From NCBI RefSeq assembly GCF_002078355.1, contig NZ_CP015363.1, forward strand, positions 1,550,001 through 1,614,000: a DNA stretch of 64,000 bases, in the 5' to 3' direction. Position numbers and translations under genes: made by a program. This DNA is from Ferroplasma acidiphilum (GTDB lineage: Archaea; Thermoplasmatota; Thermoplasmata; Thermoplasmatales; Thermoplasmataceae). The notes below the pieces were generated by a model. That model ran no database searches, was not told where the DNA came from, and saw nothing but the letters and a program-made list of their open reading frames with translations. Positions 1-64,000 of the stretch are shown one piece after another (position 1 is the first letter of the stretch; each line of letters begins with the position of its first letter).

Positions 1-358
1 TTATCTCAACGTTTACACCTTCATATGTTTCAGCTACTATTACACCGTTCTTTTTAACAGATGCAAGCCTTTCTGCATTTTTTGCCTTCTTAAGGCCGAA
101 GTGCCGGTATACTTCGTAATGTTCACCATTTACATTGAAATTCAATGTAATTTCGAAATAATTCTTTCCCTTTTTTATCAATTCATTGTTTTTTTCATTA
201 TTCCTTGACTCAGCAAATAATGCGAATTTTATTGCGTCAAGTATGCTGGTTTTTCCGGCACCGTTCTTTCCTGTGATTATATTAATGCCCTGTTCAAAGG
301 TTATTTCAGTATTCTCGTGTGATAGAAAATTTATAATTTTTATGGATTCTATAATCAT
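1..358 (-). CDS. rad50: Rad50 ATPase, N-terminal part (cut by window edge)
   Basis: This is the first 119 or so residues of Rad50, the SMC-like ATPase that pairs with Mre11 in double-strand-break end processing. The translated start reads MIIESIKIINFLSHENTEI, typical of Rad50. A Walker A loop GKNGAGKTS follows at about residues 31-39. The ATG shares one base with the mre11 stop codon (TAATG at 356-360), so the two genes are translationally coupled. The coiled coil, zinc hook and C-terminal ATPase lobe lie beyond the left edge. Identity is firm; nothing can be said about completeness. Confidence 0.93.
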   Translation of the reverse strand, partial: MIIESIKIINFLSHENTEITFEQGINIITGKNGAGKTSILDAIKFALFAESRNNEKNNELIKKGKNYFEITLNFNVNGEHYEVYRHFGLKKAKNAERLASVKKNGVIVAETYEGVNVEI

Positions 359-1479
359 TATTCCACCTGCATTATCTCCCTTATTAACCTGTAGGATGTT
401 TCATTGTCCTCATTCTTTATTGAGTTAAATATATTTTCAGCCAGTGATGCCATCTGGTCATCTTTGAAATAGGCTTTGAAGTAATCCTGCAGTTTTGACA
501 TATTGGGTTTTTCCTCAATGCTTTTAACCTCTTTTTCAAACACAGGCCCTCTTATTATGACGTTTTTAAGTAGCAGCAGGTTTGCTTTTACATCATCCCG
601 GTCTGCGTCCCCGTGGATAGTTAATGATATAAGCGGCTCTTTGCCGTTTATTCCCGGAGTTTTCAGTATTTTTTGCATATCGTCCATATAGCTGGCATAA
701 TTGGTGTTTACAGCATTCAGGTATCTTGTAGATTTCAGTTTTACCCTCTGTGCATCTATTTTTCCATTTTCTATGTCTACAAGGTTTACTGATTTCCCGT
801 TCCTTAAAAAATTTTTAATTTCATTTGTGCTGTTCAGGTCAGTAGACCCTGCATATGAAAATACCGGATATTTATCTGTTATTAAATAAGAATCATGTAC
901 ATGGCCAAATGCAAGGTATTTATAATTAACAGGAAGGTCTTTAGAATCTACCTCACAGGCTTCCGGTATAAGATATGGTGAAACGCCCTGGTGCGACATC
1001 ATTATGGAATTTTTATACGATTTTGCTTCAACATCGGCCTTTCTATATTGCTCCACAAGATTGTTTTTCCTTAGCCCTTTCATGTTTGATATACCGGAAA
1101 GCAATATGTCTTCACCACCATAATTTATTACGATGCTCTGCAACTCCTCGGTTCCAAGGAGCTTTACTCCCAGAAAATCAAATATTCTGGAAGCTACCTC
1201 ATCCGTTCTTTTGGGCCGGTCATGGTCCCCCATTATCAGGTACATTGTTTTATTTTTTTTATAAAGCTTTATCATTGCTTTCTTAAATTCATTCATTGCC
1301 CTGTTTGAAGGTGACCATGTATCGAATAAATCTCCGGTATGGACAAAAAAATCTACATTTTCCTCAAGGCCGAAATCTATTGCCTCATTGAATGATTCAT
1401 AGAAATCTTCTTCCCGCAAATCCATCATATACTGGCGGTATCCCAGATGTGTATCTGATAAATGGAGAAATCGTGCCAT
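358..1479 (-). CDS. mre11: Mre11 DNA double-strand-break nuclease
   Basis: Mre11 is a Mn-dependent 3'-5' exonuclease and endonuclease acting with Rad50. The 373-residue protein begins MARFLHLSDTHLGYRQY, giving phosphoesterase motif I (D9, H11). Motif II is HTGDLFD (about residue 47), motif III is MGDHDRP, and the later histidines are in MSHQG and FGHVHD. Motif III is usually GNHD; here the Asn is replaced by Asp. Its start overlaps the herA stop by one base and its stop overlaps the rad50 start by one base, so it is the third gene of a nurA-herA-mre11-rad50 operon. The length fits archaeal Mre11. Confidence 0.95.
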   Translation of the reverse strand: MARFLHLSDTHLGYRQYMMDLREEDFYESFNEAIDFGLEENVDFFVHTGDLFDTWSPSNRAMNEFKKAMIKLYKKNKTMYLIMGDHDRPKRTDEVASRIFDFLGVKLLGTEELQSIVINYGGEDILLSGISNMKGLRKNNLVEQYRKADVEAKSYKNSIMMSHQGVSPYLIPEACEVDSKDLPVNYKYLAFGHVHDSYLITDKYPVFSYAGSTDLNSTNEIKNFLRNGKSVNLVDIENGKIDAQRVKLKSTRYLNAVNTNYASYMDDMQKILKTPGINGKEPLISLTIHGDADRDDVKANLLLLKNVIIRGPVFEKEVKSIEEKPNMSKLQDYFKAYFKDDQMASLAENIFNSIKNEDNETSYRLIREIMQVE

Positions 1480-3032
1480 TAAAATTCACCCAGGAGGTCC
1501 TTTGTCTTTTTCCGTATTTCTGAAGGGTCATTCTTCTTCCTTACCTCTTCCCTGGCTTCCCTGAGCAGTGTTATTACGTCAATATCTGACCCACCTGCCA
1601 TGGTTTCCCTGTTTCTGATTTTGACAATAGCTGGCATTTTGACAATTTCCCCAACTATTATGGCTTCTCCAGTGTCAAGGGATGGAAGGTCTTCCATCAG
1701 ATAGCCTGTGATGTTCTCACTGCTTTCCAGTATGGCATTCTGGTCCGAGGGGTTGGTAACACGTAGTATTATCTGGGAATTGCACTGGCTCAGCACATCT
1801 GCATCTATTTTTCCCGGGCGCTGGGTAATGACCACAAGAAATATTCCGAATTTTCTGCCCTCACCTGCAATCTTCTTTATCATTTTTGCTATGTTGCTAT
1901 TGCTTCTGGGCGGAACAAAATTATGTGCCTCTTCAATGAAAACGAATACAGGATATTTGAATTCAGATGATAATTTAACATCGTAAATGGAAGAGAGCAC
2001 CCGGTAAGAGAAGTAATTTGCCAGGAACTGGTCCATGCCGGATAAATCCATTACAGACATCTTTCCAGGGCCAAGGTAATCATTTATCCCGGTTGTATAA
2101 TCCTGGAATATGTCCTTAATTTTTTTCAGGAATGTTAGCCTTCCGCGGATTTTCTTATAGTCTTCCGCCGGGAGTGATTCAGCAGTTTCAAGGAAATCGT
2201 TCAGGTCCTTCTTTCCCTTCATTTTCTTGTATATGTCATCAACTATGGAAATAAGGTTTGTATAGCCCTCCTTTATATCCATTATTCCCTTTACGTCGTC
2301 CGGGGTAAGGTCGCTGAATCTTATCGTGAAATTATTTATTATGCCCACATCGTTGTTTGTATACCGCCCTGTGCTCAGTGGCGTCCTGAATACACTGATG
2401 CCCTCAGAGTAAAATTTCCCATCTACACCTTTTTTCATGAATACATAATCTGCATGTGGGTCAAGCACTATTATAGATGCGCCTTTTTTAAGTAACTCTT
2501 CCATTATTACAGATGCCGTATGGCTTTTCCCGGCTCCAGTCTGTGCCAATATAGCAAGATGCCTGCGCAATCCATTCACGTTAAGTGAAACATTCACATT
2601 GTTGTCCGGCAACGATCCTATATTCAATGATTCTTCCATGTTAAAGGAGAATACTTTCTGAAGTATTTCATCACTTGCCGGGTATACAGGCATACCAGGC
2701 TTTACTATTTCCCTTGATTGGGCGAGATAACCATCCTTTAGTTTTCCAAGTATTGTGGATATGCATATATTGACAAAGTCATTCATCCCGGTTTTTGCAT
2801 ATTTATCAATGCTCTGGTAGTCCATGCCATCATTCATTAATTCACTTTTAGATTTTATTTCCTCAATCCTTCCTATTACTATCTCATTTTTAATTTTCAG
2901 GTAAACATATTCCCATTTTTTTATATCGCTATCATCCGATATGACAAATTGGAACCTTCCTGAAGTATTTTCACCGATTGTGTAACCTATCTTAAGCTCT
3001 GATTCTTGCACGCCTTTCACCCCTTGTTTCAT
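1479..3032 (-). CDS. herA: HerA bipolar DNA helicase/translocase
   Basis: HerA is a hexameric FtsK/VirB4-like ATPase that drives DNA through the NurA nuclease during end resection. Visible are an N-terminal HAS-barrel-like region (residues 1-150), Walker A LAQTGAGKSHTASV (about 165-178), Walker B FVFIEEAHNF and an arginine-finger region around ITQRPGKID. The reading frame opens at 3032 and overlaps nurA by 41 bp. GTG codons at 3020 and 3011 are plausible alternative starts because archaeal HerA normally begins near the IGYTIGE segment. Operon with nurA upstream and mre11 downstream. Confidence 0.94.
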   Translation of the reverse strand: MKQGVKGVQESELKIGYTIGENTSGRFQFVISDDSDIKKWEYVYLKIKNEIVIGRIEEIKSKSELMNDGMDYQSIDKYAKTGMNDFVNICISTILGKLKDGYLAQSREIVKPGMPVYPASDEILQKVFSFNMEESLNIGSLPDNNVNVSLNVNGLRRHLAILAQTGAGKSHTASVIMEELLKKGASIIVLDPHADYVFMKKGVDGKFYSEGISVFRTPLSTGRYTNNDVGIINNFTIRFSDLTPDDVKGIMDIKEGYTNLISIVDDIYKKMKGKKDLNDFLETAESLPAEDYKKIRGRLTFLKKIKDIFQDYTTGINDYLGPGKMSVMDLSGMDQFLANYFSYRVLSSIYDVKLSSEFKYPVFVFIEEAHNFVPPRSNSNIAKMIKKIAGEGRKFGIFLVVITQRPGKIDADVLSQCNSQIILRVTNPSDQNAILESSENITGYLMEDLPSLDTGEAIIVGEIVKMPAIVKIRNRETMAGGSDIDVITLLREAREEVRKKNDPSEIRKKTKDLLGEF

Positions 3033-4056
3033 AAAATGGTATTCCCAGTTTTCTTTCCAGTGCCCTCATATATATCTTCTCCATTTCAACGGACCTGAAT
3101 TTGACCTTCTTGTCCACATCAACCAGCCAGAGGTTGTAAACCTTATACCCCGTATAACCATAAAATAATATATTTATTATTTTCTCGTCCAGGTTGTATG
3201 GCTTGCGGTCAAGGTCCTCTTTTATAAAGCCCTTTGACAATACCTGCACCTTTATGGGCAAATCTACAGGGTCTGGCAGGATATCAAAGGAAACATAATT
3301 TATATCCGTACCTTCCAGATTCTTCCTGTACATCACGGGAGTTGTATATCCACTTTCCTCTGCAAATGATTTTATCAGGTAATGGTCATTTCTGTAAATT
3401 CCAGATTCCTTTTCTTTTATTTTCATAGTTTCTGGATCGTTGCGTGCAGTTTCCAGAAGGTACTTTTTAAAGCATTCAGTATAGCTGCTCTTTGCCATAA
3501 ATATGAGTGTTGTGCCTTTCTCGTAGGATTTTCTTATAAGTTCCTTCAATGTTTTCATGTATTCATACATAAAATTCTCATATTTTTCTATTGGAAGCGT
3601 TTCTATCCTGTGCGACAATCTCCCCTTTAAAGATCCATCAACAAAGAGATATTCAGGAGAATGTTCATCAAGAAACTTTAACATTGACTTATGTTCTGAA
3701 TGCTCCATAAGAAGTATGGTAAAATTTCTCTGATCCACAGGGTCAACGGCAACGAGGTCAGCATGAAAATCCGATGTTACCTCATTGTTGTAAAGGGTAA
3801 ATGCCCTGACAATCACAATATTTTTTCCATTGTAAAGCATCCTGAGAAATTCAGAACTGTCTGTTGCAGCAGCATCTATTTTTCCAGGGTCCGATGGCTT
3901 AAATTTAATATAATTGGAATTAAAAAGGTCACGGTAAAATTTGTATATGCTTGACGTTTTGTCCAGTTTCAAATCCTTTTTCATTGAATCACTGTTCCTG
4001 TCAAGATAATTCATAAAATCTGAAAATGTATCCATATAAATAACAATATATTTCAT
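2992..4056 (-). CDS. nurA: NurA 5'-3' nuclease
   Basis: NurA is the toroidal nuclease partner of HerA. The assignment rests on its place directly before herA in a nurA-herA-mre11-rad50 operon and on a NurA-like core: an acidic motif YLFVDGSLKGRLSH near residue 140, a helical KELIRKSYEKG region, and a C-terminal LWLVDVDKKVKF acidic strand. It is 354 residues, within the family range. Sequence similarity in this family is weak, so operon context carries weight. The listed start gives MKYIVIYMDTFSDF; the Met eight codons in (4035) is an alternative. Confidence 0.85.
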   Translation of the reverse strand: MKYIVIYMDTFSDFMNYLDRNSDSMKKDLKLDKTSSIYKFYRDLFNSNYIKFKPSDPGKIDAAATDSSEFLRMLYNGKNIVIVRAFTLYNNEVTSDFHADLVAVDPVDQRNFTILLMEHSEHKSMLKFLDEHSPEYLFVDGSLKGRLSHRIETLPIEKYENFMYEYMKTLKELIRKSYEKGTTLIFMAKSSYTECFKKYLLETARNDPETMKIKEKESGIYRNDHYLIKSFAEESGYTTPVMYRKNLEGTDINYVSFDILPDPVDLPIKVQVLSKGFIKEDLDRKPYNLDEKIINILFYGYTGYKVYNLWLVDVDKKVKFRSVEMEKIYMRALERKLGIPFYETRGERRARIRA

Positions 4057-4232
4057 TCAAAAATAAATCTTTCCATATGTGTGCCTGTTTGCCAGAACTG
4101 CAAAGTCCATAGGGCAGGCAAATATTTATCCTGAAATCTATTGTAAAAATTATATAGGCGTAAAGTTTTAAAACCATATCTACATTATTGCTAGCTTATA
4201 TGGATAAATAAGATGTTGATGAAGGTGCTGTT

Positions 4233-5312
4233 GTGTTTCAAAGTGTAAGGGTTGAAAATGAAAATATGGATAAGGTTATTGATATAGTAAAATCTAAAAT
4301 CAATACCTACGAGGTTCTTGCCAACCCTGCAAGCATGAAATTCCTTTTTTTCGACAGCGACAATCCTGACATAAACACACAGTTTGACGAATTAAGGAAA
4401 ATTCTGGTACCTATGGGGTACATACCGTTTCTGGTACTGGATGTTGAGCATTACGTTGAAGTGGGAATACGCCCTAAAGCTTCGTATAGGAGCAACAAAG
4501 TTAATCTTATTATGCTTATACTCACACTGGCATCAACAATATATGTTGGTTCTATATATGCCAGCAGCTTTGTACATCCCGGCACATTCGCAGAGGAATA
4601 TAAACTGCTTTACGGATTTGTTTTCTTTTCACTTCCATTGATGTTTATACTGGGAATACATGAAACTGCACATTATATTGTTGCAAGGAGGTATAAGGTT
4701 AATGCATCACTGCCATTTTTTATTCCGTTTCCATATTTAATAGGGACGTTCGGAGCATTTGTTTCACTCAGGGATCCTGTCCCCACACGAAAGGCAATGG
4801 CAGAAATAGGTGCAGCGGGCCCTATAGCTGGTTTCCTGGCGGCTGTTCCCCTCCTATTTCTTGCCCAGTACCTGGAGGGCATTTTCAAGCCAATAGGCAA
4901 TTACATACCGTTCATTTTAAATTACCCTGAAATTTACCACATATTTGGAATAGTTGAACCTTCCAATGTCCCCATATTCCCCATGGTTTTTGCTGTGTGG
5001 GTAGGCATGTTTGCAACTGCAATGAACCTTATACCGGCAGGGCAGCTGGATGGAGGGCATATTGCCAGGGGCATACTTGGCCCGAGGTCATATATATTAG
5101 GGTATATCTTCATAGGGTTCCTGTTTTATCTAACGATAACATATCATTATATAGGCTGGCTTTTCCTTGCCCTATTCGTTATCTTTATGGGGATGGCCCA
5201 TCCGCCAGCCCTGAATGATTGCGAGAAAATATCCAGAGTTGATATCGGGATAGCAGTCTTCTGCCTGGTAATGTTTGCGCTTACCTTTACTGCGCTGCCG
5301 ATAAAACCCTAA
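4233..5312 (+). CDS. Site-2-protease-like membrane metallopeptidase (M50)
   Basis: This predicted intramembrane zinc protease of the M50/S2P family has 359 residues. A soluble N-terminal domain (1-88) is followed by about six to seven membrane segments. The zinc motif HETAH is at 143-147 in the segment FILGIHETAHYIV, and the second metal-binding motif is AGQLDGGH in a later helix. The start is GTG at 4233 because an in-frame stop lies eight codons upstream and AAGGTG sits 6 nt before it. The length and architecture match the archaeal S2P branch related to the plant EGY proteins. The substrate is unknown. Confidence 0.85.
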   Translation: MFQSVRVENENMDKVIDIVKSKINTYEVLANPASMKFLFFDSDNPDINTQFDELRKILVPMGYIPFLVLDVEHYVEVGIRPKASYRSNKVNLIMLILTLASTIYVGSIYASSFVHPGTFAEEYKLLYGFVFFSLPLMFILGIHETAHYIVARRYKVNASLPFFIPFPYLIGTFGAFVSLRDPVPTRKAMAEIGAAGPIAGFLAAVPLLFLAQYLEGIFKPIGNYIPFILNYPEIYHIFGIVEPSNVPIFPMVFAVWVGMFATAMNLIPAGQLDGGHIARGILGPRSYILGYIFIGFLFYLTITYHYIGWLFLALFVIFMGMAHPPALNDCEKISRVDIGIAVFCLVMFALTFTALPIKP

Positions 5313-5345
5313 AAAATTAATAACTAAAAACAGATACAGACTAAG

Positions 5346-5418
5346 GGGCTTGTGGTCCAGTGGTTATGACGCTTCCCTCACACGGAAGAAATCGCCGGTT
5401 CAAATCCGGCCAGGCCCA
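5346..5418 (+). tRNA. tRNA-Val (CAC)
   Basis: The 73-nt cloverleaf has acceptor GGGCTTG paired with CAGGCCC, one G-U pair, and discriminator A. The T-arm is GCCGG TTCAAAT CCGGC. The anticodon loop reads CTCACAC, giving anticodon CAC (valine). There is no intron, and CCA is not encoded. Confidence 0.95.
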
Positions 5419-5571
5419 TTTAATTTTCAGGAAAACCATATTTTATGATAAATATGCATGTATACTGCTATTCTATTTATTGAGACGATTCGTGTTAGAT
5501 TTCTTGAAGAGAAAAATTTTTATAGAAGTTTAAAATTACCTATTGCTTTGTATTTATTGGAGGTGGTAGAA

Positions 5572-5925
5572 ATGACTGCGAACAATGATACAAGCCAGGT
5601 TTCTAGGGAAAAAGAGGGACGGAAAGTTGAAAGTGGATACGCCTTCAAGGGGGGCGATATCAGTATGGACAGGTTTTCAGAGATTGAGGCCATAGGAGAG
5701 AAAATCGGGAACATATGGCAAGACAATGATCTAAGTATACTGGACCTGAAAACATTGATGCCATACCTTGCGTCTATGGTATTCCTTGAGGCGGGGGATT
5801 CTGATTTTGATATTCTTGATTACATAGACAACTACATGAAGCCTGCGATATTCGAATTTAACCGGAGATTGAGAAACTCAAGGAAATTCAAGAGTTTTGA
5901 TAACAACACAGCTGTTACAGCTTAA
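5572..5925 (+). CDS. Small conserved-type soluble protein of unknown function
   Basis: A 117-residue acidic soluble protein. The ATG at 5572 is chosen over the upstream in-frame ATG at 5458 because a near-perfect Shine-Dalgarno GGAGGTGG ends 5 nt before it and a TATA-like TTTTTATAG lies about 55 nt upstream. The N-terminal 30 residues are polar and probably disordered. The remainder is helical (MDRFSEIEAIGEKI, DLKTLMPYLASMVFLEAG, YIDNYMKPAIFEFNRRL). No family is recognised. The strong ribosome site suggests good expression. The stop codon lies inside a hairpin (5910-5935). Confidence 0.7.
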   Translation: MTANNDTSQVSREKEGRKVESGYAFKGGDISMDRFSEIEAIGEKIGNIWQDNDLSILDLKTLMPYLASMVFLEAGDSDFDILDYIDNYMKPAIFEFNRRLRNSRKFKSFDNNTAVTA

Positions 5926-5935
5926 GGTAACAGCT
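5910..5935 (+). terminator. Hairpin spanning the stop codon of the 117-aa gene
   Basis: AGCTGTTAC (5910-5918) and GTAACAGCT (5927-5935) are perfect 9-bp complements with an 8-nt loop, followed by TTTATTTATAA. The stop codon TAA (5923-5925) is in the loop. The layout resembles an intrinsic terminator or a 3'-end stabilising hairpin. Confidence 0.5.
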
Positions 5936-6209
5936 TTATTTATAATTTAAACATGCCTATTATAAATCATATTTTTATGATTTTAGACTCCCCTTAGAAA
6001 TTTGTAATGATTAAAACGGCCATGTTTATTTTACCATGTTGTGTGGATTTGTTATCCAGGTTGGTTAATTAAATTGTTTTTCTACATGATAGTCAGAATG
6101 TGCAAGTAGGTTCATGGTATTCAAGTCAATATAGACTCCTATTGCATGCAGAGAGTATAATACATATTCCTGTACATAAATTTATATACCCCGTAAATGT
6201 ATTGCCTCT

Positions 6210-7061
6210 ATGATAACTGTAAATAGGAAAAGTTTATTGATTGTAGCCACGGTAATAACGGCAGCTCTTATGATAGGCATGCCATTATCCGCAGCAGCAA
6301 GCCCGGGAAACACCCCTGCATATTTGGCCAGTGGGTCATCAATGAATTACATTTGCAGTACATCAGGATACGCTTATTCCCAGGAATACTCACACTCAAA
6401 TGGCATAGGAAAAACAACCATAAGCAATTCTACTACTGGCCCTGCCACATATTATTATAATGTATCTGTAAGCAGTTCAAACAACACAGTAGCAAATATA
6501 ACTGTTCCGACAAGCAATGGAATGTCCTCATATACCAATGTACCCATAAGTGATGCAAAATATATGGTGCCCACATATGTCAGCAATTCTTCCAAAAGTG
6601 TGACAGTCTTAATTCCAATGAGTGGGGGAAATTTTAATGGATTATATGGAAACTACAACTATACAGTTAACTATTCAAAAACTATTAATTTTTCATACTA
6701 CAAAACCGCATTTGGAACAGTAAAGGCCACGGAATATGTTATATCTGAGCATGAAATAGTGAATCAGGCAACACCATCAACTGCGGCTTCATATAAGAAT
6801 ATAACAGGCACAATATATATCAACTCCGCCACAAATGTCATATTAGGTTTGAATATAAATGTTTACGATATGCATGTTAAAAGTGGAACAACCCCGTTAA
6901 ATGAAACTTATACCTCAACCGGCTATACGTACACTATTGACCTTTCGAGCACAAACGTTGTACCGGTTCATACAGAACTTACCGGAGCTTATATTGGCAT
7001 AGGGGTAGCTATAGTGCTTCTTGGAATAACACTTTATTACTTCTACGGCAGGAAGCATTAA
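6210..7061 (+). CDS. Membrane-anchored, N-glycosylation-rich surface protein
   Basis: A 283-residue exported protein of unknown function. It has an N-terminal signal segment (about residues 5-30, RKSLLIVATVITAALMIGMP, then SAAASP) and a C-terminal membrane helix GAYIGIGVAIVLLGITLYYF followed by GRKH. This predicts an outside body held by a C-terminal anchor. The body is rich in Ser, Thr, Asn and Tyr, with about ten N-x-S/T sequons (for example NVS, NNT, NIT, NYT, NYS, NFS). That suits a glycosylated cell-surface protein in a wall-less acidophile. TTTATATA about 25 nt before the ATG suggests a leaderless transcript. Confidence 0.75.
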   Translation: MITVNRKSLLIVATVITAALMIGMPLSAAASPGNTPAYLASGSSMNYICSTSGYAYSQEYSHSNGIGKTTISNSTTGPATYYYNVSVSSSNNTVANITVPTSNGMSSYTNVPISDAKYMVPTYVSNSSKSVTVLIPMSGGNFNGLYGNYNYTVNYSKTINFSYYKTAFGTVKATEYVISEHEIVNQATPSTAASYKNITGTIYINSATNVILGLNINVYDMHVKSGTTPLNETYTSTGYTYTIDLSSTNVVPVHTELTGAYIGIGVAIVLLGITLYYFYGRKH

Positions 7062-7123
7062 CCGCCCGAACAGCTACATAAAGGAATGGGAGGAATACCG
7101 GGAGAATAAAATTATTTTCTTTT

Positions 7124-8512
7124 TTAATCCGGTATTATCTTTTGATTATTTTTAAACATAATCAGGATACCGGGAATTATCAATATTATAATAAGTATTA
7201 TAAATAAAGTATTTGTAATGATTCCAAACATGATCATAACAAAAAATCCGGTAAATGAAAAGATGGAAATCCCGAGATAGATGTGTTTCATATTGATATT
7301 TTTCCTGTGTGAATAAAGATATATGCCTGTCAGGGAATCTATTCCGAATTCCATCATAAGAAATATTCCAGATATTGACAGCAACTGTGCAAAGAAACTT
7401 TCTATTGATGGCACAAAAAGCATGACTGCATTTATTGATTCAGCCGCTATCATAATTATAATAAGATTAGCATATGGGCTTTTCCTTGTTTTATTAATAT
7501 ATCCGAATTGCTTTGGAAGGAGATGCTCGCGGGACATAGCGTACCATGCCCTGCTGAGTATATAGGTTGTCAACCACAGCGAACTTGCAGTAGAGGCGAT
7601 AACGGCAATATCCATAACAAATGAATATTGTGGAATTATGTAATGGGACCAGGTGGCAAGGGGGTCCAGACTAGCTGATAGAAGGCTTATAGGTGTCTCA
7701 ATATCCATCAGTGTCATTGTAACCAGGTAAATGGCGAATACTGCGATAAGCCCTATAATTCCTGTAGTTCCTGGCCATTTTTCCCTATTAAACGACTCCT
7801 CAGATGCATATGAATCTATTTCCCACCCGTCCATTATTGTGGCTATTATGGGGAAAGCCAGCATAAATTTATATGGATTCTTTAATAGAGCGCCAAAACC
7901 TATAAACCAGGCAGGAGAAACCGTATTTACAGTATGCCCGGGCAAAAAATAGATTGCTATTATAATGAAAACGGCAATTATGGATAACTCCAGTACGAGA
8001 AAGATTTCTGTGAGCCTTGCAGTTGGCCTTGCACCCATTATAGATGCTACAAGCGTAATTAAAATCCATGCACTGCCGAGCAGGAATATGGTTATTGTAC
8101 TGCTATATATTGAATAGCTTATTATTCCAGTATTATAGAGCAACACTGCTGTATATTCACCTGCGGGTATCACTATTGGTGGAATTGAAAAAAAATATGC
8201 AAGGGTGATTATCCATGCCTGCAAAGAACCGTACCTCTTTGATACGATCTTATTTCCCCAGTGATATGATGCACCTGCGCTGGGGTATAATCTGTTAAAT
8301 TTTCTAAACAATATGGCTGCGCCAAGCCATATGGGAAATGTGATGATAATTGCCATAATTGAGTAGAACCCAAGGTACATTGCAATTACACCGTATGATG
8401 CTGCAATACTGAATGCAGGTGCTACGCTTGATGTTGAGAGTGCTGAAAGGTCAATAAATTTATGTACGTTAGATTTTAAGTCGCCAGAACTCCTGTTTAT
8501 TTTAAATATCAT
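7124..8512 (-). CDS. APC-superfamily amino acid/polyamine permease
   Basis: This integral membrane carrier has about 12 hydrophobic segments over 462 residues. The N-terminal helix SVAPAFSIAASYGVIAMYLG and the following GAAILFRKFNRLYPSAGASYHWG are the APC signature region (unwound TM1 and the aromatic loop before TM3). The substrate cannot be told. The frame opens with TTG at 8521, but the ATG at 8512 (MIFKINRSSG) is preferred. A TATA-like TTTAAATA near 8556-8563 and a palindrome at 8529-8543 lie just upstream. Confidence 0.82.
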   Translation of the reverse strand: MIFKINRSSGDLKSNVHKFIDLSALSTSSVAPAFSIAASYGVIAMYLGFYSIMAIIITFPIWLGAAILFRKFNRLYPSAGASYHWGNKIVSKRYGSLQAWIITLAYFFSIPPIVIPAGEYTAVLLYNTGIISYSIYSSTITIFLLGSAWILITLVASIMGARPTARLTEIFLVLELSIIAVFIIIAIYFLPGHTVNTVSPAWFIGFGALLKNPYKFMLAFPIIATIMDGWEIDSYASEESFNREKWPGTTGIIGLIAVFAIYLVTMTLMDIETPISLLSASLDPLATWSHYIIPQYSFVMDIAVIASTASSLWLTTYILSRAWYAMSREHLLPKQFGYINKTRKSPYANLIIIMIAAESINAVMLFVPSIESFFAQLLSISGIFLMMEFGIDSLTGIYLYSHRKNINMKHIYLGISIFSFTGFFVMIMFGIITNTLFIILIIILIIPGILIMFKNNQKIIPD

Positions 8513-8521
8513 CTTTATCAA

Positions 8522-9054
8522 TTAAGTATACTTTATTAAAGTAAAGTTTATTTGAATATTTAAATTTTCCTTCAGGCATATTTCATGGGATAGGGGTAAC
8601 TGTATAGAGATTATTATTGGTTTAAAAATATATAATCAACTGGTGCTACGTTTTGTGTTACAAAAAGTGGATTCAGAGACTATAAAGAGAAGAAATAATT
8701 TAAAGTTTTAAAGGGTGAAACATTAAAATTTTACTAAAGTGCCCTACGATGCCATTATTAAAGATTATTTTTAGGTCTTATGTTTTTACAATTTTGAGAC
8801 AAGAGCCCTGAATACACCCAAAACTCCGAGCCTTTTAATGGGACATTTAGTTGTTACACAATATTTACAGAAATCTTTATATCATCATATGTGTCACTAT
8901 ATATAGAATATGAAAAAAGAGGCAAGATAGATAGGGGGATATAATTACCTAAAGGAGAGTGCCATTGTTTGGGGCCAGGAACACGTAAAAAGCCAGATAT
9001 ATGCTGCCATGGATAACTCTTATAGAGTGCATAATTTCGGGGTAGTGCATTTAA
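8522..9054. other. Intergenic region with a coding-like fragment
   Basis: Besides the permease promoter, this AT-rich stretch holds no intact gene. A plus-strand frame starts MKKEAR at 8910, meets TAG at 8928, then continues open from 8931 through IGGYNYLKESAIVWGQEHVK and onward to beyond 9050. The part up to about 9050 has higher GC and a protein-like composition, which suggests the tail of a decayed gene. No family is recognised. Confidence 0.35.
8529..8543. promoter_or_regulatory. 15-bp palindrome at the permease transcription start region
   Basis: TACTTTA-T-TAAAGTA is a perfect 7-1-7 palindrome. It lies 17-31 nt before the permease ATG and just downstream of the TATA-like box at about 8556-8563 (minus strand), where a repressor would block transcription. 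AT-rich composition raises the chance of coincidence. Confidence 0.35.
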
Positions 9055-9468
9055 ATGGTAAATTTATATGGTTTAATAATGGGATTTATATATTTAATAA
9101 TATTTTATATAATTTCATGGAGGATGCTGGTTTATATTCTTTTTTTAATATACAGGAAATACATTCCAGAATCATCAACTAAAAAATCAATTTTATTTTC
9201 AACCGTAATTACATTTTCTATACTAATCTTATTATATTATCCATTATATGGTATATATTTATTAGCAACTAAAGATGTGTTTCCATTGGGTATAGCCGGT
9301 TTGATCATTGTTTATTTGAATATTTCTGTTATAATTGGATTTGCACCACTATCAATCATATATACTACACGGGACAATTATAAGGCCGCACTTAAAATTG
9401 GAGGGTTAACTTCTGTTGTGCTATTTTTATACATGAATCTGAGTGCATTTATATTTCTTGTATCCTGA
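9055..9468 (+). CDS. Small multi-spanning membrane protein, unknown
   Basis: 137 residues with about four hydrophobic segments (residues 5-35, 47-68, 76-97 and 114-136) and few charges. No family is recognised. Codon use is AT-rich, more so than in neighbouring metabolic genes. It stands alone between the first permease and the SIS/kinase pair. A 10-bp inverted repeat 12 nt beyond its stop may terminate it. Coding status is supported by length and hydrophobic periodicity only. Confidence 0.55.
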   Translation: MVNLYGLIMGFIYLIIFYIISWRMLVYILFLIYRKYIPESSTKKSILFSTVITFSILILLYYPLYGIYLLATKDVFPLGIAGLIIVYLNISVIIGFAPLSIIYTTRDNYKAALKIGGLTSVVLFLYMNLSAFIFLVS

Positions 9469-9480
9469 TTCTATTTTATA

Positions 9481-9517
9481 GTATGTTGCAGTAATCGGGT
9501 CTATTCATGTAACATAC
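9481..9517 (+). terminator. Possible terminator hairpin
   Basis: GTATGTTGCA (9481-9490) and TGTAACATAC (9508-9517) are complementary over 10 bp with one mismatch, 12 nt after the stop of the membrane protein gene. No strong T-tract follows, so this is tentative. Confidence 0.35.
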
Positions 9518-9583
9518 ACAATATTATCTGCGTGAATTTAATAATAAATGTTCCTGTTAGTTGATTTAAACCATCACTGGGCC

Positions 9584-9721
9584 CTAATATACGAAAATCT
9601 TGCGTGCTTTCATAAATCTGCTAAATTTTATATTTTTCTTCGTTGTTAATAAAATATATACGATTAAACCTAGGAACCAGAGAACAAAACCCAACACACA
9701 GGATGGAAATGTCCTCGACAA
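9584..9721 (-). pseudogene. Possible small membrane peptide or C-terminal remnant
   Basis: A 45-codon minus-strand frame has only a TTG start. It reads LSRTFPSC, then VLGFVLWFLGLIVYILL, then a basic tail TTKKNIKFSRFMKARK. One membrane helix followed by a positive tail resembles the C-terminal end of small archaeal zinc-ribbon membrane proteins, but no zinc-ribbon part is found upstream because a TAA closes the frame. It could be a remnant or chance. The rest of 9469-9842 shows nothing beyond the SIS gene promoter. Confidence 0.25.
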
Positions 9722-9842
9722 ATATTATTTCTCCCTGAAGATGTTACAGCAAAAAACATTAATAAATAGACGTGTTGAGAATTGTAGTATGCACATAATG
9801 TAAATATCCAAATTTTTAATAAGAGCTCTTTAATTTTGTGCC

Positions 9843-10784
9843 ATGTCAGAACTGGAGAATGAAATTAATGAACAGAAAACTATATTTTCAAATTCAATAA
9901 AAAGGATAAAAGACAATGTTAATGCAGCATGCGACTTAATATCTAATAAAAATCCTATATTCATAATTGGCAGCGGAACAAGTTACCATTCAGCATTATA
10001 TCTGAACTCAATGCTTGATATGGTATCAATAAATTCACGTGCTGTCCAGTCCTCCCAGTTAAAGTATATTATAAACAATTCCGATTATAAAAATGGTCTG
10101 ATTATAGCCTTTAGTCAGTCCGGAGAAAGTAAAGATTTAATAGACGCAATAGAGTCAACAAGTGGAACAAAATTTACCGTAATAGGAATTACCAACTCAT
10201 CAAAATCAAAATTAACAGAATTATCTGATGTTTTCATATCCCTTAATGCTGGAGCCGAAAAGGCAGTAACGGCTACAAAATCATTTACAACTTCACTTTT
10301 AGCGTCAATAATTATTAGGGACACAATAAATAATACAGAAACTGATTTTGCAGGTTTGGAGAATACCATTACAGACATATTAAACAACAGAAAAATAAAA
10401 GAAATTTCAAAAAGTATTACGGATAACGTCATAGTCCTTGGTGATGGTTTAAATTATACTATAGCACTGGAAGGTGCATTGAAACTAAGGGAAACAGCAA
10501 ATATTATAGGGGAGGGTTTTCCATTTCGGGAATACCTACATGGATATATAGAAACATTAGACAAAAATACTACAGTTATATGCATTGGAAACAGACCTGA
10601 TAAGGAAATTAGTGAGTATACGGACAATATTATATTGCTGGATGATTACATCTCCAGTAGCATAAATAGTGAATTATTCCCCATCTATTATGCAATAATG
10701 TTACAGTTGCTGGCAATGCATAGTGCGTTAAATAGAAACCTTGACCCGGACAGGCCGGAAAAATTACATAAGGTGGTTAAATGA
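9843..10784 (+). CDS. SIS-domain aldose-ketose isomerase/deaminase (GlmS-isomerase-like, GlmD type)
   Basis: A 313-residue protein with two SIS sugar-phosphate-binding domains and no glutaminase domain. SIS1 shows FIIGSGTSYHSALYLNSML and IIAFSQSGESKDLIDAIES (phosphate-binding serines), then TATKSFTTSLL. SIS2 shows ALEGALKLRETANIIGEGFP and YLHGY, matching the GlmS isomerase core. Stand-alone GlmS-isomerase-like proteins in archaea include the glucosamine-6-phosphate deaminase GlmD of Thermococcus. The next gene, a BadF-type sugar kinase, overlaps it by 4 bp, which favours a kinase-then-deaminase pair. Glucosamine-6-phosphate deamination is an inference; another sugar-phosphate isomerisation is possible. 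Confidence 0.8.
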   Translation: MSELENEINEQKTIFSNSIKRIKDNVNAACDLISNKNPIFIIGSGTSYHSALYLNSMLDMVSINSRAVQSSQLKYIINNSDYKNGLIIAFSQSGESKDLIDAIESTSGTKFTVIGITNSSKSKLTELSDVFISLNAGAEKAVTATKSFTTSLLASIIIRDTINNTETDFAGLENTITDILNNRKIKEISKSITDNVIVLGDGLNYTIALEGALKLRETANIIGEGFPFREYLHGYIETLDKNTTVICIGNRPDKEISEYTDNIILLDDYISSSINSELFPIYYAIMLQLLAMHSALNRNLDPDRPEKLHKVVK

Positions 10785-11761
10785 AAATAATGTCTGTTGA
10801 CGGTGGTGCAACAAAAACAGTTGCAGCGCTGTATGATTCCAATGAAGATAAAATCACCAGTATCGGGATATCGGGTCCATCCAATTATTTTTCTGTACCT
10901 CATGAAGAATCTCAAAATAATATTGTTTCAGCAATTAGCAGTGCTTATCATAACTGGAAACAGGACGATATAAAATTTATTGTAGGGATTGCTGGTTTTG
11001 GTGATTCAAAAAAAGCGAATGAAATAGGGAAATCCATAATGGATAGAATCTTCTCTAATAAACCGTACATTCTGGAAAACGATGGTATCTGTGCATATAG
11101 GATGGCACATCTGTTCGATGATGGTGGAATCTTTGCACCTGGAACCGGGAGCATTGCAATATATCAGCATAATAACGAAATAAATCGACTTGGTGGATGG
11201 GGGTGGTTTGCTGGCGATGAGGGTTCAGCATCCTGGATAGGAAAACGTTCCATAACAATGGCAGAAGAACAGTATGATGGAATTATAGAAGGAAGTTCCC
11301 TTATCGAACTGTTAGAATCATACTTTCATAATGATTTCATTGAACTTATAAATAAATTCGAAACCGCGCATCCAAAGAGAGAAATAGCAATGTTAGCACC
11401 ACATATTTCAAAACTGGCATTGGAAGGCGATAAGGCATCTAATGTGGTAATCAACGAGGCTGCAGGTTATGATGCCAAAATCTTACACGTGTTGGATAAT
11501 AAATTGGTCAATAAGTCCATGGCGCTTATAGGAGGCACAACTGGATCTGATATATTAATAAAAAATGTAAAGAAATATTATAACAGCAAATTAAAGTTTT
11601 ACCATGGCTATGATGTGTGTACCGGAGGACTCTTGATTGCCGCGGATAGAAATAACATTAGAATTGATAAAAATTTTCGGGATAAGCTTGTTTCAAACGT
11701 GGAAGAATTGATAAAAATGGTAAACCCCGAAGATTTGAAAAAATATCTTGGTATTATATAA
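10781..11761 (+). CDS. BadF/BadG/BcrA-family sugar kinase (glucosamine/GlcNAc- or KDG-kinase-like)
   Basis: A 326-residue ASKHA-fold kinase. Phosphate loop 1 is SVDGGATKTVAALYD (residues 4-18), phosphate loop 2 is APGTGSIAIYQ, and GGWGWFAGDEGSASWIGK is the typical N-acetylglucosamine-kinase/BadF segment. The adenosine motif is ALIGGTTGSDIL. The family includes mammalian NAGK, bacterial glucosamine kinase and, as I recall, the 2-keto-3-deoxygluconate kinase of Thermoplasma. ATGA overlap with the SIS gene shows co-translation. The substrate is therefore either an amino sugar or KDG; sequence alone does not decide. Confidence 0.8.
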   Translation: MKIMSVDGGATKTVAALYDSNEDKITSIGISGPSNYFSVPHEESQNNIVSAISSAYHNWKQDDIKFIVGIAGFGDSKKANEIGKSIMDRIFSNKPYILENDGICAYRMAHLFDDGGIFAPGTGSIAIYQHNNEINRLGGWGWFAGDEGSASWIGKRSITMAEEQYDGIIEGSSLIELLESYFHNDFIELINKFETAHPKREIAMLAPHISKLALEGDKASNVVINEAAGYDAKILHVLDNKLVNKSMALIGGTTGSDILIKNVKKYYNSKLKFYHGYDVCTGGLLIAADRNNIRIDKNFRDKLVSNVEELIKMVNPEDLKKYLGII

Positions 11762-11826
11762 TATTATAGTTTATAAAAATATTTTAACAAATTATATAAA
11801 TAGGTGGAAATAGTTACACATGTACA

Positions 11827-13341
11827 TTACTTATCCGTTTCATCATCATTTGATAATTCTACCTGCTCCGCTTCTGCTGCCATATATGAAACTGTGCTCT
11901 CACCAAGTTTATTGGTTTTTGCTTTATAAGTTACATAGATAACTATGCCAAGCAATGCAGCCACAGCAATAAGCATGAACGAGAAGTATGGTTCGAGAAG
12001 ATCTGATACAATTCCTAGATAGAATGTATAAACAAACAGCGCAGTTCCGCCAAGTGGTACAACTATTCCAATAATCCATTTCCTGGCAAAAGAATATTTT
12101 AGTTCTTTATGTTTATTTATGTAGGGAAACAGTCCAAATTCAGGGATGAAATGGTGGAAATACCATACTACTGTGCCACCGGCACCCGCAGCAAACCATG
12201 CAATTGTAATTGTGCTAATACTGTATCCGTATATTGCCACTAAAGCCCCTCCAGCACTGAATGCAAATACAATTACGACGATAAATTGGAGTATGATGGC
12301 ATTGGTTGGGGTCTTATTTTTACTAAGCTTCCTGAGCTTGATACTATCTATGAACTGGTCTCTGGCCATAGACCACATAAGCCTGCTTTGCGACCCGGCA
12401 CCAGCCCCGAATGAAAGCATAGATATGACAACCACAATAAAGCTTAATATAAGAAGTGCAGGTGCTGGAATGTAGTGAATCCATGAGACAAGTTCTGGAA
12501 GTGTTGAAGAAGAGATAGCTCCAAGTTTGGAGGAAGGTACGGTAGCAACTACAGAATACGCAGATAGTGCAATCACCAATGCTGAAATACCTAAACCAAT
12601 GTAAATAGCCTTCCAAACATCTTTCCTTCCATTCTTTGCTTCTTCGGAGTAAAATAATGTCGATCCATATCCCACGAATAGGAAGAAACCGTAAATTGCA
12701 GTTCCCTTAGCAATTCCTGTAAAACCTGAATAACTGTTCAGCGGGTTAACATAGTAAGCGCTGTTGTATGGTGATTTTAAGATAACGTAAAATACGAAAC
12801 CTAAAACCAGTATAGTCGTTGCGATCGTTATGTATATTAGTACCTTGCTGAGTATTTTTGGATGCAGGGAACTCATAACATTTGTTAATATTAATACGGC
12901 TACACCAATTAGAAGCCACCCCCAGATTGGAATCATGTAATTGTATAGTAAGTAAACGCTATCCACAATTATTGCTGACATGGCGAAGAAATTGGTTACC
13001 TGCCAGAATATATAGAATGTATAATTTGATAGGGCAGTATATTTGCCAACAGCTTTACCGAATCCTAATTCAGCAAGCCCATAGTATCCGCCAGCGAAAT
13101 TTGTGAATTTTGTATACTCAAAAATAGGAAGCGAAACAATAATAAACAGTAAAAATCCCAAAATAACAGGCCACATTGCCGCAGGACCGGCAGAACCAAC
13201 AAATGACGAGACTTCCATAGGCCCGATTATTGCTAGGGTTCCAGCCATTGAAATGATCACGAGACCAAGCAGGCTAATAGATTTCTTACTTAGTTCTTTA
13301 CTAGTGCTATCAGTAGATCTGGTTTTATTACTTTCAGACAT
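11827..13341 (-). CDS. APC-family amino acid permease
   Basis: A 504-residue carrier with about 12 membrane segments. TM1 is SLLGLVIISMAGTLAIIGPM, and a later FLFVGYGSTLFYSEEAKNGRK segment is typical of APC carriers of the glutamate/GABA and related groups. The N-terminal 20 residues and the C-terminal 30 are polar and cytosolic (C-terminal acidic EQVELSNDDETDK). It converges on the kinase gene (65 bp between stops). The neighbourhood suggests an amino sugar, amino acid or amino-acid-like substrate, which is inference. Confidence 0.82.
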   Translation of the reverse strand: MSESNKTRSTDSTSKELSKKSISLLGLVIISMAGTLAIIGPMEVSSFVGSAGPAAMWPVILGFLLFIIVSLPIFEYTKFTNFAGGYYGLAELGFGKAVGKYTALSNYTFYIFWQVTNFFAMSAIIVDSVYLLYNYMIPIWGWLLIGVAVLILTNVMSSLHPKILSKVLIYITIATTILVLGFVFYVILKSPYNSAYYVNPLNSYSGFTGIAKGTAIYGFFLFVGYGSTLFYSEEAKNGRKDVWKAIYIGLGISALVIALSAYSVVATVPSSKLGAISSSTLPELVSWIHYIPAPALLILSFIVVVISMLSFGAGAGSQSRLMWSMARDQFIDSIKLRKLSKNKTPTNAIILQFIVVIVFAFSAGGALVAIYGYSISTITIAWFAAGAGGTVVWYFHHFIPEFGLFPYINKHKELKYSFARKWIIGIVVPLGGTALFVYTFYLGIVSDLLEPYFSFMLIAVAALLGIVIYVTYKAKTNKLGESTVSYMAAEAEQVELSNDDETDK

Positions 13342-13625
13342 GCCGGGGGTATTTTGATTATATTACTTAAATGTTTTTACAATCTAGAAATACAAATGGT
13401 TTCATTTATATATCTAATGTTTAAAATATATGGTAAATAAATATATATCATATAGAGGTAAAACTAAATATTTAAATTGCAAATCAACTAGCTCTAATTA
13501 TAAAACCTGTAGTTCCTAAAGTATAGATACAAATTATAATAGCGATAATATTTGGATTTGACAATAAATTAGTTTTATATAATTAGTTTATCTAACATTT
13601 ATCAAAAGACAACAGATAGTTGTAT
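13342..13625. other. AT-rich intergenic region with permease promoter
   Basis: The region upstream of the minus-strand permease holds several TATA-like stretches (for example near 13360-13375 and 13400-13470). No ORF, repeat or RNA is recognised. Confidence 0.4.
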
Positions 13626-13672
13626 TACCATTCCTCTATCTGAGCCTATTTATACACTTATCAGGAATGGTA
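13626..13672 (-). terminator. Perfect 10-bp inverted repeat after the SDR gene
   Basis: TACCATTCCT (13626-13635) and AGGAATGGTA (13663-13672) are exact complements separated by 27 nt, starting 15 nt after the SDR stop codon on the minus strand. It may be a terminator or 3' hairpin of that transcript, or an operator upstream of the permease. Confidence 0.45.
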
Positions 13673-13686
13673 TGATGACGATTATC

Positions 13687-14445
13687 TTATTCCTGGCAGA
13701 TTTGTCCACCATCCACTACTATTTCAGTTCCAGTGATAAATGCTGATTCATCTGAGGCAAGATAGACAAAAACATTGGCAACATCCAACGGTGTTCCAAG
13801 ACGACCCAATGGGATTTTTGATATATAATTGTCAATCATGTCCTTCGGTAATCCTGCACTATCCTGGAGCTTTGTTCTAATAAATCCTGGGCACACTGAA
13901 TTTACCCTTATTTTATACTTAGCAAGTTCAAGAGCCATCGTTTTAGACAGGAGTATGACACCTGCCTTTGAAGCATTATAGGCTGCCAATCCTTCCTCAG
14001 CAAGAAGTCCATTTGTGGATGACATATTAACAATTACACCTCCTCCATTTTCGATCATGTTTTCTACCACATATTTTGAAGTTATAAATGTGCCCCTTAG
14101 ATTCACACTCAATGTTTTATCCCAGTCTTCAACTTTTAGTTCCGGGAATTTTGCAAATGGACCTATTCCAGCGATGTTTGCCAGGATGTCTATTTTACCA
14201 TTCTTAAAAATTTTAGTGGCTTTCTGAACTGTGTCCCTGATGCTTTCCTCACTTGTTACATCAATTTTAAGACCGGTTAAGTTATCGCCCTGGCCATCCA
14301 GTTCATTTAATGTAGAATCTATAGCTTTCTGGTCGCGGTCAACAATTAGAACGTTGGCACCTTCTTCAAGATAACGTTTTGCTACAACTGAACCGATTGA
14401 CCCAGCACCGCCTGTGATTATTGCATTTTTATTTGACAGTCTCAA
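13687..14445 (-). CDS. SDR-family sugar/alcohol dehydrogenase
   Basis: A 252-residue classical short-chain dehydrogenase. The nucleotide loop TGGAGSIG is at 11-18, and Asp36 ends strand 2 (IVDRD), which favours NAD over NADP. NIAG is at 90-93, the catalytic serine pair is at 142-143, and YNASK gives Tyr156 and Lys160. The C-terminal VVDGG motif is present. Many archaeal glucose and sugar dehydrogenases belong here. It is divergently placed from a mutarotase gene (about 120 bp between starts), so oxidation of an aldose at C1 is a reasonable guess. The exact substrate is unknown. Confidence 0.85.
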   Translation of the reverse strand: MRLSNKNAIITGGAGSIGSVVAKRYLEEGANVLIVDRDQKAIDSTLNELDGQGDNLTGLKIDVTSEESIRDTVQKATKIFKNGKIDILANIAGIGPFAKFPELKVEDWDKTLSVNLRGTFITSKYVVENMIENGGGVIVNMSSTNGLLAEEGLAAYNASKAGVILLSKTMALELAKYKIRVNSVCPGFIRTKLQDSAGLPKDMIDNYISKIPLGRLGTPLDVANVFVYLASDESAFITGTEIVVDGGQICQE

Positions 14446-14567
14446 TTTTTTTCACCTATTTTGTTATATATCCCTGAATTATTAAAAGATTATGGTATAT
14501 TATTTTCTTATTACATACATGATGATGGGCTATTCATACCCAATGCGCATAAATTAATTATCTAATA

Positions 14568-15422
14568 ATGCAATTGTATCCTATGTCTGATTTTGAGATC
14601 GTTGGCGCCGAAGATTTCTTTGCTACAATTTATAGGAGAGGGGCATATGTTGGGCAGATAGTAAAAAATGGGAAGAAAATTTTAAAAGAAACAGAAGATG
14701 GGGTAGACATTAAAGGAGGAATACCAATTCTCGTGCCTTACGGAGACCTTGTCAGGGATGCAAAATACACTTTCCATGGGACAGAGTATCATTTACCGAA
14801 AAATGCACATGTTGTTGGGAACTACAGGGATTCCATACACGGTCTAACACGGAGCCAGGAATGGAATGTTAAAAAAAGAAATGATAATTCCATTTCCCTA
14901 TTTACAGAAATAAATGACCCTGGATATCCCTCAATTCTAGGTGTAGAAATTACTTACACCATAATAGAAGGATCTTTTGACGCCAGCATTTCGGTTGTTA
15001 ATACAGGAGAAATGCCTGCTCCGTTGGTAATCGGTGCACACCCTTATTTCATTACTTCTGGTCCATGGAAACTGCATCACCAGGAGAGGATACAGATGCT
15101 CAACTACCCCGATGGAGTATTCCCGGATGGGAAACTGATGGATTATAGTTTCAATGACATAGATAACCCCGAAAAACTTAATCTTGACAGTTCATTTGTA
15201 GGAGGAGGTGCATTGAAATTGGAATCAAAATATTCTACTATTATACTTGAACGAATAAATATGACTTATTTTGAAGTGTACAATGGAACATTTGCAGGAA
15301 AAGATTCTGTAGCTCTGGAACCATTGACAGGCGCTATAGATGCTTTCAACAATGGCATGGGTCTAAAAGAGCTTGCAAGTGGTGAAAAATTTAAATGTGG
15401 TTTCAGGATAACTGTATACTGA
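14568..15422 (+). CDS. Aldose 1-epimerase (mutarotase) family protein
   Basis: A 284-residue galactose-mutarotase-fold protein that interconverts alpha and beta anomers of an aldose. Visible motifs are IPILVPYGD (substrate loop), HGLTRSQEW (His near residue 90), GAHPYFI (catalytic His near 164) and VALEPLTGAIDAF (catalytic Glu near 251). It diverges from the SDR dehydrogenase, which is consistent with feeding one anomer to a dehydrogenase. A TATA-like box is expected in the 120-bp gap. The start ATG at 14568 is followed by a second ATG at 14583 (MSDFEIVG), which is also plausible. Confidence 0.83.
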   Translation: MQLYPMSDFEIVGAEDFFATIYRRGAYVGQIVKNGKKILKETEDGVDIKGGIPILVPYGDLVRDAKYTFHGTEYHLPKNAHVVGNYRDSIHGLTRSQEWNVKKRNDNSISLFTEINDPGYPSILGVEITYTIIEGSFDASISVVNTGEMPAPLVIGAHPYFITSGPWKLHHQERIQMLNYPDGVFPDGKLMDYSFNDIDNPEKLNLDSSFVGGGALKLESKYSTIILERINMTYFEVYNGTFAGKDSVALEPLTGAIDAFNNGMGLKELASGEKFKCGFRITVY

Positions 15423-15446
15423 AATTATTCTATATTGATAAAAAAA

Positions 15447-15815
15447 TCAATGAAGTACTGCGTCTATTTCCACAAGAATTCCGTCAGCAACAAAACCGGA
15501 AACCAGTGTTGTCCTTGCCGGTGGTGAATCCTTGAAATATTCTCCGAATACTTCGTTCATCTCTTTGAAGTAGGATTTATCGCTAATATAAACACCAATT
15601 TTTACAATATCTTTTGTTGATTTCCCGGCGGATTCAGCGATTTTCTCAATCTTCTCCATTGATGCCCTGAACTGTGCCTTGAAGTCTTTCTGATTATTTT
15701 CATTCTGGCCAGTCTGGCCTGATATGTAAACTGTCTCTCCAGCAATTACTGCATGTGCATATGGCCCTCCACGGCCTAACCCCTCAACAACTATAGATTT
15801 GTGCATTTTAATCAT
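15447..15815 (-). CDS. ridA: RidA-family enamine/imine deaminase
   Basis: A 122-residue YjgF/YER057c/UK114 (RidA) protein. These trimers hydrolyse reactive 2-aminoacrylate-type enamines released by PLP dehydratases. The family pattern is visible: GPYAHAVIAGETVYISGQTG (early strand), NMEKIAESAGKSTKDIVKIGVYISD-like middle, and SPPARTTLVSGFV with the key Arg near residue 101, then LVEIDAVL at the end. It is divergent from, and 41 bp from, a PLP enzyme of the D-serine-dehydratase/D-threonine-aldolase family, a functionally sensible pairing. The Met at 15803 (MHKSIVVEG) is an alternative start. Confidence 0.88.
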   Translation of the reverse strand: MIKMHKSIVVEGLGRGGPYAHAVIAGETVYISGQTGQNENNQKDFKAQFRASMEKIEKIAESAGKSTKDIVKIGVYISDKSYFKEMNEVFGEYFKDSPPARTTLVSGFVADGILVEIDAVLH

Positions 15816-15856
15816 ATGAGAAGTAGCTTATTATATTTGAATGTTATTAGTAATCC

Positions 15857-16951
15857 ATGAACGTAGAACAAGCATTATTAATAACTTCTGAAACACCTTA
15901 CATGGCTGTAGACCTTAACCAGACAATGGATAATATCCGTAAATTCCAGGAAATTGCAAACAAAGGCCATAAAACCCTCCGACCACATTCAAAAACGCAC
16001 AAAATACCCTATTTAGCAAAGCTTCAAATGGAGGAGGGCGCTTCCGGCGTTTGTGTTCAAAAAGTCGCAGAAGCTGAAGTTATGTTTAACGGTGGGATTT
16101 CAGATATCCTCATCAGTAATGAAGTGATTGATAAAAGGAAATGTGACAGGATAGCAAGGCTTTCAAAGAATAACTGCAGAATATCTGTTGCTATTGATAG
16201 CCTTGAAGGGGCAACTAATCTTTCCGAAAGCGCAGCCTATCTTAACCGGGTTATACCGGTCCTTATTGATATAAATATAGGAATGGACAGATGTGGAATT
16301 GATCCGGAAGAAGTTCTAAAGTTCCACTCTGAATTAAAGAAACTACCTAATATTAGGGTTGAGGGCATAATGGCGTATGATGGGCAAGTTCATAGTCCCA
16401 GGGCAGTTGAAAGGGAGGAAATGGTGAACAGAGAGCGAGTTATAGTACATGATATTTTTCAAAAATTGAAGAAAACAGACCCAGATATCAAGGTGCTTAC
16501 TGTTGGTGGCACACCATCTTCCGAGATATGGTCACACTTTGAAGAAGTTTCTGAAATTCAGCCTGGGACATATATATTTTATGATATGCATTGCCAGGAG
16601 ATGGGGCTGTGTAGCATGGATGAAGTTTCAATGGGGGTGGTTGGACAGGTAATGAGTATGAAACAGGGAAAAAGGATAGTCCTCGATGCCGGGTATAAGT
16701 CAATCTCACTGGATCAGGGAGTATACCCCGTTGCCGTCAACCAGAAAGGCATAGTTGGGAAAGTTGTTTCCATGTCTGAGGAACATACAGTAATTAAACC
16801 TGACCAGGGAGATATTAAATTGGGAAGCAAAGTCCTTTTGCTGCCTTACCATGCATGCACCACAACAGATTTTTGGGATTATACCTGGATATACGATGGT
16901 AAGGCACTACCAGTCATGACAAAAATTATGGGAAGGGGGAAGAGAGAGTAA
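15857..16951 (+). CDS. PLP- and metal-dependent D-threonine-aldolase/D-serine-dehydratase-like enzyme
   Basis: A 364-residue fold-type III PLP enzyme (alanine-racemase-like barrel plus C-terminal beta domain). The N-terminal TPYMAVDLNQTMDNI and RPHSKTHK (PLP Lys46) are the family hallmark. The phosphate site TVGGTPSS and the C-terminal metal site LPYHACTTTDFWD (His-x-Cys) match Dsd1/DTA enzymes. Members cleave D-threonine-type 3-hydroxy-D-amino acids or dehydrate D-serine and 3-hydroxyaspartate. A RidA gene next door suggests an enamine-forming dehydratase. D-glucosaminate dehydration to 2-keto-3-deoxygluconate is an attractive but unproven option. Confidence 0.83.
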   Translation: MNVEQALLITSETPYMAVDLNQTMDNIRKFQEIANKGHKTLRPHSKTHKIPYLAKLQMEEGASGVCVQKVAEAEVMFNGGISDILISNEVIDKRKCDRIARLSKNNCRISVAIDSLEGATNLSESAAYLNRVIPVLIDINIGMDRCGIDPEEVLKFHSELKKLPNIRVEGIMAYDGQVHSPRAVEREEMVNRERVIVHDIFQKLKKTDPDIKVLTVGGTPSSEIWSHFEEVSEIQPGTYIFYDMHCQEMGLCSMDEVSMGVVGQVMSMKQGKRIVLDAGYKSISLDQGVYPVAVNQKGIVGKVVSMSEEHTVIKPDQGDIKLGSKVLLLPYHACTTTDFWDYTWIYDGKALPVMTKIMGRGKRE

Positions 16952-16961
16952 AGTATCACCC

Positions 16962-16984
16962 AACACATTTTTTGTGTGTTTTGA
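16962..16984 (+). terminator. Hairpin after the PLP-enzyme gene
   Basis: AACACA (16962-16967) pairs with TGTGTT (16975-16980) around a 7-nt T-rich loop and is followed by TTGAC, beginning 11 nt after the stop codon. Confidence 0.45.
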
Positions 16985-17788
16985 CACGGGTCTATTCCTT
17001 CAAATGGTTCTACAAAATTCTCTTATAGGGTTGCGTACATAATTATGTGTAAATATAAACTTATCAGGTATGGCCGTACGCTTCGCATGCCTTATCATAT
17101 AATTTCTCTGTAAATCTGAGATGCGGAGATGGTACAACTATACTCTAATGACCAGGACTATCATAACAATATAGGCAATGTATTTTCTGAGATTAGAAAG
17201 AAAGTAGAAGCTTTAGATAGGTAAGAGAAATTCAGAATTTTAAGTTAACCATATTAAATTAATTTATGATTAGTAGATGTAATTGGGCCAATTGATAATA
17301 AAATTAAAGATCTACTCTGCGCCATTATAGAGCTGGGACAGTTTAATGTTATAAATAAGGAAGAATACATGGAGACATACCAATGAATTCAGGGTATCTA
17401 GTGTAATAGGCATTTGAGTTCAACATCAAAACAATCACTCAAAAAGTTATACCCACATCACAATTGAAGGTGATATCTTTTATCAAACCTGTGCATAACT
17501 TTTTGATCAAAATTTATGGTTAAAAGTAAAACAAACAATGGAAAACATTGATGAACGGTTTCAGTGGTAGTTTATCTATTAGTGTTTTTAAATTAAAAAT
17601 TAACCTTTCTGGTGCTATTTTTAACTATAAAATTTTACAGAGAATGCGGAAGACCAACTGTGAAAATGCATATCTATATTCTGTATTAATTATATCATTG
17701 CATGTTTATATTACAAAAAGCAGATATGAAGTATTTAAAGAGAGGTGATTTAGATTTTCCTAGTTAAAGAATTAAAATTGTATTATAG
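16985..17788. other. Gene-poor region with ORF remnants and an inverted-repeat pair
   Basis: About 800 bp carry no convincing gene. Two short frames look protein-like: 17129-17224 (MVQLYSNDQDYHNNIGNVF then SEIRKKVEALDR, 31 aa) and 17273-17386 (VDVIGPIDNKIKDLLCAIIE then LGQFNVINKEEYMETYQ, no start codon). They share a phase but are separated by stops, as in a decayed gene. A perfect 12-bp inverted repeat lies at 17439-17506. A 66-codon plus-strand frame at 17548-17748 has unconvincing composition. Confidence 0.4.
17439..17506. repeat. Perfect 12-bp inverted repeat, 44-bp spacer
   Basis: TCAAAAAGTTAT (17439-17450) and ATAACTTTTTGA (17495-17506) are exact reverse complements 44 bp apart in a gene-free stretch. 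They could be ends of a miniature or decayed mobile element, or a long hairpin. No flanking duplication was found by eye. Confidence 0.55.
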
Positions 17789-17863
17789 TGCTCCGACCGG
17801 GATTTGAACCCGAGTCATCGGCTCGAAAGGCCGGAATGCTTGGCCTGACTACACCATCGGAGC
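17789..17863 (-). tRNA. tRNA-Glu (TTC)
   Basis: The 75-nt minus-strand cloverleaf has acceptor GCTCCGA paired with TCGGAGC and discriminator A. The T-arm is CTCGG GTTCAAAT CCCGG-like, and the anticodon loop CTTTCGA gives anticodon TTC (glutamate). The outermost anticodon-stem pair appears mismatched (C-A). CCA is not encoded. Confidence 0.93.
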
Positions 17864-17919
17864 ATACAAATAAGCCTGGAATTAATGGCCTAAAAGTTGT
17901 ATGCCATAATCGCATTATA

Positions 17920-19200
17920 TTAATTAAATATTTGTTTTGTTATTGTCATCCTGCGGTCTTCCCCAAGTGATATAATATCAATGGTTTTACCTGTTTTTTC
18001 CTCAATGAACTCAATATATTTTTTCATATTCTGGGGAAGTGCCTGGTATCCGTTTGCAATTATATCATCAGGGTTTTCTATGTCGCCCCAACCGGGTAAC
18101 TCCACATAATCAACATGCAACTTCTCAAAATCCTCCAGCCTTCTCGGAAAATAGTCAATTTCCTTGCCATCTATTGTATAGTTTGTTGCTATCTTTATTG
18201 TTTTCATTTTCCCCAGTATGTCTACCTTTGTAATGGCTAAAGAGTCAACATCGTTCATCATTATGGTATACTTTAACAATGGGAGGTCAAGCCAGCCGAC
18301 TCTCCTTGGCCTGCCTGTAGTTGTACCGTATTCACTGCCTAAATCCCTCAATGTGCTGTCCCCTATTATTTCCGAGGGGAATGGCCCTGAACCAACCTTG
18401 GATGTATAGGCCTTGAAAACTCCGATAACACGGTCAACCTTTCTGAAAGAGAATCCAGACCCGGTTGATAGTGCTCCTGCAAGCGTGTTTGAAGATGTGA
18501 CAAATGGATAGATCCCAAAATCTATATCCAGCATTCCCCCCTGGGCACCCTCAAAAAGTATATTTTTGCCAAGGCGGTAATCGTTGTTTATAACATTCTC
18601 TGTATAATCCATATATTGCATGATTGAATTGCCAAAACCACAAAGGTCTTTAACCATTTTAGCCCTTTCTTCAGGATTTTCAAATATGCTGCCCTTTAAC
18701 AGTTGTTTCTTCATATTGTATATTGTTTCAATTTTGTCTTCAATAATTTCTGGATTCGACAGGTCTATAAAGCGTATTCCGGTTCTTGCATACTTATCCT
18801 CGTATGTGGGGCCGATGCCCTGGGACGTTGTGCCTATATTTAATTTAGACCTGATTTCTTCCTCTTTCTTGTCAAGGCATTTATGCATTTTGGTAACTAT
18901 GTGTGCGCCTGCACTGATTTTTATTTCTATATCTTTCTTGGATTTTTTAAGCAGGTCCAGTTCGGATACAAGTTCTTCCGGATCTATGACCATTCCATTT
19001 CCAAGTATGACTTTATTGCTCTGCATTGCCCCCGATGGGACGAGATGGAATTTAAATTTTTCACCCTTTATGACAACCGTATGCCCTGCGTTGCTGCCGC
19101 CATTAAAACGTACAACTTCATCATAATCTCTGCTGACAAAATCAGTAATTTTACCCTTCCCCTCATCACCAAACTGCAAACCAAGAATAACTGAAATCAC
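17920..19200 (-). CDS. purA: Adenylosuccinate synthetase
   Basis: PurA joins IMP and aspartate using GTP, the first step from IMP to AMP. The 426-residue protein starts MISVILGLQFGDEGKGK, the GTP-binding P-loop of the family (Trp of the usual QWGDEGKGK is Phe here). NGGSNAGHTV follows at about 34-43, then GTTSQGIGPTYEDKYAR with the IMP-site loop, EGAQGGMLDIDFGIYPFVTSS, and TGRPRRVGWLDL. The C-terminal region ends SLGEDRRMTI. The length is that of full-size PurA. Single gene with its own upstream AT-rich promoter. Confidence 0.96.
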   Translation of the reverse strand: MISVILGLQFGDEGKGKITDFVSRDYDEVVRFNGGSNAGHTVVIKGEKFKFHLVPSGAMQSNKVILGNGMVIDPEELVSELDLLKKSKKDIEIKISAGAHIVTKMHKCLDKKEEEIRSKLNIGTTSQGIGPTYEDKYARTGIRFIDLSNPEIIEDKIETIYNMKKQLLKGSIFENPEERAKMVKDLCGFGNSIMQYMDYTENVINNDYRLGKNILFEGAQGGMLDIDFGIYPFVTSSNTLAGALSTGSGFSFRKVDRVIGVFKAYTSKVGSGPFPSEIIGDSTLRDLGSEYGTTTGRPRRVGWLDLPLLKYTIMMNDVDSLAITKVDILGKMKTIKIATNYTIDGKEIDYFPRRLEDFEKLHVDYVELPGWGDIENPDDIIANGYQALPQNMKKYIEFIEEKTGKTIDIISLGEDRRMTITKQIFN

Positions 19201-19320
19201 TTTAACCTATATGTTATATTAATTGAGTATAAAACTGTTATTTTAAATCAAGAAAATTAAAAATTAAATCGTTTTCCCTGATAAAGGGAAATGTTCATGG
19301 AATTATTTTGCATTTACAAT

Positions 19321-20025
19321 TTAGTTAAGGTATTTTGACACTTCCTCATTTGTATAAACGTGGAAAGTCTCACCAACTTTTATTGAAGCGATTTCAGGCT
19401 CTTTCATTGAGCTTGCATCTGCAAGTGCTGATTTAAGGGCTGCTACTCCAAGTTTTATTGTGTCTTCAAGGCTCATGTCGTCCTTGTATTCCTTCTCAAT
19501 ATAATCGGTAACTGCATCCTTCCCTGCACCAATAGCCACTGATTTATATTCATTTATTGTTCCAGCGGGGTCACAATCAAATAACCTCGGGCCTATTGTG
19601 TCTGTACCAGCAAATATGATAGATACTCCGTACGGCCTGACGCCTCCAAATTGTGTGTACTGCTGCATCTGGTCGGCCACTTTTTTCACAAGGTTTTCTA
19701 TATTTGTGAGTGAGCCATATGTTACCTTTTCCTGCTGTGCTCCAACCCTTGCAAAATCTATAAGCACCCTTGCATCAGCAACTAAACCCGATGTTACAGT
19801 TGCAACATTGTCATCTACAAGCTGAATTTTTTCCAATGAATTCTTCTCTACAAGCCTGCTTCTTGCCTTCTTTTCTGATAAAAGCAATACGCCGTCCTTG
19901 AATTTTATACCAAGGGCTGTTGAACCTTTCTTTACTGCTTCTCTTGCATACTCGACCTGAAATAATCTCCCATCAGGAGAAAATACTGTTATTGCTCTGT
20001 CATAAGCCATTTGACCCTGTTGCAT
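19321..20025 (-). CDS. psmA: Proteasome subunit alpha
   Basis: The alpha subunit forms the outer rings of the 20S proteasome that gate substrate entry. The 234-residue protein has the N-terminal gate and alpha signature [20 protein letters not shown] (residues 8-27). [17 protein letters not shown] follows, then the [13 protein letters not shown] segment with the pocket lysine used by ATPase HbYX tails, and [12 protein letters not shown]. It is monocistronic here; the beta subunit gene is not in the window. An upstream AT-rich region holds TATA-like sequence near 20060. Confidence 0.97.
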
Positions 20026-20196
20026 TTATTCACCTCTTCCTTAATTATAATATAAGATTATAATCTTTTCTTCAAATCAATATGTATATTTCATTATAAA
20101 ATTTTCCCTAATCCCGTAAAAGAAAAAAATGTTAAATACAGGATAATTAAATAGTGGCAAACACAAGGGATATATCACTAGATTTTATGTGTGCAT

Positions 20197-21027
20197 ATGT
20201 CACCCTATAGAACTGTATTTGACAATTTTGCCCATATACGTAGAAATGGGTATTACGTTGATGCAGCAAAAGAATTTTTGAAATATGGAGGAACATCCAT
20301 GAACATGGTTAATTTTCCGGATTATTTCTATACGCCAGATTCACATTATGAAAAACTGTACAGGGAAACCATAGATGTGGCAAAGACAGTTAGAAATACC
20401 GGGGTGGATACGGTAATTACAATAGGGCCATATCCACTGGATTATTTCTATTTCCAATCTGCCCGGAAAGACCCTGTAGATGAAATGAAGAGAGGAATAG
20501 ACATGGCAGCATCCATTATAACAGCCGGAGATGCTGATGCCATGGGAGAGATAGGGTATCCACATTTTCCCGTTGATGAAAAAGTCTACAGCGATTCAGG
20601 GGTTATTCTGGAATATGCACTGGATGTATGCCATGACCATGATATTCCTTTGATCCTGCATACAGAGGACATGGATGAAGAGGGCTATTTAAGGGTAGAA
20701 TCCATAATTAAGATGCATTACAGCATTGATAGGGTAATAAAGCACCATGCAAATGCCACGGATATCTATTTTAATGATAGCATAACCAGATCATTTGTTG
20801 CTTCAAGGAGCAATATAAAGACTGCAGTAAGCTCTGGCAGGGATTTCTTACTGGAAACAGATTATACAGACCAGAAAGACAAGCCTGGCAAGGTTATTCC
20901 TGTATACTCGGTGCCGAAAAGGGCTGAAATGATAAAAAATTTATACGAGAATTATGATGAAATATTTCACAGGATTTTTGAGGAAGTGCCTTTCAGGATT
21001 TACAGGAAGGAATTCTTCGACAGATGA
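20197..21027 (+). CDS. TatD-like metal-dependent hydrolase with altered first metal motif
   Basis: A 276-residue amidohydrolase-fold protein of an archaeal TatD-related group. The expected HxH motif after strand 1 reads FDNFAHIRR, so the first His is Phe while the second is kept. The other metal ligands look present: Glu in MGEIGYPHF, His in LILHTED, His in IKHHAN and Asp in LLETDYTDQ. The frame opens with GTG at 20191; the ATG at 20197 is preferred. The family includes exonucleases and small-molecule hydrolases; no specific substrate can be given. A single gene before the GINS operon. Confidence 0.7.
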   Translation: MSPYRTVFDNFAHIRRNGYYVDAAKEFLKYGGTSMNMVNFPDYFYTPDSHYEKLYRETIDVAKTVRNTGVDTVITIGPYPLDYFYFQSARKDPVDEMKRGIDMAASIITAGDADAMGEIGYPHFPVDEKVYSDSGVILEYALDVCHDHDIPLILHTEDMDEEGYLRVESIIKMHYSIDRVIKHHANATDIYFNDSITRSFVASRSNIKTAVSSGRDFLLETDYTDQKDKPGKVIPVYSVPKRAEMIKNLYENYDEIFHRIFEEVPFRIYRKEFFDR

Positions 21028-21143
21028 TTATTTAATGCTATATTATTATCATCTATATTGCGTTCCAGGATTTATTAATAAGTTGGCACAATAAAATCCT
21101 TTTAGTGATAAATATTTAAATGGCTATGGTATTCGTAATGATA

Positions 21144-21797
21144 ATGATCGACATCAGCAAATATGATAAATTACTGGAAGACCTTAAGGCAATGTTGTTT
21201 TCTGAACGAAAATCCAGAAAATTGAACAGGATAGAGCCTAATTTTTACAAAAATATACATTCATTGTTTGTTGAGTTAACAGAGGAAAAAGATAGGGTTG
21301 TGTCCAGCGATATAACCGAGTATATGGAAATAACTAAACTCCTTGATGAGGTAAGGAAAAATTTTAAGGCATTTTTTCAGGTAAGATTCGAGAAAATCGG
21401 GAAGTACTCCGTTTATGATGAAATAGAGGAATACCTTTACAATATGAGCCCCGAGGAAAAGAATATAATGAAGGAATTGAACGCCCAGATGAAGGGGTAC
21501 TACGATGATTTTACCGGCATAACAAGGCAAACAGAGGAAATTCCAGAAATGCCTGAAGAAGAAAAGACTGTGGAAGAACCTCCTGAGAAAACTATTACAG
21601 AGCCTGAAATCGAAGAAGCACCTGTTGCAGAAGAAATGGTGCTTGTGAGGATAATTAAAGACCAGCCACCAATAGCGCAACCTGATAGGGATTATTATCT
21701 GCACAGGAATGACATTCTGTATATTTCAGGTTCATTTGCAAAAATGCTTAGTTCCCACGGAGTCTGTTCTTATATTGAAAAAGGTAAAAAATTATAA
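21144..21797 (+). CDS. gins: GINS complex subunit (Gins51-type)
   Basis: GINS joins MCM helicase and a Cdc45/RecJ-like protein in the replicative CMG. The 217-residue protein has the helical A domain first (IDISKYDKLLEDLKAML, then RIEPNFYKNIHSLFVEL, the typical Gins51 EPxFY motif). An acidic Pro/Glu linker follows at about 125-165, then a C-terminal B domain (MVLVRIIKDQPPIAQPDRDY through LSSHGVCSYIE). This A-B order marks the Gins51 class. Four in-frame ATGs occur (21120, 21126, 21138, 21144). The last is chosen because a TATA-like AAATATTTAA ends at about 21119. Confidence 0.85.
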   Translation: MIDISKYDKLLEDLKAMLFSERKSRKLNRIEPNFYKNIHSLFVELTEEKDRVVSSDITEYMEITKLLDEVRKNFKAFFQVRFEKIGKYSVYDEIEEYLYNMSPEEKNIMKELNAQMKGYYDDFTGITRQTEEIPEMPEEEKTVEEPPEKTITEPEIEEAPVAEEMVLVRIIKDQPPIAQPDRDYYLHRNDILYISGSFAKMLSSHGVCSYIEKGKKL

Positions 21798-21819
21798 GCA
21801 GATATTATATTGCTAATCC

Positions 21820-22005
21820 ATGGAAAAAATATGTGATGTCAAAGGATGCAATGAAAAAAGTTTTCAAACAGTGCCAGCTGACCTGGCCGGAAAGGTTTTC
21901 TCATTGAAGGAAGAGAAAACCAAGGTCCATCTATGTAAAGTTCATTACAAGGAGTACAAGAAGAATACTAAAAAAGAAAGGGAAACACAGAGGATGGACT
22001 GGTAA
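21820..22005 (+). CDS. Small zinc-finger-like protein
   Basis: A 61-residue protein with Cys5, Cys10, Cys39 and His42, a plausible single zinc site (MEKICDVKGC at the start and LCKVH near the end). It ends in a highly basic tail (YKEYKKNTKKERETQRMDW). It lies 22 bp after the GINS gene and 8 bp before a glycosyltransferase, apparently in one transcript. No family name is recognised. A nucleic-acid-linked role beside GINS is possible but only a guess. Confidence 0.7.
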   Translation: MEKICDVKGCNEKSFQTVPADLAGKVFSLKEEKTKVHLCKVHYKEYKKNTKKERETQRMDW

Positions 22006-22013
22006 GTTTTTAG

Positions 22014-22784
22014 ATGGAAGGCATTTCAGCGATTATAACTGTTCTTAACGAAGAGAAAAATATAAGGGACCTTATGGTTTCCCTGATTTCCCAGGAACAA
22101 CCATTTGAGGTTATTGTAGTTGACTCCATGAGCACGGATAAAACCCCGAAAATACTGAAGGAGTACGCTGAAAAATATGATTTCGTGAAATATTATAGGA
22201 AAAAAACAACCAGGGGCGGCGGAAGGAATTATGGCGCATCGAAATCAAATTATGATTATCTTGCATTCATCGATGGCGATGCAATAGCAGGTGAGGCGTG
22301 GATTAAAAATTTAAGGGCTTTAACACAAAATTATAACCTTGTTGCCGGTAAAAGCATCAATACAGGCAATATGAGATATTCTATGGAAAGGTTCAGGCTT
22401 TATTATGAGGGATTTGAGGTTACGCGCCCTTCCTCTAATTTAATGTATTCAAAATCGCTTTTTCAAAGCATAGGTGGCTTCGATGAAAATTTTGTAACTG
22501 CCGAGGATATTGATATGAATATACGGGCAGTAAAATCCGGTGCGAAATATGCAGTATGTGATACCTGCATTGTGTACACCAAAACTAGGGAAACTTTCAG
22601 GGATTTCAAAAAACAGGCATACTGGAACGGATACGGAAGGCGCCAGCTAAAGGAAAAGTATGGCAAAACACTTGAATTGTCCCATAGGCTGAATATGAAA
22701 GACCTATTCTCGCCTACATATGTTATCAGGAATTTTTATGGTTTAAGAGGTTACATGCACTGCATGCTGAAAAGCAAAAAATAG
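22014..22784 (+). CDS. Family 2 glycosyltransferase
   Basis: A 256-residue GT-A-fold glycosyltransferase. The N-terminal ISAIITVLNEEKNIRDLM and VIVVDSMSTDKT are the nucleotide-sugar-binding motifs. FIDGDA (near residue 88) is the DxD-like metal site, and GGFDENFVTAEDIDMNIRAV is the acceptor/catalytic ED motif region. No clear membrane anchor is seen, apart from an amphipathic C-terminal segment. It probably works in cell-surface glycan or lipid glycosylation. It follows the zinc mini-protein by 8 bp; the donor and acceptor are unknown. Confidence 0.85.
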   Translation: MEGISAIITVLNEEKNIRDLMVSLISQEQPFEVIVVDSMSTDKTPKILKEYAEKYDFVKYYRKKTTRGGGRNYGASKSNYDYLAFIDGDAIAGEAWIKNLRALTQNYNLVAGKSINTGNMRYSMERFRLYYEGFEVTRPSSNLMYSKSLFQSIGGFDENFVTAEDIDMNIRAVKSGAKYAVCDTCIVYTKTRETFRDFKKQAYWNGYGRRQLKEKYGKTLELSHRLNMKDLFSPTYVIRNFYGLRGYMHCMLKSKK

Positions 22785-22905
22785 GCTTTGTTTTATCCGG
22801 ATTTTACTGGCTGCGCCATGTTATTGCTGTTGAATTGCCATTGCAGGGATGCAATCCCGATGACCGTAAGTAATTGGCATAGTTCAGCATGAATCAGCCC
22901 TTTCA

Positions 22906-23553
22906 TCAATGCCTGGCAATAAAACATGATAGGATCTTTTTTTCTGCATTTCTTATGTGCAATAATGCGGTGGGTTTCGAGATGGAAAACCTGCGTGCTA
23001 TATCATCAAGGCTTGTGGTCCTTGGCCAATCCAGGTATCCGCTATTGTATGCTTCCTGAATTATCTTTTTTTCTGTCGGTGTAAGGCGCATCATGTTCAT
23101 TTCCTGGTTTAGATTCCTCGATATATCCATTATGCTATCTCCTGAACTCACAGATGTATAATCAAAATACTTTATTTTATTATTCTTTTCTATAAGTTCT
23201 AAATCACGCATCATAGAAGATTTATCAAAGTGCATAATAAAATAACTCTCTCCGCCATTAAACGCAATGAAAGGATACATTGGAATTCCGCCACTTTCGT
23301 TTATGGCTTGCATTATATTATGCCCTTTTTTTGTGCCTATGAACATGTTGGCATATTTCCCCTTGATGAATCTTATTGTGCTGAAATCCCGCCTGTATAT
23401 GTTATTTATGTCACTTCCTATGGAATATGCTATCAGGGAATTTGCACTATCCCTCATATTATAAATATTCGATATTATAATCTTTGATTCGTTGTTTTCG
23501 GTTGATTTTGATAGGCTACAGTCCCCAGCTACATGCACGCTCAGGAAATACAT
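22906..23553 (-). CDS. Bat-type HTH_10 transcriptional regulator
   Basis: A 215-residue DNA-binding regulator. The C-terminal 60 residues (RLTPTEKKIIQEAYNSGYLD through SLDDIARRFSISKPTALLHI) are the HTH_10 domain found in the bacterio-opsin activator family. The N-terminal 150 residues form a mixed sensor-like domain with no named ligand motif. The frame opens with TTG at 23568, but ATG at 23553 sits about 25 nt after TTATATAC (23572-23579) and is preferred. It diverges from the HMGL/CoA-transferase/MFS set and is a natural candidate to control it. A palindrome lies just upstream of its TATA box. Confidence 0.85.
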   Translation of the reverse strand: MYFLSVHVAGDCSLSKSTENNESKIIISNIYNMRDSANSLIAYSIGSDINNIYRRDFSTIRFIKGKYANMFIGTKKGHNIMQAINESGGIPMYPFIAFNGGESYFIMHFDKSSMMRDLELIEKNNKIKYFDYTSVSSGDSIMDISRNLNQEMNMMRLTPTEKKIIQEAYNSGYLDWPRTTSLDDIARRFSISKPTALLHIRNAEKKILSCFIARH

Positions 23554-23592
23554 AGCAAAATAGCCCAATCGAGTATATAACTTTAATTAACA

Positions 23593-23604
23593 TGCAATAT
23601 TGCA
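23593..23604. promoter_or_regulatory. Perfect 12-bp palindrome in a divergent promoter
   Basis: TGCAATATTGCA is a perfect palindrome about 13 bp upstream of the TATA-like TTATATAC of the HTH_10 regulator gene and about 155 bp before the HMGL-like gene. A second short palindrome, GATTGGCAATC, lies near 23678. Either could bind the regulator. Confidence 0.45.
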
Positions 23605-23758
23605 AATGACGGTTTAAACAGCATAGTACTTATTTCATTGAATTTCTTGGGACGCAGCCATCATTAAAATTTTTTGATTGGCAATCATACCCCACAGCTG
23701 GTTTCATGCTATAATATGTTATATTAACAGATTATATAGTGGCATACAATAATACATC

Positions 23759-24796
23759 ATGTTAACTGATGATACTTTGCGGGAGGGAATGCAGACTCCC
23801 GGATTTGCCATGTCTTATGATGAAAAGATAGAACTTGCAAAACTTATTTCTTCTGCCGGAATTGAGCGGGCACTTGTTGCCTATCCACCGGCACATAAAT
23901 CTGAATTTGATGTCACAGCTGCTATTGTGGATGGCAAATATTTCCAGCAGGTATTCGGGCTCGGGCGCACAGTAAAGGAAGACATCGATATGATTAATGC
24001 AACCGGGGCTAATATTTCACTTCACCTGCCATTTAAACTTGATAATCTGGATCCGATATATGAAAACATAAAATATGCGTGTACACTGGGAAAACTTGTT
24101 GAAGTTGGCTTTGTGGATATAGATATGTTTAGCGTTGACCAGATAACAAAATTTTGCCTCAGGATGGAGGAGTTAAATGTTGATGTGGTCCAGCTGCCGG
24201 ATACACGTGGTAAAATGAATCCTGCAGCCATAAAAAATGTATTTGAAGCTGCAAGAAAAGCCACAAATATAAAAATAGAAGCCCATTGCCATAATGACTA
24301 TGGGATGGCAGTAGCCAATACAGTATCAGCAATATCGGCAGGTGCCGATTATATAGATACAACAATATTTGCCACTGGAGAAAGGAATGGCATTGCTGAT
24401 TCCATAACACTGGCAGATTATCTGATGAAAAATAATTTGGAAAAGTCACTGGATATAAAGGGCATTAGAAAAGCATATAATTATATGTATAATCTTATTT
24501 TAAAGAAAATTGGCGTTAATTTCTTTACAGATAATTTGCCCATATATGGAAACAATTCTGGAATACAGACGGCCGGAACCCATGTAGCCTATGGGAATGC
24601 CTTTACCGAAAAAAATTATTCTGTGAACGTTTACACCGGGAAGAAAATGATTATGGAGATACTGGATAACAATAATGTAGCATATGATAAGGAAAAAATA
24701 GGGAGAATAGTGTCTATGATTAAGGATGAATCTGCTATCCGTGGTGAGGCTTTGCCAGTCAAGGATATTATAAAAATCGCTGATGGTGCCATATGA
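23759..24796 (+). CDS. HMGL-like aldolase/lyase (DRE-TIM family, citramalate/homocitrate-synthase-like)
   Basis: A 345-residue DRE-TIM metallolyase. The N-terminal DDTLREGMQTPG is the catalytic RDG-type motif. EAHCHNDYGMAVANT gives the metal-binding HxH near residue 180, and FATGERNGIADS corresponds to the GERxGN motif of the synthase branch. True HMG-CoA lyases carry a Cys-containing loop there instead. At 345 residues it lacks the regulatory C-terminal domain of isopropylmalate synthase. It overlaps the CoA-transferase gene by 4 bp. It either condenses acetyl-CoA with a 2-oxo acid or cleaves such a CoA ester. Confidence 0.82.
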   Translation: MLTDDTLREGMQTPGFAMSYDEKIELAKLISSAGIERALVAYPPAHKSEFDVTAAIVDGKYFQQVFGLGRTVKEDIDMINATGANISLHLPFKLDNLDPIYENIKYACTLGKLVEVGFVDIDMFSVDQITKFCLRMEELNVDVVQLPDTRGKMNPAAIKNVFEAARKATNIKIEAHCHNDYGMAVANTVSAISAGADYIDTTIFATGERNGIADSITLADYLMKNNLEKSLDIKGIRKAYNYMYNLILKKIGVNFFTDNLPIYGNNSGIQTAGTHVAYGNAFTEKNYSVNVYTGKKMIMEILDNNNVAYDKEKIGRIVSMIKDESAIRGEALPVKDIIKIADGAI

Positions 24797-25911
24797 AGAG
24801 GGTTATAGAATTGGGGCAGATAGTAGCAGGGCCCACTGCAGGATTAATTTTTGCTGACATGGGATTCGAGGTTATAAAAGTTGAAAAACCATGCAGCGGT
24901 GATATATCAAGGGAATTAAACGGAACCAGCGCTGGAACATTTATGTATTATAACAGGGGCAAAAAAAGCCTTGAACTGGATATTAAAACAGATTTTGGAA
25001 AAGAAGTACTGACTAAACTTTTGAGTACTGCAGATATTATTGTGGAAAATATGGCACCCGGCACTATGAAAAAAATTGGATTCTCCTATGAAGATGTTAA
25101 AAAAATCAATAGCCGAATCATATATGTATCCATAAAGGGATATATGGAAGGCCCTTACGAAAATAGAAAATCCCTTGATTATCCAATAGAAATAGAATCT
25201 GGCCTTGCTTATATGACCGGGACAAAAGATCGGCCGATGAGAATGGGTGCATCAATAGTAGACATGGTAGCTGCTATACTTGGTGTTACAAAGGCTTTCC
25301 AGTTAATTTCAGAAAATAAGGGCGGGCTGGTAGAAATAGGCCTTTTTGAAACTGCAATGTTTCTGGCAGGGCAGCATATAGCAACATACGAGATAGAAAA
25401 AAAGGATCTGGAACCTATAAATGAAATGAATTTCGCATGGGGTATATATGACTATTTTATGTCATCTGATAATAAGAAACTTTTCATAGCTGTAGCCACG
25501 GATGACCAGTGGAAAAAATTCTGTGAAGGTTTTGGGCTGCAAAGCATAATCACGGATGAAAAATTTTCCAGCAACAATGCAAGGTATATGCACAGAGATT
25601 TTCTTATACCATTAATTCAGAAGAAGCTATTATCTATGAAGTATGAAGAGATAAAAAATGTACTGGATTTATATAATATAAGTTACGGAACACTTAATAA
25701 GCCCTGGGATCTGTTGCATGACCCGCAGGCTCTGAAATATATGGTAAATATGAATTACAACAATAATAGCTATGAAGTCCCAAGGCTCCCGTTTTCGGTG
25801 GCGCAGAATAATAACGCACCAACACTTGGAAATTGTACCAAAAAAATACTGTCTGATCTGGGTTATAGTGATACCCGGATAGAAGAGGCAATAAAAACAA
25901 TGATTAAATAA
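24793..25911 (+). CDS. Class III CoA-transferase (CaiB/BaiF family)
   Basis: A 372-residue family III CoA-transferase, moving CoA between carboxylic acids through a mixed-anhydride and thioester on an Asp. Visible are the N-terminal RVIELGQIVAGPTAGLIFAD, VIKVEKPCSGD and NRGKKSLELDIK. The active-site Asp is Asp157 within RMGASIVDMVAAILG. The length is near the usual 400. It is translationally coupled (ATGA) to the HMGL-like gene and followed 60 bp later by a carrier. This suggests uptake, CoA activation and cleavage of a branched hydroxy acid such as citramalate or hydroxymethylglutarate. Confidence 0.88.
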   Translation: MKRVIELGQIVAGPTAGLIFADMGFEVIKVEKPCSGDISRELNGTSAGTFMYYNRGKKSLELDIKTDFGKEVLTKLLSTADIIVENMAPGTMKKIGFSYEDVKKINSRIIYVSIKGYMEGPYENRKSLDYPIEIESGLAYMTGTKDRPMRMGASIVDMVAAILGVTKAFQLISENKGGLVEIGLFETAMFLAGQHIATYEIEKKDLEPINEMNFAWGIYDYFMSSDNKKLFIAVATDDQWKKFCEGFGLQSIITDEKFSSNNARYMHRDFLIPLIQKKLLSMKYEEIKNVLDLYNISYGTLNKPWDLLHDPQALKYMVNMNYNNNSYEVPRLPFSVAQNNNAPTLGNCTKKILSDLGYSDTRIEEAIKTMIK

Positions 25912-25971
25912 GCTATATTTGATCTAACATATTATAATACTACTTTATATATACTTCTAATATGCATTTTT

Positions 25972-27381
25972 ATGCAAAATAAACCTTATGAAGGTAGTGT
26001 TTCAGACAGGCTTGAACGGATTCCATTCAGTTCAGTGCAGAGAGATTTCCTGCTGATGGTAGCCGGTGGAGAGTGGGCTGAAACTTTGATGTTGCTGGGC
26101 AATGGTGCAATTTTAGCACTGGTTGTATCTGTATTGGGAATTACACACAGCCTTGGTGCTACTATTATAACTACTGCATTCTTCCTCGGGGAGTTTGTGG
26201 GAAGTGCGTTCTTTGGATGGCTCGCAGATAGGAGGGGAAGAAAATTTGTCTTCCTTTATAATCTTCTGGTATTTTCATTCGGAATGCTTATAGCTGGATT
26301 CATGTCAGATCCATTCCTAATCGCCGTATTCATATTTATAGGTGGCATAGGTGTTGGTGGTGAGTTCCCCCTGGTGGACTCATTTACCACTGAAATGATG
26401 CCAGCAAAGGTTCGTGGCAACCGTCTGGCGTGGGTTTATACAATAGCTGTAACAGCTGGCTTTGTCATAGCGTTCCTGACATATGAAATGGATATAATAG
26501 CGCCGACTTATTACTCATGGAGAATACTATTCTGGTTCATGGCTGTGGTTGGATTCGCAATATGGGCCGTCAGGACAAGGCTTAAGGAATCACCAAGATG
26601 GCTTGAGGTACATGGAGAATACAAAAAAGCCAACGAAATTACCACTGAGTGGGAACAGAAAACTATGGAGAGAAAACATCTAAAGGAACTCCCGCCTGTT
26701 ACAACGAATACCCCCATTGAACAAAACAGAAGCAAATACAAGGATATTTTCGAACCGGATGTCAGGAAAAGGTCAATAATGATGATTATCTTCCAGTTCT
26801 TCCAATCCGGCATATTCTATGGATTTACAGCACTATCCCCATTATTCCTTATTGATAAGGGCTTTGACCTGCCAAAAACTCTGGAATTTACATTCCTGAT
26901 ATATGCTGGATTCTTCTTTGGGTCAGTATTCAATCTGTTCATAATAGACAAAGTTGAAAGAAAATGGGGAATAATAGGCACCGCTGTCCTCGCAGGAATA
27001 TTTGGAACTGCATTTGCAGTGGTGTCAAATGTATATCTGATTGTAATATTCGGATTCATAACAACATTCCTGCTATGGAATTTCTCAAATTTCTACCACG
27101 CTTACCAGGCAGAAATATTCCCTACAAGAATCAGGCCAACAGCTGCCGGAACAGTATATGCAGTCAGCAGGGTATCAACTGCAATTTTAACACTGTTTAT
27201 AGTTGATATATTCCTGCCGCATGGTGTTCTTGCAAGTTTCGGGATAATATGGGTTTTCATAGCCATAGTTGTTGTCGATATATGGGTTCTTGGTCCGAAA
27301 AGTTCTAAGGAACAGGTAGAAACAATAGCACAATTATATTGTCCCGTAAATATTTCCTATATATACCCTCTAAAAATATAA
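25972..27381 (+). CDS. MFS transporter, C-terminus extended by IS insertion
   Basis: A 12-helix major-facilitator carrier of the sugar/metabolite-H+ symporter type (469 residues as read). Loop 2-3 has WLADRRGRKFVF and the second half has IDKVERKWG. Tyr-rich FYHAYQAEIFPTRIRPTA matches the sugar-porter and aromatic/dicarboxylate-porter signature. TTTATATA lies about 25 nt before the ATG. Codons 451-454 (Thr-Ile-Ala-Gln) are the left 12-bp target duplication of an IS element. In the right copy the same codons are followed directly by TAA. The native protein was therefore 454 residues, and the last 15 residues come from the IS. Confidence 0.87.
   Translation: MQNKPYEGSVSDRLERIPFSSVQRDFLLMVAGGEWAETLMLLGNGAILALVVSVLGITHSLGATIITTAFFLGEFVGSAFFGWLADRRGRKFVFLYNLLVFSFGMLIAGFMSDPFLIAVFIFIGGIGVGGEFPLVDSFTTEMMPAKVRGNRLAWVYTIAVTAGFVIAFLTYEMDIIAPTYYSWRILFWFMAVVGFAIWAVRTRLKESPRWLEVHGEYKKANEITTEWEQKTMERKHLKELPPVTTNTPIEQNRSKYKDIFEPDVRKRSIMMIIFQFFQSGIFYGFTALSPLFLIDKGFDLPKTLEFTFLIYAGFFFGSVFNLFIIDKVERKWGIIGTAVLAGIFGTAFAVVSNVYLIVIFGFITTFLLWNFSNFYHAYQAEIFPTRIRPTAAGTVYAVSRVSTAILTLFIVDIFLPHGVLASFGIIWVFIAIVVVDIWVLGPKSSKEQVETIAQLYCPVNISYIYPLKI
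27322..27333 (+). repeat. Left target-site duplication of the IS481-like element
   Basis: ACAATAGCACAA, identical to 28318-28329. Confidence 0.85.
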
Positions 27382-28317
27382 TAAAAGAATATAAGCCCAG
27401 AATGAAGTTAAATGAGAAAAAAATAAAATATATAATAAGGGAGAAAAATAAGAGAAGATCATCTACAGAAATAGCTAAGGAAATGAAAATAACAACAAGG
27501 TATGTAAATTACATATACAAAAAATACAGGGATAATGGAGAATATACAATAGGTAAAAGGAAACATAGGGAATTAAACAGCAAGGATATAGAAATAGTTA
27601 AAAAAATAAGATATGAATACCCTATGTCAGGACCTGAAAGAATAAGGAAATACCTTAAAAGAAAGGGGATAATAATAGCTAAAAACAATATATACAGAAT
27701 ACTGTTATTATTAAATATGGTTGATAACAGCAATAATAAGAAGAAACAGAGAAAATATATAAAATATGAGAGGAAACATAGCAACTCACTATGGCATATG
27801 GACTGGACTAAATACAGTGACAGTGAGAAGTTAATAATAATAGAAGATGATGCTTCAAGGTTCATAGTAGGAATGGGAATATACGGTGAGGAAACAATAG
27901 ATAATACAATAGAAGCACTGGAAATAGCAATAAACACTTACGGTAAGCCTGAAGAGATATTAACAGACCATGGAACACAGTTCTTTTCAAATGGTAAGAA
28001 TGGAATACCTGGAGATCACAATAAGTTCCAGGAATACTTAGATAACAGTAATATAAAACACATACTTGGAAGGGTAAAACACCCTGAAACAAATGGAAAA
28101 CTGGAGAGATTAAACTATACCATAAAACGTTTAAGGCCATATTTCAGTACCTGGGAAGAGGTAGTATACCATTACAACTATGAAAGGATGCATGACTCAC
28201 TGTCAGATGGTGATAATATAGTTACACCAGCAATGGCATATAAAAATAAAATGGTGGTAAAATGAAAAAATATAAATTCATACAGTATATAAAGGAAATA
28301 ATAATGGGACAGTACAA
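27334..28317 (+). mobile_element. Complete IS481-like insertion sequence, 984 bp
   Basis: Both ends are visible. The left end TTATATTGTCCCGTAAAT and the reverse complement of the right end TTGTACTGTCCCATTATT agree at 13 of 18 positions, with an identical TGTCCC core. Perfect 12-bp direct repeats flank the element. A single transposase frame fills it. It lies at the very 3' end of the MFS gene. Intact ends and the perfect duplication imply recent insertion. Confidence 0.88.
27402..28265 (+). CDS. IS481-family-like DDE transposase
   Basis: A 287-residue transposase/integrase. An N-terminal helix-turn-helix region (KRRSSTEIAKEMKITTRYVN) is followed by an rve-type RNase H core with the three acidic residues visible: Asp in HMDWTKYS, Asp in LTDHGTQFF and Glu in TNGKLERLNY. 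A frame from a TTG at 27339 exists inside the terminal repeat, but the ATG at 27402 (MKLNEKKIKYI) is preferred. Codon use is strongly AT-rich (many ATA and AAA) compared with neighbours, as expected of a mobile gene. It appears intact. Confidence 0.88.
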   Translation: MKLNEKKIKYIIREKNKRRSSTEIAKEMKITTRYVNYIYKKYRDNGEYTIGKRKHRELNSKDIEIVKKIRYEYPMSGPERIRKYLKRKGIIIAKNNIYRILLLLNMVDNSNNKKKQRKYIKYERKHSNSLWHMDWTKYSDSEKLIIIEDDASRFIVGMGIYGEETIDNTIEALEIAINTYGKPEEILTDHGTQFFSNGKNGIPGDHNKFQEYLDNSNIKHILGRVKHPETNGKLERLNYTIKRLRPYFSTWEEVVYHYNYERMHDSLSDGDNIVTPAMAYKNKMVVK

Positions 28318-28329
28318 ACAATAGCACAA
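28318..28329 (+). repeat. Right target-site duplication of the IS481-like element
   Basis: ACAATAGCACAA, identical to 27322-27333 and followed at once by TAATAA, which would have been the native stop of the interrupted MFS gene. Confidence 0.85.
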
Positions 28330-28506
28330 TAATAAATTTTTTATAATATTAATTGGATCTTTTTACAACATTATCTGGCGATATCTTCAGGTACCTCATT
28401 TGTTCGTTCGTTTTTGTGGGCATGCATGGAGAAATCTCTGCTGCACTATACAGAGAGGATAGTACGTTAATTAAAATTCATATGTATTGAATACCGGCAA
28501 TGCGGT

Positions 28507-29751
28507 TTATGTTGTAACCGCTATGCATGCAGTAGCTATTATTAATCCAAACATGAGAAGGTATACAACCTCATTTTTCCTTGATAATACAAGGTCCCCC
28601 ATTATATTTTTGTTTCTGCCAATTATCCACATCATTGCCAGAGGTGCAATCAATGCAAAAACAAAGAATATAAGGAGATACAGGACAATTGCTATCATGC
28701 TTGATGGGTTGATAAGCATTATTGCTACTACGGCTGGCAGGCTTTCAAGTATATATATAATCCAGTATGATTTCTTTTTCAGGTTAAGAGATTCAGCTAT
28801 GCCCCATGCACTCCCGAGGGATATGGTAATAAGTGCAATAAAACCTGCAGCTATTAATCCTATTCCGAGGATAATTGGTGAGAAAGACCCTGCTACCGGA
28901 ATAAGTACTTTGCCAAGTTGCTGTGGAGTTGCAAAAAAGGATGAATGATTTGCATGTGGGATTCCCGCAAAAGCCATTTCAGCAATAACCATAAGAAGTT
29001 CAGTCACTATGGCTCCGGCGAGTGTTTCTTTGCGCATTATTCTGAGAGACCTGCGCCGTGTAATTCTTATATGTCCACCATCCAGATCACCGAGTTTCAA
29101 CCCGGTAGCTGATGCCTGGAAGAATATCATAAATGGCATTATTACTGCACCAACATTAGCTGCAAGCAGGAAGAAATACCCTGCGGTAGGTTTTATCAAT
29201 ATGGGGTTGGCCAGAGGTGATGACACAGGTATAATGCCTCTCAATGCCAGCGATAGAAGCAATGCGATTATCAAAAGCAGTGAAATTATAATAAGGGGCT
29301 TTTCAGCCTCGCTATATTTTTTTCTTGTAACAATTAATATGTGTATAACATATATAACTGGAATAGTATAATAAATTGAAAGGCCCATTATTTCCAGGCC
29401 TATTCCTATTCCAAGGTATTCAATGCCATAGGTTACCGTATCGGTTAAAGCCATGGGCAAAGCAACAATGGATGCTATTCTTTTCCCGTAATTCTTCCTG
29501 ACAATGTCCCCAAGCCCGCCTTTAGTTGCTATCCCGATCCTTCCAGCAAGTTCCTGAATCACATATAGCGGTATTATAAGAATGAGCATAAGCCATATTA
29601 AGCCGTATCCAAGAGTTGCACCGGTTTGTGCTGCTCCAATATATGAGGAGGCATCCATATCAGCCATCATGACAAGCCATGCAGGCCCGAATAGGGCGAT
29701 GGTATCCCTGTTTAATAATCTCCGCCTTTTATGTAAATCGTCTACGTCCAT
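28507..29751 (-). CDS. NRAMP-family metal-ion transporter with non-canonical binding motifs
   Basis: A 414-residue protein with about 11 membrane helices in the NRAMP fold. The start is RDTIALFGPAWLVMMADMDASS, then YIGAAQTGATLGYGLIW, clearly the NRAMP TM1 and TM2. The usual TM1 metal motif DPGN is replaced by a segment around DMDASS, and the usual TM6 MPH motif corresponds to IMPFMIFFQASA. Ligands therefore differ from those of Mn/Fe transporters. QELAGRIGIATKGGLGDIVR is well kept. Two DtxR/IdeR-like boxes in the promoter point to regulation by iron or manganese. A different divalent or trivalent ion, or a changed coordination, is possible. Confidence 0.82.
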   Translation of the reverse strand: MDVDDLHKRRRLLNRDTIALFGPAWLVMMADMDASSYIGAAQTGATLGYGLIWLMLILIIPLYVIQELAGRIGIATKGGLGDIVRKNYGKRIASIVALPMALTDTVTYGIEYLGIGIGLEIMGLSIYYTIPVIYVIHILIVTRKKYSEAEKPLIIISLLLIIALLLSLALRGIIPVSSPLANPILIKPTAGYFFLLAANVGAVIMPFMIFFQASATGLKLGDLDGGHIRITRRRSLRIMRKETLAGAIVTELLMVIAEMAFAGIPHANHSSFFATPQQLGKVLIPVAGSFSPIILGIGLIAAGFIALITISLGSAWGIAESLNLKKKSYWIIYILESLPAVVAIMLINPSSMIAIVLYLLIFFVFALIAPLAMMWIIGRNKNIMGDLVLSRKNEVVYLLMFGLIIATACIAVTT

Positions 29752-29797
29752 TAGCTACATCCCTGAACCTACAATACAATAGGGTTGTGTTGTATTT

Positions 29798-29845
29798 TTA
29801 GGTTAGCCAAAGTGTATATTTAAATGTTTGTTAGGCACACCTAAC
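29798..29845 (-). promoter_or_regulatory. Two DtxR/IdeR-like boxes flanking a TATA element
   Basis: TTAGGTTAGCC (29798-29808) equals 11 bases of the DtxR/IdeR consensus half-and-centre. GTTAGG-CACA-CCTAAC (29830-29845) is a perfect 6-4-6 palindrome with the same TTAGG/CCTAA halves. Between them, on the minus strand, lies TTTAAATA (about 29816-29823), the likely TATA box of the NRAMP-family gene starting at 29751. Binding would block transcription, consistent with metal-loaded repressor control. Confidence 0.7.
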
Positions 29846-29959
29846 TAATTGTATTACAGCATATATAGGGTTTATCAACTTATAGAACGTACAAAATAAA
29901 CTGGATTTGTTAAAATTTTTGCTGGTATAAAAATGGTAAAATGCTCTAATCTGTATAAA

Positions 29960-30032
29960 TGGGACCGTCCGAATTTGAATCGGAGTCACCAACACCCCAA
30001 GCTGGTAGGATACCAAGCTACCCCACGGTCCC
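29960..30032 (-). tRNA. tRNA-Pro (GGG)
   Basis: The 73-nt minus-strand cloverleaf has acceptor GGGACCG paired with CGGTCCC and discriminator A. The anticodon stem CCAGC/GTTGG surrounds loop TTGGGGT, anticodon GGG (proline). The T-arm is TCCGA TTCAAAT TCGGA. No intron, and CCA is not encoded. Confidence 0.95.
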
Positions 30033-30130
30033 TTGTGTTATGAATATCCAGATAGGATATAAAAATTTTCAATAGCAGAAATTATATTATAATTCTGCAC
30101 ATAATATTAATTATAAATTTTTATGGATAT

Positions 30131-30352
30131 TCAGGAATATGAGATAACCTCATCCAGCAGGTCTGCGTTTGAAAGTATCATCCTTCTGCAGCAGTACCTG
30201 TCAACGCCAAGGTTGTCAAGTATCTCTGATTTTTCTTTGCCAGTAGGGTCGTGTCCGGTATCCTTGCGTATTTTTTTAGATTCTTCTACAAATCTTACGT
30301 AATCGGAACCGATAACCTTGCCACAGCTGAAACATCTCACCGGTATTATCAT
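30131..30352 (-). CDS. rpoN: RNA polymerase subunit N (Rpb10)
   Basis: A 73-residue zinc-binding RNA polymerase subunit that helps assemble the Rpo3/Rpo11/Rpo10/Rpo12 platform. It begins MIIPVRCFSCGKVIG (CxxC) and has DRYCCRRMIL (paired Cys) near residue 50, together forming the zinc site. The length is typical. It lies 4 nt after uS9 in the classical archaeal eL18-uL13-uS9-RpoN operon. Confidence 0.97.
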   Translation of the reverse strand: MIIPVRCFSCGKVIGSDYVRFVEESKKIRKDTGHDPTGKEKSEILDNLGVDRYCCRRMILSNADLLDEVISYS

Positions 30353-30356
30353 GATA

Positions 30357-30761
30357 TCACCTGTATGATTTCTGCCTCTTCGCCCTGGCTCCTGAACCCA
30401 TAGGTTTTTTCGGCATTTTTCTCCTTATGTCGTTTACCAGCATCGTCCTGTCATATGTCCTGATTGTGTTTTCCAGTTCGTGGTCATCTGAGAAGTATTT
30501 TACTATTCCCTTTGCCATTGCAGTTCTTGCGGCGTCTGTTTGCCCGGTATTTCCTCCTCCGGTTACCTTTATTTCTATATCTATTTCATTCGCCCTGTCT
30601 CCCAGTATCTTCAGGGGCTCCATGACTTTATTTCTCAAAAGTTCTATAGGATAGAGTTCTACCGGTTTGCCGTTTATGAAGACTTTCCCGTTGCCCTTGC
30701 GGGTTATGGCCCTTGCAACTGCAGTTTTTCTCTTTCCTATTGTAAGTATTTCATTGCTCAT
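30357..30761 (-). CDS. rps9: Ribosomal protein uS9 (S9)
   Basis: A 134-residue small-subunit protein whose C-terminal tail reaches the P-site tRNA. It has TIGKRKTAVARAITRKGNGK at the start, GGGNTGQTDAARTAMAKGI in the middle, and the basic end GSGARAKRQKSYR, whose final -SYR matches the usual S9 terminus -SKR/-SYR. It overlaps uL13 by 4 bp and is followed 4 nt later by rpoN. Confidence 0.97.
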   Translation of the reverse strand: MSNEILTIGKRKTAVARAITRKGNGKVFINGKPVELYPIELLRNKVMEPLKILGDRANEIDIEIKVTGGGNTGQTDAARTAMAKGIVKYFSDDHELENTIRTYDRTMLVNDIRRKMPKKPMGSGARAKRQKSYR

Positions 30762-31180
30762 TGGTTCTCACCTAATATCTTTGAAATGTCTCCCAGTGTT
30801 ATAAATCCTGTTGCGTTTGTATTCATAGCCTTGTCTATTTTAACAAATTCAACATCAGTTAAGGATTTTGGTATGCCGCTGTATACCTTGCACCTTTTAA
30901 GTGCTTCAAGCCCCTTTGTTTTCTTTATTGGAAGCATTTCACTTACCGATCTTCTCATAATCTGGTCCGGTGTTCTGGGATAGTATGGACCTTTTCTTAC
31001 ACTTCCTATATTTCTCCTGTGGTTAAATTTATCAAGAATAAACTTCCTGCTTCCTGTTATGGCTATTTTAGAAGCATTAACTATAACGACCTCTTCGCCT
31101 GAAAGAAGCTGTTTCGCCACATAGGTTGAAAGCCTTCCGTAAATATGGTTGTCGCCATCAATATATATCATATTTATCAC
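30758..31180 (-). CDS. rpl13: Ribosomal protein uL13 (L13)
   Basis: A 140-residue large-subunit protein. DGDNHIYGRLSTYVAKQLLS is the family N-terminus, and RRNIGSVRKGPYYPRTPDQI and RRSVSEMLPIKKTKG the central basic part. ATGA overlaps join it to eL18 upstream and uS9 downstream. A second Met (MIYIDGD) three codons in is an alternative start, but the overlap supports 31180. Confidence 0.96.
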   Translation of the reverse strand: MINMIYIDGDNHIYGRLSTYVAKQLLSGEEVVIVNASKIAITGSRKFILDKFNHRRNIGSVRKGPYYPRTPDQIMRRSVSEMLPIKKTKGLEALKRCKVYSGIPKSLTDVEFVKIDKAMNTNATGFITLGDISKILGENQ

Positions 31181-31545
31181 TTTATAATTTTTAAATTGGT
31201 ACCCTTTGGATTTTCATCGGCAAGATCCTTTAACTCTATGAACTCGCTACCTGATTCGGCAAGTTTAAGCTTTGCCTTATCACTTGCTTTTACCGCTGCA
31301 ATTCTGACCTTTTTATGGAGTATTCCTGATGAAAGAAGTGTTCCGGGTATAACCACAGTATCTCCCTCAGAAACAACCCTGTCAAGTTTCCCAAGGTTCA
31401 CGTCTGCGTAATGGTTTCTTGAAGAATTTAATCGAGAGGCAATATCACGCCAGAATATGCTCTGGCTTTCCCTCGATCTTTCAAGCAAATTGTTTATTAC
31501 ATCTATTAAATAGACGCTTGTCTTTCTCTCTACTTTGATCGACAT
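31177..31545 (-). CDS. rpl18e: Ribosomal protein eL18
   Basis: A 122-residue archaeal/eukaryotic large-subunit protein and first gene of the operon. SIFWRDIASRLNSSRNHYAD and VVIPGTLLSSGILHKKVRIAA are the recognisable segments, and the length fits archaeal L18e. A TATA-like AATAAATTTATTAA on the minus strand lies about 15-35 nt before the start, so this is probably the operon promoter. Confidence 0.95.
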   Translation of the reverse strand: MSIKVERKTSVYLIDVINNLLERSRESQSIFWRDIASRLNSSRNHYADVNLGKLDRVVSEGDTVVIPGTLLSSGILHKKVRIAAVKASDKAKLKLAESGSEFIELKDLADENPKGTNLKIIK

Positions 31546-31654
31546 AGGGCTATATTGATAATTAATTAATAAATTTATTGAATGCCTGAGCTACAAAGAA
31601 AGACAGGGGCAATGCTTGATTGCCGGCAAACAGGCAGATGCTGCCAGGAAAAGG

Positions 31655-32998
31655 TCAATTAAGGCTTTTGCCCTTCGTCTCCGGTGCAAGCAGGAAAGTA
31701 ATGGAAAAACCTATTACTTCAAACACCACAAGGAAAATCAGGACAAATGTAAATGGCAGTGTAAATAGTATAATTGGAAATGCTATGGTGCCGACAATAG
31801 CACCTACTCTGGATACTGATGTGGCAAAACCCATTGCAGTTCCACGGATCCTTGTTGGGAATATCTCCACAGGATAATCATAGGTAAGGTTTGTTGGCCC
31901 CATATTATGGAAAAGGTGCATTGTTGCGAATGCAAAGAAGGTCAGAAGTATTCCAAGGGCAATAAAATTTGATACTGCAGCAAAGATAATAAGAGAAACA
32001 GCGGCACCGCCAAAACCTATTAGCTCCAGGCTCTTCCTCCCGGTTTTTTCAACATAGTACATGCATATAAGAAAACCTATAAAGACTGGCAATTCCTCAA
32101 GGAGGGTGGCGAGCACAACCATAACAATGTTGGAATTGCTATAAGCAAAAGCAGATGGGGTATATTCCCAGACGCCATAACTGGAAACATCGTATGAAAA
32201 CCATGCAACTGAGACGAATATAGTATAATAAAGATATTTTTTGGAGAATAAATCCCTGATTTTTGAATTCCCACTTTCCACAACGGGAAGTTCATCCACT
32301 TCCATGCCTGCTGATTTGCCCAGGTAATTGGATGATTTTAATGCCTCACTGTCTTTTCCTTTTCCTGTAAGCCAGAATGGGCTCTCTGGCAGGTTTCTCC
32401 GCGATAGTATAACGAAAAATGGTATAATTGCACCTGTAAGGTATAATATTCTCCAGTTTATAGCTGCAGGAATGTAGAGAATAACAGGAATTGCCACAAG
32501 CAGAAGGACAACACCACCGATTGTCCAGGAAAATATGTTAAACACAAGGAATTTGCCACGTTTGTTTTTCGGCGAGAATTCTGCCTGAATTGATGAGCTT
32601 ATTGGATAATCTGCGCCAATTCCCACACCTGCCAGAATTTCGAATATTATAAATTCAAGAATATTGGTAGAAATGCCACTCATAATGAGAAATACCATTG
32701 TTATAATCAAGTCGTATTCGTATATTTTTTTCCTGCCATACTTATCGGAGAGGTTCCCGAGAATTATGCTTCCAAAGAACATTCCTATAAACAGGGAAGA
32801 ACCCATGAATGCAATGTAATAAACGTAAAATGGCGTTCCAGAAACCAGGTGGAAGTAATCACGCATATAAAGTATGGCAATTGAGTAAATTGAAAGCACA
32901 TAGCCATCCATGAAAATACCCATTGAGGAAAGCAGTGTGATTTTTAGCAGAAACGGGCTTACTGGCAGTTCATCTATTCTTTTATGAACAGAAAGCAT
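31655..32998 (-). CDS. MFS transporter, sugar-porter type
   Basis: A 447-residue carrier with 12 predicted helices. Signature segments are LGNLSDKYGRKKIYEYD (loop 2-3), GIGADYPISSSIQAEFSPKNKRGK (between helices 4 and 5, typical of sugar and phosphate/aromatic-acid porters), RRNLPESPFWLTGKGK (loop 6-7) and PVEIFPTRIRGTAMG (loop 10-11). It ends LLAPETKGKSLN, the classical sugar-porter PETKG end. The substrate is unknown. It stands alone between the ribosomal operon and trmJ. Confidence 0.87.
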   Translation of the reverse strand: MLSVHKRIDELPVSPFLLKITLLSSMGIFMDGYVLSIYSIAILYMRDYFHLVSGTPFYVYYIAFMGSSLFIGMFFGSIILGNLSDKYGRKKIYEYDLIITMVFLIMSGISTNILEFIIFEILAGVGIGADYPISSSIQAEFSPKNKRGKFLVFNIFSWTIGGVVLLLVAIPVILYIPAAINWRILYLTGAIIPFFVILSRRNLPESPFWLTGKGKDSEALKSSNYLGKSAGMEVDELPVVESGNSKIRDLFSKKYLYYTIFVSVAWFSYDVSSYGVWEYTPSAFAYSNSNIVMVVLATLLEELPVFIGFLICMYYVEKTGRKSLELIGFGGAAVSLIIFAAVSNFIALGILLTFFAFATMHLFHNMGPTNLTYDYPVEIFPTRIRGTAMGFATSVSRVGAIVGTIAFPIILFTLPFTFVLIFLVVFEVIGFSITFLLAPETKGKSLN

Positions 32999-33048
32999 CT
33001 TAATCCTTTCTTTATCTTATATTTAATGATAAAGTTTGCCAAACCAAT

Positions 33049-33759
33049 TTATTGCAATCTGTTTATGGTCTGGCGCATGATTCCCATTATTTTAAAAAAT
33101 TCAGAATCAGTTATATTTGCCCGTGCTATTATGCGATTGAGCATATTCATGAGCGTATCAATTTCCTGTTCATTATAGTCTATTTTAGCCAGCAATTCTT
33201 CAAGCCTTCCTGCAAGTGTATCAATTTTGTCACGCCCTATGAGGTCATGTGTTATAGTAGCATTGCATGAATAGTTTGCCTTGATCATTTCATATAGTAT
33301 TATTGCAACAGCATGTGATAAATTGTATACAGGATATTCAGGGTTCCCTATTATTTTCAGGAAAAAATTGCACATTCCCAGTTCTTCATAGTTGAGACCG
33401 TTGTCCTCCCTTCCAAATACAAGGGCAACTTTCTGCCCTGTAAGCCCGTTAGTTGACCAGAACTCTTCAGGCCCGGTTGGAACTCTCCTGAACTTTTCGC
33501 CGGATTTAGAGATATCTGAAGTCCCTGCTATTATCTCAAAGCCACTCACAGCTTCCTTAAGAGAATTAAAAATTTTTGCATTTTCTAAAATATAACGGCC
33601 ATGCATAGACCGGTAAATAGCTTCTGTTTCAATAGGGGTTTTAACTATCCTGAGATCGCTTATTCCACTATTTGCCATTGATCTGGCAACTGCCCCTATA
33701 TTGCCCTGGTATTTTGGTTCAACCAGAACCACAGAAATAATTTTATCAAGGTCTAACAT
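33049..33759 (-). CDS. trmJ: SPOUT tRNA 2'-O-methyltransferase (TrmJ-like)
   Basis: A 236-residue TrmH/SpoU-family RNA ribose methyltransferase. Motif 1 is VLVEPKYQGNIGAVARSMANSG (residues 11-32), motif 2 is VALVFGREDNGLNYEELGMC, and motif 3 is NPEYPVYNLSHAVAIILYE. These form the knotted SAM-binding domain. Archaeal TrmJ methylates ribose at tRNA position 32. The C-terminal 70 residues form a helical extension as in TrmJ. It abuts the FKBP gene stop without a gap. Position 32 is inferred from the family. Confidence 0.85.
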   Translation of the reverse strand: MLDLDKIISVVLVEPKYQGNIGAVARSMANSGISDLRIVKTPIETEAIYRSMHGRYILENAKIFNSLKEAVSGFEIIAGTSDISKSGEKFRRVPTGPEEFWSTNGLTGQKVALVFGREDNGLNYEELGMCNFFLKIIGNPEYPVYNLSHAVAIILYEMIKANYSCNATITHDLIGRDKIDTLAGRLEELLAKIDYNEQEIDTLMNMLNRIIARANITDSEFFKIMGIMRQTINRLQ

Positions 33760-34536
33760 TTATTGTGTTTCTTTGACGTTGTCTTTCTGGTTTTCCTTTG
33801 AATCTTCTTTTTTCTCCTCCTTGTTCTCGGCAGGAGCTTCTTCCTTCTTTTCTTCTTTTTTCTCCTCTTTCTTATAAAGTTCTTTTACAACTACGTCTTT
33901 CTCAGGCATGTATTTCCTTATATCGTTTACGATTTTATACTTGGAATCTATCCAGTTAACGTCAAATTTTGCTTCTTCCGGAATCTGAATGCTTATAGAA
34001 TCATTTTCTATTTCGACCACAAAATTATCTGAATCTGAATAGTCCATATCTATTATTGCGTTTACTTTTCCCTTGACATCGTCGATAACCTTGCTAATCT
34101 GGTACTTATAGTAAAGGTCTTTTCCAGCAAGCTCATGGTTATAATCAATTAAAACCCTGCCTGGAGTAACAGATATTATTCTGCCGACTTTGTTGTTTAT
34201 ATTTACTTCTTTTCCAATTTCAGGATTAATCTTATTTCTCTGGAATTCTCTCATGGGGACAACCTTAATGTTTTTGGTATCTCTCATGCCATATGCATCC
34301 TTTGCCGGGACTGTTACCTCGTACTCTTTGCCGAGCTCTGCCTGCTTAAATGAATCGTTAATTTCCTTGAAAAGGCCATCTGTGCCAATAACAATAACTG
34401 CATTTTTGTACTTTTTCTTATCGTCAAATATATTTTCCTGTTTGGCTAAGTCTTCCTTGCTAGTTGAAATCAATTTTTTATCCTGCCCTGCACGCATTTC
34501 AAAGCTTAATTCTATGAAATCTCCATCGTTCATCAA
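33760..34536 (-). CDS. FKBP-type peptidyl-prolyl cis-trans isomerase (long archaeal type)
   Basis: A 258-residue folding helper. The FKBP core with an inserted-in-flap domain is visible: DGDFIELSFEMRAGQDKKL, then AELGKEYEVTVPAKDAYGMR, PEIGKEVNINNKVGRIISV and RVLIDYNHELAGKDLYYKYQI, as in SlyD-like archaeal FKBPs. A C-terminal domain follows, ending in about 40 residues of Glu/Lys-rich tail ([12 protein letters not shown] repeats), unusual in length and charge. It is in one transcript with trmJ. Confidence 0.9.
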   Translation of the reverse strand: MMNDGDFIELSFEMRAGQDKKLISTSKEDLAKQENIFDDKKKYKNAVIVIGTDGLFKEINDSFKQAELGKEYEVTVPAKDAYGMRDTKNIKVVPMREFQRNKINPEIGKEVNINNKVGRIISVTPGRVLIDYNHELAGKDLYYKYQISKVIDDVKGKVNAIIDMDYSDSDNFVVEIENDSISIQIPEEAKFDVNWIDSKYKIVNDIRKYMPEKDVVVKELYKKEEKKEEKKEEAPAENKEEKKEDSKENQKDNVKETQ

Positions 34537-34678
34537 TAATCACCAATAATTTACTGTATGGAATTATTAATTTCTATTTATATTTATTGAAATACGGGGA
34601 ACCGGTCCGGGCATGGTTAAATTATATATATTTTCACCCTATTAACAAGGCTTTTATATATTGTATTAATAGTTTATT

Positions 34679-36160
34679 ATGAAAATATATATTGATGGAA
34701 CATGGAAAGAATCATCAAATGGAAATACGTTAAACAAGTACAACCCGAGCACTGGAGAAGTTCTTGATACATTTCCCGCTGCCACTAAAGATGATATTGA
34801 TGCAGCTATGGATTCCGCTGAATCCGCATTTCCCTCATGGTCAGATATGGGAACACAGGAAAGGGCAAAAATCCTGTATAAGGCAGTAGAATTAATATCG
34901 CAGAAAAGAGGGGAGCTTGAAAACCTGCTAACTTTAGAAGTTGGAAAAATAAAACGTGAGGCTATAGATGAAGTTGATGGTGTTATTGACCAGATTCAAT
35001 ACTACGCTGAATTTGAAAGGAAGCTAACAGGAGATATAGTGGAAGGGTCCAGTTCAAAAAGGAAAATATTCCAGTATAAAGTTCCATATGGCATAGTGGT
35101 TGCAATAACGCCATGGAATTTTCCGGCAGCTATGGTTGTGAGAAAGCTTGCACCGGCATTGTTGACAGGAAATACCGTTATACTGAAGCCAAGTTCAGAT
35201 ACACCGCTTACTGCCAACTGGATCGTCAATAAATTTATAGAAGCAGGAATACCCAAGGGAGTTTTGAACTTTGTAACAGGCCGTGGATCTGAAATAGGTG
35301 ATTATATAGTAAACCATAAAAAGGTCGGCCTGGTAACTATGACAGGTTCAACTTCAACCGGGCAAAAAATCATGCAAAATGCATCCTCAAATATGGCAAA
35401 ATTAATTCTGGAACTTGGTGGAAAAGCCCCATTTATCGTATGGAAGGACGCTGATATGATAAGGGCATTGAAAAGCCTAATATGGGCAAAGTACCTCAAT
35501 GTTGGACAATCGTGTATAGCTGCAGAGAGATTGTACATACATGAAGATATATATGACAAATTTATGTCAAAGTTTGTCGCAATCACAAAGAAATTGACAA
35601 CAGGGGATCCGGATACATCCGATGTTGGGCCACTGATAAATAAAAACGCGCTGGCTGGGATGGTACAGACAGTAAACAATGCAAAGGATTCCGGGTATAA
35701 AATACTCACAGGCGGCAATACTCCGGACCTTCAGGGAAAGTATAAAAACGGGTATTTCTTTGCACCAACCATAATAGAAAACGTTCCACAGGATTCCGGA
35801 TTATTCCAGGATGAGATATTTGGCCCTATTATAGGCACTGAAAAGATTTCCGGGGTAGATGAGATGTATAGAAAAGCAAACGATTCGAAGTTTGGATTGG
35901 CATCTTACCTGTTCACTGAAGACCCTGAACTCATGCTGGAGGCATCCGAGAAAATCAGATTCGGGGAACTCTATATAAACATGCCAGGGCCTGAAGCGTC
36001 ACAGGGCTACCATACAGGATTTAGAATGACAGGTCAGGCAGGAGAAGGCAGCAAATATGGAATAAACGAATATCTGAAGTTAAAAAATGTATATGTTGAT
36101 TATTCAAAGAAGGCACTTTACATAAATACTATAAACAACAGCCTTTTTGATAATCTATAA
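34679..36160 (+). CDS. NAD(P)-dependent aldehyde dehydrogenase
   Basis: A 493-residue ALDH-superfamily enzyme. TPWNFP (Asn147), ILKPSSDTP (Lys170), MTGSTSTGQ (cofactor loop), LELGGKAP (Glu245) and NVGQSCIAAER (catalytic Cys279) are all present, so it should be active. In Thermoplasmatales close relatives oxidise D-glyceraldehyde to glycerate in the non-phosphorylative Entner-Doudoroff path or succinic semialdehyde. The convergent pyruvate kinase 2 nt away is compatible with sugar breakdown. TTTATATA about 28 nt before the ATG suggests leaderless transcription. Confidence 0.87.
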   Translation: MKIYIDGTWKESSNGNTLNKYNPSTGEVLDTFPAATKDDIDAAMDSAESAFPSWSDMGTQERAKILYKAVELISQKRGELENLLTLEVGKIKREAIDEVDGVIDQIQYYAEFERKLTGDIVEGSSSKRKIFQYKVPYGIVVAITPWNFPAAMVVRKLAPALLTGNTVILKPSSDTPLTANWIVNKFIEAGIPKGVLNFVTGRGSEIGDYIVNHKKVGLVTMTGSTSTGQKIMQNASSNMAKLILELGGKAPFIVWKDADMIRALKSLIWAKYLNVGQSCIAAERLYIHEDIYDKFMSKFVAITKKLTTGDPDTSDVGPLINKNALAGMVQTVNNAKDSGYKILTGGNTPDLQGKYKNGYFFAPTIIENVPQDSGLFQDEIFGPIIGTEKISGVDEMYRKANDSKFGLASYLFTEDPELMLEASEKIRFGELYINMPGPEASQGYHTGFRMTGQAGEGSKYGINEYLKLKNVYVDYSKKALYINTINNSLFDNL

Positions 36161-36162
36161 AT

Positions 36163-37842
36163 TTATATTTCTGTGATGATGCCTGTATCGGCATCTATGC
36201 TTATTGTTGTATTTTTGTTTATCTGTTTAACCAGTTCGGCATTATATACCAGAGTTTTTCCGGCATCCAGGAATTTGTCTATTATCCTGTTGGTAACATC
36301 GGATTTTATTATGGCTGCGTTATATTTCGAATAATCGATATTGCTGTCATATCTGTCAAGAAGGATGATGTTTCCGTTTTCAGGAGCATCCGTATCAATT
36401 TTTCCTGTTACGTTGTGCCCTGCAGGGTACCCCCTGCCAATGAAGCGCCCTATAGAAATAACCCTGATGTTATTTGTACCTCCAAGGTATAGGGATGGAG
36501 AACCTGATACAACGATGGCCTTTTCCCCTGGATTCAGCAATCCAAGCGGGGCTATTTTATTTATTATATCGTATATATTTTCCTCCTTCGCCTGTGCTTC
36601 CGGCAGTACAACTGGTATTACGCCCCTCATGAGATTTATAGACCTTGCAAGCCATTCAGTTTGCACGATAGCATAGATATCATTGACAGGCCTGATTGCC
36701 GACAATATTTTCGCTGTATGGCCTGTTCTTGTCATTGCAATAATGGAACTTACATCAATGGTATTTGACATAATTTTCACACCCTTGGCAACAGAGAAAG
36801 CTATGGGATCCACCATAAAATTCTCCGGTTCAGGGAAAGATGTGGATTGTGATTCTACATATTTGGAAATCTCGTAGAGGTATGTTACAGCCTCTACCGG
36901 ATATTTTCCGATAGCAGTTTCCTCAGACAGCATAACAGCATCAGTATCATCAAGTATGGCATTTGTTACATCCGATACCTCAGCCCGGGTGGGTGAATCT
37001 GAATTTACCATAGATTCAAGCATCTGTGTTGCTACTATGGTTGGCACTGCATATTTATGTGATATGTCTATAATCCTTTTCTGGGCCATTGCAACTTCTT
37101 TCAATGGCAGCTCAACACCAAGGTCTCCCCTGGCGACCATGATAAAATCAGAAGCTTTCACAATTGATTCTAAATTATCGTAACCGCTTTTTGTTTCGAT
37201 TTTGCTTATAATATCGCCCTGCCCTTTTCGGTCATATATGTAGTCCTGAAGCTCATAAACATTTTCACGTGACTGGACAAATGAAAGTGCATAGAAATTT
37301 ATATTATTTTTCAGGCCTTCCTCCAGGAACATTTTGTCCCTATCTGTAAGGACTCCAAGGTCAATGTATTTGCCCGGAATATTTACCCTTGACCTATCGT
37401 GTATTGTTCCGGTATCCATGGCTCTAGTTGTTATTACTCCATTGCTGATGGATTCCACATTGAATCTTACCCTGCCATCATTTATCGCTATCAGTGTATC
37501 CTTATCAACATAATCAGAGATTTTGTAGTTAATGGATATATCAGATTTAACTCCCGGGTTATCTGAAATTCCATATGTATTCCCGGCTGTTATGTTTAAA
37601 ATTCCACCGGGAAATTCCCCTGTTCTGAGCTCAGGCCCCTTGAGGTCCACCATTATTCCAAGTTTCTTATTATATTTCTCATTTATTTTATAAACAAGGC
37701 GGCTGACATCTGTAATATAACCTTCTGAAATATGTGCAGTGTTAATCCTTATGGTGGCCAATCCTTTATCAGCCATTTTTGTGATAATAGATTCATCAAA
37801 ACTTGCCGGGCCTAAGGTGGCCACTATTTTGGTTTTCGTCAT
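36163..37842 (-). CDS. pyk: Pyruvate kinase with C-terminal PEP-utiliser-like domain
   Basis: Pyruvate kinase makes pyruvate and ATP from PEP. The N-terminal KTKIVATLGPASFDES, then IMVDLKGPELRTG, KIETKSGYDNL, MVARGDLGVELPL, VATQMLESMVNSDSPTRAEV (the family signature) and AVMLSEETAIGKYP are all there. At 559 residues it is about 85 longer than the usual 470. The extra C-terminus (GNIILLDRYDSNIDYSKYNA through TTISIDADTGIITEI) resembles the swivelling phosphohistidine domain of PEP synthase/PPDK but without the catalytic Thr-His. Similar tails occur in Geobacillus-type pyruvate kinases. Confidence 0.95.
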   Translation of the reverse strand: MTKTKIVATLGPASFDESIITKMADKGLATIRINTAHISEGYITDVSRLVYKINEKYNKKLGIMVDLKGPELRTGEFPGGILNITAGNTYGISDNPGVKSDISINYKISDYVDKDTLIAINDGRVRFNVESISNGVITTRAMDTGTIHDRSRVNIPGKYIDLGVLTDRDKMFLEEGLKNNINFYALSFVQSRENVYELQDYIYDRKGQGDIISKIETKSGYDNLESIVKASDFIMVARGDLGVELPLKEVAMAQKRIIDISHKYAVPTIVATQMLESMVNSDSPTRAEVSDVTNAILDDTDAVMLSEETAIGKYPVEAVTYLYEISKYVESQSTSFPEPENFMVDPIAFSVAKGVKIMSNTIDVSSIIAMTRTGHTAKILSAIRPVNDIYAIVQTEWLARSINLMRGVIPVVLPEAQAKEENIYDIINKIAPLGLLNPGEKAIVVSGSPSLYLGGTNNIRVISIGRFIGRGYPAGHNVTGKIDTDAPENGNIILLDRYDSNIDYSKYNAAIIKSDVTNRIIDKFLDAGKTLVYNAELVKQINKNTTISIDADTGIITEI

Positions 37843-37897
37843 AAAAACTGATAATTGATACTATAATAAGCTTATTGGTTAACCATTTAGTGGAAAT

Positions 37898-39526
37898 TTA
37901 TATTTTTTCCAGAAGCTGTATTCCAAGAAGGTCTGCACTATCCTCCATGATTTTCTTAAATGCCCTGACTATCCTCATTCTTTTATTTTCCTCGCTGTTG
38001 CCAATTATAGGGCAATTCAAATAGAACTCATTGAAAGATTTAACAAGGTAAAGGATATAGCCAGCTATTATATCCGCCCTCAGGAAATCAACTGAATTCT
38101 GTAAATAGTATGGATAAACATACATCGCCTTTATAAGCGCCTTCTCGAATTCATTGTATTCCTCAGTGGAACTTTCAGTATTGCCAGTTTTGGAAATCAG
38201 GCTGCATGCCCTGGCATATGCATACATAATATAAGGAGCAGAATCCCCTTCAAAGTTGAGTGCCTCATCCCACCTGAATGTCAATGGCTTGTTGGCATTT
38301 ATTTTTATAATGTTGTAACGGATTGATGATGCTGCTATGGCATTGCTTATTTTATCAACTTCCTCCTTGCTGTACTCCGGCCTTTTTTGCTTTATTATAG
38401 CTGCAGACTCCTCAACAGTTTTTTCATATAGATCGTTAACAGTAACAATATTTCCTTTTCTTGTTGACATCTTTCCTGTATCGAGGGAAACAAACCCGTA
38501 GAACAGATAGTCGATCCGGGATGGGAAATCCAGGTAATTATGGAGGACATAATCAAGATTTTTGGCATGGTCTTTGTGGTCTTCGCCTAAAACATCGATT
38601 ATCCAGTCGAAATTTTCTGATTTGAACATATGGTAGACAAGGTCTCTGGCAAAATACAGCGATGTCCCATCCTGCCTTGTTAGAAATATTTTTTTATCAC
38701 CAATTTCGATATATTTAGCCTTTCCCTCTGACTTCAGGTCTTCCGAAAGTGAATCTATTAACTGTGCAACATTGCCATACATAATAAAATTGGACTCCCA
38801 TACATATGTAGAAATATGTATGCCCAGTTTGGCCAGTGAATCTGTTATTGACTTAAGGACTATGGATGCGGTATTCTGTATTTCCTTGATTAATTCATTA
38901 TCCCCTGTTTCATATTTTTCATCAAGTTCCTGGACTTCTCTTTTTATATCCGGGTCACTGTCGATATTTGTGTAAATTTTCTGGTATCCGTCCAGCAGAT
39001 TTTCCACTGTCATTTCCTCATCTTTGTGGTATTTAATATGGCCCAGGTACAGTGAAATAACCTGTTTGCCGGAATCGTTTACAAAGTACTGGGTTAAAGA
39101 TCTTGTTCCATAACGTTCTATTATTCTGAAAATAGAATCGCCTATTATCGAGTTCCTTATTCTGCCTACATGTATCGGCCCGGTGGGATTGGAGCTTGTA
39201 TGCTCTATGAGTGCTTTTGATGTATCCTGGAAAGTGTTTGGGTACTTGCCGAAAGTCCCGATAGAATTTTCCACTGTATCCAGCATCTTGCTAGACTTTA
39301 TATAAAAATTTATGTAATTGCCCTGAAGCTCTACCCTGTCAATAAACTCCATGTCCATGCTTGATTTAATTCTGGAATAAACCTCCTCACGGTTATCTTT
39401 AAATTTAAATATTTTAAGTGTAAAATCACCAAAATTTGTACCCAGTTCCATGTCATTGTCCTGTACACTGTATATGGTTTTAATTTTGTCCAGCATAATT
39501 TTTTTGTAATCATCAAAAAGAAGCAT
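37898..39526 (-). CDS. argS: Arginyl-tRNA synthetase
   Basis: A 542-residue class I synthetase. The HIGH-type motif is PTGPIHVGRIRNSIIGD within HTSSNPTGPIHVGR. KMSTRKGN is the KMSKS-type motif and VLGEDHKDHAKN is in the active site. The C-terminal anticodon-binding helices end MEDSADLLGIQLLEKI. The N-terminal Add-1-like domain (residues 1-95) is short but present. It diverges from the shikimate operon with a 100-bp shared promoter region containing TATA-like stretches. Confidence 0.96.
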   Translation of the reverse strand: MLLFDDYKKIMLDKIKTIYSVQDNDMELGTNFGDFTLKIFKFKDNREEVYSRIKSSMDMEFIDRVELQGNYINFYIKSSKMLDTVENSIGTFGKYPNTFQDTSKALIEHTSSNPTGPIHVGRIRNSIIGDSIFRIIERYGTRSLTQYFVNDSGKQVISLYLGHIKYHKDEEMTVENLLDGYQKIYTNIDSDPDIKREVQELDEKYETGDNELIKEIQNTASIVLKSITDSLAKLGIHISTYVWESNFIMYGNVAQLIDSLSEDLKSEGKAKYIEIGDKKIFLTRQDGTSLYFARDLVYHMFKSENFDWIIDVLGEDHKDHAKNLDYVLHNYLDFPSRIDYLFYGFVSLDTGKMSTRKGNIVTVNDLYEKTVEESAAIIKQKRPEYSKEEVDKISNAIAASSIRYNIIKINANKPLTFRWDEALNFEGDSAPYIMYAYARACSLISKTGNTESSTEEYNEFEKALIKAMYVYPYYLQNSVDFLRADIIAGYILYLVKSFNEFYLNCPIIGNSEENKRMRIVRAFKKIMEDSADLLGIQLLEKI

Positions 39527-39626
39527 TATTGGTAATAAATTATATGTAGTTATATTTTTTTATATCCAGTGTTAACGGATCCGGATAAAATCGATTGATA
39601 AATATAACATATTGCCATTATAATTC

Positions 39627-40700
39627 ATGGAGATTCTGGAAAAACCCATAAATGGCAAAAATATAAAGATGTACATAGGTTCCGGGCTTGAAAACAAAAT
39701 CAACAGTTTCATGGAAGATTATGGCAAAAATATTTCCTTTGTTAGCTATGCACTGAAGCAGCTATACAAAAGCAAGATAAATGCCATTTCTTCATACAAA
39801 TCATTTTTGAAAGATGGAGAATCATCTAAATCTCAGAAGTATGTTAATATTGTTATAAAAAAACTGATAAATATGGAAATTGAACGGGACAATTCCGTGT
39901 CGTATATAGGCGGGGGAACTATAGGAGACCTTATAGGATATTCAGCATCTGTGTATAAGCGTGGAGTGCACCTGATAGGAATTCCAACAACCTTGCTTGC
40001 CCAGGTAGACAGTTCCATAGGTGGCAAGAACGCTATAAATTTTGAAAATTTAAAAAATGCTATGGGGACATTCTATAATCCTGATGTAATCTTTGCCGAT
40101 GTTGATTTCCTGCTCGGGTCGGACCCTGCACTTTTAAGGGATGGCATAGCAGAAGCAATGAAGATGGCCCTTGTAAAGGACAGGGAATTTTTTAATTATT
40201 TTACCTCAAAAAACTTGAATTCTATATACAATAGGAAAAGCCTGGAATATGTAATATCAAAAAGCGCAAAGATAAAACTGGATGTTGTTTCGGAAGATTT
40301 TTTTGATTCCAGGAAAATACGGTACCTGCTAAACTTTGGGCATTCCATCGGGCATGCTATAGAATCTTATACTGAAAACAGGGTGTCCCATGGAACTGCT
40401 GTTGCCAATGGCATGATACTGGAAAGTTATCTGGCATATAAGGCCGGATTTTCTGAACCATTTTACGAAACAGTAAGGGATGCAGTATCAGCCTATGGGA
40501 TTCCATTGCTGGATTTCAACACTATTGAAACAGATAAGCTGGTATCCTTTATAAAAAATGACAAAAAAGTCGAAAATGGAAAGCTGAATATGGTAATGTT
40601 AAAAGGCCCCGGACAGGCAGAAATTGGTGAAATAGGATTCCAGCAGATGAGGATGTATGTTAATCTCTACAAAGAGAGAAGCACGAAGGGAAACCATTGA
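39627..40700 (+). CDS. aroB: 3-Dehydroquinate synthase
   Basis: AroB cyclises DAHP to 3-dehydroquinate with NAD and a divalent metal. The 357-residue protein has SYIGGGTIGDLIGYSASVYKR (NAD loop), IGIPTTLLAQVDSSIGGKNA (substrate/NAD signature), DGIAEAMKMALVKD (metal Glu), LLNFGHSIGHAIES (metal His) and RVSHGTAVANGM (metal His). It opens the cluster aroB-unknown-aroE-aroK-aroA. Use of DAHP here means the bacterial-type entry to the pathway rather than the archaeal ADH route. Confidence 0.95.
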   Translation: MEILEKPINGKNIKMYIGSGLENKINSFMEDYGKNISFVSYALKQLYKSKINAISSYKSFLKDGESSKSQKYVNIVIKKLINMEIERDNSVSYIGGGTIGDLIGYSASVYKRGVHLIGIPTTLLAQVDSSIGGKNAINFENLKNAMGTFYNPDVIFADVDFLLGSDPALLRDGIAEAMKMALVKDREFFNYFTSKNLNSIYNRKSLEYVISKSAKIKLDVVSEDFFDSRKIRYLLNFGHSIGHAIESYTENRVSHGTAVANGMILESYLAYKAGFSEPFYETVRDAVSAYGIPLLDFNTIETDKLVSFIKNDKKVENGKLNMVMLKGPGQAEIGEIGFQQMRMYVNLYKERSTKGNH

Positions 40701-40965
40701 TTTAACAGGATGTGTGGATTCTGGAAATAACCGTACAAATATTTATAATCCTATGTGGAATATTAACAGTGAAATGACACGGTGTCACAGGGCAATAGGT
40801 ACAATTACAGATATCGATATGGAAAGAAGCATCCCGGAATTTAACACTGTACTTAATGCTTTATCTGCAAAACTTTTCCAGAAAGAAGTTATGCGCATTA
40901 ACATTGCGTTGGACAGGAACATTATGCCAGCAATAATTAAGGGATTCAGGAGGTATAAGGTATGA
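40657..40965 (+). CDS. Unknown 102-aa protein inside the shikimate operon
   Basis: A 102-residue frame between aroB (overlap 44 bp) and aroE (ATGA overlap). It does not resemble a chorismate mutase, dehydroquinase or shikimate kinase that I can recognise. It is mixed alpha/beta with polar N-terminus (TKREARRETIDLTGC), then a segment AIGTITDIDMERSIPEFNTV, then RINIALDRNIMPAIIKGFRR. A later start at the Met of MWNINSEM (40753) would remove the overlap with aroB. Translational coupling to aroE supports it being real. A missing cluster function (3-dehydroquinate dehydratase, chorismate synthase) should not be assumed for it. Confidence 0.6.
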   Translation: MLISTKREARRETIDLTGCVDSGNNRTNIYNPMWNINSEMTRCHRAIGTITDIDMERSIPEFNTVLNALSAKLFQKEVMRINIALDRNIMPAIIKGFRRYKV

Positions 40966-41750
40966 ATTTTTCAGCTTTAATAGGTAACCCTGTAGGCCAT
41001 TCTATAGGTCAGGATATTTACAACAGCCTGTTTATGGACTACGGTATAGATTCCATGTATATTGCAATAGATCTGCACAGGAAAAATTTGCCACGATTTT
41101 TTGATTTGTCCAGGGGCAATATTGAAGGCTTCAACATAACTGCACCGTATAAGGAAGAGTCAATACAATTTATAGACTATGCAGATAAAATAGTTTCTGA
41201 TACCGGATCGGTTAATCTCGTAAAAAACCAGGGTGGAAAATTATACGGATATAACAGCGATTACGCTGGATTTATGATGCTTGCCAGAAAAAATAATATT
41301 GATTTTTCAGGTAAAAATGTAATAATAATGGGCACAGGTGGTGCAGCCAGGACAGTTGCATATTCAATAATGCAAAATTATAATTCAAATATCAGCATAG
41401 TTTCAAGGAATCCTGGGGAAAAAAAGATTTACGGAATAGCCACAACAGGATATAATGATATAAAGGAATATGATATTATTATTAATTGCACGCCACTGGG
41501 CACATTTCCAGATACTGGAATGCCTATCCCGGAAAATATGATACATAATGGAATAACCGGCATAGACCTTGTGTATAATCCCTCCAGGACCCCATTTCTG
41601 AAAATAGTCGAAAAAAATGGTGGGATTCCGGTAAACGGAGAGGACATGTTCATCGGGCAGGGAATTGAAACGTTAAAAAAAATATATGGGATAACGGTAG
41701 ATTATGAAAAATTTTATGATATTTTCCATGAAAATTTAAGGAGTAAATAA
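40962..41750 (+). CDS. aroE: Shikimate dehydrogenase
   Basis: AroE reduces 3-dehydroshikimate to shikimate with NADPH. The 262-residue protein has ALIGNPVGHSIGQDIYNSL (shikimate-binding SxS region, here GHSIG), GFNITAPYKEES (with catalytic Lys in the NxTxPxK motif), NTD-like NSDYAGF (catalytic Asp), IMGTGGAARTVAYSI (nucleotide loop) and NGEDMFIGQG (C-terminal Gln). A strong ribosome site GGAGG lies 10 nt before the ATG, inside the upstream 102-aa gene. Confidence 0.95.
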   Translation: MNFSALIGNPVGHSIGQDIYNSLFMDYGIDSMYIAIDLHRKNLPRFFDLSRGNIEGFNITAPYKEESIQFIDYADKIVSDTGSVNLVKNQGGKLYGYNSDYAGFMMLARKNNIDFSGKNVIIMGTGGAARTVAYSIMQNYNSNISIVSRNPGEKKIYGIATTGYNDIKEYDIIINCTPLGTFPDTGMPIPENMIHNGITGIDLVYNPSRTPFLKIVEKNGGIPVNGEDMFIGQGIETLKKIYGITVDYEKFYDIFHENLRSK

Positions 41751-41751
41751 A

Positions 41752-42570
41752 ATGATAATAAAAACCAATGGCGGCCTTTCTGTTCTGTCAGCATTTGTCA
41801 ACGGCTATGGTGCTGCAATATCCATAGACCTGCCAATGTACACTGAGATCAAAAAGAGCGGAGAGGATATTTTTCCCACACCTGAAATGGCAGATACTGT
41901 GAATTTTCTGAGGAACAGATTTTCCATCCATGATAAATATTCAATAAATATCAATAGCCAGATTCCAATGGGAATGGGATTGAAAAGCAGCAGTGCCATG
42001 ACACTTTCATTAATTTACGGAATTTTTAAAATAAATCATATGGACATCGCACCACAGGAAGTTTTAAAGATTGCGTCAGAGGCCTCAATACACAATAAAA
42101 CATCGGTAACAGGGGCAATAGATGACCTTTCCATAGCATATTATGGCGGGTTTTGTTTTACTGACAACAGTTCGAACCGGATTATATCAAAGCAGCAGAT
42201 TGAGGAAAAATACATTATCCTGGAATTGCAGGACAGAATGGCATTGACATATGATATGCGAAACAGGGATTTTTCAGGGTACAAAAATTATTACGGAAGA
42301 TTGCTGGAACTTGTGAAGGACGGACATATATTCGAATCTATGATGCTCAACGGGTATATATTCAGTGATGGAACAGAAACCGGGATAGTCAAAAAGATGC
42401 TCGGCACAGGTGCCATATATGCAGGAAGGAGTGGAAAAGGGCCTGCCATATTCGGAATATACGAAACAGAAAGTTCCATGGAAAGCTCTTTTAAACAGCT
42501 TACATCAGAAGGATACAACGTGATAAGAAGCAGGTTTAATAATTATGGAATTAATATATATGAACAATGA
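41752..42570 (+). CDS. aroK: Archaeal-type shikimate kinase (GHMP family)
   Basis: Archaea replace the bacterial P-loop shikimate kinase with this GHMP-family enzyme. The 272-residue protein has PMGMGLKSSSAMTLSLIYG (ATP-binding GHMP motif at about 63-80). TSVTGAIDDLSIAYYGG is the archaeal shikimate kinase segment and GAIYAGRSGKGPAIFGIYE the C-terminal GHMP motif. It starts 1 nt after aroE and overlaps aroA by 4 bp. Confidence 0.94.
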   Translation: MIIKTNGGLSVLSAFVNGYGAAISIDLPMYTEIKKSGEDIFPTPEMADTVNFLRNRFSIHDKYSININSQIPMGMGLKSSSAMTLSLIYGIFKINHMDIAPQEVLKIASEASIHNKTSVTGAIDDLSIAYYGGFCFTDNSSNRIISKQQIEEKYIILELQDRMALTYDMRNRDFSGYKNYYGRLLELVKDGHIFESMMLNGYIFSDGTETGIVKKMLGTGAIYAGRSGKGPAIFGIYETESSMESSFKQLTSEGYNVIRSRFNNYGINIYEQ

Positions 42571-43838
42571 ACGTTAAAATAAAAAATGGAACTATTTCAG
42601 GTACAATTTACGCACCGTCTTCAAAAAGTTATACCCAGAGGTATGTGCTCTATTCAGCCTTTTCCAATAAGCCGGTAAAAATTAAAAATGTCTCATTTTC
42701 AGAGGATGAGATGGTATCGCTTAAAATTGCCGAAAGCTGCAATGCCACCATTAATTACAACAGAAAAGATATAGAAATAAAACCGGATTTTAAATGCCCG
42801 GATAGCATTTATGTTGGAGAATCCGGAACTTCTTACAGGCTCTCTATAGGATTACTGGTCGCAAGAAAATGCAAAACAACAATAAAAGGAGAACAGCAAC
42901 TGGCAGGGCGGCCTGTTGAACCTTTAATAAAAGCCTTATCAGATGCAGGTACCAATTTCAAAAAACACAAAGATGGCTTTTATATGGTAGATGGTAGAAA
43001 TTCTGCTTCTACAGGAGTATCTATTGATGGTGGAACAAGTTCACAGTTCGTAAGTGCTATGTTATATTATTATTCCATACTTGGAGAAGGAAACTTCACT
43101 GTCAGCAATATGGTTTCTGCGAATTATGTAAATATTACCATTAACTGCCTGAGGAATTTTGGTATCACGGTGCACAATAATGGAAATAATTATTCCATAG
43201 AAAATGGTGATTACGCTGTTAAAGAAATTGGCATTGAAGGTGATTACTCCTCTGCGTCTTATTTTATAGTACTGGGCATATTTACCGGGAACATAAAAAT
43301 AAAAAACCTGGGTATTGATTCACTCCAGCCGGACAGGCAAATTATAGAATTGTTAAACAATGCAACAGAATGCATAAAAATTGGTGGCAATGAACTTACC
43401 GTTGATAAGGCAAATTTTATAAAAGGAATTATTGTAGACGCTTCTGCGACCCCTGATATAGCTCCAGTAATATCGGTTATAGGGATATTTTCGACTGAAG
43501 GTGTAAAAATTTATAATTACCAGAGGTTAAAAACGAAGGAATCCGATAGATGGAAAGGAATAATTGAAATGTGCCGGGCATTTGGAGCGACCGTTTCAGT
43601 ATGTGAAAACTTTATAGAAATTAAGAAGGGCATCCTTAAAGACCCGGAATCTATAAAATTCACAGACCATCGCATGATAATGAGTGCTATAATAGCTGGG
43701 GTAATAGCAGGATCTCATACGGAATTTAAAAATGCGGAGAAAATTAATAAAAGTTATCCAGAATTTCTGGTTGACCTGAAAAGGCTCGGGCTGGAGATAT
43801 ATTCAGATTTAAATTTAAGTGGAGATGCCGTAATTTGA
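42567..43838 (+). CDS. aroA: 3-Phosphoshikimate 1-carboxyvinyltransferase (EPSP synthase)
   Basis: AroA condenses PEP with shikimate 3-phosphate. The 423-residue protein has APSSKSYTQRYVLYSAFS (Lys and phosphate binding), VGESGTSYRLSIGLLVARK and GEQQLAGRPVEPLIKAL (PEP-binding Arg), DGGTSSQFVSAMLYY (catalytic Ser-Gln), and RLKTKESDRWKGI and FTDHRMIMSAII near the end. Last gene of the operon; an AT-rich stretch and the 16S promoter follow. aroC and aroD are not in the window. Confidence 0.95.
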   Translation: MNVKIKNGTISGTIYAPSSKSYTQRYVLYSAFSNKPVKIKNVSFSEDEMVSLKIAESCNATINYNRKDIEIKPDFKCPDSIYVGESGTSYRLSIGLLVARKCKTTIKGEQQLAGRPVEPLIKALSDAGTNFKKHKDGFYMVDGRNSASTGVSIDGGTSSQFVSAMLYYYSILGEGNFTVSNMVSANYVNITINCLRNFGITVHNNGNNYSIENGDYAVKEIGIEGDYSSASYFIVLGIFTGNIKIKNLGIDSLQPDRQIIELLNNATECIKIGGNELTVDKANFIKGIIVDASATPDIAPVISVIGIFSTEGVKIYNYQRLKTKESDRWKGIIEMCRAFGATVSVCENFIEIKKGILKDPESIKFTDHRMIMSAIIAGVIAGSHTEFKNAEKINKSYPEFLVDLKRLGLEIYSDLNLSGDAVI

Positions 43839-43928
43839 ACGGATTTATAAATATGTGAAATCTATATTATATTATTAATATATATTATGTCATTATTTTT
43901 ATTGATTTTATATAAGTTTCTGAATTGA

Positions 43929-43945
43929 AAATGCTTAAATATTGC
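43929..43945 (+). promoter_or_regulatory. Probable 16S rRNA promoter
   Basis: GAAAATGCTTAAATATT has a purine/A-rich BRE-like stretch followed by the TATA-like CTTAAATA (43934-43941), which would start transcription around 43965, about 160 nt before the mature 16S. Another TATA-like TTTATATAA lies at 43907-43915. Confidence 0.5.
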
Positions 43946-44075
43946 TTAGTTATTTAGAATAGTCAACAAAAGCCAATCTACAGCAAATAGATGGATATGC
44001 ACACAGTGCGATTATGAAATCTATATTCCAGGATTGGGACAGATGAAGTTCTCATCATAAGATGGGTTCCGATAT

Positions 44076-44091
44076 GTAAGGTAAAGCCGCT
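44076..44091 (+). other. 5' strand of probable 16S processing stem
   Basis: GTAAGGTAAAGCCGCT pairs with 45602-45617 (GGCAGCTTTGCCTTAC). Thirteen of the sixteen positions form Watson-Crick or G-U pairs in one register, including an unbroken GTAAGGTAAAGC run. The two strands bracket the mature 16S, as expected of the pre-rRNA processing helix. Confidence 0.6.
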
Positions 44092-44123
44092 AATTTCTTA
44101 TTAATAAGAGTGGAGGTAGGATT

Positions 44124-45594
<1,471 letters not shown>

Positions 45595-45601
45595 TGTGAA
45601 A

Positions 45602-45640
45602 GGCAGCTTTGCCTTACAAACTTTTTATTTTTTATTGTTT
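45602..45640 (+). terminator. 3' strand of 16S processing stem and T-tract terminator
   Basis: GGCAGCTTTGCCTTAC (45602-45617) pairs with 44076-44091. It is followed at 45621-45640 by CTTTTTATTTTTTATTGTTT, a T-rich archaeal terminator. Confidence 0.6.
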
Positions 45641-45760
45641 TATATTGTTAAGTATTTGTTATATTGATTTTCATCTATTCATGTACCATTCCATCATATT
45701 TATTCATATAATTTTTAAATTTTAGAAAAGATTTTATTTTATGTTTATCTTATCTATATA

Positions 45761-45979
45761 ATGGATAAAGGTATTGAGGGCAAACTTGTTGAACAACAGG
45801 AAAAAATTGAACGAAAATTTCAGGGTATAGGAAAGGGAAAATATGCCCGTATCCTCAAAATGGCCAAGAAGCCCAATGGAAATGAATACACAAAAGTGGT
45901 GCTTATAGCAGGCAGCGGTATTGTGCTCTTAGGTTTAATAGGGTTTATTATATATTATATAATGCAGATAGTGTTTTAG
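45761..45979 (+). CDS. secE: SecE/Sec61-gamma preprotein translocase subunit
   Basis: A 72-residue translocon subunit with a cytosolic amphipathic helix (KLVEQQEKIERKFQGIGKGK), KMAKKPNGNEYTKVVLIAG, and one membrane helix (SGIVLLGLIGFIIYYIMQIV). This is the standard Sec61-gamma layout. The AT-rich region upstream carries TATA-like TTTATCTTATCTATATA. It is the usual archaeal neighbour of spt5, whose start follows directly. Confidence 0.93.
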   Translation: MDKGIEGKLVEQQEKIERKFQGIGKGKYARILKMAKKPNGNEYTKVVLIAGSGIVLLGLIGFIIYYIMQIVF

Positions 45980-45988
45980 GTGACTTTA

Positions 45989-46885
45989 ATGATGGAATAT
46001 GATTGGTTAACGGCAGATATCCCCGATGTTATAAATGCGGGATGTGATAAACGTATCAAGCAACTTGAAGAAAAAGATGATAGAGAGAAAATTATACCAC
46101 TGGCTATTACTGTAAAGAATATCCAGGGTGCAAAAAGGAAATTCAACATTAATATAAGGACATCCCTGGAACTTCAAGACCCGTCTATAGACTGGAAATT
46201 AAAGTTAAAAGACGAATATACACTTTCAAGCAAAAAAATAGAGGAGATAACATATGACTTTGATCTCGATGGAAACAAATCAAGGGATCTGGGATTGGAG
46301 ATAGATACACCCATAGGCGGATATGAGGGTGACAGGCTTGATATTGATCTTTCAATTAAATCAGAAGATGGAATAAATAGTTATAATAAAAAATTCAGTG
46401 TTAACCTTGTGCCGGTTATTAAAATTGCCAAATGTACCATAGGAAAGGAGCTTGACATCGCTATAGACCTGTCAAACCATGCCGAAAGAGACAGGGAAGA
46501 GCGCATGGCAATGAATAAAAACGCCAGGAATGAAGTTATGGCCGTCATGTCCCCATATGAGATAAAGGGGTACTTTTTCATTGAAACAATGCATGCAGAC
46601 AGGGTTGACGTACTGTCAAAATCTATAAGGGGATTCAAGGGATTTGTTTCTGGAGATATAGATATATCAGAAATAGAGAAATACCTTACGCCAAAGCCTG
46701 CAGTAACTGGCCTTGAAATGGGCTCACTTGTAGAAATAGTTGAAGGGCCATTTAAAGGAGAAAGGGCAAAGATTACTGCAATTGATGCAGCAAAGGAAGA
46801 GGTAACAGTCCAGTTAATAGAATCCATGGTTCCTATACCGGTTACTGTAAAGGCTGAAGCTATTAGAAATCTGGATAAAACATGA
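45989..46885 (+). CDS. spt5: Transcription elongation factor Spt5/NusG with long N-terminal extension
   Basis: Spt5 binds the RNA polymerase clamp and couples transcription to translation. The NGN domain spans about residues 147-233 (IKIAKCTIGKELDIAIDL, then VMSPYEIKGYFFIETMHADR). The KOW domain is at 245-272 (GSLVEIVEGPFKGERAKITA). Ordinary archaeal Spt5 is about 150 residues. Here about 140 extra N-terminal residues, predicted beta-rich (LAITVKNIQGAKRKFNINI, then GDRLDIDLSIKSEDG), precede the NGN. The start is placed at 45989 because AGGTGA lies 5 nt before it; GTG at 45980 is an alternative. Confidence 0.9.
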   Translation: MMEYDWLTADIPDVINAGCDKRIKQLEEKDDREKIIPLAITVKNIQGAKRKFNINIRTSLELQDPSIDWKLKLKDEYTLSSKKIEEITYDFDLDGNKSRDLGLEIDTPIGGYEGDRLDIDLSIKSEDGINSYNKKFSVNLVPVIKIAKCTIGKELDIAIDLSNHAERDREERMAMNKNARNEVMAVMSPYEIKGYFFIETMHADRVDVLSKSIRGFKGFVSGDIDISEIEKYLTPKPAVTGLEMGSLVEIVEGPFKGERAKITAIDAAKEEVTVQLIESMVPIPVTVKAEAIRNLDKT

Positions 46886-48249
46886 TAACTAAATCCAATT
46901 CAAAAGAAGCAGAAAAAGCGTTTATCGATAATATTAAAAAATTTTTTGACAATCCTGAGATTATACTTCCAGAGTGTACTGACAGTTGCTTTATGTGCCC
47001 TATAAAAGGTTATGCAAAGAAAATCCAGAAGATGAAAGAATCCAGCAATTTTGGCAAATACCATAATTCTGCAGACCAGTTCCTGGCTGGGGTGTCAGAG
47101 ACTTACAGAATACTGGAGAGCGAAAAAGCACCACTTATGGGGGTTATAAAGACAAACTATGGTTCTGTTAATTACTGTAAGCGGGGAAACACTGATGAAC
47201 TGATAATTTCAGGTGTACAGAATTATGATAACGATATATACAGGCTTCTTGCATTTACAAATACAGTAAAATTGAAGAAGTTAAGGGTGTATTCCACAAG
47301 AAATTATTTTACAGCAACATGCAGGGAAAAGATTGATATTGATTTTATAACAGATTTATTGAACGAGGAGAATATACCCTTTACCAGAGCCGAAGACAGG
47401 ATAGTTATTGGAACAACCGGCAATAAAATTACTGTATCGGCATATGATGCCATACTGGACGTGTATGAAGATTTTGACCACAACATAGTTTTTACATTGC
47501 TTAAGCATATGTTATTGCCTGATATGCCATTTAAAATTCAATCAGATTTTATGGATTTTATACCCGATAATCCTGATATCATAACTGAATTTATACACAA
47601 AAGGCTTAGCACAAAGCAATTGCTGTCCCGTTTACGGAAAGACAAGATAAATTATGCAATCAAGAATAACTATTATATTATAAATTACGAGAATTATGGA
47701 ATAGATGAATTTCTGGATAAACTGGAATTTGATGACAGGCTAAAGCCGTTCATAAGGGAGAAAATAGCATCCAAAGGATTTGTACTTGACTCTCCCAGCC
47801 AGCGCAAGGTACTGGAGTACCTGTTTCCTGAATATAAAAATGAAATTGTAAGGCTATTATATGATCTTACAGACGCGGAAATAAAATCCTTGAAAGGAAA
47901 CCCCATGGAGATCATGGAAAACGCAAAGCTATTAAAAAGCAAGAAGTCGGTGAAATCAAAGATCATGGAACCATGGTCTGAAAATTCCAGGTATCTAATA
48001 GACTTAATTACATATTATTTCAACTATGGAAAATCCGACTCAATAAACTTTGGCAGGAAGAACATGAATAATGACATACAGAAATCAATATATTATGCTT
48101 TTCTTGAAGCAATAGGAAGTGGAGAAGGATGGATGTTTACTGAAAACCAGATACTTCTGGGAAAAAGAATATATGACTATGTAAATGACATGGTTAATGA
48201 TCGGAATATAAACGATCAGCTCAAGAAAATAAAGGGGATAATAGGATAA
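46882..48249 (+). CDS. Unknown 455-aa protein with CxxxCxxC motif, coupled to spt5
   Basis: Unrecognised. It overlaps spt5 by 4 bp and the PUA gene by 1 bp, so it is clearly in the secE-spt5 operon. Residues 30-50 hold CTDSCFMC, a CxxxCxxC pattern that could bind an FeS cluster or zinc, followed by PIKGYAKKIQ. Additional cysteines occur in NYCKRG and TATCREK. A central region alternates short strands and helices (EENIPFTRAEDRIVIGTTGN, ITVSAYDAILDVYEDF), and the last 200 residues look all-helical and charged. There are no membrane segments. The position suggests a role in transcription, translation or RNA metabolism, by context only. Confidence 0.8.
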   Translation: MITKSNSKEAEKAFIDNIKKFFDNPEIILPECTDSCFMCPIKGYAKKIQKMKESSNFGKYHNSADQFLAGVSETYRILESEKAPLMGVIKTNYGSVNYCKRGNTDELIISGVQNYDNDIYRLLAFTNTVKLKKLRVYSTRNYFTATCREKIDIDFITDLLNEENIPFTRAEDRIVIGTTGNKITVSAYDAILDVYEDFDHNIVFTLLKHMLLPDMPFKIQSDFMDFIPDNPDIITEFIHKRLSTKQLLSRLRKDKINYAIKNNYYIINYENYGIDEFLDKLEFDDRLKPFIREKIASKGFVLDSPSQRKVLEYLFPEYKNEIVRLLYDLTDAEIKSLKGNPMEIMENAKLLKSKKSVKSKIMEPWSENSRYLIDLITYYFNYGKSDSINFGRKNMNNDIQKSIYYAFLEAIGSGEGWMFTENQILLGKRIYDYVNDMVNDRNINDQLKKIKGIIG

Positions 48250-48698
48250 TGTCAAAGCATATACTGTCAAAAAAAGATTACAGGGCATTCATGGAAAAGC
48301 TCAGCGCATTCAATATAGACGGAACATCCATGGCGGATATTGAAGTGGAAACAAACAAAAAAAATGAGGTGTATTATTTTTCAGGCAAACCGGTATTTTA
48401 CAACGGCATGCCTACATTATACCTTATAAATTATCTGAAAATAAAGACACATAACGTTACTGTAGATAATGGTGCTGTGCCCCATTTAATGAATGGATCT
48501 AATCTATTCGCGCCCGGGATTGTTGATATGGACCCGAATATTAAAAAAGGTGACATGGTTTTTATCAAAAACATGGAAGGGTTATATATAGCAATAGGAA
48601 GGGCCAATGATAGCGGTGATGCAATAATGTCCTCCAGAAAGGGTGAAGCAGTGGAGATATTGCATTATCTTAATGATAAAGTCATGAAAGAATTTTAA
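48249..48698 (+). CDS. PUA-domain RNA-binding protein (archaeal MCT-1-like)
   Basis: A 149-residue protein. The C-terminal half is a PUA RNA-binding domain: TVDNGAVPHLMNGSNLFAPG, then IKKGDMVFIKNMEGLYIAIG, then a final strand with GEAVEILHYL. The N-terminal half (YYFSGKPVFYNGMPTLYLIN) matches the pre-PUA domain of MCT-1/Tma20-like archaeal proteins. Eukaryotic relatives act in translation re-initiation and ribosome recycling. Last gene of the secE-spt5 operon (start overlaps the previous stop by one base). Confidence 0.85.
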   Translation: MSKHILSKKDYRAFMEKLSAFNIDGTSMADIEVETNKKNEVYYFSGKPVFYNGMPTLYLINYLKIKTHNVTVDNGAVPHLMNGSNLFAPGIVDMDPNIKKGDMVFIKNMEGLYIAIGRANDSGDAIMSSRKGEAVEILHYLNDKVMKEF

Positions 48699-48779
48699 GC
48701 TTAGGCATGGGGGCTCATTATAAGATATCATTGCCATATCTAATTATGCGCCATGTTATGCAGTATTTTATAGACTAAA

Positions 48780-48822
48780 AAGTATACAAAATACTTATTT
48801 ATCTAATTTGTATATATATTTC
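48780..48822 (+). promoter_or_regulatory. Peroxiredoxin promoter with short palindrome
   Basis: AAGTAT-ACAAA-ATACTT (48780-48796) is a perfect 6-5-6 palindrome next to TATTTATCTAA, which sits about 25 nt before the ATG at 48823. A regulator bound there would control a leaderless transcript. Confidence 0.4.
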
Positions 48823-49272
48823 ATGGAAACATTAAAAATTGGAGAACAGGCTCCTGATTTTGAAACAATTGACCAGGATGGAAAAAATGTAAAGCTCTCA
48901 GATTTTAAAGACAGCGTGGTTGTATTATATTTTTACCCGAAGGACAATACGCCGGGATGCACCATGGAGGCTAAAAACTTCAGAGATAATATAGATATGT
49001 TTACTGAAAAAGGCGTGAAGGTTTTCGGGGTAAGCGTAGACTCAAGTGAATCACATAAAAAATTCCAGGAAAAATATAACCTTAATTTCACATTGCTCAG
49101 TGACAAACAGAAAGATATAGTAAAAAAATATGGCGTACTGGGCCTCGCTACTGCCAAGAGAGTTACATATATTATAAAAGATGGAAAGATTGTTTATGTA
49201 TACCCGAAAGTGAGCCCGGGAGAACATGCAAAAGAAGTATATGAAAAGCTTCAGGAGTTAAAACTTATTTAA
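48823..49272 (+). CDS. Bcp/PrxQ-type peroxiredoxin, apparently one-Cys
   Basis: A 149-residue thiol peroxidase that reduces hydroperoxides. KIGEQAPDFETIDQDGKNV, then VVLYFYPKDNTPGCTMEAKN (peroxidatic Cys near residue 45), VFGVSVDSSESHKKF and VTYIIKDGKIVYVY are typical of the Bcp/PrxQ group. The resolving Cys usual five residues after the peroxidatic Cys is absent (TMEAKN), and no other Cys is seen, so an external thiol must resolve it. A TTG-initiated extension from 48808 is possible, but the ATG at 48823 fits the TATA spacing. Confidence 0.92.
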   Translation: METLKIGEQAPDFETIDQDGKNVKLSDFKDSVVVLYFYPKDNTPGCTMEAKNFRDNIDMFTEKGVKVFGVSVDSSESHKKFQEKYNLNFTLLSDKQKDIVKKYGVLGLATAKRVTYIIKDGKIVYVYPKVSPGEHAKEVYEKLQELKLI

Positions 49273-49283
49273 TTTTATTAATT

Positions 49284-49463
49284 TTAAGATCTTACAAAAT
49301 TGCTTTTAATACTGAAATTTATAAGAGAAACAACCAATGTTACAAGTAACCATAAAACTGAGATCATTATCAGAAACGGATTGAATTTTATTATAGAATA
49401 CGCTAAAATGCCTATTGGCAACAGATACTTAATTATTATCCATAAAATACTATAAAAACCCAT
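49284..49463 (-). CDS. Small two-helix membrane protein, downstream of L12
   Basis: A 59-residue minus-strand frame: MGFYSILWIIIKYLLPIGIL, then a short loop, NPFLIMISVLWLLVTLVVSL, and a polar end NFSIKSNFVRS. Two membrane helices joined by a short loop are clear. It begins 25 nt after the L12 stop and may be read from the same transcript, though an AT-rich T-tract (minus strand, about 49471-49483) lies between. No Shine-Dalgarno is obvious. No family is recognised. Composition argues for a real gene; conservation would settle it. Confidence 0.5.
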   Translation of the reverse strand: MGFYSILWIIIKYLLPIGILAYSIIKFNPFLIMISVLWLLVTLVVSLINFSIKSNFVRS

Positions 49464-49488
49464 AAAAATCTAAAATAAAAAAATGTAT

Positions 49489-49794
49489 TTATCCGAAAAG
49501 AGAGCTTAAACCGGCCATTGCGTCTGAATCCGATTCATCCTTCTTTTCTTCTTTCTTCTCTTCTTTCTTTTTCTCCTCTTTCTTTTCTTCCTTCGCAGGT
49601 GCTGCTGCTACAGGTGCTGCTGCGGCATTTTTCAAGACTTCTTCTATGTTTACATTCTTCATGCTTTCAAGCAATGATTTAAGTCTTGCGTCATCTGCCG
49701 CTACGCCTGCGTCTGTCAGTACCTTCTTCAGGTTCTCTTCATCTATTTCTTTTCCTGCTGAGTGAAGCAGTAAAGCTCCATATATATATTCCAT
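49489..49794 (-). CDS. rpl12: Ribosomal protein P1/L12 (stalk)
   Basis: A 101-residue acidic stalk protein that recruits translation GTPases. The N-terminal dimerisation helices ([20 protein letters not shown]) are followed by an Ala-rich hinge ([20 protein letters not shown]) and the conserved end [12 protein letters not shown]. It lies 9 bp after uL10. Last ribosomal gene of the L11-L1-L10-L12 operon. Confidence 0.97.
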
Positions 49795-49803
49795 TTTGTC
49801 ACC

Positions 49804-50760
49804 TCATCCAAATAAAGACCCGAGACCCGCTGCTGCGTCATCTCCAGATCCTTCATCTTTCTTGTCCTCTGTCTGGCTTTCTTCAGGGTTTTCATTCTCT
49901 ATGTTTTCATTATTTAAATCTTTATTTATTAATGAATTTAGAGTTGTAGCGTTTATTACTGCTTTCCTTATAAAAATATCTATATTCTTTTCATCAACAA
50001 AGTTTGCAGCAAGTGCAAGACCCTGTGCCTGTAGATATGCCTTGGACAATAATTCAGGCATTATCTCAGGAACAAGGAAATCTGCCTTTAATGCAAGTGC
50101 TTTTGCTTTCAGGAAAGCTCCGGCCATATCCGATACTATCTGTTCTATAGTTATGGATAGGGCATCCCTGGAATAAACAAGCCTGTCACTATATGCAGCT
50201 ATCATCTCAAGGCCAACTGTAACCGGAAGTATTTCCAGTTTTTCCAGCACCTGTGCCTTCTCCTTGGATATTACTTCGCCTTTTTTGACCAGTGTAACTT
50301 CGCTTTTTATTACTATTTTCCCCTTTTCTATTCCTGCCGGTATACCTGCCTTCTGGAATACTGATATCATAGGCCCTGGTGGGAATGATGTTTCCTTCGG
50401 TTCTATTATTATATCCTCTTCTGCTATTTCTCCACCACGTGCAGCCGCTTTTGTCCTTTTTGAGACAAGCATATCGTAAACTGTTTTTGGTGTCTCAGAG
50501 GTTGTAATAAGGGCTATCTGCCCGGTTGCGTGTTCTGTCATTCCTGCAATATTCTTTTTGTTTGATTTTTGTAATGCAAGCCTTAGTAATCTTGCCCTTA
50601 ATACCTCTATTTTCACTTTCCCGCGTATATCGCTCCTTATTTTCTGGAATTCCTTATTTCTTAATCCCTTTATGCTAATAACTGCTGATACGGGGCTTTC
50701 GTTTAATTCCTCAGTAAGGGCATTAACCTTATCCACCTTCCACTGTGCTGGCTCGATCAT
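49804..50760 (-). CDS. rpl10: Ribosomal protein uL10 (P0)
   Basis: A 318-residue stalk base protein. The N-terminal RNA-binding part ([20 protein letters not shown]) is followed by [20 protein letters not shown] with the archaeal insertion, then helices that carry L12 dimers, and an acidic end [17 protein letters not shown] that matches the L12 C-terminus. It overlaps uL1 by 4 bp (ATGA). Confidence 0.96.
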
Positions 50761-51401
50761 TCTATATCACCTAAATTAATTGTAATTGCCTTACTCATCG
50801 TGCTCTTAATATATGCAGAGGCTATATTTCCCTTACCCTTATCAAGGTGGGAAATTATTCTTTTCAGAACTGTATTAAGGTTGGTAAATAGGTCTTCATT
50901 GCTCATAGCTTTCGTCCCGATAGGTACATGGAATGTGATTTTATCCCTGCTTCTGGCCCTTACACTTTTCTTAAGGTTTTCTATTAATGCACTTGGGTCC
51001 TGCCCTGGTGGCAATGGCTTGGGCATTTTTCCCCTTGGGCCCAGAATTATACCGAGGTTTTTACCAACATTTCCCATAAGTGTGGATTCTGCTACAAAGA
51101 AATCTATTCCCTTGACAATTTTCTTGAATGACTTTTTATTATCTGAAAAATTATTCAGGTCTTCAACTGAATACAGATAATCTGCATTCTTTGCCTTTGT
51201 ACGCATTTCCTCACTGGCAATAACAGCAACTTTCAGGTCTTTGCCTCTGCCCGCAGGAAGTATGATTTCTTCATTGATCCTATTCTTAGGATCTACCATA
51301 TCAACGTCTTTCAGGTTTATTCCAACCTCTATGCTCTCATCAAAATTTCTTTTCTTGAGTTCTTTTAATTCCTTTAAATTTTCTATAATACTATTCTCCA
51401 T
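50757..51401 (-). CDS. rpl1: Ribosomal protein uL1
   Basis: A 214-residue L1-stalk protein. [19 protein letters not shown] is the N-terminal region, [20 protein letters not shown] the central L1 signature, and [17 protein letters not shown] the C-terminal part. Its ATG overlaps the uL11 stop by one base (TAATG) and its stop overlaps the uL10 start. In methanogens L1 autoregulates this operon; no such site was recognised here. Confidence 0.96.
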
Positions 51402-51877
51402 TATTTCTCACCGACATCTATTTCGCCAGCCTTGATTTTTTTCTGTAGTTCTGCAGCATTTATGCCATCTACTGTAATGCCCAGAGACAGCGCAGTGCCA
51501 AGAACTTCAAGGACAGCTCCTTTCATTGTGTATGAAAGTAAACCGGATTTTTTGGATTCCGCAACCTTTTTGACCTGTTCCATTGTCAAATTTCCAGCGT
51601 AGTTTTCCTTATTTTTTCCCGAACCTTTGGCTATTCCAGCCTCTTTCTTCAACAGAGCTGAAGTCGGAGGTATTCCTATTATTATTTCATATTTCTTGGT
51701 AGAAGGGTCCACAACATTTACTGTTACCGGGACCTGCATTCCAGCAAAATCCTTTGTTTGTTCGTTTATATCCTTTATTACCTGCCCGAGATTAAGTCCA
51801 AGAGGACCAAGGGCAGGGCCTAAAGGAGGCCCTGATGTGGCTTTTCCACCTTCAACCATTGTTTTAACTGCAACCAT
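51401..51877 (-). CDS. rpl11: Ribosomal protein uL11
   Basis: A 158-residue GTPase-centre protein. KTMVEGGKATSGPPLGPALG and PLGLNLGQVIKDINEQTKDF form the N-terminal domain. GIPPTSALLKKEAGIAKGSG and the C-terminal RNA-binding VLEVLGTALSLGITVDG follow. First gene of the L11-L1-L10-L12 operon. The usual archaeal link to spt5-secE is broken here, because those lie about 5 kb away on the other strand. Confidence 0.97.
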   Translation of the reverse strand: MVAVKTMVEGGKATSGPPLGPALGPLGLNLGQVIKDINEQTKDFAGMQVPVTVNVVDPSTKKYEIIIGIPPTSALLKKEAGIAKGSGKNKENYAGNLTMEQVKKVAESKKSGLLSYTMKGAVLEVLGTALSLGITVDGINAAELQKKIKAGEIDVGEK

Positions 51878-52218
51878 TTATTACACCTTCGATTATACCC
51901 TATTTCTAACTCATTTTTAATATTTTCTTTTTAACATATTTATTTTAGTGCATAGTTTCTAATCAGGTTGTTCTACAAATATTTTATACCGGTATTCTGG
52001 GTATAAATAAAATATATAATCCGGAGTTTTTATTTTCTAAGACTAAAAGTATGTCATAACGTCCTGAAACATTAGTTATTACAGTATATAAGAATAAAAT
52101 TTATAACATTGATAAAATTAAAGCAAAAATTTATAGGGTATATAAATGAAATAATAATATAGCAACATAATGTCAGAATAAATAAAAAGTAAATATATAA
52201 AAACAATATAGCATATAA
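51878..52218. other. AT-rich divergent promoter region
   Basis: Between uL11 (-) and comB (+). Several TATA-like stretches (for example around 51930-51960 on the minus strand and 52190-52210 on the plus strand) are consistent with divergent promoters. No ORF, RNA or strong repeat is recognised. Confidence 0.4.
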
Positions 52219-52908
52219 ATGATAGTTAACGTTATCGACGGGCGAAGGGAAAAAAATTTTGATGATTCAACAAAGGTTCTTATTGATATATTCAGGGCTA
52301 CCACAACAATTCCCCTGATGTTATACAGAAATGCAAAATCCATAATACCTGTAAGAACTATAACAGAAACAAGAAAAATGAAAGCAAAAAACCCGGATTA
52401 TCTGACAAGCGGCGAAAGATATGGCGTCAGAATCCCAAGATTCAATTATGGAAATTCGCCAAGTGTAATAATGGGCGAAGACCTTTCAGGCAAAACCCTG
52501 CTATTTACCTCAACCAATGGAATAAAGGTTCTTTTTAAGATAAGGGAATTCCCGGGCGATATATACTTATCATCATTCATAAATTTCACTGCAACATATA
52601 ATGCCATCAAGGATCGGGAAAAAGTATCCATTATTGTCTCAAACAGGCCTGATGGCATATCAGATGAGGATTATATCTATGCAAATATGCTAAAAGCTAA
52701 GCTCGAAGGCGAAGAGGTGAATGTTGATGATTACTGCAACCAGATAAGGGCAAGCCATGGTGCAAAGAGGCTTAAAATTATGGGTGCAGCAGCCGATATA
52801 GAAAGTTCATTGAAAGTTGATATTTACCATGAACCTATAATATACAGCAATGGAAAAATAATACCCTTAACAAAATTGAGCGGGAAATCTCCTTCAGCAA
52901 GCGAATAA
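52219..52908 (+). CDS. comB: 2-Phosphosulfolactate phosphatase family protein (ComB)
   Basis: A 229-residue ComB-family phosphatase. The N-terminal VIDGRREKNFDDSTKVLIDI followed by FRATTTI is the family motif, then LTSGERYGVRIPRF and GKTLLFTSTNGIKVL with the conserved TTxNG-like site. ComB hydrolyses 2-phosphosulfolactate in coenzyme M synthesis. Thermoplasmatales are not methanogens, so here it may act on another phosphate ester. It is monocistronic, beside the MptE/DUF373 pair. Confidence 0.82.
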   Translation: MIVNVIDGRREKNFDDSTKVLIDIFRATTTIPLMLYRNAKSIIPVRTITETRKMKAKNPDYLTSGERYGVRIPRFNYGNSPSVIMGEDLSGKTLLFTSTNGIKVLFKIREFPGDIYLSSFINFTATYNAIKDREKVSIIVSNRPDGISDEDYIYANMLKAKLEGEEVNVDDYCNQIRASHGAKRLKIMGAAADIESSLKVDIYHEPIIYSNGKIIPLTKLSGKSPSASE

Positions 52909-52956
52909 TATGGTAGCCGACGGTTAAATGAAAATCCTGTGGCACATTATTGTAAC

Positions 52957-53631
52957 TTAAATCTCAATAACATCACCATAGTGCATGGATGTTCCCCTTA
53001 ATTTTGACAGGCACCCGAGAAGGTATTTTGCCCACTCAAGCTTAATTTTTTTCCTTATAATGGCAGTGTTATCATAATATGGCTTGATATTAACATTCTT
53101 GAAGTCGAAACCAAGCAGCGTTATATGCCTTGCTCCGAGATAATCTGCCAGAAAAGCTGACCTGTCACCATCACTGAATCCGCCGTAATTGTAAAGATGC
53201 GCCATTGGTATATACTGTGTTGTAGCAATACCATTACTGAAATATTTTGCATATTTTTCTATGGCGTTTATATTATCCCCATGTGCATGCACGAGAATAA
53301 TTGAACCGCGGTTGTACGAATCTATTATGGAATTGATATTTCCATCAAGGTCTGTCACTATAATATCCGGATTGCCATATAAGCTGCTGTAAGTTTCTAT
53401 TGCCGAATCAGCAACTATTACATATCCACCTGAAATTGTTTTAATAGCATTCTTTAAGTTTGGCCCGTTGCCGATAATAAAAGCATTTCTTCCACGGTAT
53501 GCATCTAAAATATTATCGCTGTTATGGATAAACTTCCTTAAAATCATAGATGATTCATAATCCATTTTTCTATTAATTCCCAGAGAATCGGTAATCTGGA
53601 GATACAGCTGGAACCATTGGTCAAAGTTCAT
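52957..53631 (-). CDS. mptE: 6-Hydroxymethylpterin diphosphokinase MptE-like (DUF115)
   Basis: A 224-residue DUF115-family protein. NAFIIGNGPNLKNAIKTISG is the glycine-rich nucleotide-binding start. VIVADSAIETY, PDIIVTDLDGN (acidic metal-binding motif) and ILVHAHGDNI are the MptE signatures, and GFSDGDRSAFLADYLGARHI follows. Archaeal MptE pyrophosphorylates 6-hydroxymethyl-7,8-dihydropterin for pterin cofactors. It overlaps the DUF373 gene by 4 bp, a pairing that suggests a shared process. Confidence 0.83.
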   Translation of the reverse strand: MNFDQWFQLYLQITDSLGINRKMDYESSMILRKFIHNSDNILDAYRGRNAFIIGNGPNLKNAIKTISGGYVIVADSAIETYSSLYGNPDIIVTDLDGNINSIIDSYNRGSIILVHAHGDNINAIEKYAKYFSNGIATTQYIPMAHLYNYGGFSDGDRSAFLADYLGARHITLLGFDFKNVNIKPYYDNTAIIRKKIKLEWAKYLLGCLSKLRGTSMHYGDVIEI

Positions 53632-54755
53632 TTTATCTCCATCATATTATGATTTTTGCTTTTTGACGAAGAGTAGTATTTATGGACTGCAGATGCCGAT
53701 AATGCTATTATTATTCCAGCAATTATATATGTCAAATACAGTATCATAGATGAATATGGTATAAAGCCAATTATATACCTGACGTAATTCATCATTCCAT
53801 AAACTATTAACACTATAGCCAGCGAAAACGAAATGCCATACCACATCCTTGACATCCCGTGCCTCTCCTCCATGTAAACATCAAAGGCATCAAAAAGTTC
53901 CTTTGAAACGAATGACGCCAATACCCACCATACAAATGCAGATATAAATACCAGTACCTTGTTCATAATCGGTACGGTTTTTATTATGGATTCGTAGCTA
54001 TATGCAATGCCGATTACTATAATAAAGAAAGACACAAGGTATGAAAGCATTGAAATTTTTGCCTCCTGTGAATATTCCTTTACGTCTGCAGCTAATTTTA
54101 TAATAAGCTGGTTTATTTCAACAGCCCTGCCAACGAAATATGCACCCAGGACAATGGTAACAAACATAACTGCCCCTGTGGCTGGATCAAGTACATAAGA
54201 TTTTGTAATAACCATGGCATATATAGTAAAAGCCAGCAGCGACACACCATAGCTCAGAAGCAGGAGGCCAACGGGTATTGTAAATTTCCTGGCTATTTTC
54301 TTATCTTTAATGCCCCTTATAATGTAATAATAAAGTGATTCTATATTTTCGTTATGGCGAATAAGAATATGCTTAACATACCTTATCCTTATCCTCGATG
54401 ATATTAACGGTATTATATAATCGTCTTCTGCACCATCTGACACAAGTATAAGGTCGTCATAATGCTCCATTGAAAGTACATCATCCAGCTGTTTTCCAAG
54501 TATTTCATCTGATTTTGCACCAACATCATCGTCACCGGTGATCAGGGCAATTTCAACCTCTTCGTTTTTTCTCTGCAAGTCTTCGTATACCTTTATTGCG
54601 CCAAAAAGGGCGTTTGCATCAGAATCTTCAGGGTCAACAGAAATCAGCTTAAGTGCTGCATTATAGCATTCACCATATCCCGTAACGGGTCCATCCACCC
54701 CGGCCTTTATGCCGTAATCGTTGTCACGGTCCACATTCAATACAAGAGTTGCCAT
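53628..54755 (-). CDS. DUF373 family membrane protein
   Basis: A 375-residue protein widespread in archaea. The cytosolic N-terminal domain (about 1-150) is Rossmann-like: LVLNVDRDNDYGIKAGVDGP, VEIALITGDDDVGAKSDEIL and LILVSDGAEDDYIIPLISSR are the conserved DUF373 acidic motifs. Six or so membrane helices follow (about 160-365). The function is unknown. Acidic DxD-like motifs suggest metal and nucleotide binding. It is translationally coupled to the MptE-like gene. Confidence 0.88.
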   Translation of the reverse strand: MATLVLNVDRDNDYGIKAGVDGPVTGYGECYNAALKLISVDPEDSDANALFGAIKVYEDLQRKNEEVEIALITGDDDVGAKSDEILGKQLDDVLSMEHYDDLILVSDGAEDDYIIPLISSRIRIRYVKHILIRHNENIESLYYYIIRGIKDKKIARKFTIPVGLLLLSYGVSLLAFTIYAMVITKSYVLDPATGAVMFVTIVLGAYFVGRAVEINQLIIKLAADVKEYSQEAKISMLSYLVSFFIIVIGIAYSYESIIKTVPIMNKVLVFISAFVWWVLASFVSKELFDAFDVYMEERHGMSRMWYGISFSLAIVLIVYGMMNYVRYIIGFIPYSSMILYLTYIIAGIIIALSASAVHKYYSSSKSKNHNMMEIK

Positions 54756-54877
54756 ACAGTATAATTATAATAGGAAAAGCAAGTATATAAGTTTTATTAC
54801 ATTCAGATTATAAAAATAAATCTTAGTATTAAAATACTTTTTCCTCAGAAAATCCAGCAATATATCCTGTTTGATAA

Positions 54878-55093
54878 TCATTTCAGTATAAAGTATCCTG
54901 CACTTTTTTGCCTTGCCACCCTTTTTACCATTTTTCCGTCCATGAGTTCCTTAAGCCCGGAATTAACCAGCGCCTTTCCCAGGGCTACTTTTTTCATTAT
55001 ATCGTCGGCTGTTTTCATCTTCTCTTCAGATACGGCGCCCATTGCTTTCAATGAACTGTATATTTTTTCTGCATTTCCTGATAATCCTACCAT
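54878..55093 (-). CDS. Small winged-helix-like DNA-binding protein
   Basis: A 71-residue protein built as a single helix-turn-helix module: KIYSSLKAMGAVSEEKMKTA, then DDIMKKVALGKALVNSGLKE with a recognition-like helix, and a wing (LMDGKMVKRVARQKSAGYFI). Such mini-regulators of transcription or chromatin are common in Thermoplasmatales. The target is unknown. A TATA-like AATATTTATATATTTATATA on the minus strand precedes it (55105-55135). Confidence 0.7.
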   Translation of the reverse strand: MVGLSGNAEKIYSSLKAMGAVSEEKMKTADDIMKKVALGKALVNSGLKELMDGKMVKRVARQKSAGYFILK

Positions 55094-55195
55094 TTAAAAC
55101 CCCTATTCCATATTATATATAAATATATAAATATTATTAAATTAATAATTGTTATAAAAAGGCAAAAAATAATACCTGTAAGTTATTCACTATTT

Positions 55196-55945
55196 ATGCT
55201 GAACTTTTATATGCTGTCATCCGGTAGCAGGGGCAATTCGACTATAATATGGGATGAATATGATGCCATAATTATAGATTGCGGGATAAGCATGAAGAAA
55301 TTCTCTGAGAAAACCTCACAATTTCAGATAGATGGGCTTGAAAAATCTATTTTTATCAGCCATGAGCATTCAGACCATTCTGCAGGTGCAAAGGCGATTT
55401 CCAGGAAACTCAAGGCTGACCTGTATTCCAGAAGCGGGACACTTGAAAAGCTTCACCTGGAAAATTCTTATAGCATAAACGGCGAAGTTGCAATAGGGAA
55501 TTTTACCGTTACCCCTGTGCATGTAAACCACGATGCTGTTGACCCTGTGGTTTACGTTATACGGAACAGGGGCGTGAAAATATCGGTGGTTTCTGACCTG
55601 GGAATAATGAATGATGAATTGCTTGATGAAATGAAAAATTCCAATATCATGGCAATTGAAGCAAACCATGATCCGGAAATGCTTAAAAATGGGCCATATA
55701 CAGAGGCACTTAAAAGGAGGATACGGAGTGACCACGGGCACCTGTCCAATGAACAGTCTGCTGAGGCCATATACAGCTCCGCCTCAGATGGGACAAGCAT
55801 TATCCTTACACACCTGAGTGAAAAGAACAACACTCCGGATATTGCAATTAATACTGTAAAAAGTTATCTGGCCAACAGGCATAAGGGGTATAAGTCCCTG
55901 GAAGCAGCATCACAGGAATTCGGCAGTACACTGTATAAATTATAG
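55196..55945 (+). CDS. Metallo-beta-lactamase-fold hydrolase (YycJ/WalJ-like)
   Basis: A 249-residue MBL-fold protein. The start MLNFYMLSSGSRGNSTII is the YycJ-type beginning. IFISHEHSDHSAG provides the HxHxDH metal motif (near residue 56), ISVVSDLGIM the Asp and ILTHLSEKN a final His. In bacteria this branch includes a 5'-3' exonuclease linked to repair. Archaeal members are poorly characterised. Isolated gene before the flavoprotein. Confidence 0.86.
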   Translation: MLNFYMLSSGSRGNSTIIWDEYDAIIIDCGISMKKFSEKTSQFQIDGLEKSIFISHEHSDHSAGAKAISRKLKADLYSRSGTLEKLHLENSYSINGEVAIGNFTVTPVHVNHDAVDPVVYVIRNRGVKISVVSDLGIMNDELLDEMKNSNIMAIEANHDPEMLKNGPYTEALKRRIRSDHGHLSNEQSAEAIYSSASDGTSIILTHLSEKNNTPDIAINTVKSYLANRHKGYKSLEAASQEFGSTLYKL

Positions 55946-56003
55946 CCTGATATACAAATTAGACCATACCAAAGTTTTTGTATAGTTTTTCAATCTGCGG
56001 AGT

Positions 56004-57002
56004 ATGGATGAATACGATCTTGTTATAATAGGGGCTGGACCTACTGGCCTCTTTGCTACTTTTCTGGCTGGCCTGAGAGATATAAAAAGTGTCACACTGG
56101 AAGCACTTGACTATACAGGAGGGCAGATACCTGAACTTTACCCGGAAAAGATGGTATATGATGTCCAGGGGATTCCAAAGATAAATGCTACGGAACTCAG
56201 GGATAAAATGTACGAACAGGCAAAACTTTTCGACGGTGAAATAAAGCTCAGTTCCAAGGTTACCGATATTATTCCGGATAATGATGAGTACATAATAGAA
56301 GTTAATGGTGTTAAAGAGTACAAATGCAAAGCTGTGCTTATAGCCACAGGCATAGGCGATTTCACACCTAGAAAGATTGGATGCCCTGGCGAAGATGAAT
56401 TCAAGGGCAAGGGAGTTGATTATACTGTAAAGGATATAACCAAATTTAAAGACATGGTTGTAGCTATTGTTGGTGGAGGGGATTCTGCACTGGATTATGC
56501 CGATGAGCTTTCAGGCACAGCAAAAAAGGTCTATGTTTTACACCACAGTGAGAAATTCAAGGCAGCGGAAAAAACACTGGATGCGGTGATGAACAATAAA
56601 GGCATATCGCTTATGATGAATACCTCCGTAACAGAAATAAAGGGCGACTCAAAAATACGGGAAATATCTACTATAAATGAAAAAGACAAAACCACCGGAA
56701 GTATAAAAGTTGATGCACTTGTCATTGCCATAGGGCATGTTGGAAAAGCAAATGTCTTTAAATCTGTAAATATAGAAACAAGCAAAAACGGCAGAACCAT
56801 TCTGGTAAACAATGAGTTCCAGACAAATTTAAAGGGCATCTATGCAGTAGGTGATGGGGCCACGGCAGCGGGAGAACCTGTACACCCTATAATAGCGATT
56901 GATGGCGCAAATGCTTATATTGCAATCAACTTTATCAAAAAATACCTGACTCCAAATGCAACAATGTTTGGCGGGCATAGCTCCAGCCTTAACATTAAAT
57001 AG
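56004..57002 (+). CDS. Ferredoxin/flavodoxin-NADP+ reductase (thioredoxin-reductase-like, no CxxC)
   Basis: A 332-residue FAD/NAD(P) flavoprotein of the TrxR-like FNR group. DLVIIGAGPTGLFATFLAG binds FAD, EALDYTGGQIPELYPEKMVY is typical of YumC-type FNR, VAIVGGGDSALDYADEL binds NAD(P), and YAVGDGATAAGEPVHPIIAI is the second FAD motif. The CxxC redox pair of thioredoxin reductase is missing, which separates it from TrxR and suits electron transfer between NAD(P)H and ferredoxin. Dph2, a radical enzyme needing electrons, follows 21 bp later, possibly in one transcript. Confidence 0.88.
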   Translation: MDEYDLVIIGAGPTGLFATFLAGLRDIKSVTLEALDYTGGQIPELYPEKMVYDVQGIPKINATELRDKMYEQAKLFDGEIKLSSKVTDIIPDNDEYIIEVNGVKEYKCKAVLIATGIGDFTPRKIGCPGEDEFKGKGVDYTVKDITKFKDMVVAIVGGGDSALDYADELSGTAKKVYVLHHSEKFKAAEKTLDAVMNNKGISLMMNTSVTEIKGDSKIREISTINEKDKTTGSIKVDALVIAIGHVGKANVFKSVNIETSKNGRTILVNNEFQTNLKGIYAVGDGATAAGEPVHPIIAIDGANAYIAINFIKKYLTPNATMFGGHSSSLNIK

Positions 57003-57023
57003 GCATAAAACGATATGCAGTAA

Positions 57024-58028
57024 ATGGAAGTTGACGATGCAATAATAAGATTACGGGAGATGAAGGCTTCAAAGATATTGCTCCAGATACCGGACGGTTT
57101 GAAGCCTGAATCTTTCAACCTTTTCAATAAATTTTCAAAGGAATTTAATGTAATAATAAGCTCACAATCATTTTATGGTGCGTGTGACATAGGAAATATG
57201 GAAGTGTACAGGGATGTTGACTGCATAGTCCAGTTCGGCCATTCTGAAATACCCAATATCAAATACACAAAACCCATTCTATTCATAGAATACTTCTACA
57301 AGCAGATAGAGCTTGATGATGATATATTTTCCATACTGGCTGAAAATCTTGTAAAAAATGTAGGGCTCCTTTCATCCGTGCAGTATTATAAGGAAATGGA
57401 GTATGTAAATGGCAAATTAAAGGAACTGGGATATAATGTAATAGTGGGAAATGTGGATGGAAGGATGAAATACCCAGGCCAGGTTCTGGGTTGCAATTTC
57501 AGTGCCGCACATTCAATAGCTGCTAAAGTGGATGCATACCTGCTTGTCAGTACCGGCTTATTCCACGGAATAGGTGCACAGCTATCCACAGATAAACCTG
57601 TATACATACTGGATCTGAATAACCGGTCTATCAGAAATATACAGCCAGATATAGATAAATTTCTCAGAAAAAGGTATGCGAGAATAGAACCGGCAATAGA
57701 TGCAAAGAAATTTGCCATAGTTATTGACACAAAAATAGGGCAATACAGAAAAAAACTTGCATACAGCATATACAACAGGGTAAAAGGCATGGGGCGTGAT
57801 GCCATAATCGTAACAGCAGACAATATAAATCCGGTAGATTTCCAGAACCTTATGTGTGATGCTGTTGTATTCACAGGATGCCCGAGGGTATCTATAGACG
57901 ATGAGGATAAATTCAGCATGCCTGTATTGACGCCAATAGAATTCGAACAGTTATTCGGGTTTAAAAGCAATAATAAATATATAATGGACGAAATAGTGGG
58001 TGTCGATTCCTACTCCCCTATAAGATAA
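57024..58028 (+). CDS. dph2: Diphthamide synthesis enzyme Dph2
   Basis: Dph2 uses a 4Fe-4S cluster and SAM to add the 3-amino-3-carboxypropyl group to the EF-2 histidine. Its three cluster cysteines are visible with the right spacing: Cys54 (YGACDIGNME), Cys157 (VLGCNFS) and Cys286 (FTGCPRVSIDD). The length of 334 fits archaeal Dph2 homodimers. It lies 21 bp after the FNR-like flavoprotein, a plausible electron source. Its 3' end overlaps the converging mtaB by 19 bp. Confidence 0.94.
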   Translation: MEVDDAIIRLREMKASKILLQIPDGLKPESFNLFNKFSKEFNVIISSQSFYGACDIGNMEVYRDVDCIVQFGHSEIPNIKYTKPILFIEYFYKQIELDDDIFSILAENLVKNVGLLSSVQYYKEMEYVNGKLKELGYNVIVGNVDGRMKYPGQVLGCNFSAAHSIAAKVDAYLLVSTGLFHGIGAQLSTDKPVYILDLNNRSIRNIQPDIDKFLRKRYARIEPAIDAKKFAIVIDTKIGQYRKKLAYSIYNRVKGMGRDAIIVTADNINPVDFQNLMCDAVVFTGCPRVSIDDEDKFSMPVLTPIEFEQLFGFKSNNKYIMDEIVGVDSYSPIR

Positions 58029-59212
58029 TTGGACCCATGGGAGACAATGGTGCATTTAATTTCTGAATATTTTTCATAGTTTCCCTTTAATACAACTGGC
58101 CTGTAATTTATATCCCTTCCGACCATTGTTCCATTTTTCCCCTTTTCAGTAATCAAAACTTTTTCTTCCCTGCCAAGGTAACTATCAAGTTTTTTCTCCA
58201 TCTGTTCCCTGTGCAATGATATGATTTCATTTGACCATTCCTTAAGCAGATTGGAATTTAAAGGCGTTTTATTATAATCTTTAGTGTATGGCCGGGGCGA
58301 AAAGCGTGTAACGTTTATTATATCAGGGTTATATTTCTCCAGGAATTTCATAGTTTTTTCGAAGCCTGCCCTGCTGTCATTATAGTATCCAAGTATTATA
58401 TCTGTGGCTATGGACATATCTGGAAATGCGTCATGGAATTTCTGCCATACTGCTTCCGCTTCCTCTATTGTGTATTCCCGGTTCATGGCAGAAAGTACAT
58501 TATTTTCCGCGCTCTGCACAGGCAGGTGGAGGAATTTAAATACCCTATCGTGCCTGTATGCATCCACAAGCTTATCCAGTATATCGTATGTATTTCTTGG
58601 TTCCAGCATTCCAACGCGGAGGTAGAAATCCCTATCTATGGATGAAATTCTATTTACAAGTTCTGCAAGGTCTGTTCCTATGTCTTTTCCGTATGCTGCA
58701 GTATCCAGTGAGGAAATCCTGATTTCCTTTATATTGCGGTCAAGTTCCATATTTACCTGGTTTACAATTTTATCTATTCCCCTTGAAAGGAGTTTTCCCC
58801 TGGCTATATGTGATATGCAGAAATTGCAACTGCCTGTACATCCTTGGTTGATAGGTATTCCATCGTATATATCTGATTTTATTTCTATGCCATCCAGATC
58901 GCCCTCGTAAAAACTCCTGAATTCGCGTGGTTTTAATACCTGGACATTACCTGATTCTATCGTATTTCCGTTGACTGTTGCAAGGCATCCCAGAACCTGG
59001 ACATTACCTGAAACCTTTGAAAGTGAGGATATGCGCTTTACCATTCTGTCTTCTGTATGCTTAATAACAACACAGGTGCCTATAAGGCTCAAATCTGCCT
59101 CCTCCGGGCTATTGACAATCTGGTTGTTTTCATCCTTAAGCAATTTGTTTAGGTAAAGTGAAGATTCGGATTTCTGTAAAGTGCATCCGTAGGATTCGAA
59201 ATAAATTTTCAT
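58010..59212 (-). CDS. tRNA t6A37 methylthiotransferase (archaeal MtaB/CDKAL1-type)
   Basis: A 400-residue radical-SAM methylthiotransferase that converts t6A to ms2t6A at tRNA position 37. The N-terminal domain has three cluster cysteines beginning with FESYGCTLQKSESSLY (Cys10), then IGTCVVIKHTEDRMVKR and VLGCLATVN. The radical-SAM motif is INQGCTGSCNFCISHIARGK (CxxxCxxC). The C-terminal TRAM region spans about 335-400 (KVLITEKGKNGTMVGRDIN). Its stop region overlaps dph2 by 19 bp. The archaeal e-MtaB branch is inferred. Confidence 0.92.
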   Translation of the reverse strand: MKIYFESYGCTLQKSESSLYLNKLLKDENNQIVNSPEEADLSLIGTCVVIKHTEDRMVKRISSLSKVSGNVQVLGCLATVNGNTIESGNVQVLKPREFRSFYEGDLDGIEIKSDIYDGIPINQGCTGSCNFCISHIARGKLLSRGIDKIVNQVNMELDRNIKEIRISSLDTAAYGKDIGTDLAELVNRISSIDRDFYLRVGMLEPRNTYDILDKLVDAYRHDRVFKFLHLPVQSAENNVLSAMNREYTIEEAEAVWQKFHDAFPDMSIATDIILGYYNDSRAGFEKTMKFLEKYNPDIINVTRFSPRPYTKDYNKTPLNSNLLKEWSNEIISLHREQMEKKLDSYLGREEKVLITEKGKNGTMVGRDINYRPVVLKGNYEKYSEIKCTIVSHGSNYLIGE

Positions 59213-59529
59213 GGATTTTAATTACAATTACGTTAATAACGATTATTATATTTACTATGGCAGCTGTTGAATATCAGGTTGTTTAAATTTTCTGTATAGT
59301 TTTCCATTGGCAATAAAGGTTTCCAGAATATTTCCATTGATAATTAATATAATTACTGGAGGAGCATTCAATGTGCATCATAATATGTTTCTTACTCAAT
59401 AGGCGGGAGTAATGATTTATATATGGATATTTCTATACTGCCATGCGACATTCTAAATTCGATAAGTGCCGAATTTTTTTAATAATTCTACTTTGAAAAA
59501 AGTTATATATTGCTTTAAAATATAATTTT
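59213..59529. other. Intergenic region with hairpin and Lrp promoter
   Basis: No ORF is convincing. AAATTCG (59455-59461) pairs with CGAATTT (59470-59476) around an 8-nt loop, followed by TTTTAATAATT, a terminator-like hairpin 54 nt before the Lrp gene. It could instead be an operator for that regulator. A TATA-like TTATATATTG lies near 59502-59511. Confidence 0.45.
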
Positions 59530-60069
59530 ATGACGAAAGAAAATAATATGGAGAAGACCGAAGATAATAAAAATTATGAGTGTGACCTTTCTGTCCGATG
59601 GGGGCATATTGACCCATCTATTCTGCCATTTGATGACCTCGATAAGGAGATTATGTGCTTTCTCCGTTATAATGCAAGAATGTCCAATGCCGAAATAGCT
59701 AAAATGTTGAATACAAGCGAAGCTACAGTAAGAAGAAGGATTAATGAGCTGGTGCGGAGGAAGATCATTACAGGATTCTCTGCACTTGTTGACCTGCATG
59801 CAATAGAAAATAGCATAAAGGTATGCATCAGGATAGACACTGAAGGAGACAGGCTTGATGCAATAGCCGATTCACTGGCTGCAAATCCAAACGTATTATC
59901 ACTTTACAGAAGGAGGGGACAGAATCAGTTACTTCTCCAGGGGCTTTTCCTGAATCTTGAAACAATACAGGAATTTGAAGATAGCCTTGCCAGGAAGGAT
60001 GGAATAGTAAAATACGATACTATGGTGGTATCAAAGGCGTTTAAAAAAGACCCCTGGGTAGGTATATAA
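59530..60069 (+). CDS. Lrp/AsnC-family transcriptional regulator
   Basis: A 179-residue regulator. After a 37-residue polar lead, the HTH is clear: LDKEIMCFLRYNARMSNAEI, AKMLNTSEATVRRRINELVR and RKIITGFSALVD. A RAM ligand-binding domain follows (KVCIRIDTEGDRLDAIADSL through YDTMVVSKAFKKDPWVG). These regulators often respond to amino acids. It converges on aspartase with only 6 bp between stops. The longer lead compared with ordinary Lrp (about 150) is a small oddity; a Met at 59548 is an alternative start. Confidence 0.9.
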   Translation: MTKENNMEKTEDNKNYECDLSVRWGHIDPSILPFDDLDKEIMCFLRYNARMSNAEIAKMLNTSEATVRRRINELVRRKIITGFSALVDLHAIENSIKVCIRIDTEGDRLDAIADSLAANPNVLSLYRRRGQNQLLLQGLFLNLETIQEFEDSLARKDGIVKYDTMVVSKAFKKDPWVGI

Positions 60070-60075
60070 AAAAAA

Positions 60076-61452
60076 TTAGTTCAAGAAATTAAATATTTCT
60101 TTATATTTCTTTTCATCTATTTTTCCAGTTGCCAGAACAAGGTCCTTTATGCTTTTTCCAGTTTCAAGGGATTCTTCAACAATCTTGGCCATGGTATCGT
60201 AGCCCAGGTATGGATTCAGCAATGCGGCAGACCCGAAACTTCTTTCTATGTTTTCCTTTATCTTATTAAGATCCGGCTTTATGCCCTGTATGGCTTCTTC
60301 ATCCAGCATTTTGATTCCATTTGCCAGCCTTTCTATTGACTTGGATATCTCATAGTCAATATGGGGCATCATAACATTCAGTTCCAGCTGCCCTGCTTTT
60401 ACAGATAGATTGACAGCCTGCTGTGATCCGGTTATGGAATGGCATATCATATTCATAGCCTCTGCTATTGATGGATTTATCTTTCCTGGCATTATAGATG
60501 AACCCTGCTGTACTGCTGGGAGGACAATTTCATGTAATCCTGCTCCCGGCCCGGAATAGAGAAGCCTCAAATCATCTGAAATTTTGCTCAGGTCAAGTGC
60601 CATATTTGACAGTGAGTTGATTACCCTTGAAAAATCGGTCATAAACTGCATTATGCCCATAAGATTTTCTCCGGGCCTGAAATTGAAGCCTGTTTCCTCT
60701 GATATTTTCTTCACGGCGTATTCTTTGTATCCATCCGGTGTATTTGCCCCATTTCCCACTGCGGTACCGCCGATATTTAATTCCAGTATATAGTCCAGTG
60801 CGGATTTGAATTCCTTCAAATCTCTGCCAATAGCAAATGCCCAGGCATTGAATTCATCCCCCAGGGTAACCCTGACGGCATCCTGAAGGTGGGTTCTCCC
60901 GGTTTTGTAAACTTTCTCGAATTCCTTATGCTTTGCCTTTAATGATTTTATTAGGGCTTCCGCATTTTCGATAAGTTTTGGTGATTTTAGCATTATGCTC
61001 ACACGCATCATGGTGGGGTAAATATCGTTTGTTGATTGGCTCATGTTAATTACGTCGTTTGGGTGTGCGTATTTATATTCGCCTTTCTTATGGTTAAGTG
61101 ATTCCAGAACCAGGTTCGCCAGTATTTCATTTGTATTCATGTTGAATGAAGTACCTGCCCCTGCCTGGAAAACATCAACTACGAATTGTTCATCAAAATC
61201 TCCTGATATTAATCTGTCACATGCCTTGCTTATGCTTTCGTATAGCTCTTTCTGTAGCTTCCCGGCAGTATAGTTGGCATATGCTGCCCCTTTCTTTACA
61301 ATGGCCATTGCTTTTATATGGTCACGGTCTTTTGATTTTATTCCGGAAATATTAAAATTATTTTTTGCCCTCAGAGTATTAATTCCATAATAAATGGAAT
61401 CGTCAATCTGTACTTCGCCTATTACATCTCTTTCTGTTCTCATAAATAACAA
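60076..61452 (-). CDS. aspA: Aspartate ammonia-lyase (class II fumarase family)
   Basis: A 458-residue fumarase/aspartase-superfamily enzyme. The segment QAGAGTSFNMNTNEILANLV matches aspartase (fumarases have GSGTQTNMNxNEV). HPNDVINMSQSTND, GRTHLQDAVRVTLGDEFNAW and the signature GSSIMPGKINPSIAEAMNMI (catalytic Ser loop) are complete. It releases ammonia and fumarate from aspartate. Fumarase cannot be fully excluded. The preferred start may be the second Met (MRTERDVIGEVQ), matching the usual family N-terminus. Confidence 0.88.
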   Translation of the reverse strand: MLFMRTERDVIGEVQIDDSIYYGINTLRAKNNFNISGIKSKDRDHIKAMAIVKKGAAYANYTAGKLQKELYESISKACDRLISGDFDEQFVVDVFQAGAGTSFNMNTNEILANLVLESLNHKKGEYKYAHPNDVINMSQSTNDIYPTMMRVSIMLKSPKLIENAEALIKSLKAKHKEFEKVYKTGRTHLQDAVRVTLGDEFNAWAFAIGRDLKEFKSALDYILELNIGGTAVGNGANTPDGYKEYAVKKISEETGFNFRPGENLMGIMQFMTDFSRVINSLSNMALDLSKISDDLRLLYSGPGAGLHEIVLPAVQQGSSIMPGKINPSIAEAMNMICHSITGSQQAVNLSVKAGQLELNVMMPHIDYEISKSIERLANGIKMLDEEAIQGIKPDLNKIKENIERSFGSAALLNPYLGYDTMAKIVEESLETGKSIKDLVLATGKIDEKKYKEIFNFLN

Positions 61453-61857
61453 TGCTATATCACTATAAAAATATTTTAATCAATACATTTAACATTGTCA
61501 ACTGGCGAGTTAAAGCAATGAACCTGGAAACTGTGTGTTCAAATCTGGAAAATATCACCAGCTACAATAGGCTCACTGGCTGGCAACACAGTGATTTCCG
61601 GGTATTACAGTACGCATGCAATTTAATGCCTTGGCATCTCCCTTCTTTTATGCATACGCTTTAATAAACCTTGGTTCTCACTTTTCAAACATCTCACAAA
61701 TTGTTTCCTAATGTTATATTTTCACTTTCTATTCATGACTTTGGAGGAATCTACATTGCCTTTTTTTAATTTCGACATATTGCAGATAAAATTAACATTA
61801 TCCGGAAAAAATTAAATTTCTACACTGGCACATAATAAAATATTAAAAATAAAAAAA
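61453..61857. other. Intergenic region, no supported gene
   Basis: A 70-codon plus-strand frame starts at 61452 and includes MNLETVCSNLENITSYNRLT, but it lacks a ribosome site, overlaps the aspA start region and has unconvincing composition. The stretch 61665-61857 is AT-rich with no ORF. Nothing else is seen. Confidence 0.4.
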
Positions 61858-62508
61858 TTATGGAGGCGAAACCAGATGTGCTGGAATAGCTTCTAATCCT
61901 ATTAATGCAGCAACAACAGCAGATACTACCAGGCCTATCCAGAACAACACCAGAACTACTGTCCAGACATTAGAGACTTTAGTCTTTCCTGGAAGTATAT
62001 CATAGATAAGTGTTGTGGGGAAAGTGAAAACCCCTGTCAATCCAAAGGCCAGAAAGAGCCCGAACATTGCAATTGGGCTTGAGGTAAGTTTGTCCACATA
62101 TGCATTTGCGCCATACCATATAGAAATTATACCGGCAAAGAATGCAAGAATACCGACATACTGAAGTTTCTGTTTTAGGGCTATTGTGCCAGCCATCATC
62201 AGTACTATAATGCCGAGGAACATAAATGGGTCGTCAAAAAGTATATTATACGCCCCGGGAAGTGGCCATACCATCTCACCCCAGAGCCCCATAAGAACAA
62301 TTATAGCACCCAGTATTCCAAGCGGGAGCGCCCCTGGCTTCAATATCTCATTAACATTTTTAGCTCCGTTTTTCCTGAACTCAATATACACCCAAGCCGA
62401 CATATAAATAGAAACTATTGCCACCAATGATATTAAAAAAAGTTCCATTGGGGTGTCATCTACAAATCCCATATTTTTGTCACCAAGCCCATAATCTGCA
62501 TTGAGCAT
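61858..62508 (-). CDS. DUF981-family membrane protein
   Basis: A 216-residue protein with about six or seven membrane helices, recognisable as the archaeal DUF981 group found in Thermoplasma and Sulfolobus relatives. MELFLISLVAIVSIYMSAWV opens, and GIIVLMGLWGEMVWPLPGAYNILFDD, with its conserved loop acidic and aromatic residues, is the most family-typical part. The function is unknown. The N-terminal 20 residues before the first helix (MLNADYGLGDKNMGFVDD) may be partly non-native; the Met at position 13 or 21 could be the start. Confidence 0.78.
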   Translation of the reverse strand: MLNADYGLGDKNMGFVDDTPMELFLISLVAIVSIYMSAWVYIEFRKNGAKNVNEILKPGALPLGILGAIIVLMGLWGEMVWPLPGAYNILFDDPFMFLGIIVLMMAGTIALKQKLQYVGILAFFAGIISIWYGANAYVDKLTSSPIAMFGLFLAFGLTGVFTFPTTLIYDILPGKTKVSNVWTVVLVLFWIGLVVSAVVAALIGLEAIPAHLVSPP

Positions 62509-62711
62509 ATAGCTTTATGTTATTGGATATAAATATTTTGAAGCTATGATATAGACAAAATGGCGTATTATTCTATATTTCCGGAGCAACAGCCCATTAT
62601 AAAACCGTATTATCAATATTTTCAAAAAATATGATTGATTAAACATTTATAATAAATAACTCTTCGAATAGTGTATCTTATTTCTGGAAATTACACATTG
62701 AAAAAAATTAT

Positions 62712-63845
62712 ATGCTTGTAAGCATGGTGAATTTAATGTATATAGAGTTCACCGATTCTGGCATGGTGGTTCCAGATGTCCTTACCATCGGTTATATAGA
62801 TGGCGATGGCATAGGCCCTGAAATTACCGGAGCTATGATAGGAGTTGTTAACAGTGCGATTGAACTTGCGTATAAGGGCAGCAGGTCCATTGAATGGCAT
62901 AAAATACTCATAGGAACAGAAGCATATGAGAAATTTGGAACTTATGTGCCGGAGGACTCCATAAAGGAAATCCAGAAAATGTATATAGCCATGAAATCAA
63001 CACTGAACTTTATGCCTGACAAGAGAGATTTGAATACAATATTGAGGAAGCGGCTTGGGTTATATTCAAATATACGAATATTAAAATATATTGAGGGAAT
63101 GGATATACCGGTAAATACATTCAACAGGCTGAATCTAACAATTATAAGGGATTCCACCCCGAACAGCCACATATTTTACCATTCTTCTGAAAGCACCGAT
63201 GATTTAATCCGGTTTATATCTGACAATTATGGATTGAATATTACGCCCGACTCAGGGATATATATGATGCCACAGAGCAAATTCAGGACAAGGAAGATTG
63301 CAAAACAGGCCGTAAGGTATTCCAGAAGAAATGGGAAAAAGAAAATTACAATACTGGAAAGCCAGCAAAACCATGAATTTGCAAACTGGTGCATAGAAGA
63401 AGCATCAGCCCAGGAGGACGTGGGTTATGAAGTTGTGAAAACGCGGGAATTCATGAAACGGCTGATAGCCTCGCCGGAGGATTTTGAAGTTATCCTGGTT
63501 GACAATGTATTAAGCCAGACACTGGTAGACTACCTTGCAGGTACGATTAATATAGAATATGGATCAAGTATAGGAGATGAATGTGCAGTTTTTGAAGCCG
63601 TCCAGTCCTCTTTGCCATCTGAAGCAGGATATGATGCCGCTGACCCACTTTCATTCATTCTTTCAGGGTGTGAGATGCTTATGCACATAGGATGGGTTGA
63701 GGCAGCACAAATTATTGAGAAAGCAATATCTGCCGCGTTTAAGGACAATAAAATTCCAAAAGATATAAACACAAGGCCGGATATAAGCCCTATAAAGTGC
63801 TCTGAATTTTCATCAGAAATTATAAAAAGGATGAATGGTGCCTAA
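62712..63845 (+). CDS. Isocitrate-dehydrogenase-like protein lacking key catalytic residues
   Basis: A 377-residue member of the isocitrate/isopropylmalate dehydrogenase superfamily. GYIDGDGIGPEITGAMI, MKSTLNFMPDKRDLNTILRK, LGLYSNIRILKYIEG and DPLSFILSGCEMLMHIGWVE align well with NADP-ICDH. Aligned from memory with E. coli ICDH, the three substrate arginines are kept (Arg112, Arg122, Arg146) but several residues are changed. The active-site Ser is Asp106, Tyr160 is His153, catalytic Lys230 is Ser217, and metal ligands Asp283 and Asp307 are Arg245 and Gln269. Normal dehydrogenase activity is therefore unlikely. Starts at Met5, Met9 or Met18 are alternatives. Confidence 0.75.
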   Translation: MLVSMVNLMYIEFTDSGMVVPDVLTIGYIDGDGIGPEITGAMIGVVNSAIELAYKGSRSIEWHKILIGTEAYEKFGTYVPEDSIKEIQKMYIAMKSTLNFMPDKRDLNTILRKRLGLYSNIRILKYIEGMDIPVNTFNRLNLTIIRDSTPNSHIFYHSSESTDDLIRFISDNYGLNITPDSGIYMMPQSKFRTRKIAKQAVRYSRRNGKKKITILESQQNHEFANWCIEEASAQEDVGYEVVKTREFMKRLIASPEDFEVILVDNVLSQTLVDYLAGTINIEYGSSIGDECAVFEAVQSSLPSEAGYDAADPLSFILSGCEMLMHIGWVEAAQIIEKAISAAFKDNKIPKDINTRPDISPIKCSEFSSEIIKRMNGA

Positions 63846-64000
63846 TTGCATTTCATAGTATCCAGTATAATTGATGGTTGGGAATATTCCGGGCGGGCTA
63901 ACCGTCCTTGGCCGTGGCTCCGGCAGTATATGTATATTCACAATAGCTGCCTGGCCGCCCTGCCCCATTATAATAAGTTTTAGATTTCCAGGGTCATATG
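63813..64000 (-). CDS. C-terminal part of an unknown protein (cut by window edge)
   Basis: An open minus-strand frame runs from the right edge to TGA at 63813-63815. It gives 61 residues, including YDPGNLKLIIMGQGGQAAIV, NIHILPEPRPRTV, GIFPTINYTGYYEMQL and the end GTIHPFYNF. Composition and GC are gene-like, and the frame overlaps the ICDH-like gene by 33 bp in convergent orientation. The proline-rich segment and an NYT sequon would suit an exported protein. No family is recognised. Confidence 0.5.
   Translation of the reverse strand, partial: YDPGNLKLIIMGQGGQAAIVNIHILPEPRPRTVSPPGIFPTINYTGYYEMQLGTIHPFYNF

Follow-up and report, generated by a model that had tools for sequence, protein, structure and literature searches.

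A DxxS/AxxM-type Nramp-related protein of Ferroplasma acidiphilum: a candidate DtxR-controlled Fe2+/Mn2+ importer of a separate clade

The Nramp-related transporter gene found in the window, i.e. in the whole stretch of 64,000 nucleotides of Ferroplasma acidiphilum DNA that was analysed (Table 1), is, as judged from its sequence, a member of a distinct and widespread variant within the known NRAMP superfamily. From the protein sequence, its placement in a clade, the model of its fold, the conservation of the operators and the linkage with dtxR genes we favour, with moderate confidence, the reading that the gene encodes an Fe2+ and/or Mn2+ importer of a separate Nramp-related clade, which would be repressed by a DtxR-type protein and would probably work without the known proton coupling.

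Table 1. Positions of the transporter gene, its metal-site motifs and its promoter elements in the window
Feature	Position	Strand	Remarks
Nramp-related transporter gene	28507..29751	minus	Intact ORF, 414 aa, full-length NRAMP-fold protein
TM1 metal motif D33-A-S-S36	29644..29655	minus	Replaces DPGN (alignment)
TM3 Glu111	29419..29421	minus	Counterpart of Dra E134 / Bfra E116 (alignment); present in 39/39 class sequences of the type
TM6 motif A202-V-I-M205-P-F207	29131..29148	minus	AxxM retained, His of MPH replaced by Phe (alignment)
TATA-like element TTTAAATA	29817..29824	minus	Between the palindromes; read from sequence
DtxR/IdeR-type palindrome TTAGGTGTGCCTAA (minus-strand reading)	29831..29844	.	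Upstream of the TATA box; perfect site
Second DtxR-type site TTTGGCTAACCTAA (minus-strand reading)	29798..29811	.	Just downstream of the TATA box; one mismatch

The protein matches the Pfam family Nramp (PF01566) with an E value of 2.8e-42 and a score of 145.5 bits (cut-off 29.8), the match covering profile positions 4-356 of 357. With the NCBIfam equivalog models MntH and Nramp it stayed far under both cut-offs. It is the single PF01566 match in its own genome (one contig, 1,826,943 bases), and a second genome of the same species encodes a 97% identical protein. Sequence identity to the NRAMPs of solved structure is about 14-23%. When profiles were compared with the solved structures, EleNRMT was closest (1.2e-64), followed by BfraNramp (1.1e-27) and DraNramp (1.6e-27). 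In open-licence papers we saw neither the motif pair described below nor any NRAMP of Ferroplasma or Thermoplasma; PMC5473848 mentions manganese/divalent cation transporters without detail.

Residues were mapped by alignment to DraNramp (8e6n) and EleNRMT (7qia). The sequences DMDASS and MPFM, from which the first-pass annotation had concluded that the metal motifs of TM1 and TM6 are altered, are both present in the ORF, whose ends are exactly as annotated. The alignment pairs D33, S36, A202, M205 and F207 with D56, N59, A227, M230 and H232 of DraNramp, respectively. Ser36 takes the place of the metal-binding Asn in the TM1 motif DPGN, as had been claimed; in TM6 the metal ligands Ala202 and Met205 are retained and the His of MPH alone is replaced (Phe207), so here the claim holds for the His only. 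The accompanying statement that the rest of the NRAMP sequence is well kept has to be given up in view of the identity values quoted above and of the replacements at Dra E124, D131, R352 and R353 (see below). According to the signatures listed in PMC8806188, DxxN-A/CxxM denotes SLC11, DxxN-AxxT NRAT and DxxG-TxxA/T NRMT. Of the canonical SLC11 signature the Ferroplasma protein has the TM6 half (A202-V-I-M205) and lacks the TM1 half (D33-A-S-S36 in place of DxxN). Its combination, DxxS-AxxM, is neither that of NRMT nor that of NRAT, in agreement with the earlier remark that the motif pair is unlike those of Mg and Al transporters. Clade B of the NRAMPs does not accommodate it either: the TM3/TM9 charges are absent as in clade B, yet DPGN and MPH are absent as well. 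A shift of the alignment that would restore equivalents of DPGN and MPH was found neither with DraNramp nor with EleNRMT, and was rejected; 38 further sequences of the class align in the same register. Chance or sequencing error as the source of the motifs was likewise rejected, since these 38 sequences carry the motifs and a second genome of the same species encodes the 97% identical protein.

When 200 genomes of the class were searched with Pfam, Nramp matches turned up in 50. Sorting of the sequences gave 7 of canonical and 13 of NRMT type, and 39 of the Ferroplasma type (including the protein from the window); L001 and L041, which duplicate the window gene, the partial sequence L024 and the stop-broken L061 had been left out before residues were counted. 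In the sequences of the type Asp56, Glu134, Ala227 and Met230 (Dra numbering) are present in 39/39, position 59 is Ser in 38 and Cys in one, the position of His232 is occupied by Phe in 30 and by Trp in nine, and that of Asp131 by Tyr in 38 and by Phe in one. Eight genomes of the class carry an NRMT and a protein of this type together, and two carry the type together with a canonical NRAMP. The substitutions mark a broad existing clade rather than a one-off change. At the position of Dra Q378 (TM10), where canonical and NRMT sequences of the class have Gln, the Ferroplasma protein has Leu (L360) and the clade has Met (24/39) or Leu (15/39); such a Met could supply a second thioether near the metal. 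In the broken gene L061 (G059:C1:922874-923935), which belongs to a genome of the same family, an in-frame TGA disrupts the coding sequence, yet a 10/10 palindrome (see below) is still present upstream.

A scan of named genomes with TM1 and TM6 peptide patterns yielded at least 534 relatives, 80 of which were retained. Because the patterns included TM6, the TM6 conservation in these 80 loci of at least 534 is partly built in; in this set the TM1 Ser alone is informative, and the Pfam-based class survey is the fair sample. Position 59 is Ser in 75, Cys in four and missing in one (80 of at least 534 relatives). The relatives were found in archaea (Thermoplasmata, Sulfolobales, Thaumarchaeota/Nitrososphaerales, Micrarchaeota and Bathyarchaeota) and in Thermotogota, Bacteroidota, Omnitrophota, Chloroflexi and others. 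One locus of the 80 (L141) has Glu in place of Asp. In another clade member, L132:4001-5164 from a Gagatemarchaeum MAG, the TM6 Ala and Met are changed to Ser and Val; another copy in the same MAG (L128) has the usual AxxM.

In a tree of 72 rows (IQ-TREE, quick search), built like the other trees without YcsG and clade B sequences, the 48 rows of the Ferroplasma type stood on their own side of a branch with an SH-aLRT value of 96, which separated them from the rows of 15 NRMTs and 7 canonical NRAMPs. After removal of the motif and proton-pathway columns the value of the clade branch was 99, and the NRMTs then need two changes. The comparison with the NRAMP and NRMT groups, which the first-pass annotation had proposed as a check, thus assigns the type a separate branch. 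The Ferroplasma protein displays all the characters of this DxxS/AxxM clade: Ser/Cys at Dra 59, AxxM, Phe/Trp at Dra 232, the TM3 Glu and the position on the branch. Nramp-related proteins are described in the 2026 preprint PMC12873925 as paraphyletic, diverse in their motif residues and mostly uncharacterised, most of the groups being called entirely uncharacterised; the DxxS/AxxM clade may be one of them. The orphan outgroup of PMC10606218, to judge from the mutants named there, seems to have Gly instead of the Asp, and Thr instead of both the Asn and the Ala, and therefore probably differs from the DxxS/AxxM clade.

The AlphaFold2 model, computed with 38 sequences (mean pLDDT 92.2, pTM 0.91), predicts an NRAMP fold in which helices are interrupted near residues 30-33 and 204-205; it provides the structural view of TM1 and TM6 that had also been proposed. 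The best match among solved structures was outward-open DraNramp (Z 47.2), followed by EleNRMT (41.8-42.1), BfraNramp (38.9) and a model of YcsG (35.1), a ranking that gives no decision between canonical NRAMP and NRMT.

Set beside known systems, the protein shares with canonical NRAMP/MntH (DraNramp 6d91, 8e60) the fold, the TM1 Asp, the TM6 AxxM and the TM3 Glu, and differs from it, at a structural identity of 14-18%, by the absence of the TM1 Asn, the TM6 His and the TM3/TM9 proton-pathway charges. To EleNRMT (7qia, Z 41.8) it is similar in fold, in having its nearest profile there, in the TM1 Asp and TM3 Glu, in the aromatic residue after MP/AP in TM6 and in the absence of proton-pathway charges; the difference lies in the motifs (DxxG and TxxA/T against DxxS and AxxM) and in the separate branch. 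BfraNramp (10ky, 10le) of clade B, described in PMC12873925 as a proton-independent Mn2+ uniporter, also has AxxM and the TM3 Glu and lacks the TM3/TM9 charges, but clade B has the full DPGN and MPH, whereas in the Ferroplasma protein the Asn has become Ser and the His has become Phe. YcsG/MntG (PMC10448178) is likened here by fold (model 9a52) and published description: it is Nramp-related and controlled by a DtxR-family regulator, and belongs to the 'G-motif 3' group of PMC12873925. Two bacterial plasmid proteins, from Lactiplantibacillus (L163) and Acidithiobacillus (L166), have Ser/Cys at the Asn position, AxxM-P-W and the TM3 Glu (motifs DAGC/AVIMPW and DVGS/AVIMPW); they fall outside the 48-row clade.

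Neither the TM6 His nor the TM3/TM9 proton-pathway charges typical of canonical NRAMPs are present in the Ferroplasma protein. F207 occupies the position of the His, A101, Y108, S328 and Y329 align with Dra E124, D131, R352 and R353, and E134 is kept as E111. Because these residues are absent, metal uptake is probably not proton-coupled by the known route. In PMC12873925, BfraNramp, which is without the TM3/TM9 charges, is described as transporting Mn2+ without protons and as binding Mn2+ through the TM3 Glu and not through the TM1 Asn, the N41A mutation being milder than E116A or D38A. An outgroup that retains the TM3 Glu alone from the proton network is described by Cellier (PMC9606685, PMC10606218). 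The coupling may be unusual, and to this extent the earlier suggestion that ion choice or coupling could be new stands; its other half, a new ion, is not supported, since the protein retains the Met and Ala that act against alkaline-earth ions, and the DtxR-type operators on the gene point to Fe2+ or Mn2+. The choice of ion is probably ordinary.

The arms of the promoter palindromes resemble the consensus of the DtxR/IdeR operator. The two sites bracket the TATA-like element, which is identical in the same-species genome L040, and this arrangement would suit repression. In the whole genome the perfect sequence TTAGG-N4-CCTAA occurs at two places only, upstream of the transporter gene and at 1529575; sites with one mismatch elsewhere include one at 733914. 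The other perfect palindrome (G000:C1:1529575-1529588; L078:3076-3089) is located directly upstream of an MFS transporter ORF (L078:3099-4364), which is a possible second member of the DtxR regulon. To see whether such sites are conserved, the 330 nucleotides ahead of 39 clade genes (L061 included; L001, a copy, and L055, whose anchor was not found, left out) were scanned for TTAGG-N4-CCTAA or TAAGG-N4-CCTTA, the latter pattern having been added after sites had been inspected, and the expectation was derived from shuffles. A 10/10 palindrome was found upstream of 20 genes (0.01 expected) and one of at least 9 upstream of 24 (0.63 expected), figures that reflect conservation and not separate origins because the related genes are not independent. 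Among controls, at least 9 was reached by 1 of 20 NRMT or canonical genes and by 7 of 120 neighbouring ORFs; judged by coordinates, the intergenic region of six of these seven is also that of the transporter or of its dtxR, and the seventh runs antisense over the transporter. The remaining 15 of the 39 clade genes, among them f12 members, L045, L048, L058, L023 and L035, had no site of at least 9 within the 330 nucleotides. This counts against the favoured reading; in L023 and L035, however, dtxR overlaps the transporter gene, and the palindrome is located upstream of dtxR instead.

A dtxR-type ORF was present in 22 of 143 loci with an Nramp-like ORF, a count in which two pairs represent the same place twice and L103 is weak. 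In the class set a dtxR-type gene lies near the transporter in 11 of 40 clade loci versus none of 20 NRMT or canonical loci; in nine of the 11 it is directly upstream on the same strand, in one divergent and in one at a distance of 2.4 kb. In Athalassotoga and Mesoaciditoga the regulator is downstream of the transporter, and on an Athalassotoga plasmid the NRAMP gene is followed by a gene annotated as 'metal-dependent transcriptional regulator'. The genome of F. acidiphilum itself has one PF01325 match (G000:C1:1230258), a protein with both iron-dependent-repressor domains, the nearest solved chains of which are 6o5c, SloR, ScaR and 4o5v. It is 55% identical to the product of the transporter-adjacent dtxR of L035, and 32% to that of L026 (same genus). 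With a conserved promoter palindrome and a DtxR-family protein in the genome, the gene is a predicted member of a DtxR/IdeR regulon.

As precedents for an Fe2+/Mn2+ importer that is repressed by DtxR and is probably proton-independent we take BfraNramp (see above), the TM6 Met of EcoDMT, which counter-selects Ca2+, a triple NRMT-like mutant still transporting Mn2+ and showing no interaction with Mg2+ (PMC8806188), and the B. subtilis protein YcsG/MntG, an Mn2+ importer repressed by MntR (PMC10448178). The Ferroplasma protein would be a LeuT-fold importer holding the metal between the unwound parts of TM1 and TM6. The ligands of the ion would be D33, the thioether of M205 and carbonyl groups of the backbone; S36 would stand where canonical proteins have Asn, and the TM3 residue E111 would be nearby. 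Preference for transition metals over Ca2+ and Mg2+ would come from the retained Met and Ala. Transport may be by uniport. In the proposed regulation, a repressor of the DtxR family carrying Fe2+ or Mn2+ would occupy the two putative operators around the TATA box and keep the gene off when metal is sufficient. Family searches of the genome gave no match for FeoB (FeoB_C), ZIP (Zip), ZnuA or a second Nramp, so that, of the families searched, Nramp provides the foremost candidate for taking up Fe/Mn. The missing TM1 Asn ligand counts against the Fe2+/Mn2+ reading, as does the fact that the profile-nearest solved structure is that of an Mg2+ transporter, EleNRMT.

Acidophiles maintain a strong inward proton gradient, which would favour a proton-coupled Fe2+/Mn2+ importer in which other residues stand in for the known pathway. 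Candidates for this role exist, as E111, E251 and E336 are invariant in the 38 aligned sequences and D31 is present in at least 90%. We nevertheless regard such coupling as unlikely, since the known His and salt-bridge positions are lost and the two studied relatives without these residues, BfraNramp and EleNRMT, move no protons according to PMC12873925. If the protein were instead an NRMT-like transporter of Mg2+ in which the binding site is a variant, this would agree with the profile comparison and with what it shares with NRMTs: D54, an aromatic residue at Dra 232, a Gln at Dra 237 and the absence of the proton pathway. The genome, moreover, has no family match for CorA or MgtE, which leaves Mg2+ uptake unaccounted for, so that the protein could contribute to it. 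Membership in NRMT was rejected on the signature (Ser, Ala and Met instead of DxxG-TxxA/T) and on the separate branch in the tree, despite EleNRMT being nearest by profile. Taking into account also that NRMT and the DxxS/AxxM type coexist in eight genomes of the class, and that the DtxR-type sites and the dtxR linkage of the clade are hardly seen at NRMT genes, we hold such an Mg2+ transporter to be quite improbable.

The metal-rich acid in which the organism lives, and the ability of B. subtilis MntR and Fur to activate efflux systems as well (PMC9993123), might suggest a metal exporter or detoxification protein with DtxR as activator. The position of the sites on both sides of the TATA box, which would suit repression, and the fact that the characterised PF01566 members considered are importers make this a very remote alternative to the DtxR-repressed importer.

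It is conceivable, though we advance it tentatively, that the clade represents a further functional class of PF01566, DtxR-controlled uniporters of Fe2+ (or Mn2+) with a Ser/Met site, without the proton pathway and with the TM3 Glu replacing the Asn in coordination; this class would be frequent among acidophilic archaea and would extend to several phyla of bacteria. If so, an importer that has lost its coupling to protons would not let them leak in near pH 1. The clade bears on how NRAMPs gained metal choice and proton coupling, as it shows these features in a different combination: the transition-metal Met persists without the TM1 Asn, without the TM6 His and without the proton pathway. Its acid-living archaeal members are natural material for structural and transport work. 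Assuming that the importer reading is true, the likely Fe or Mn importer of Ferroplasma, in whose genome FeoB, ZIP, ZnuA and canonical MntH had no match in the family searches, would be named.

Just downstream of the transporter gene, and facing it, ends an rve-type transposase ORF (27339-28265) that extends over the 3' end of the ORF for an MFS transporter (25972-27381). The transposase ORF may have truncated the C-terminus of this MFS protein.
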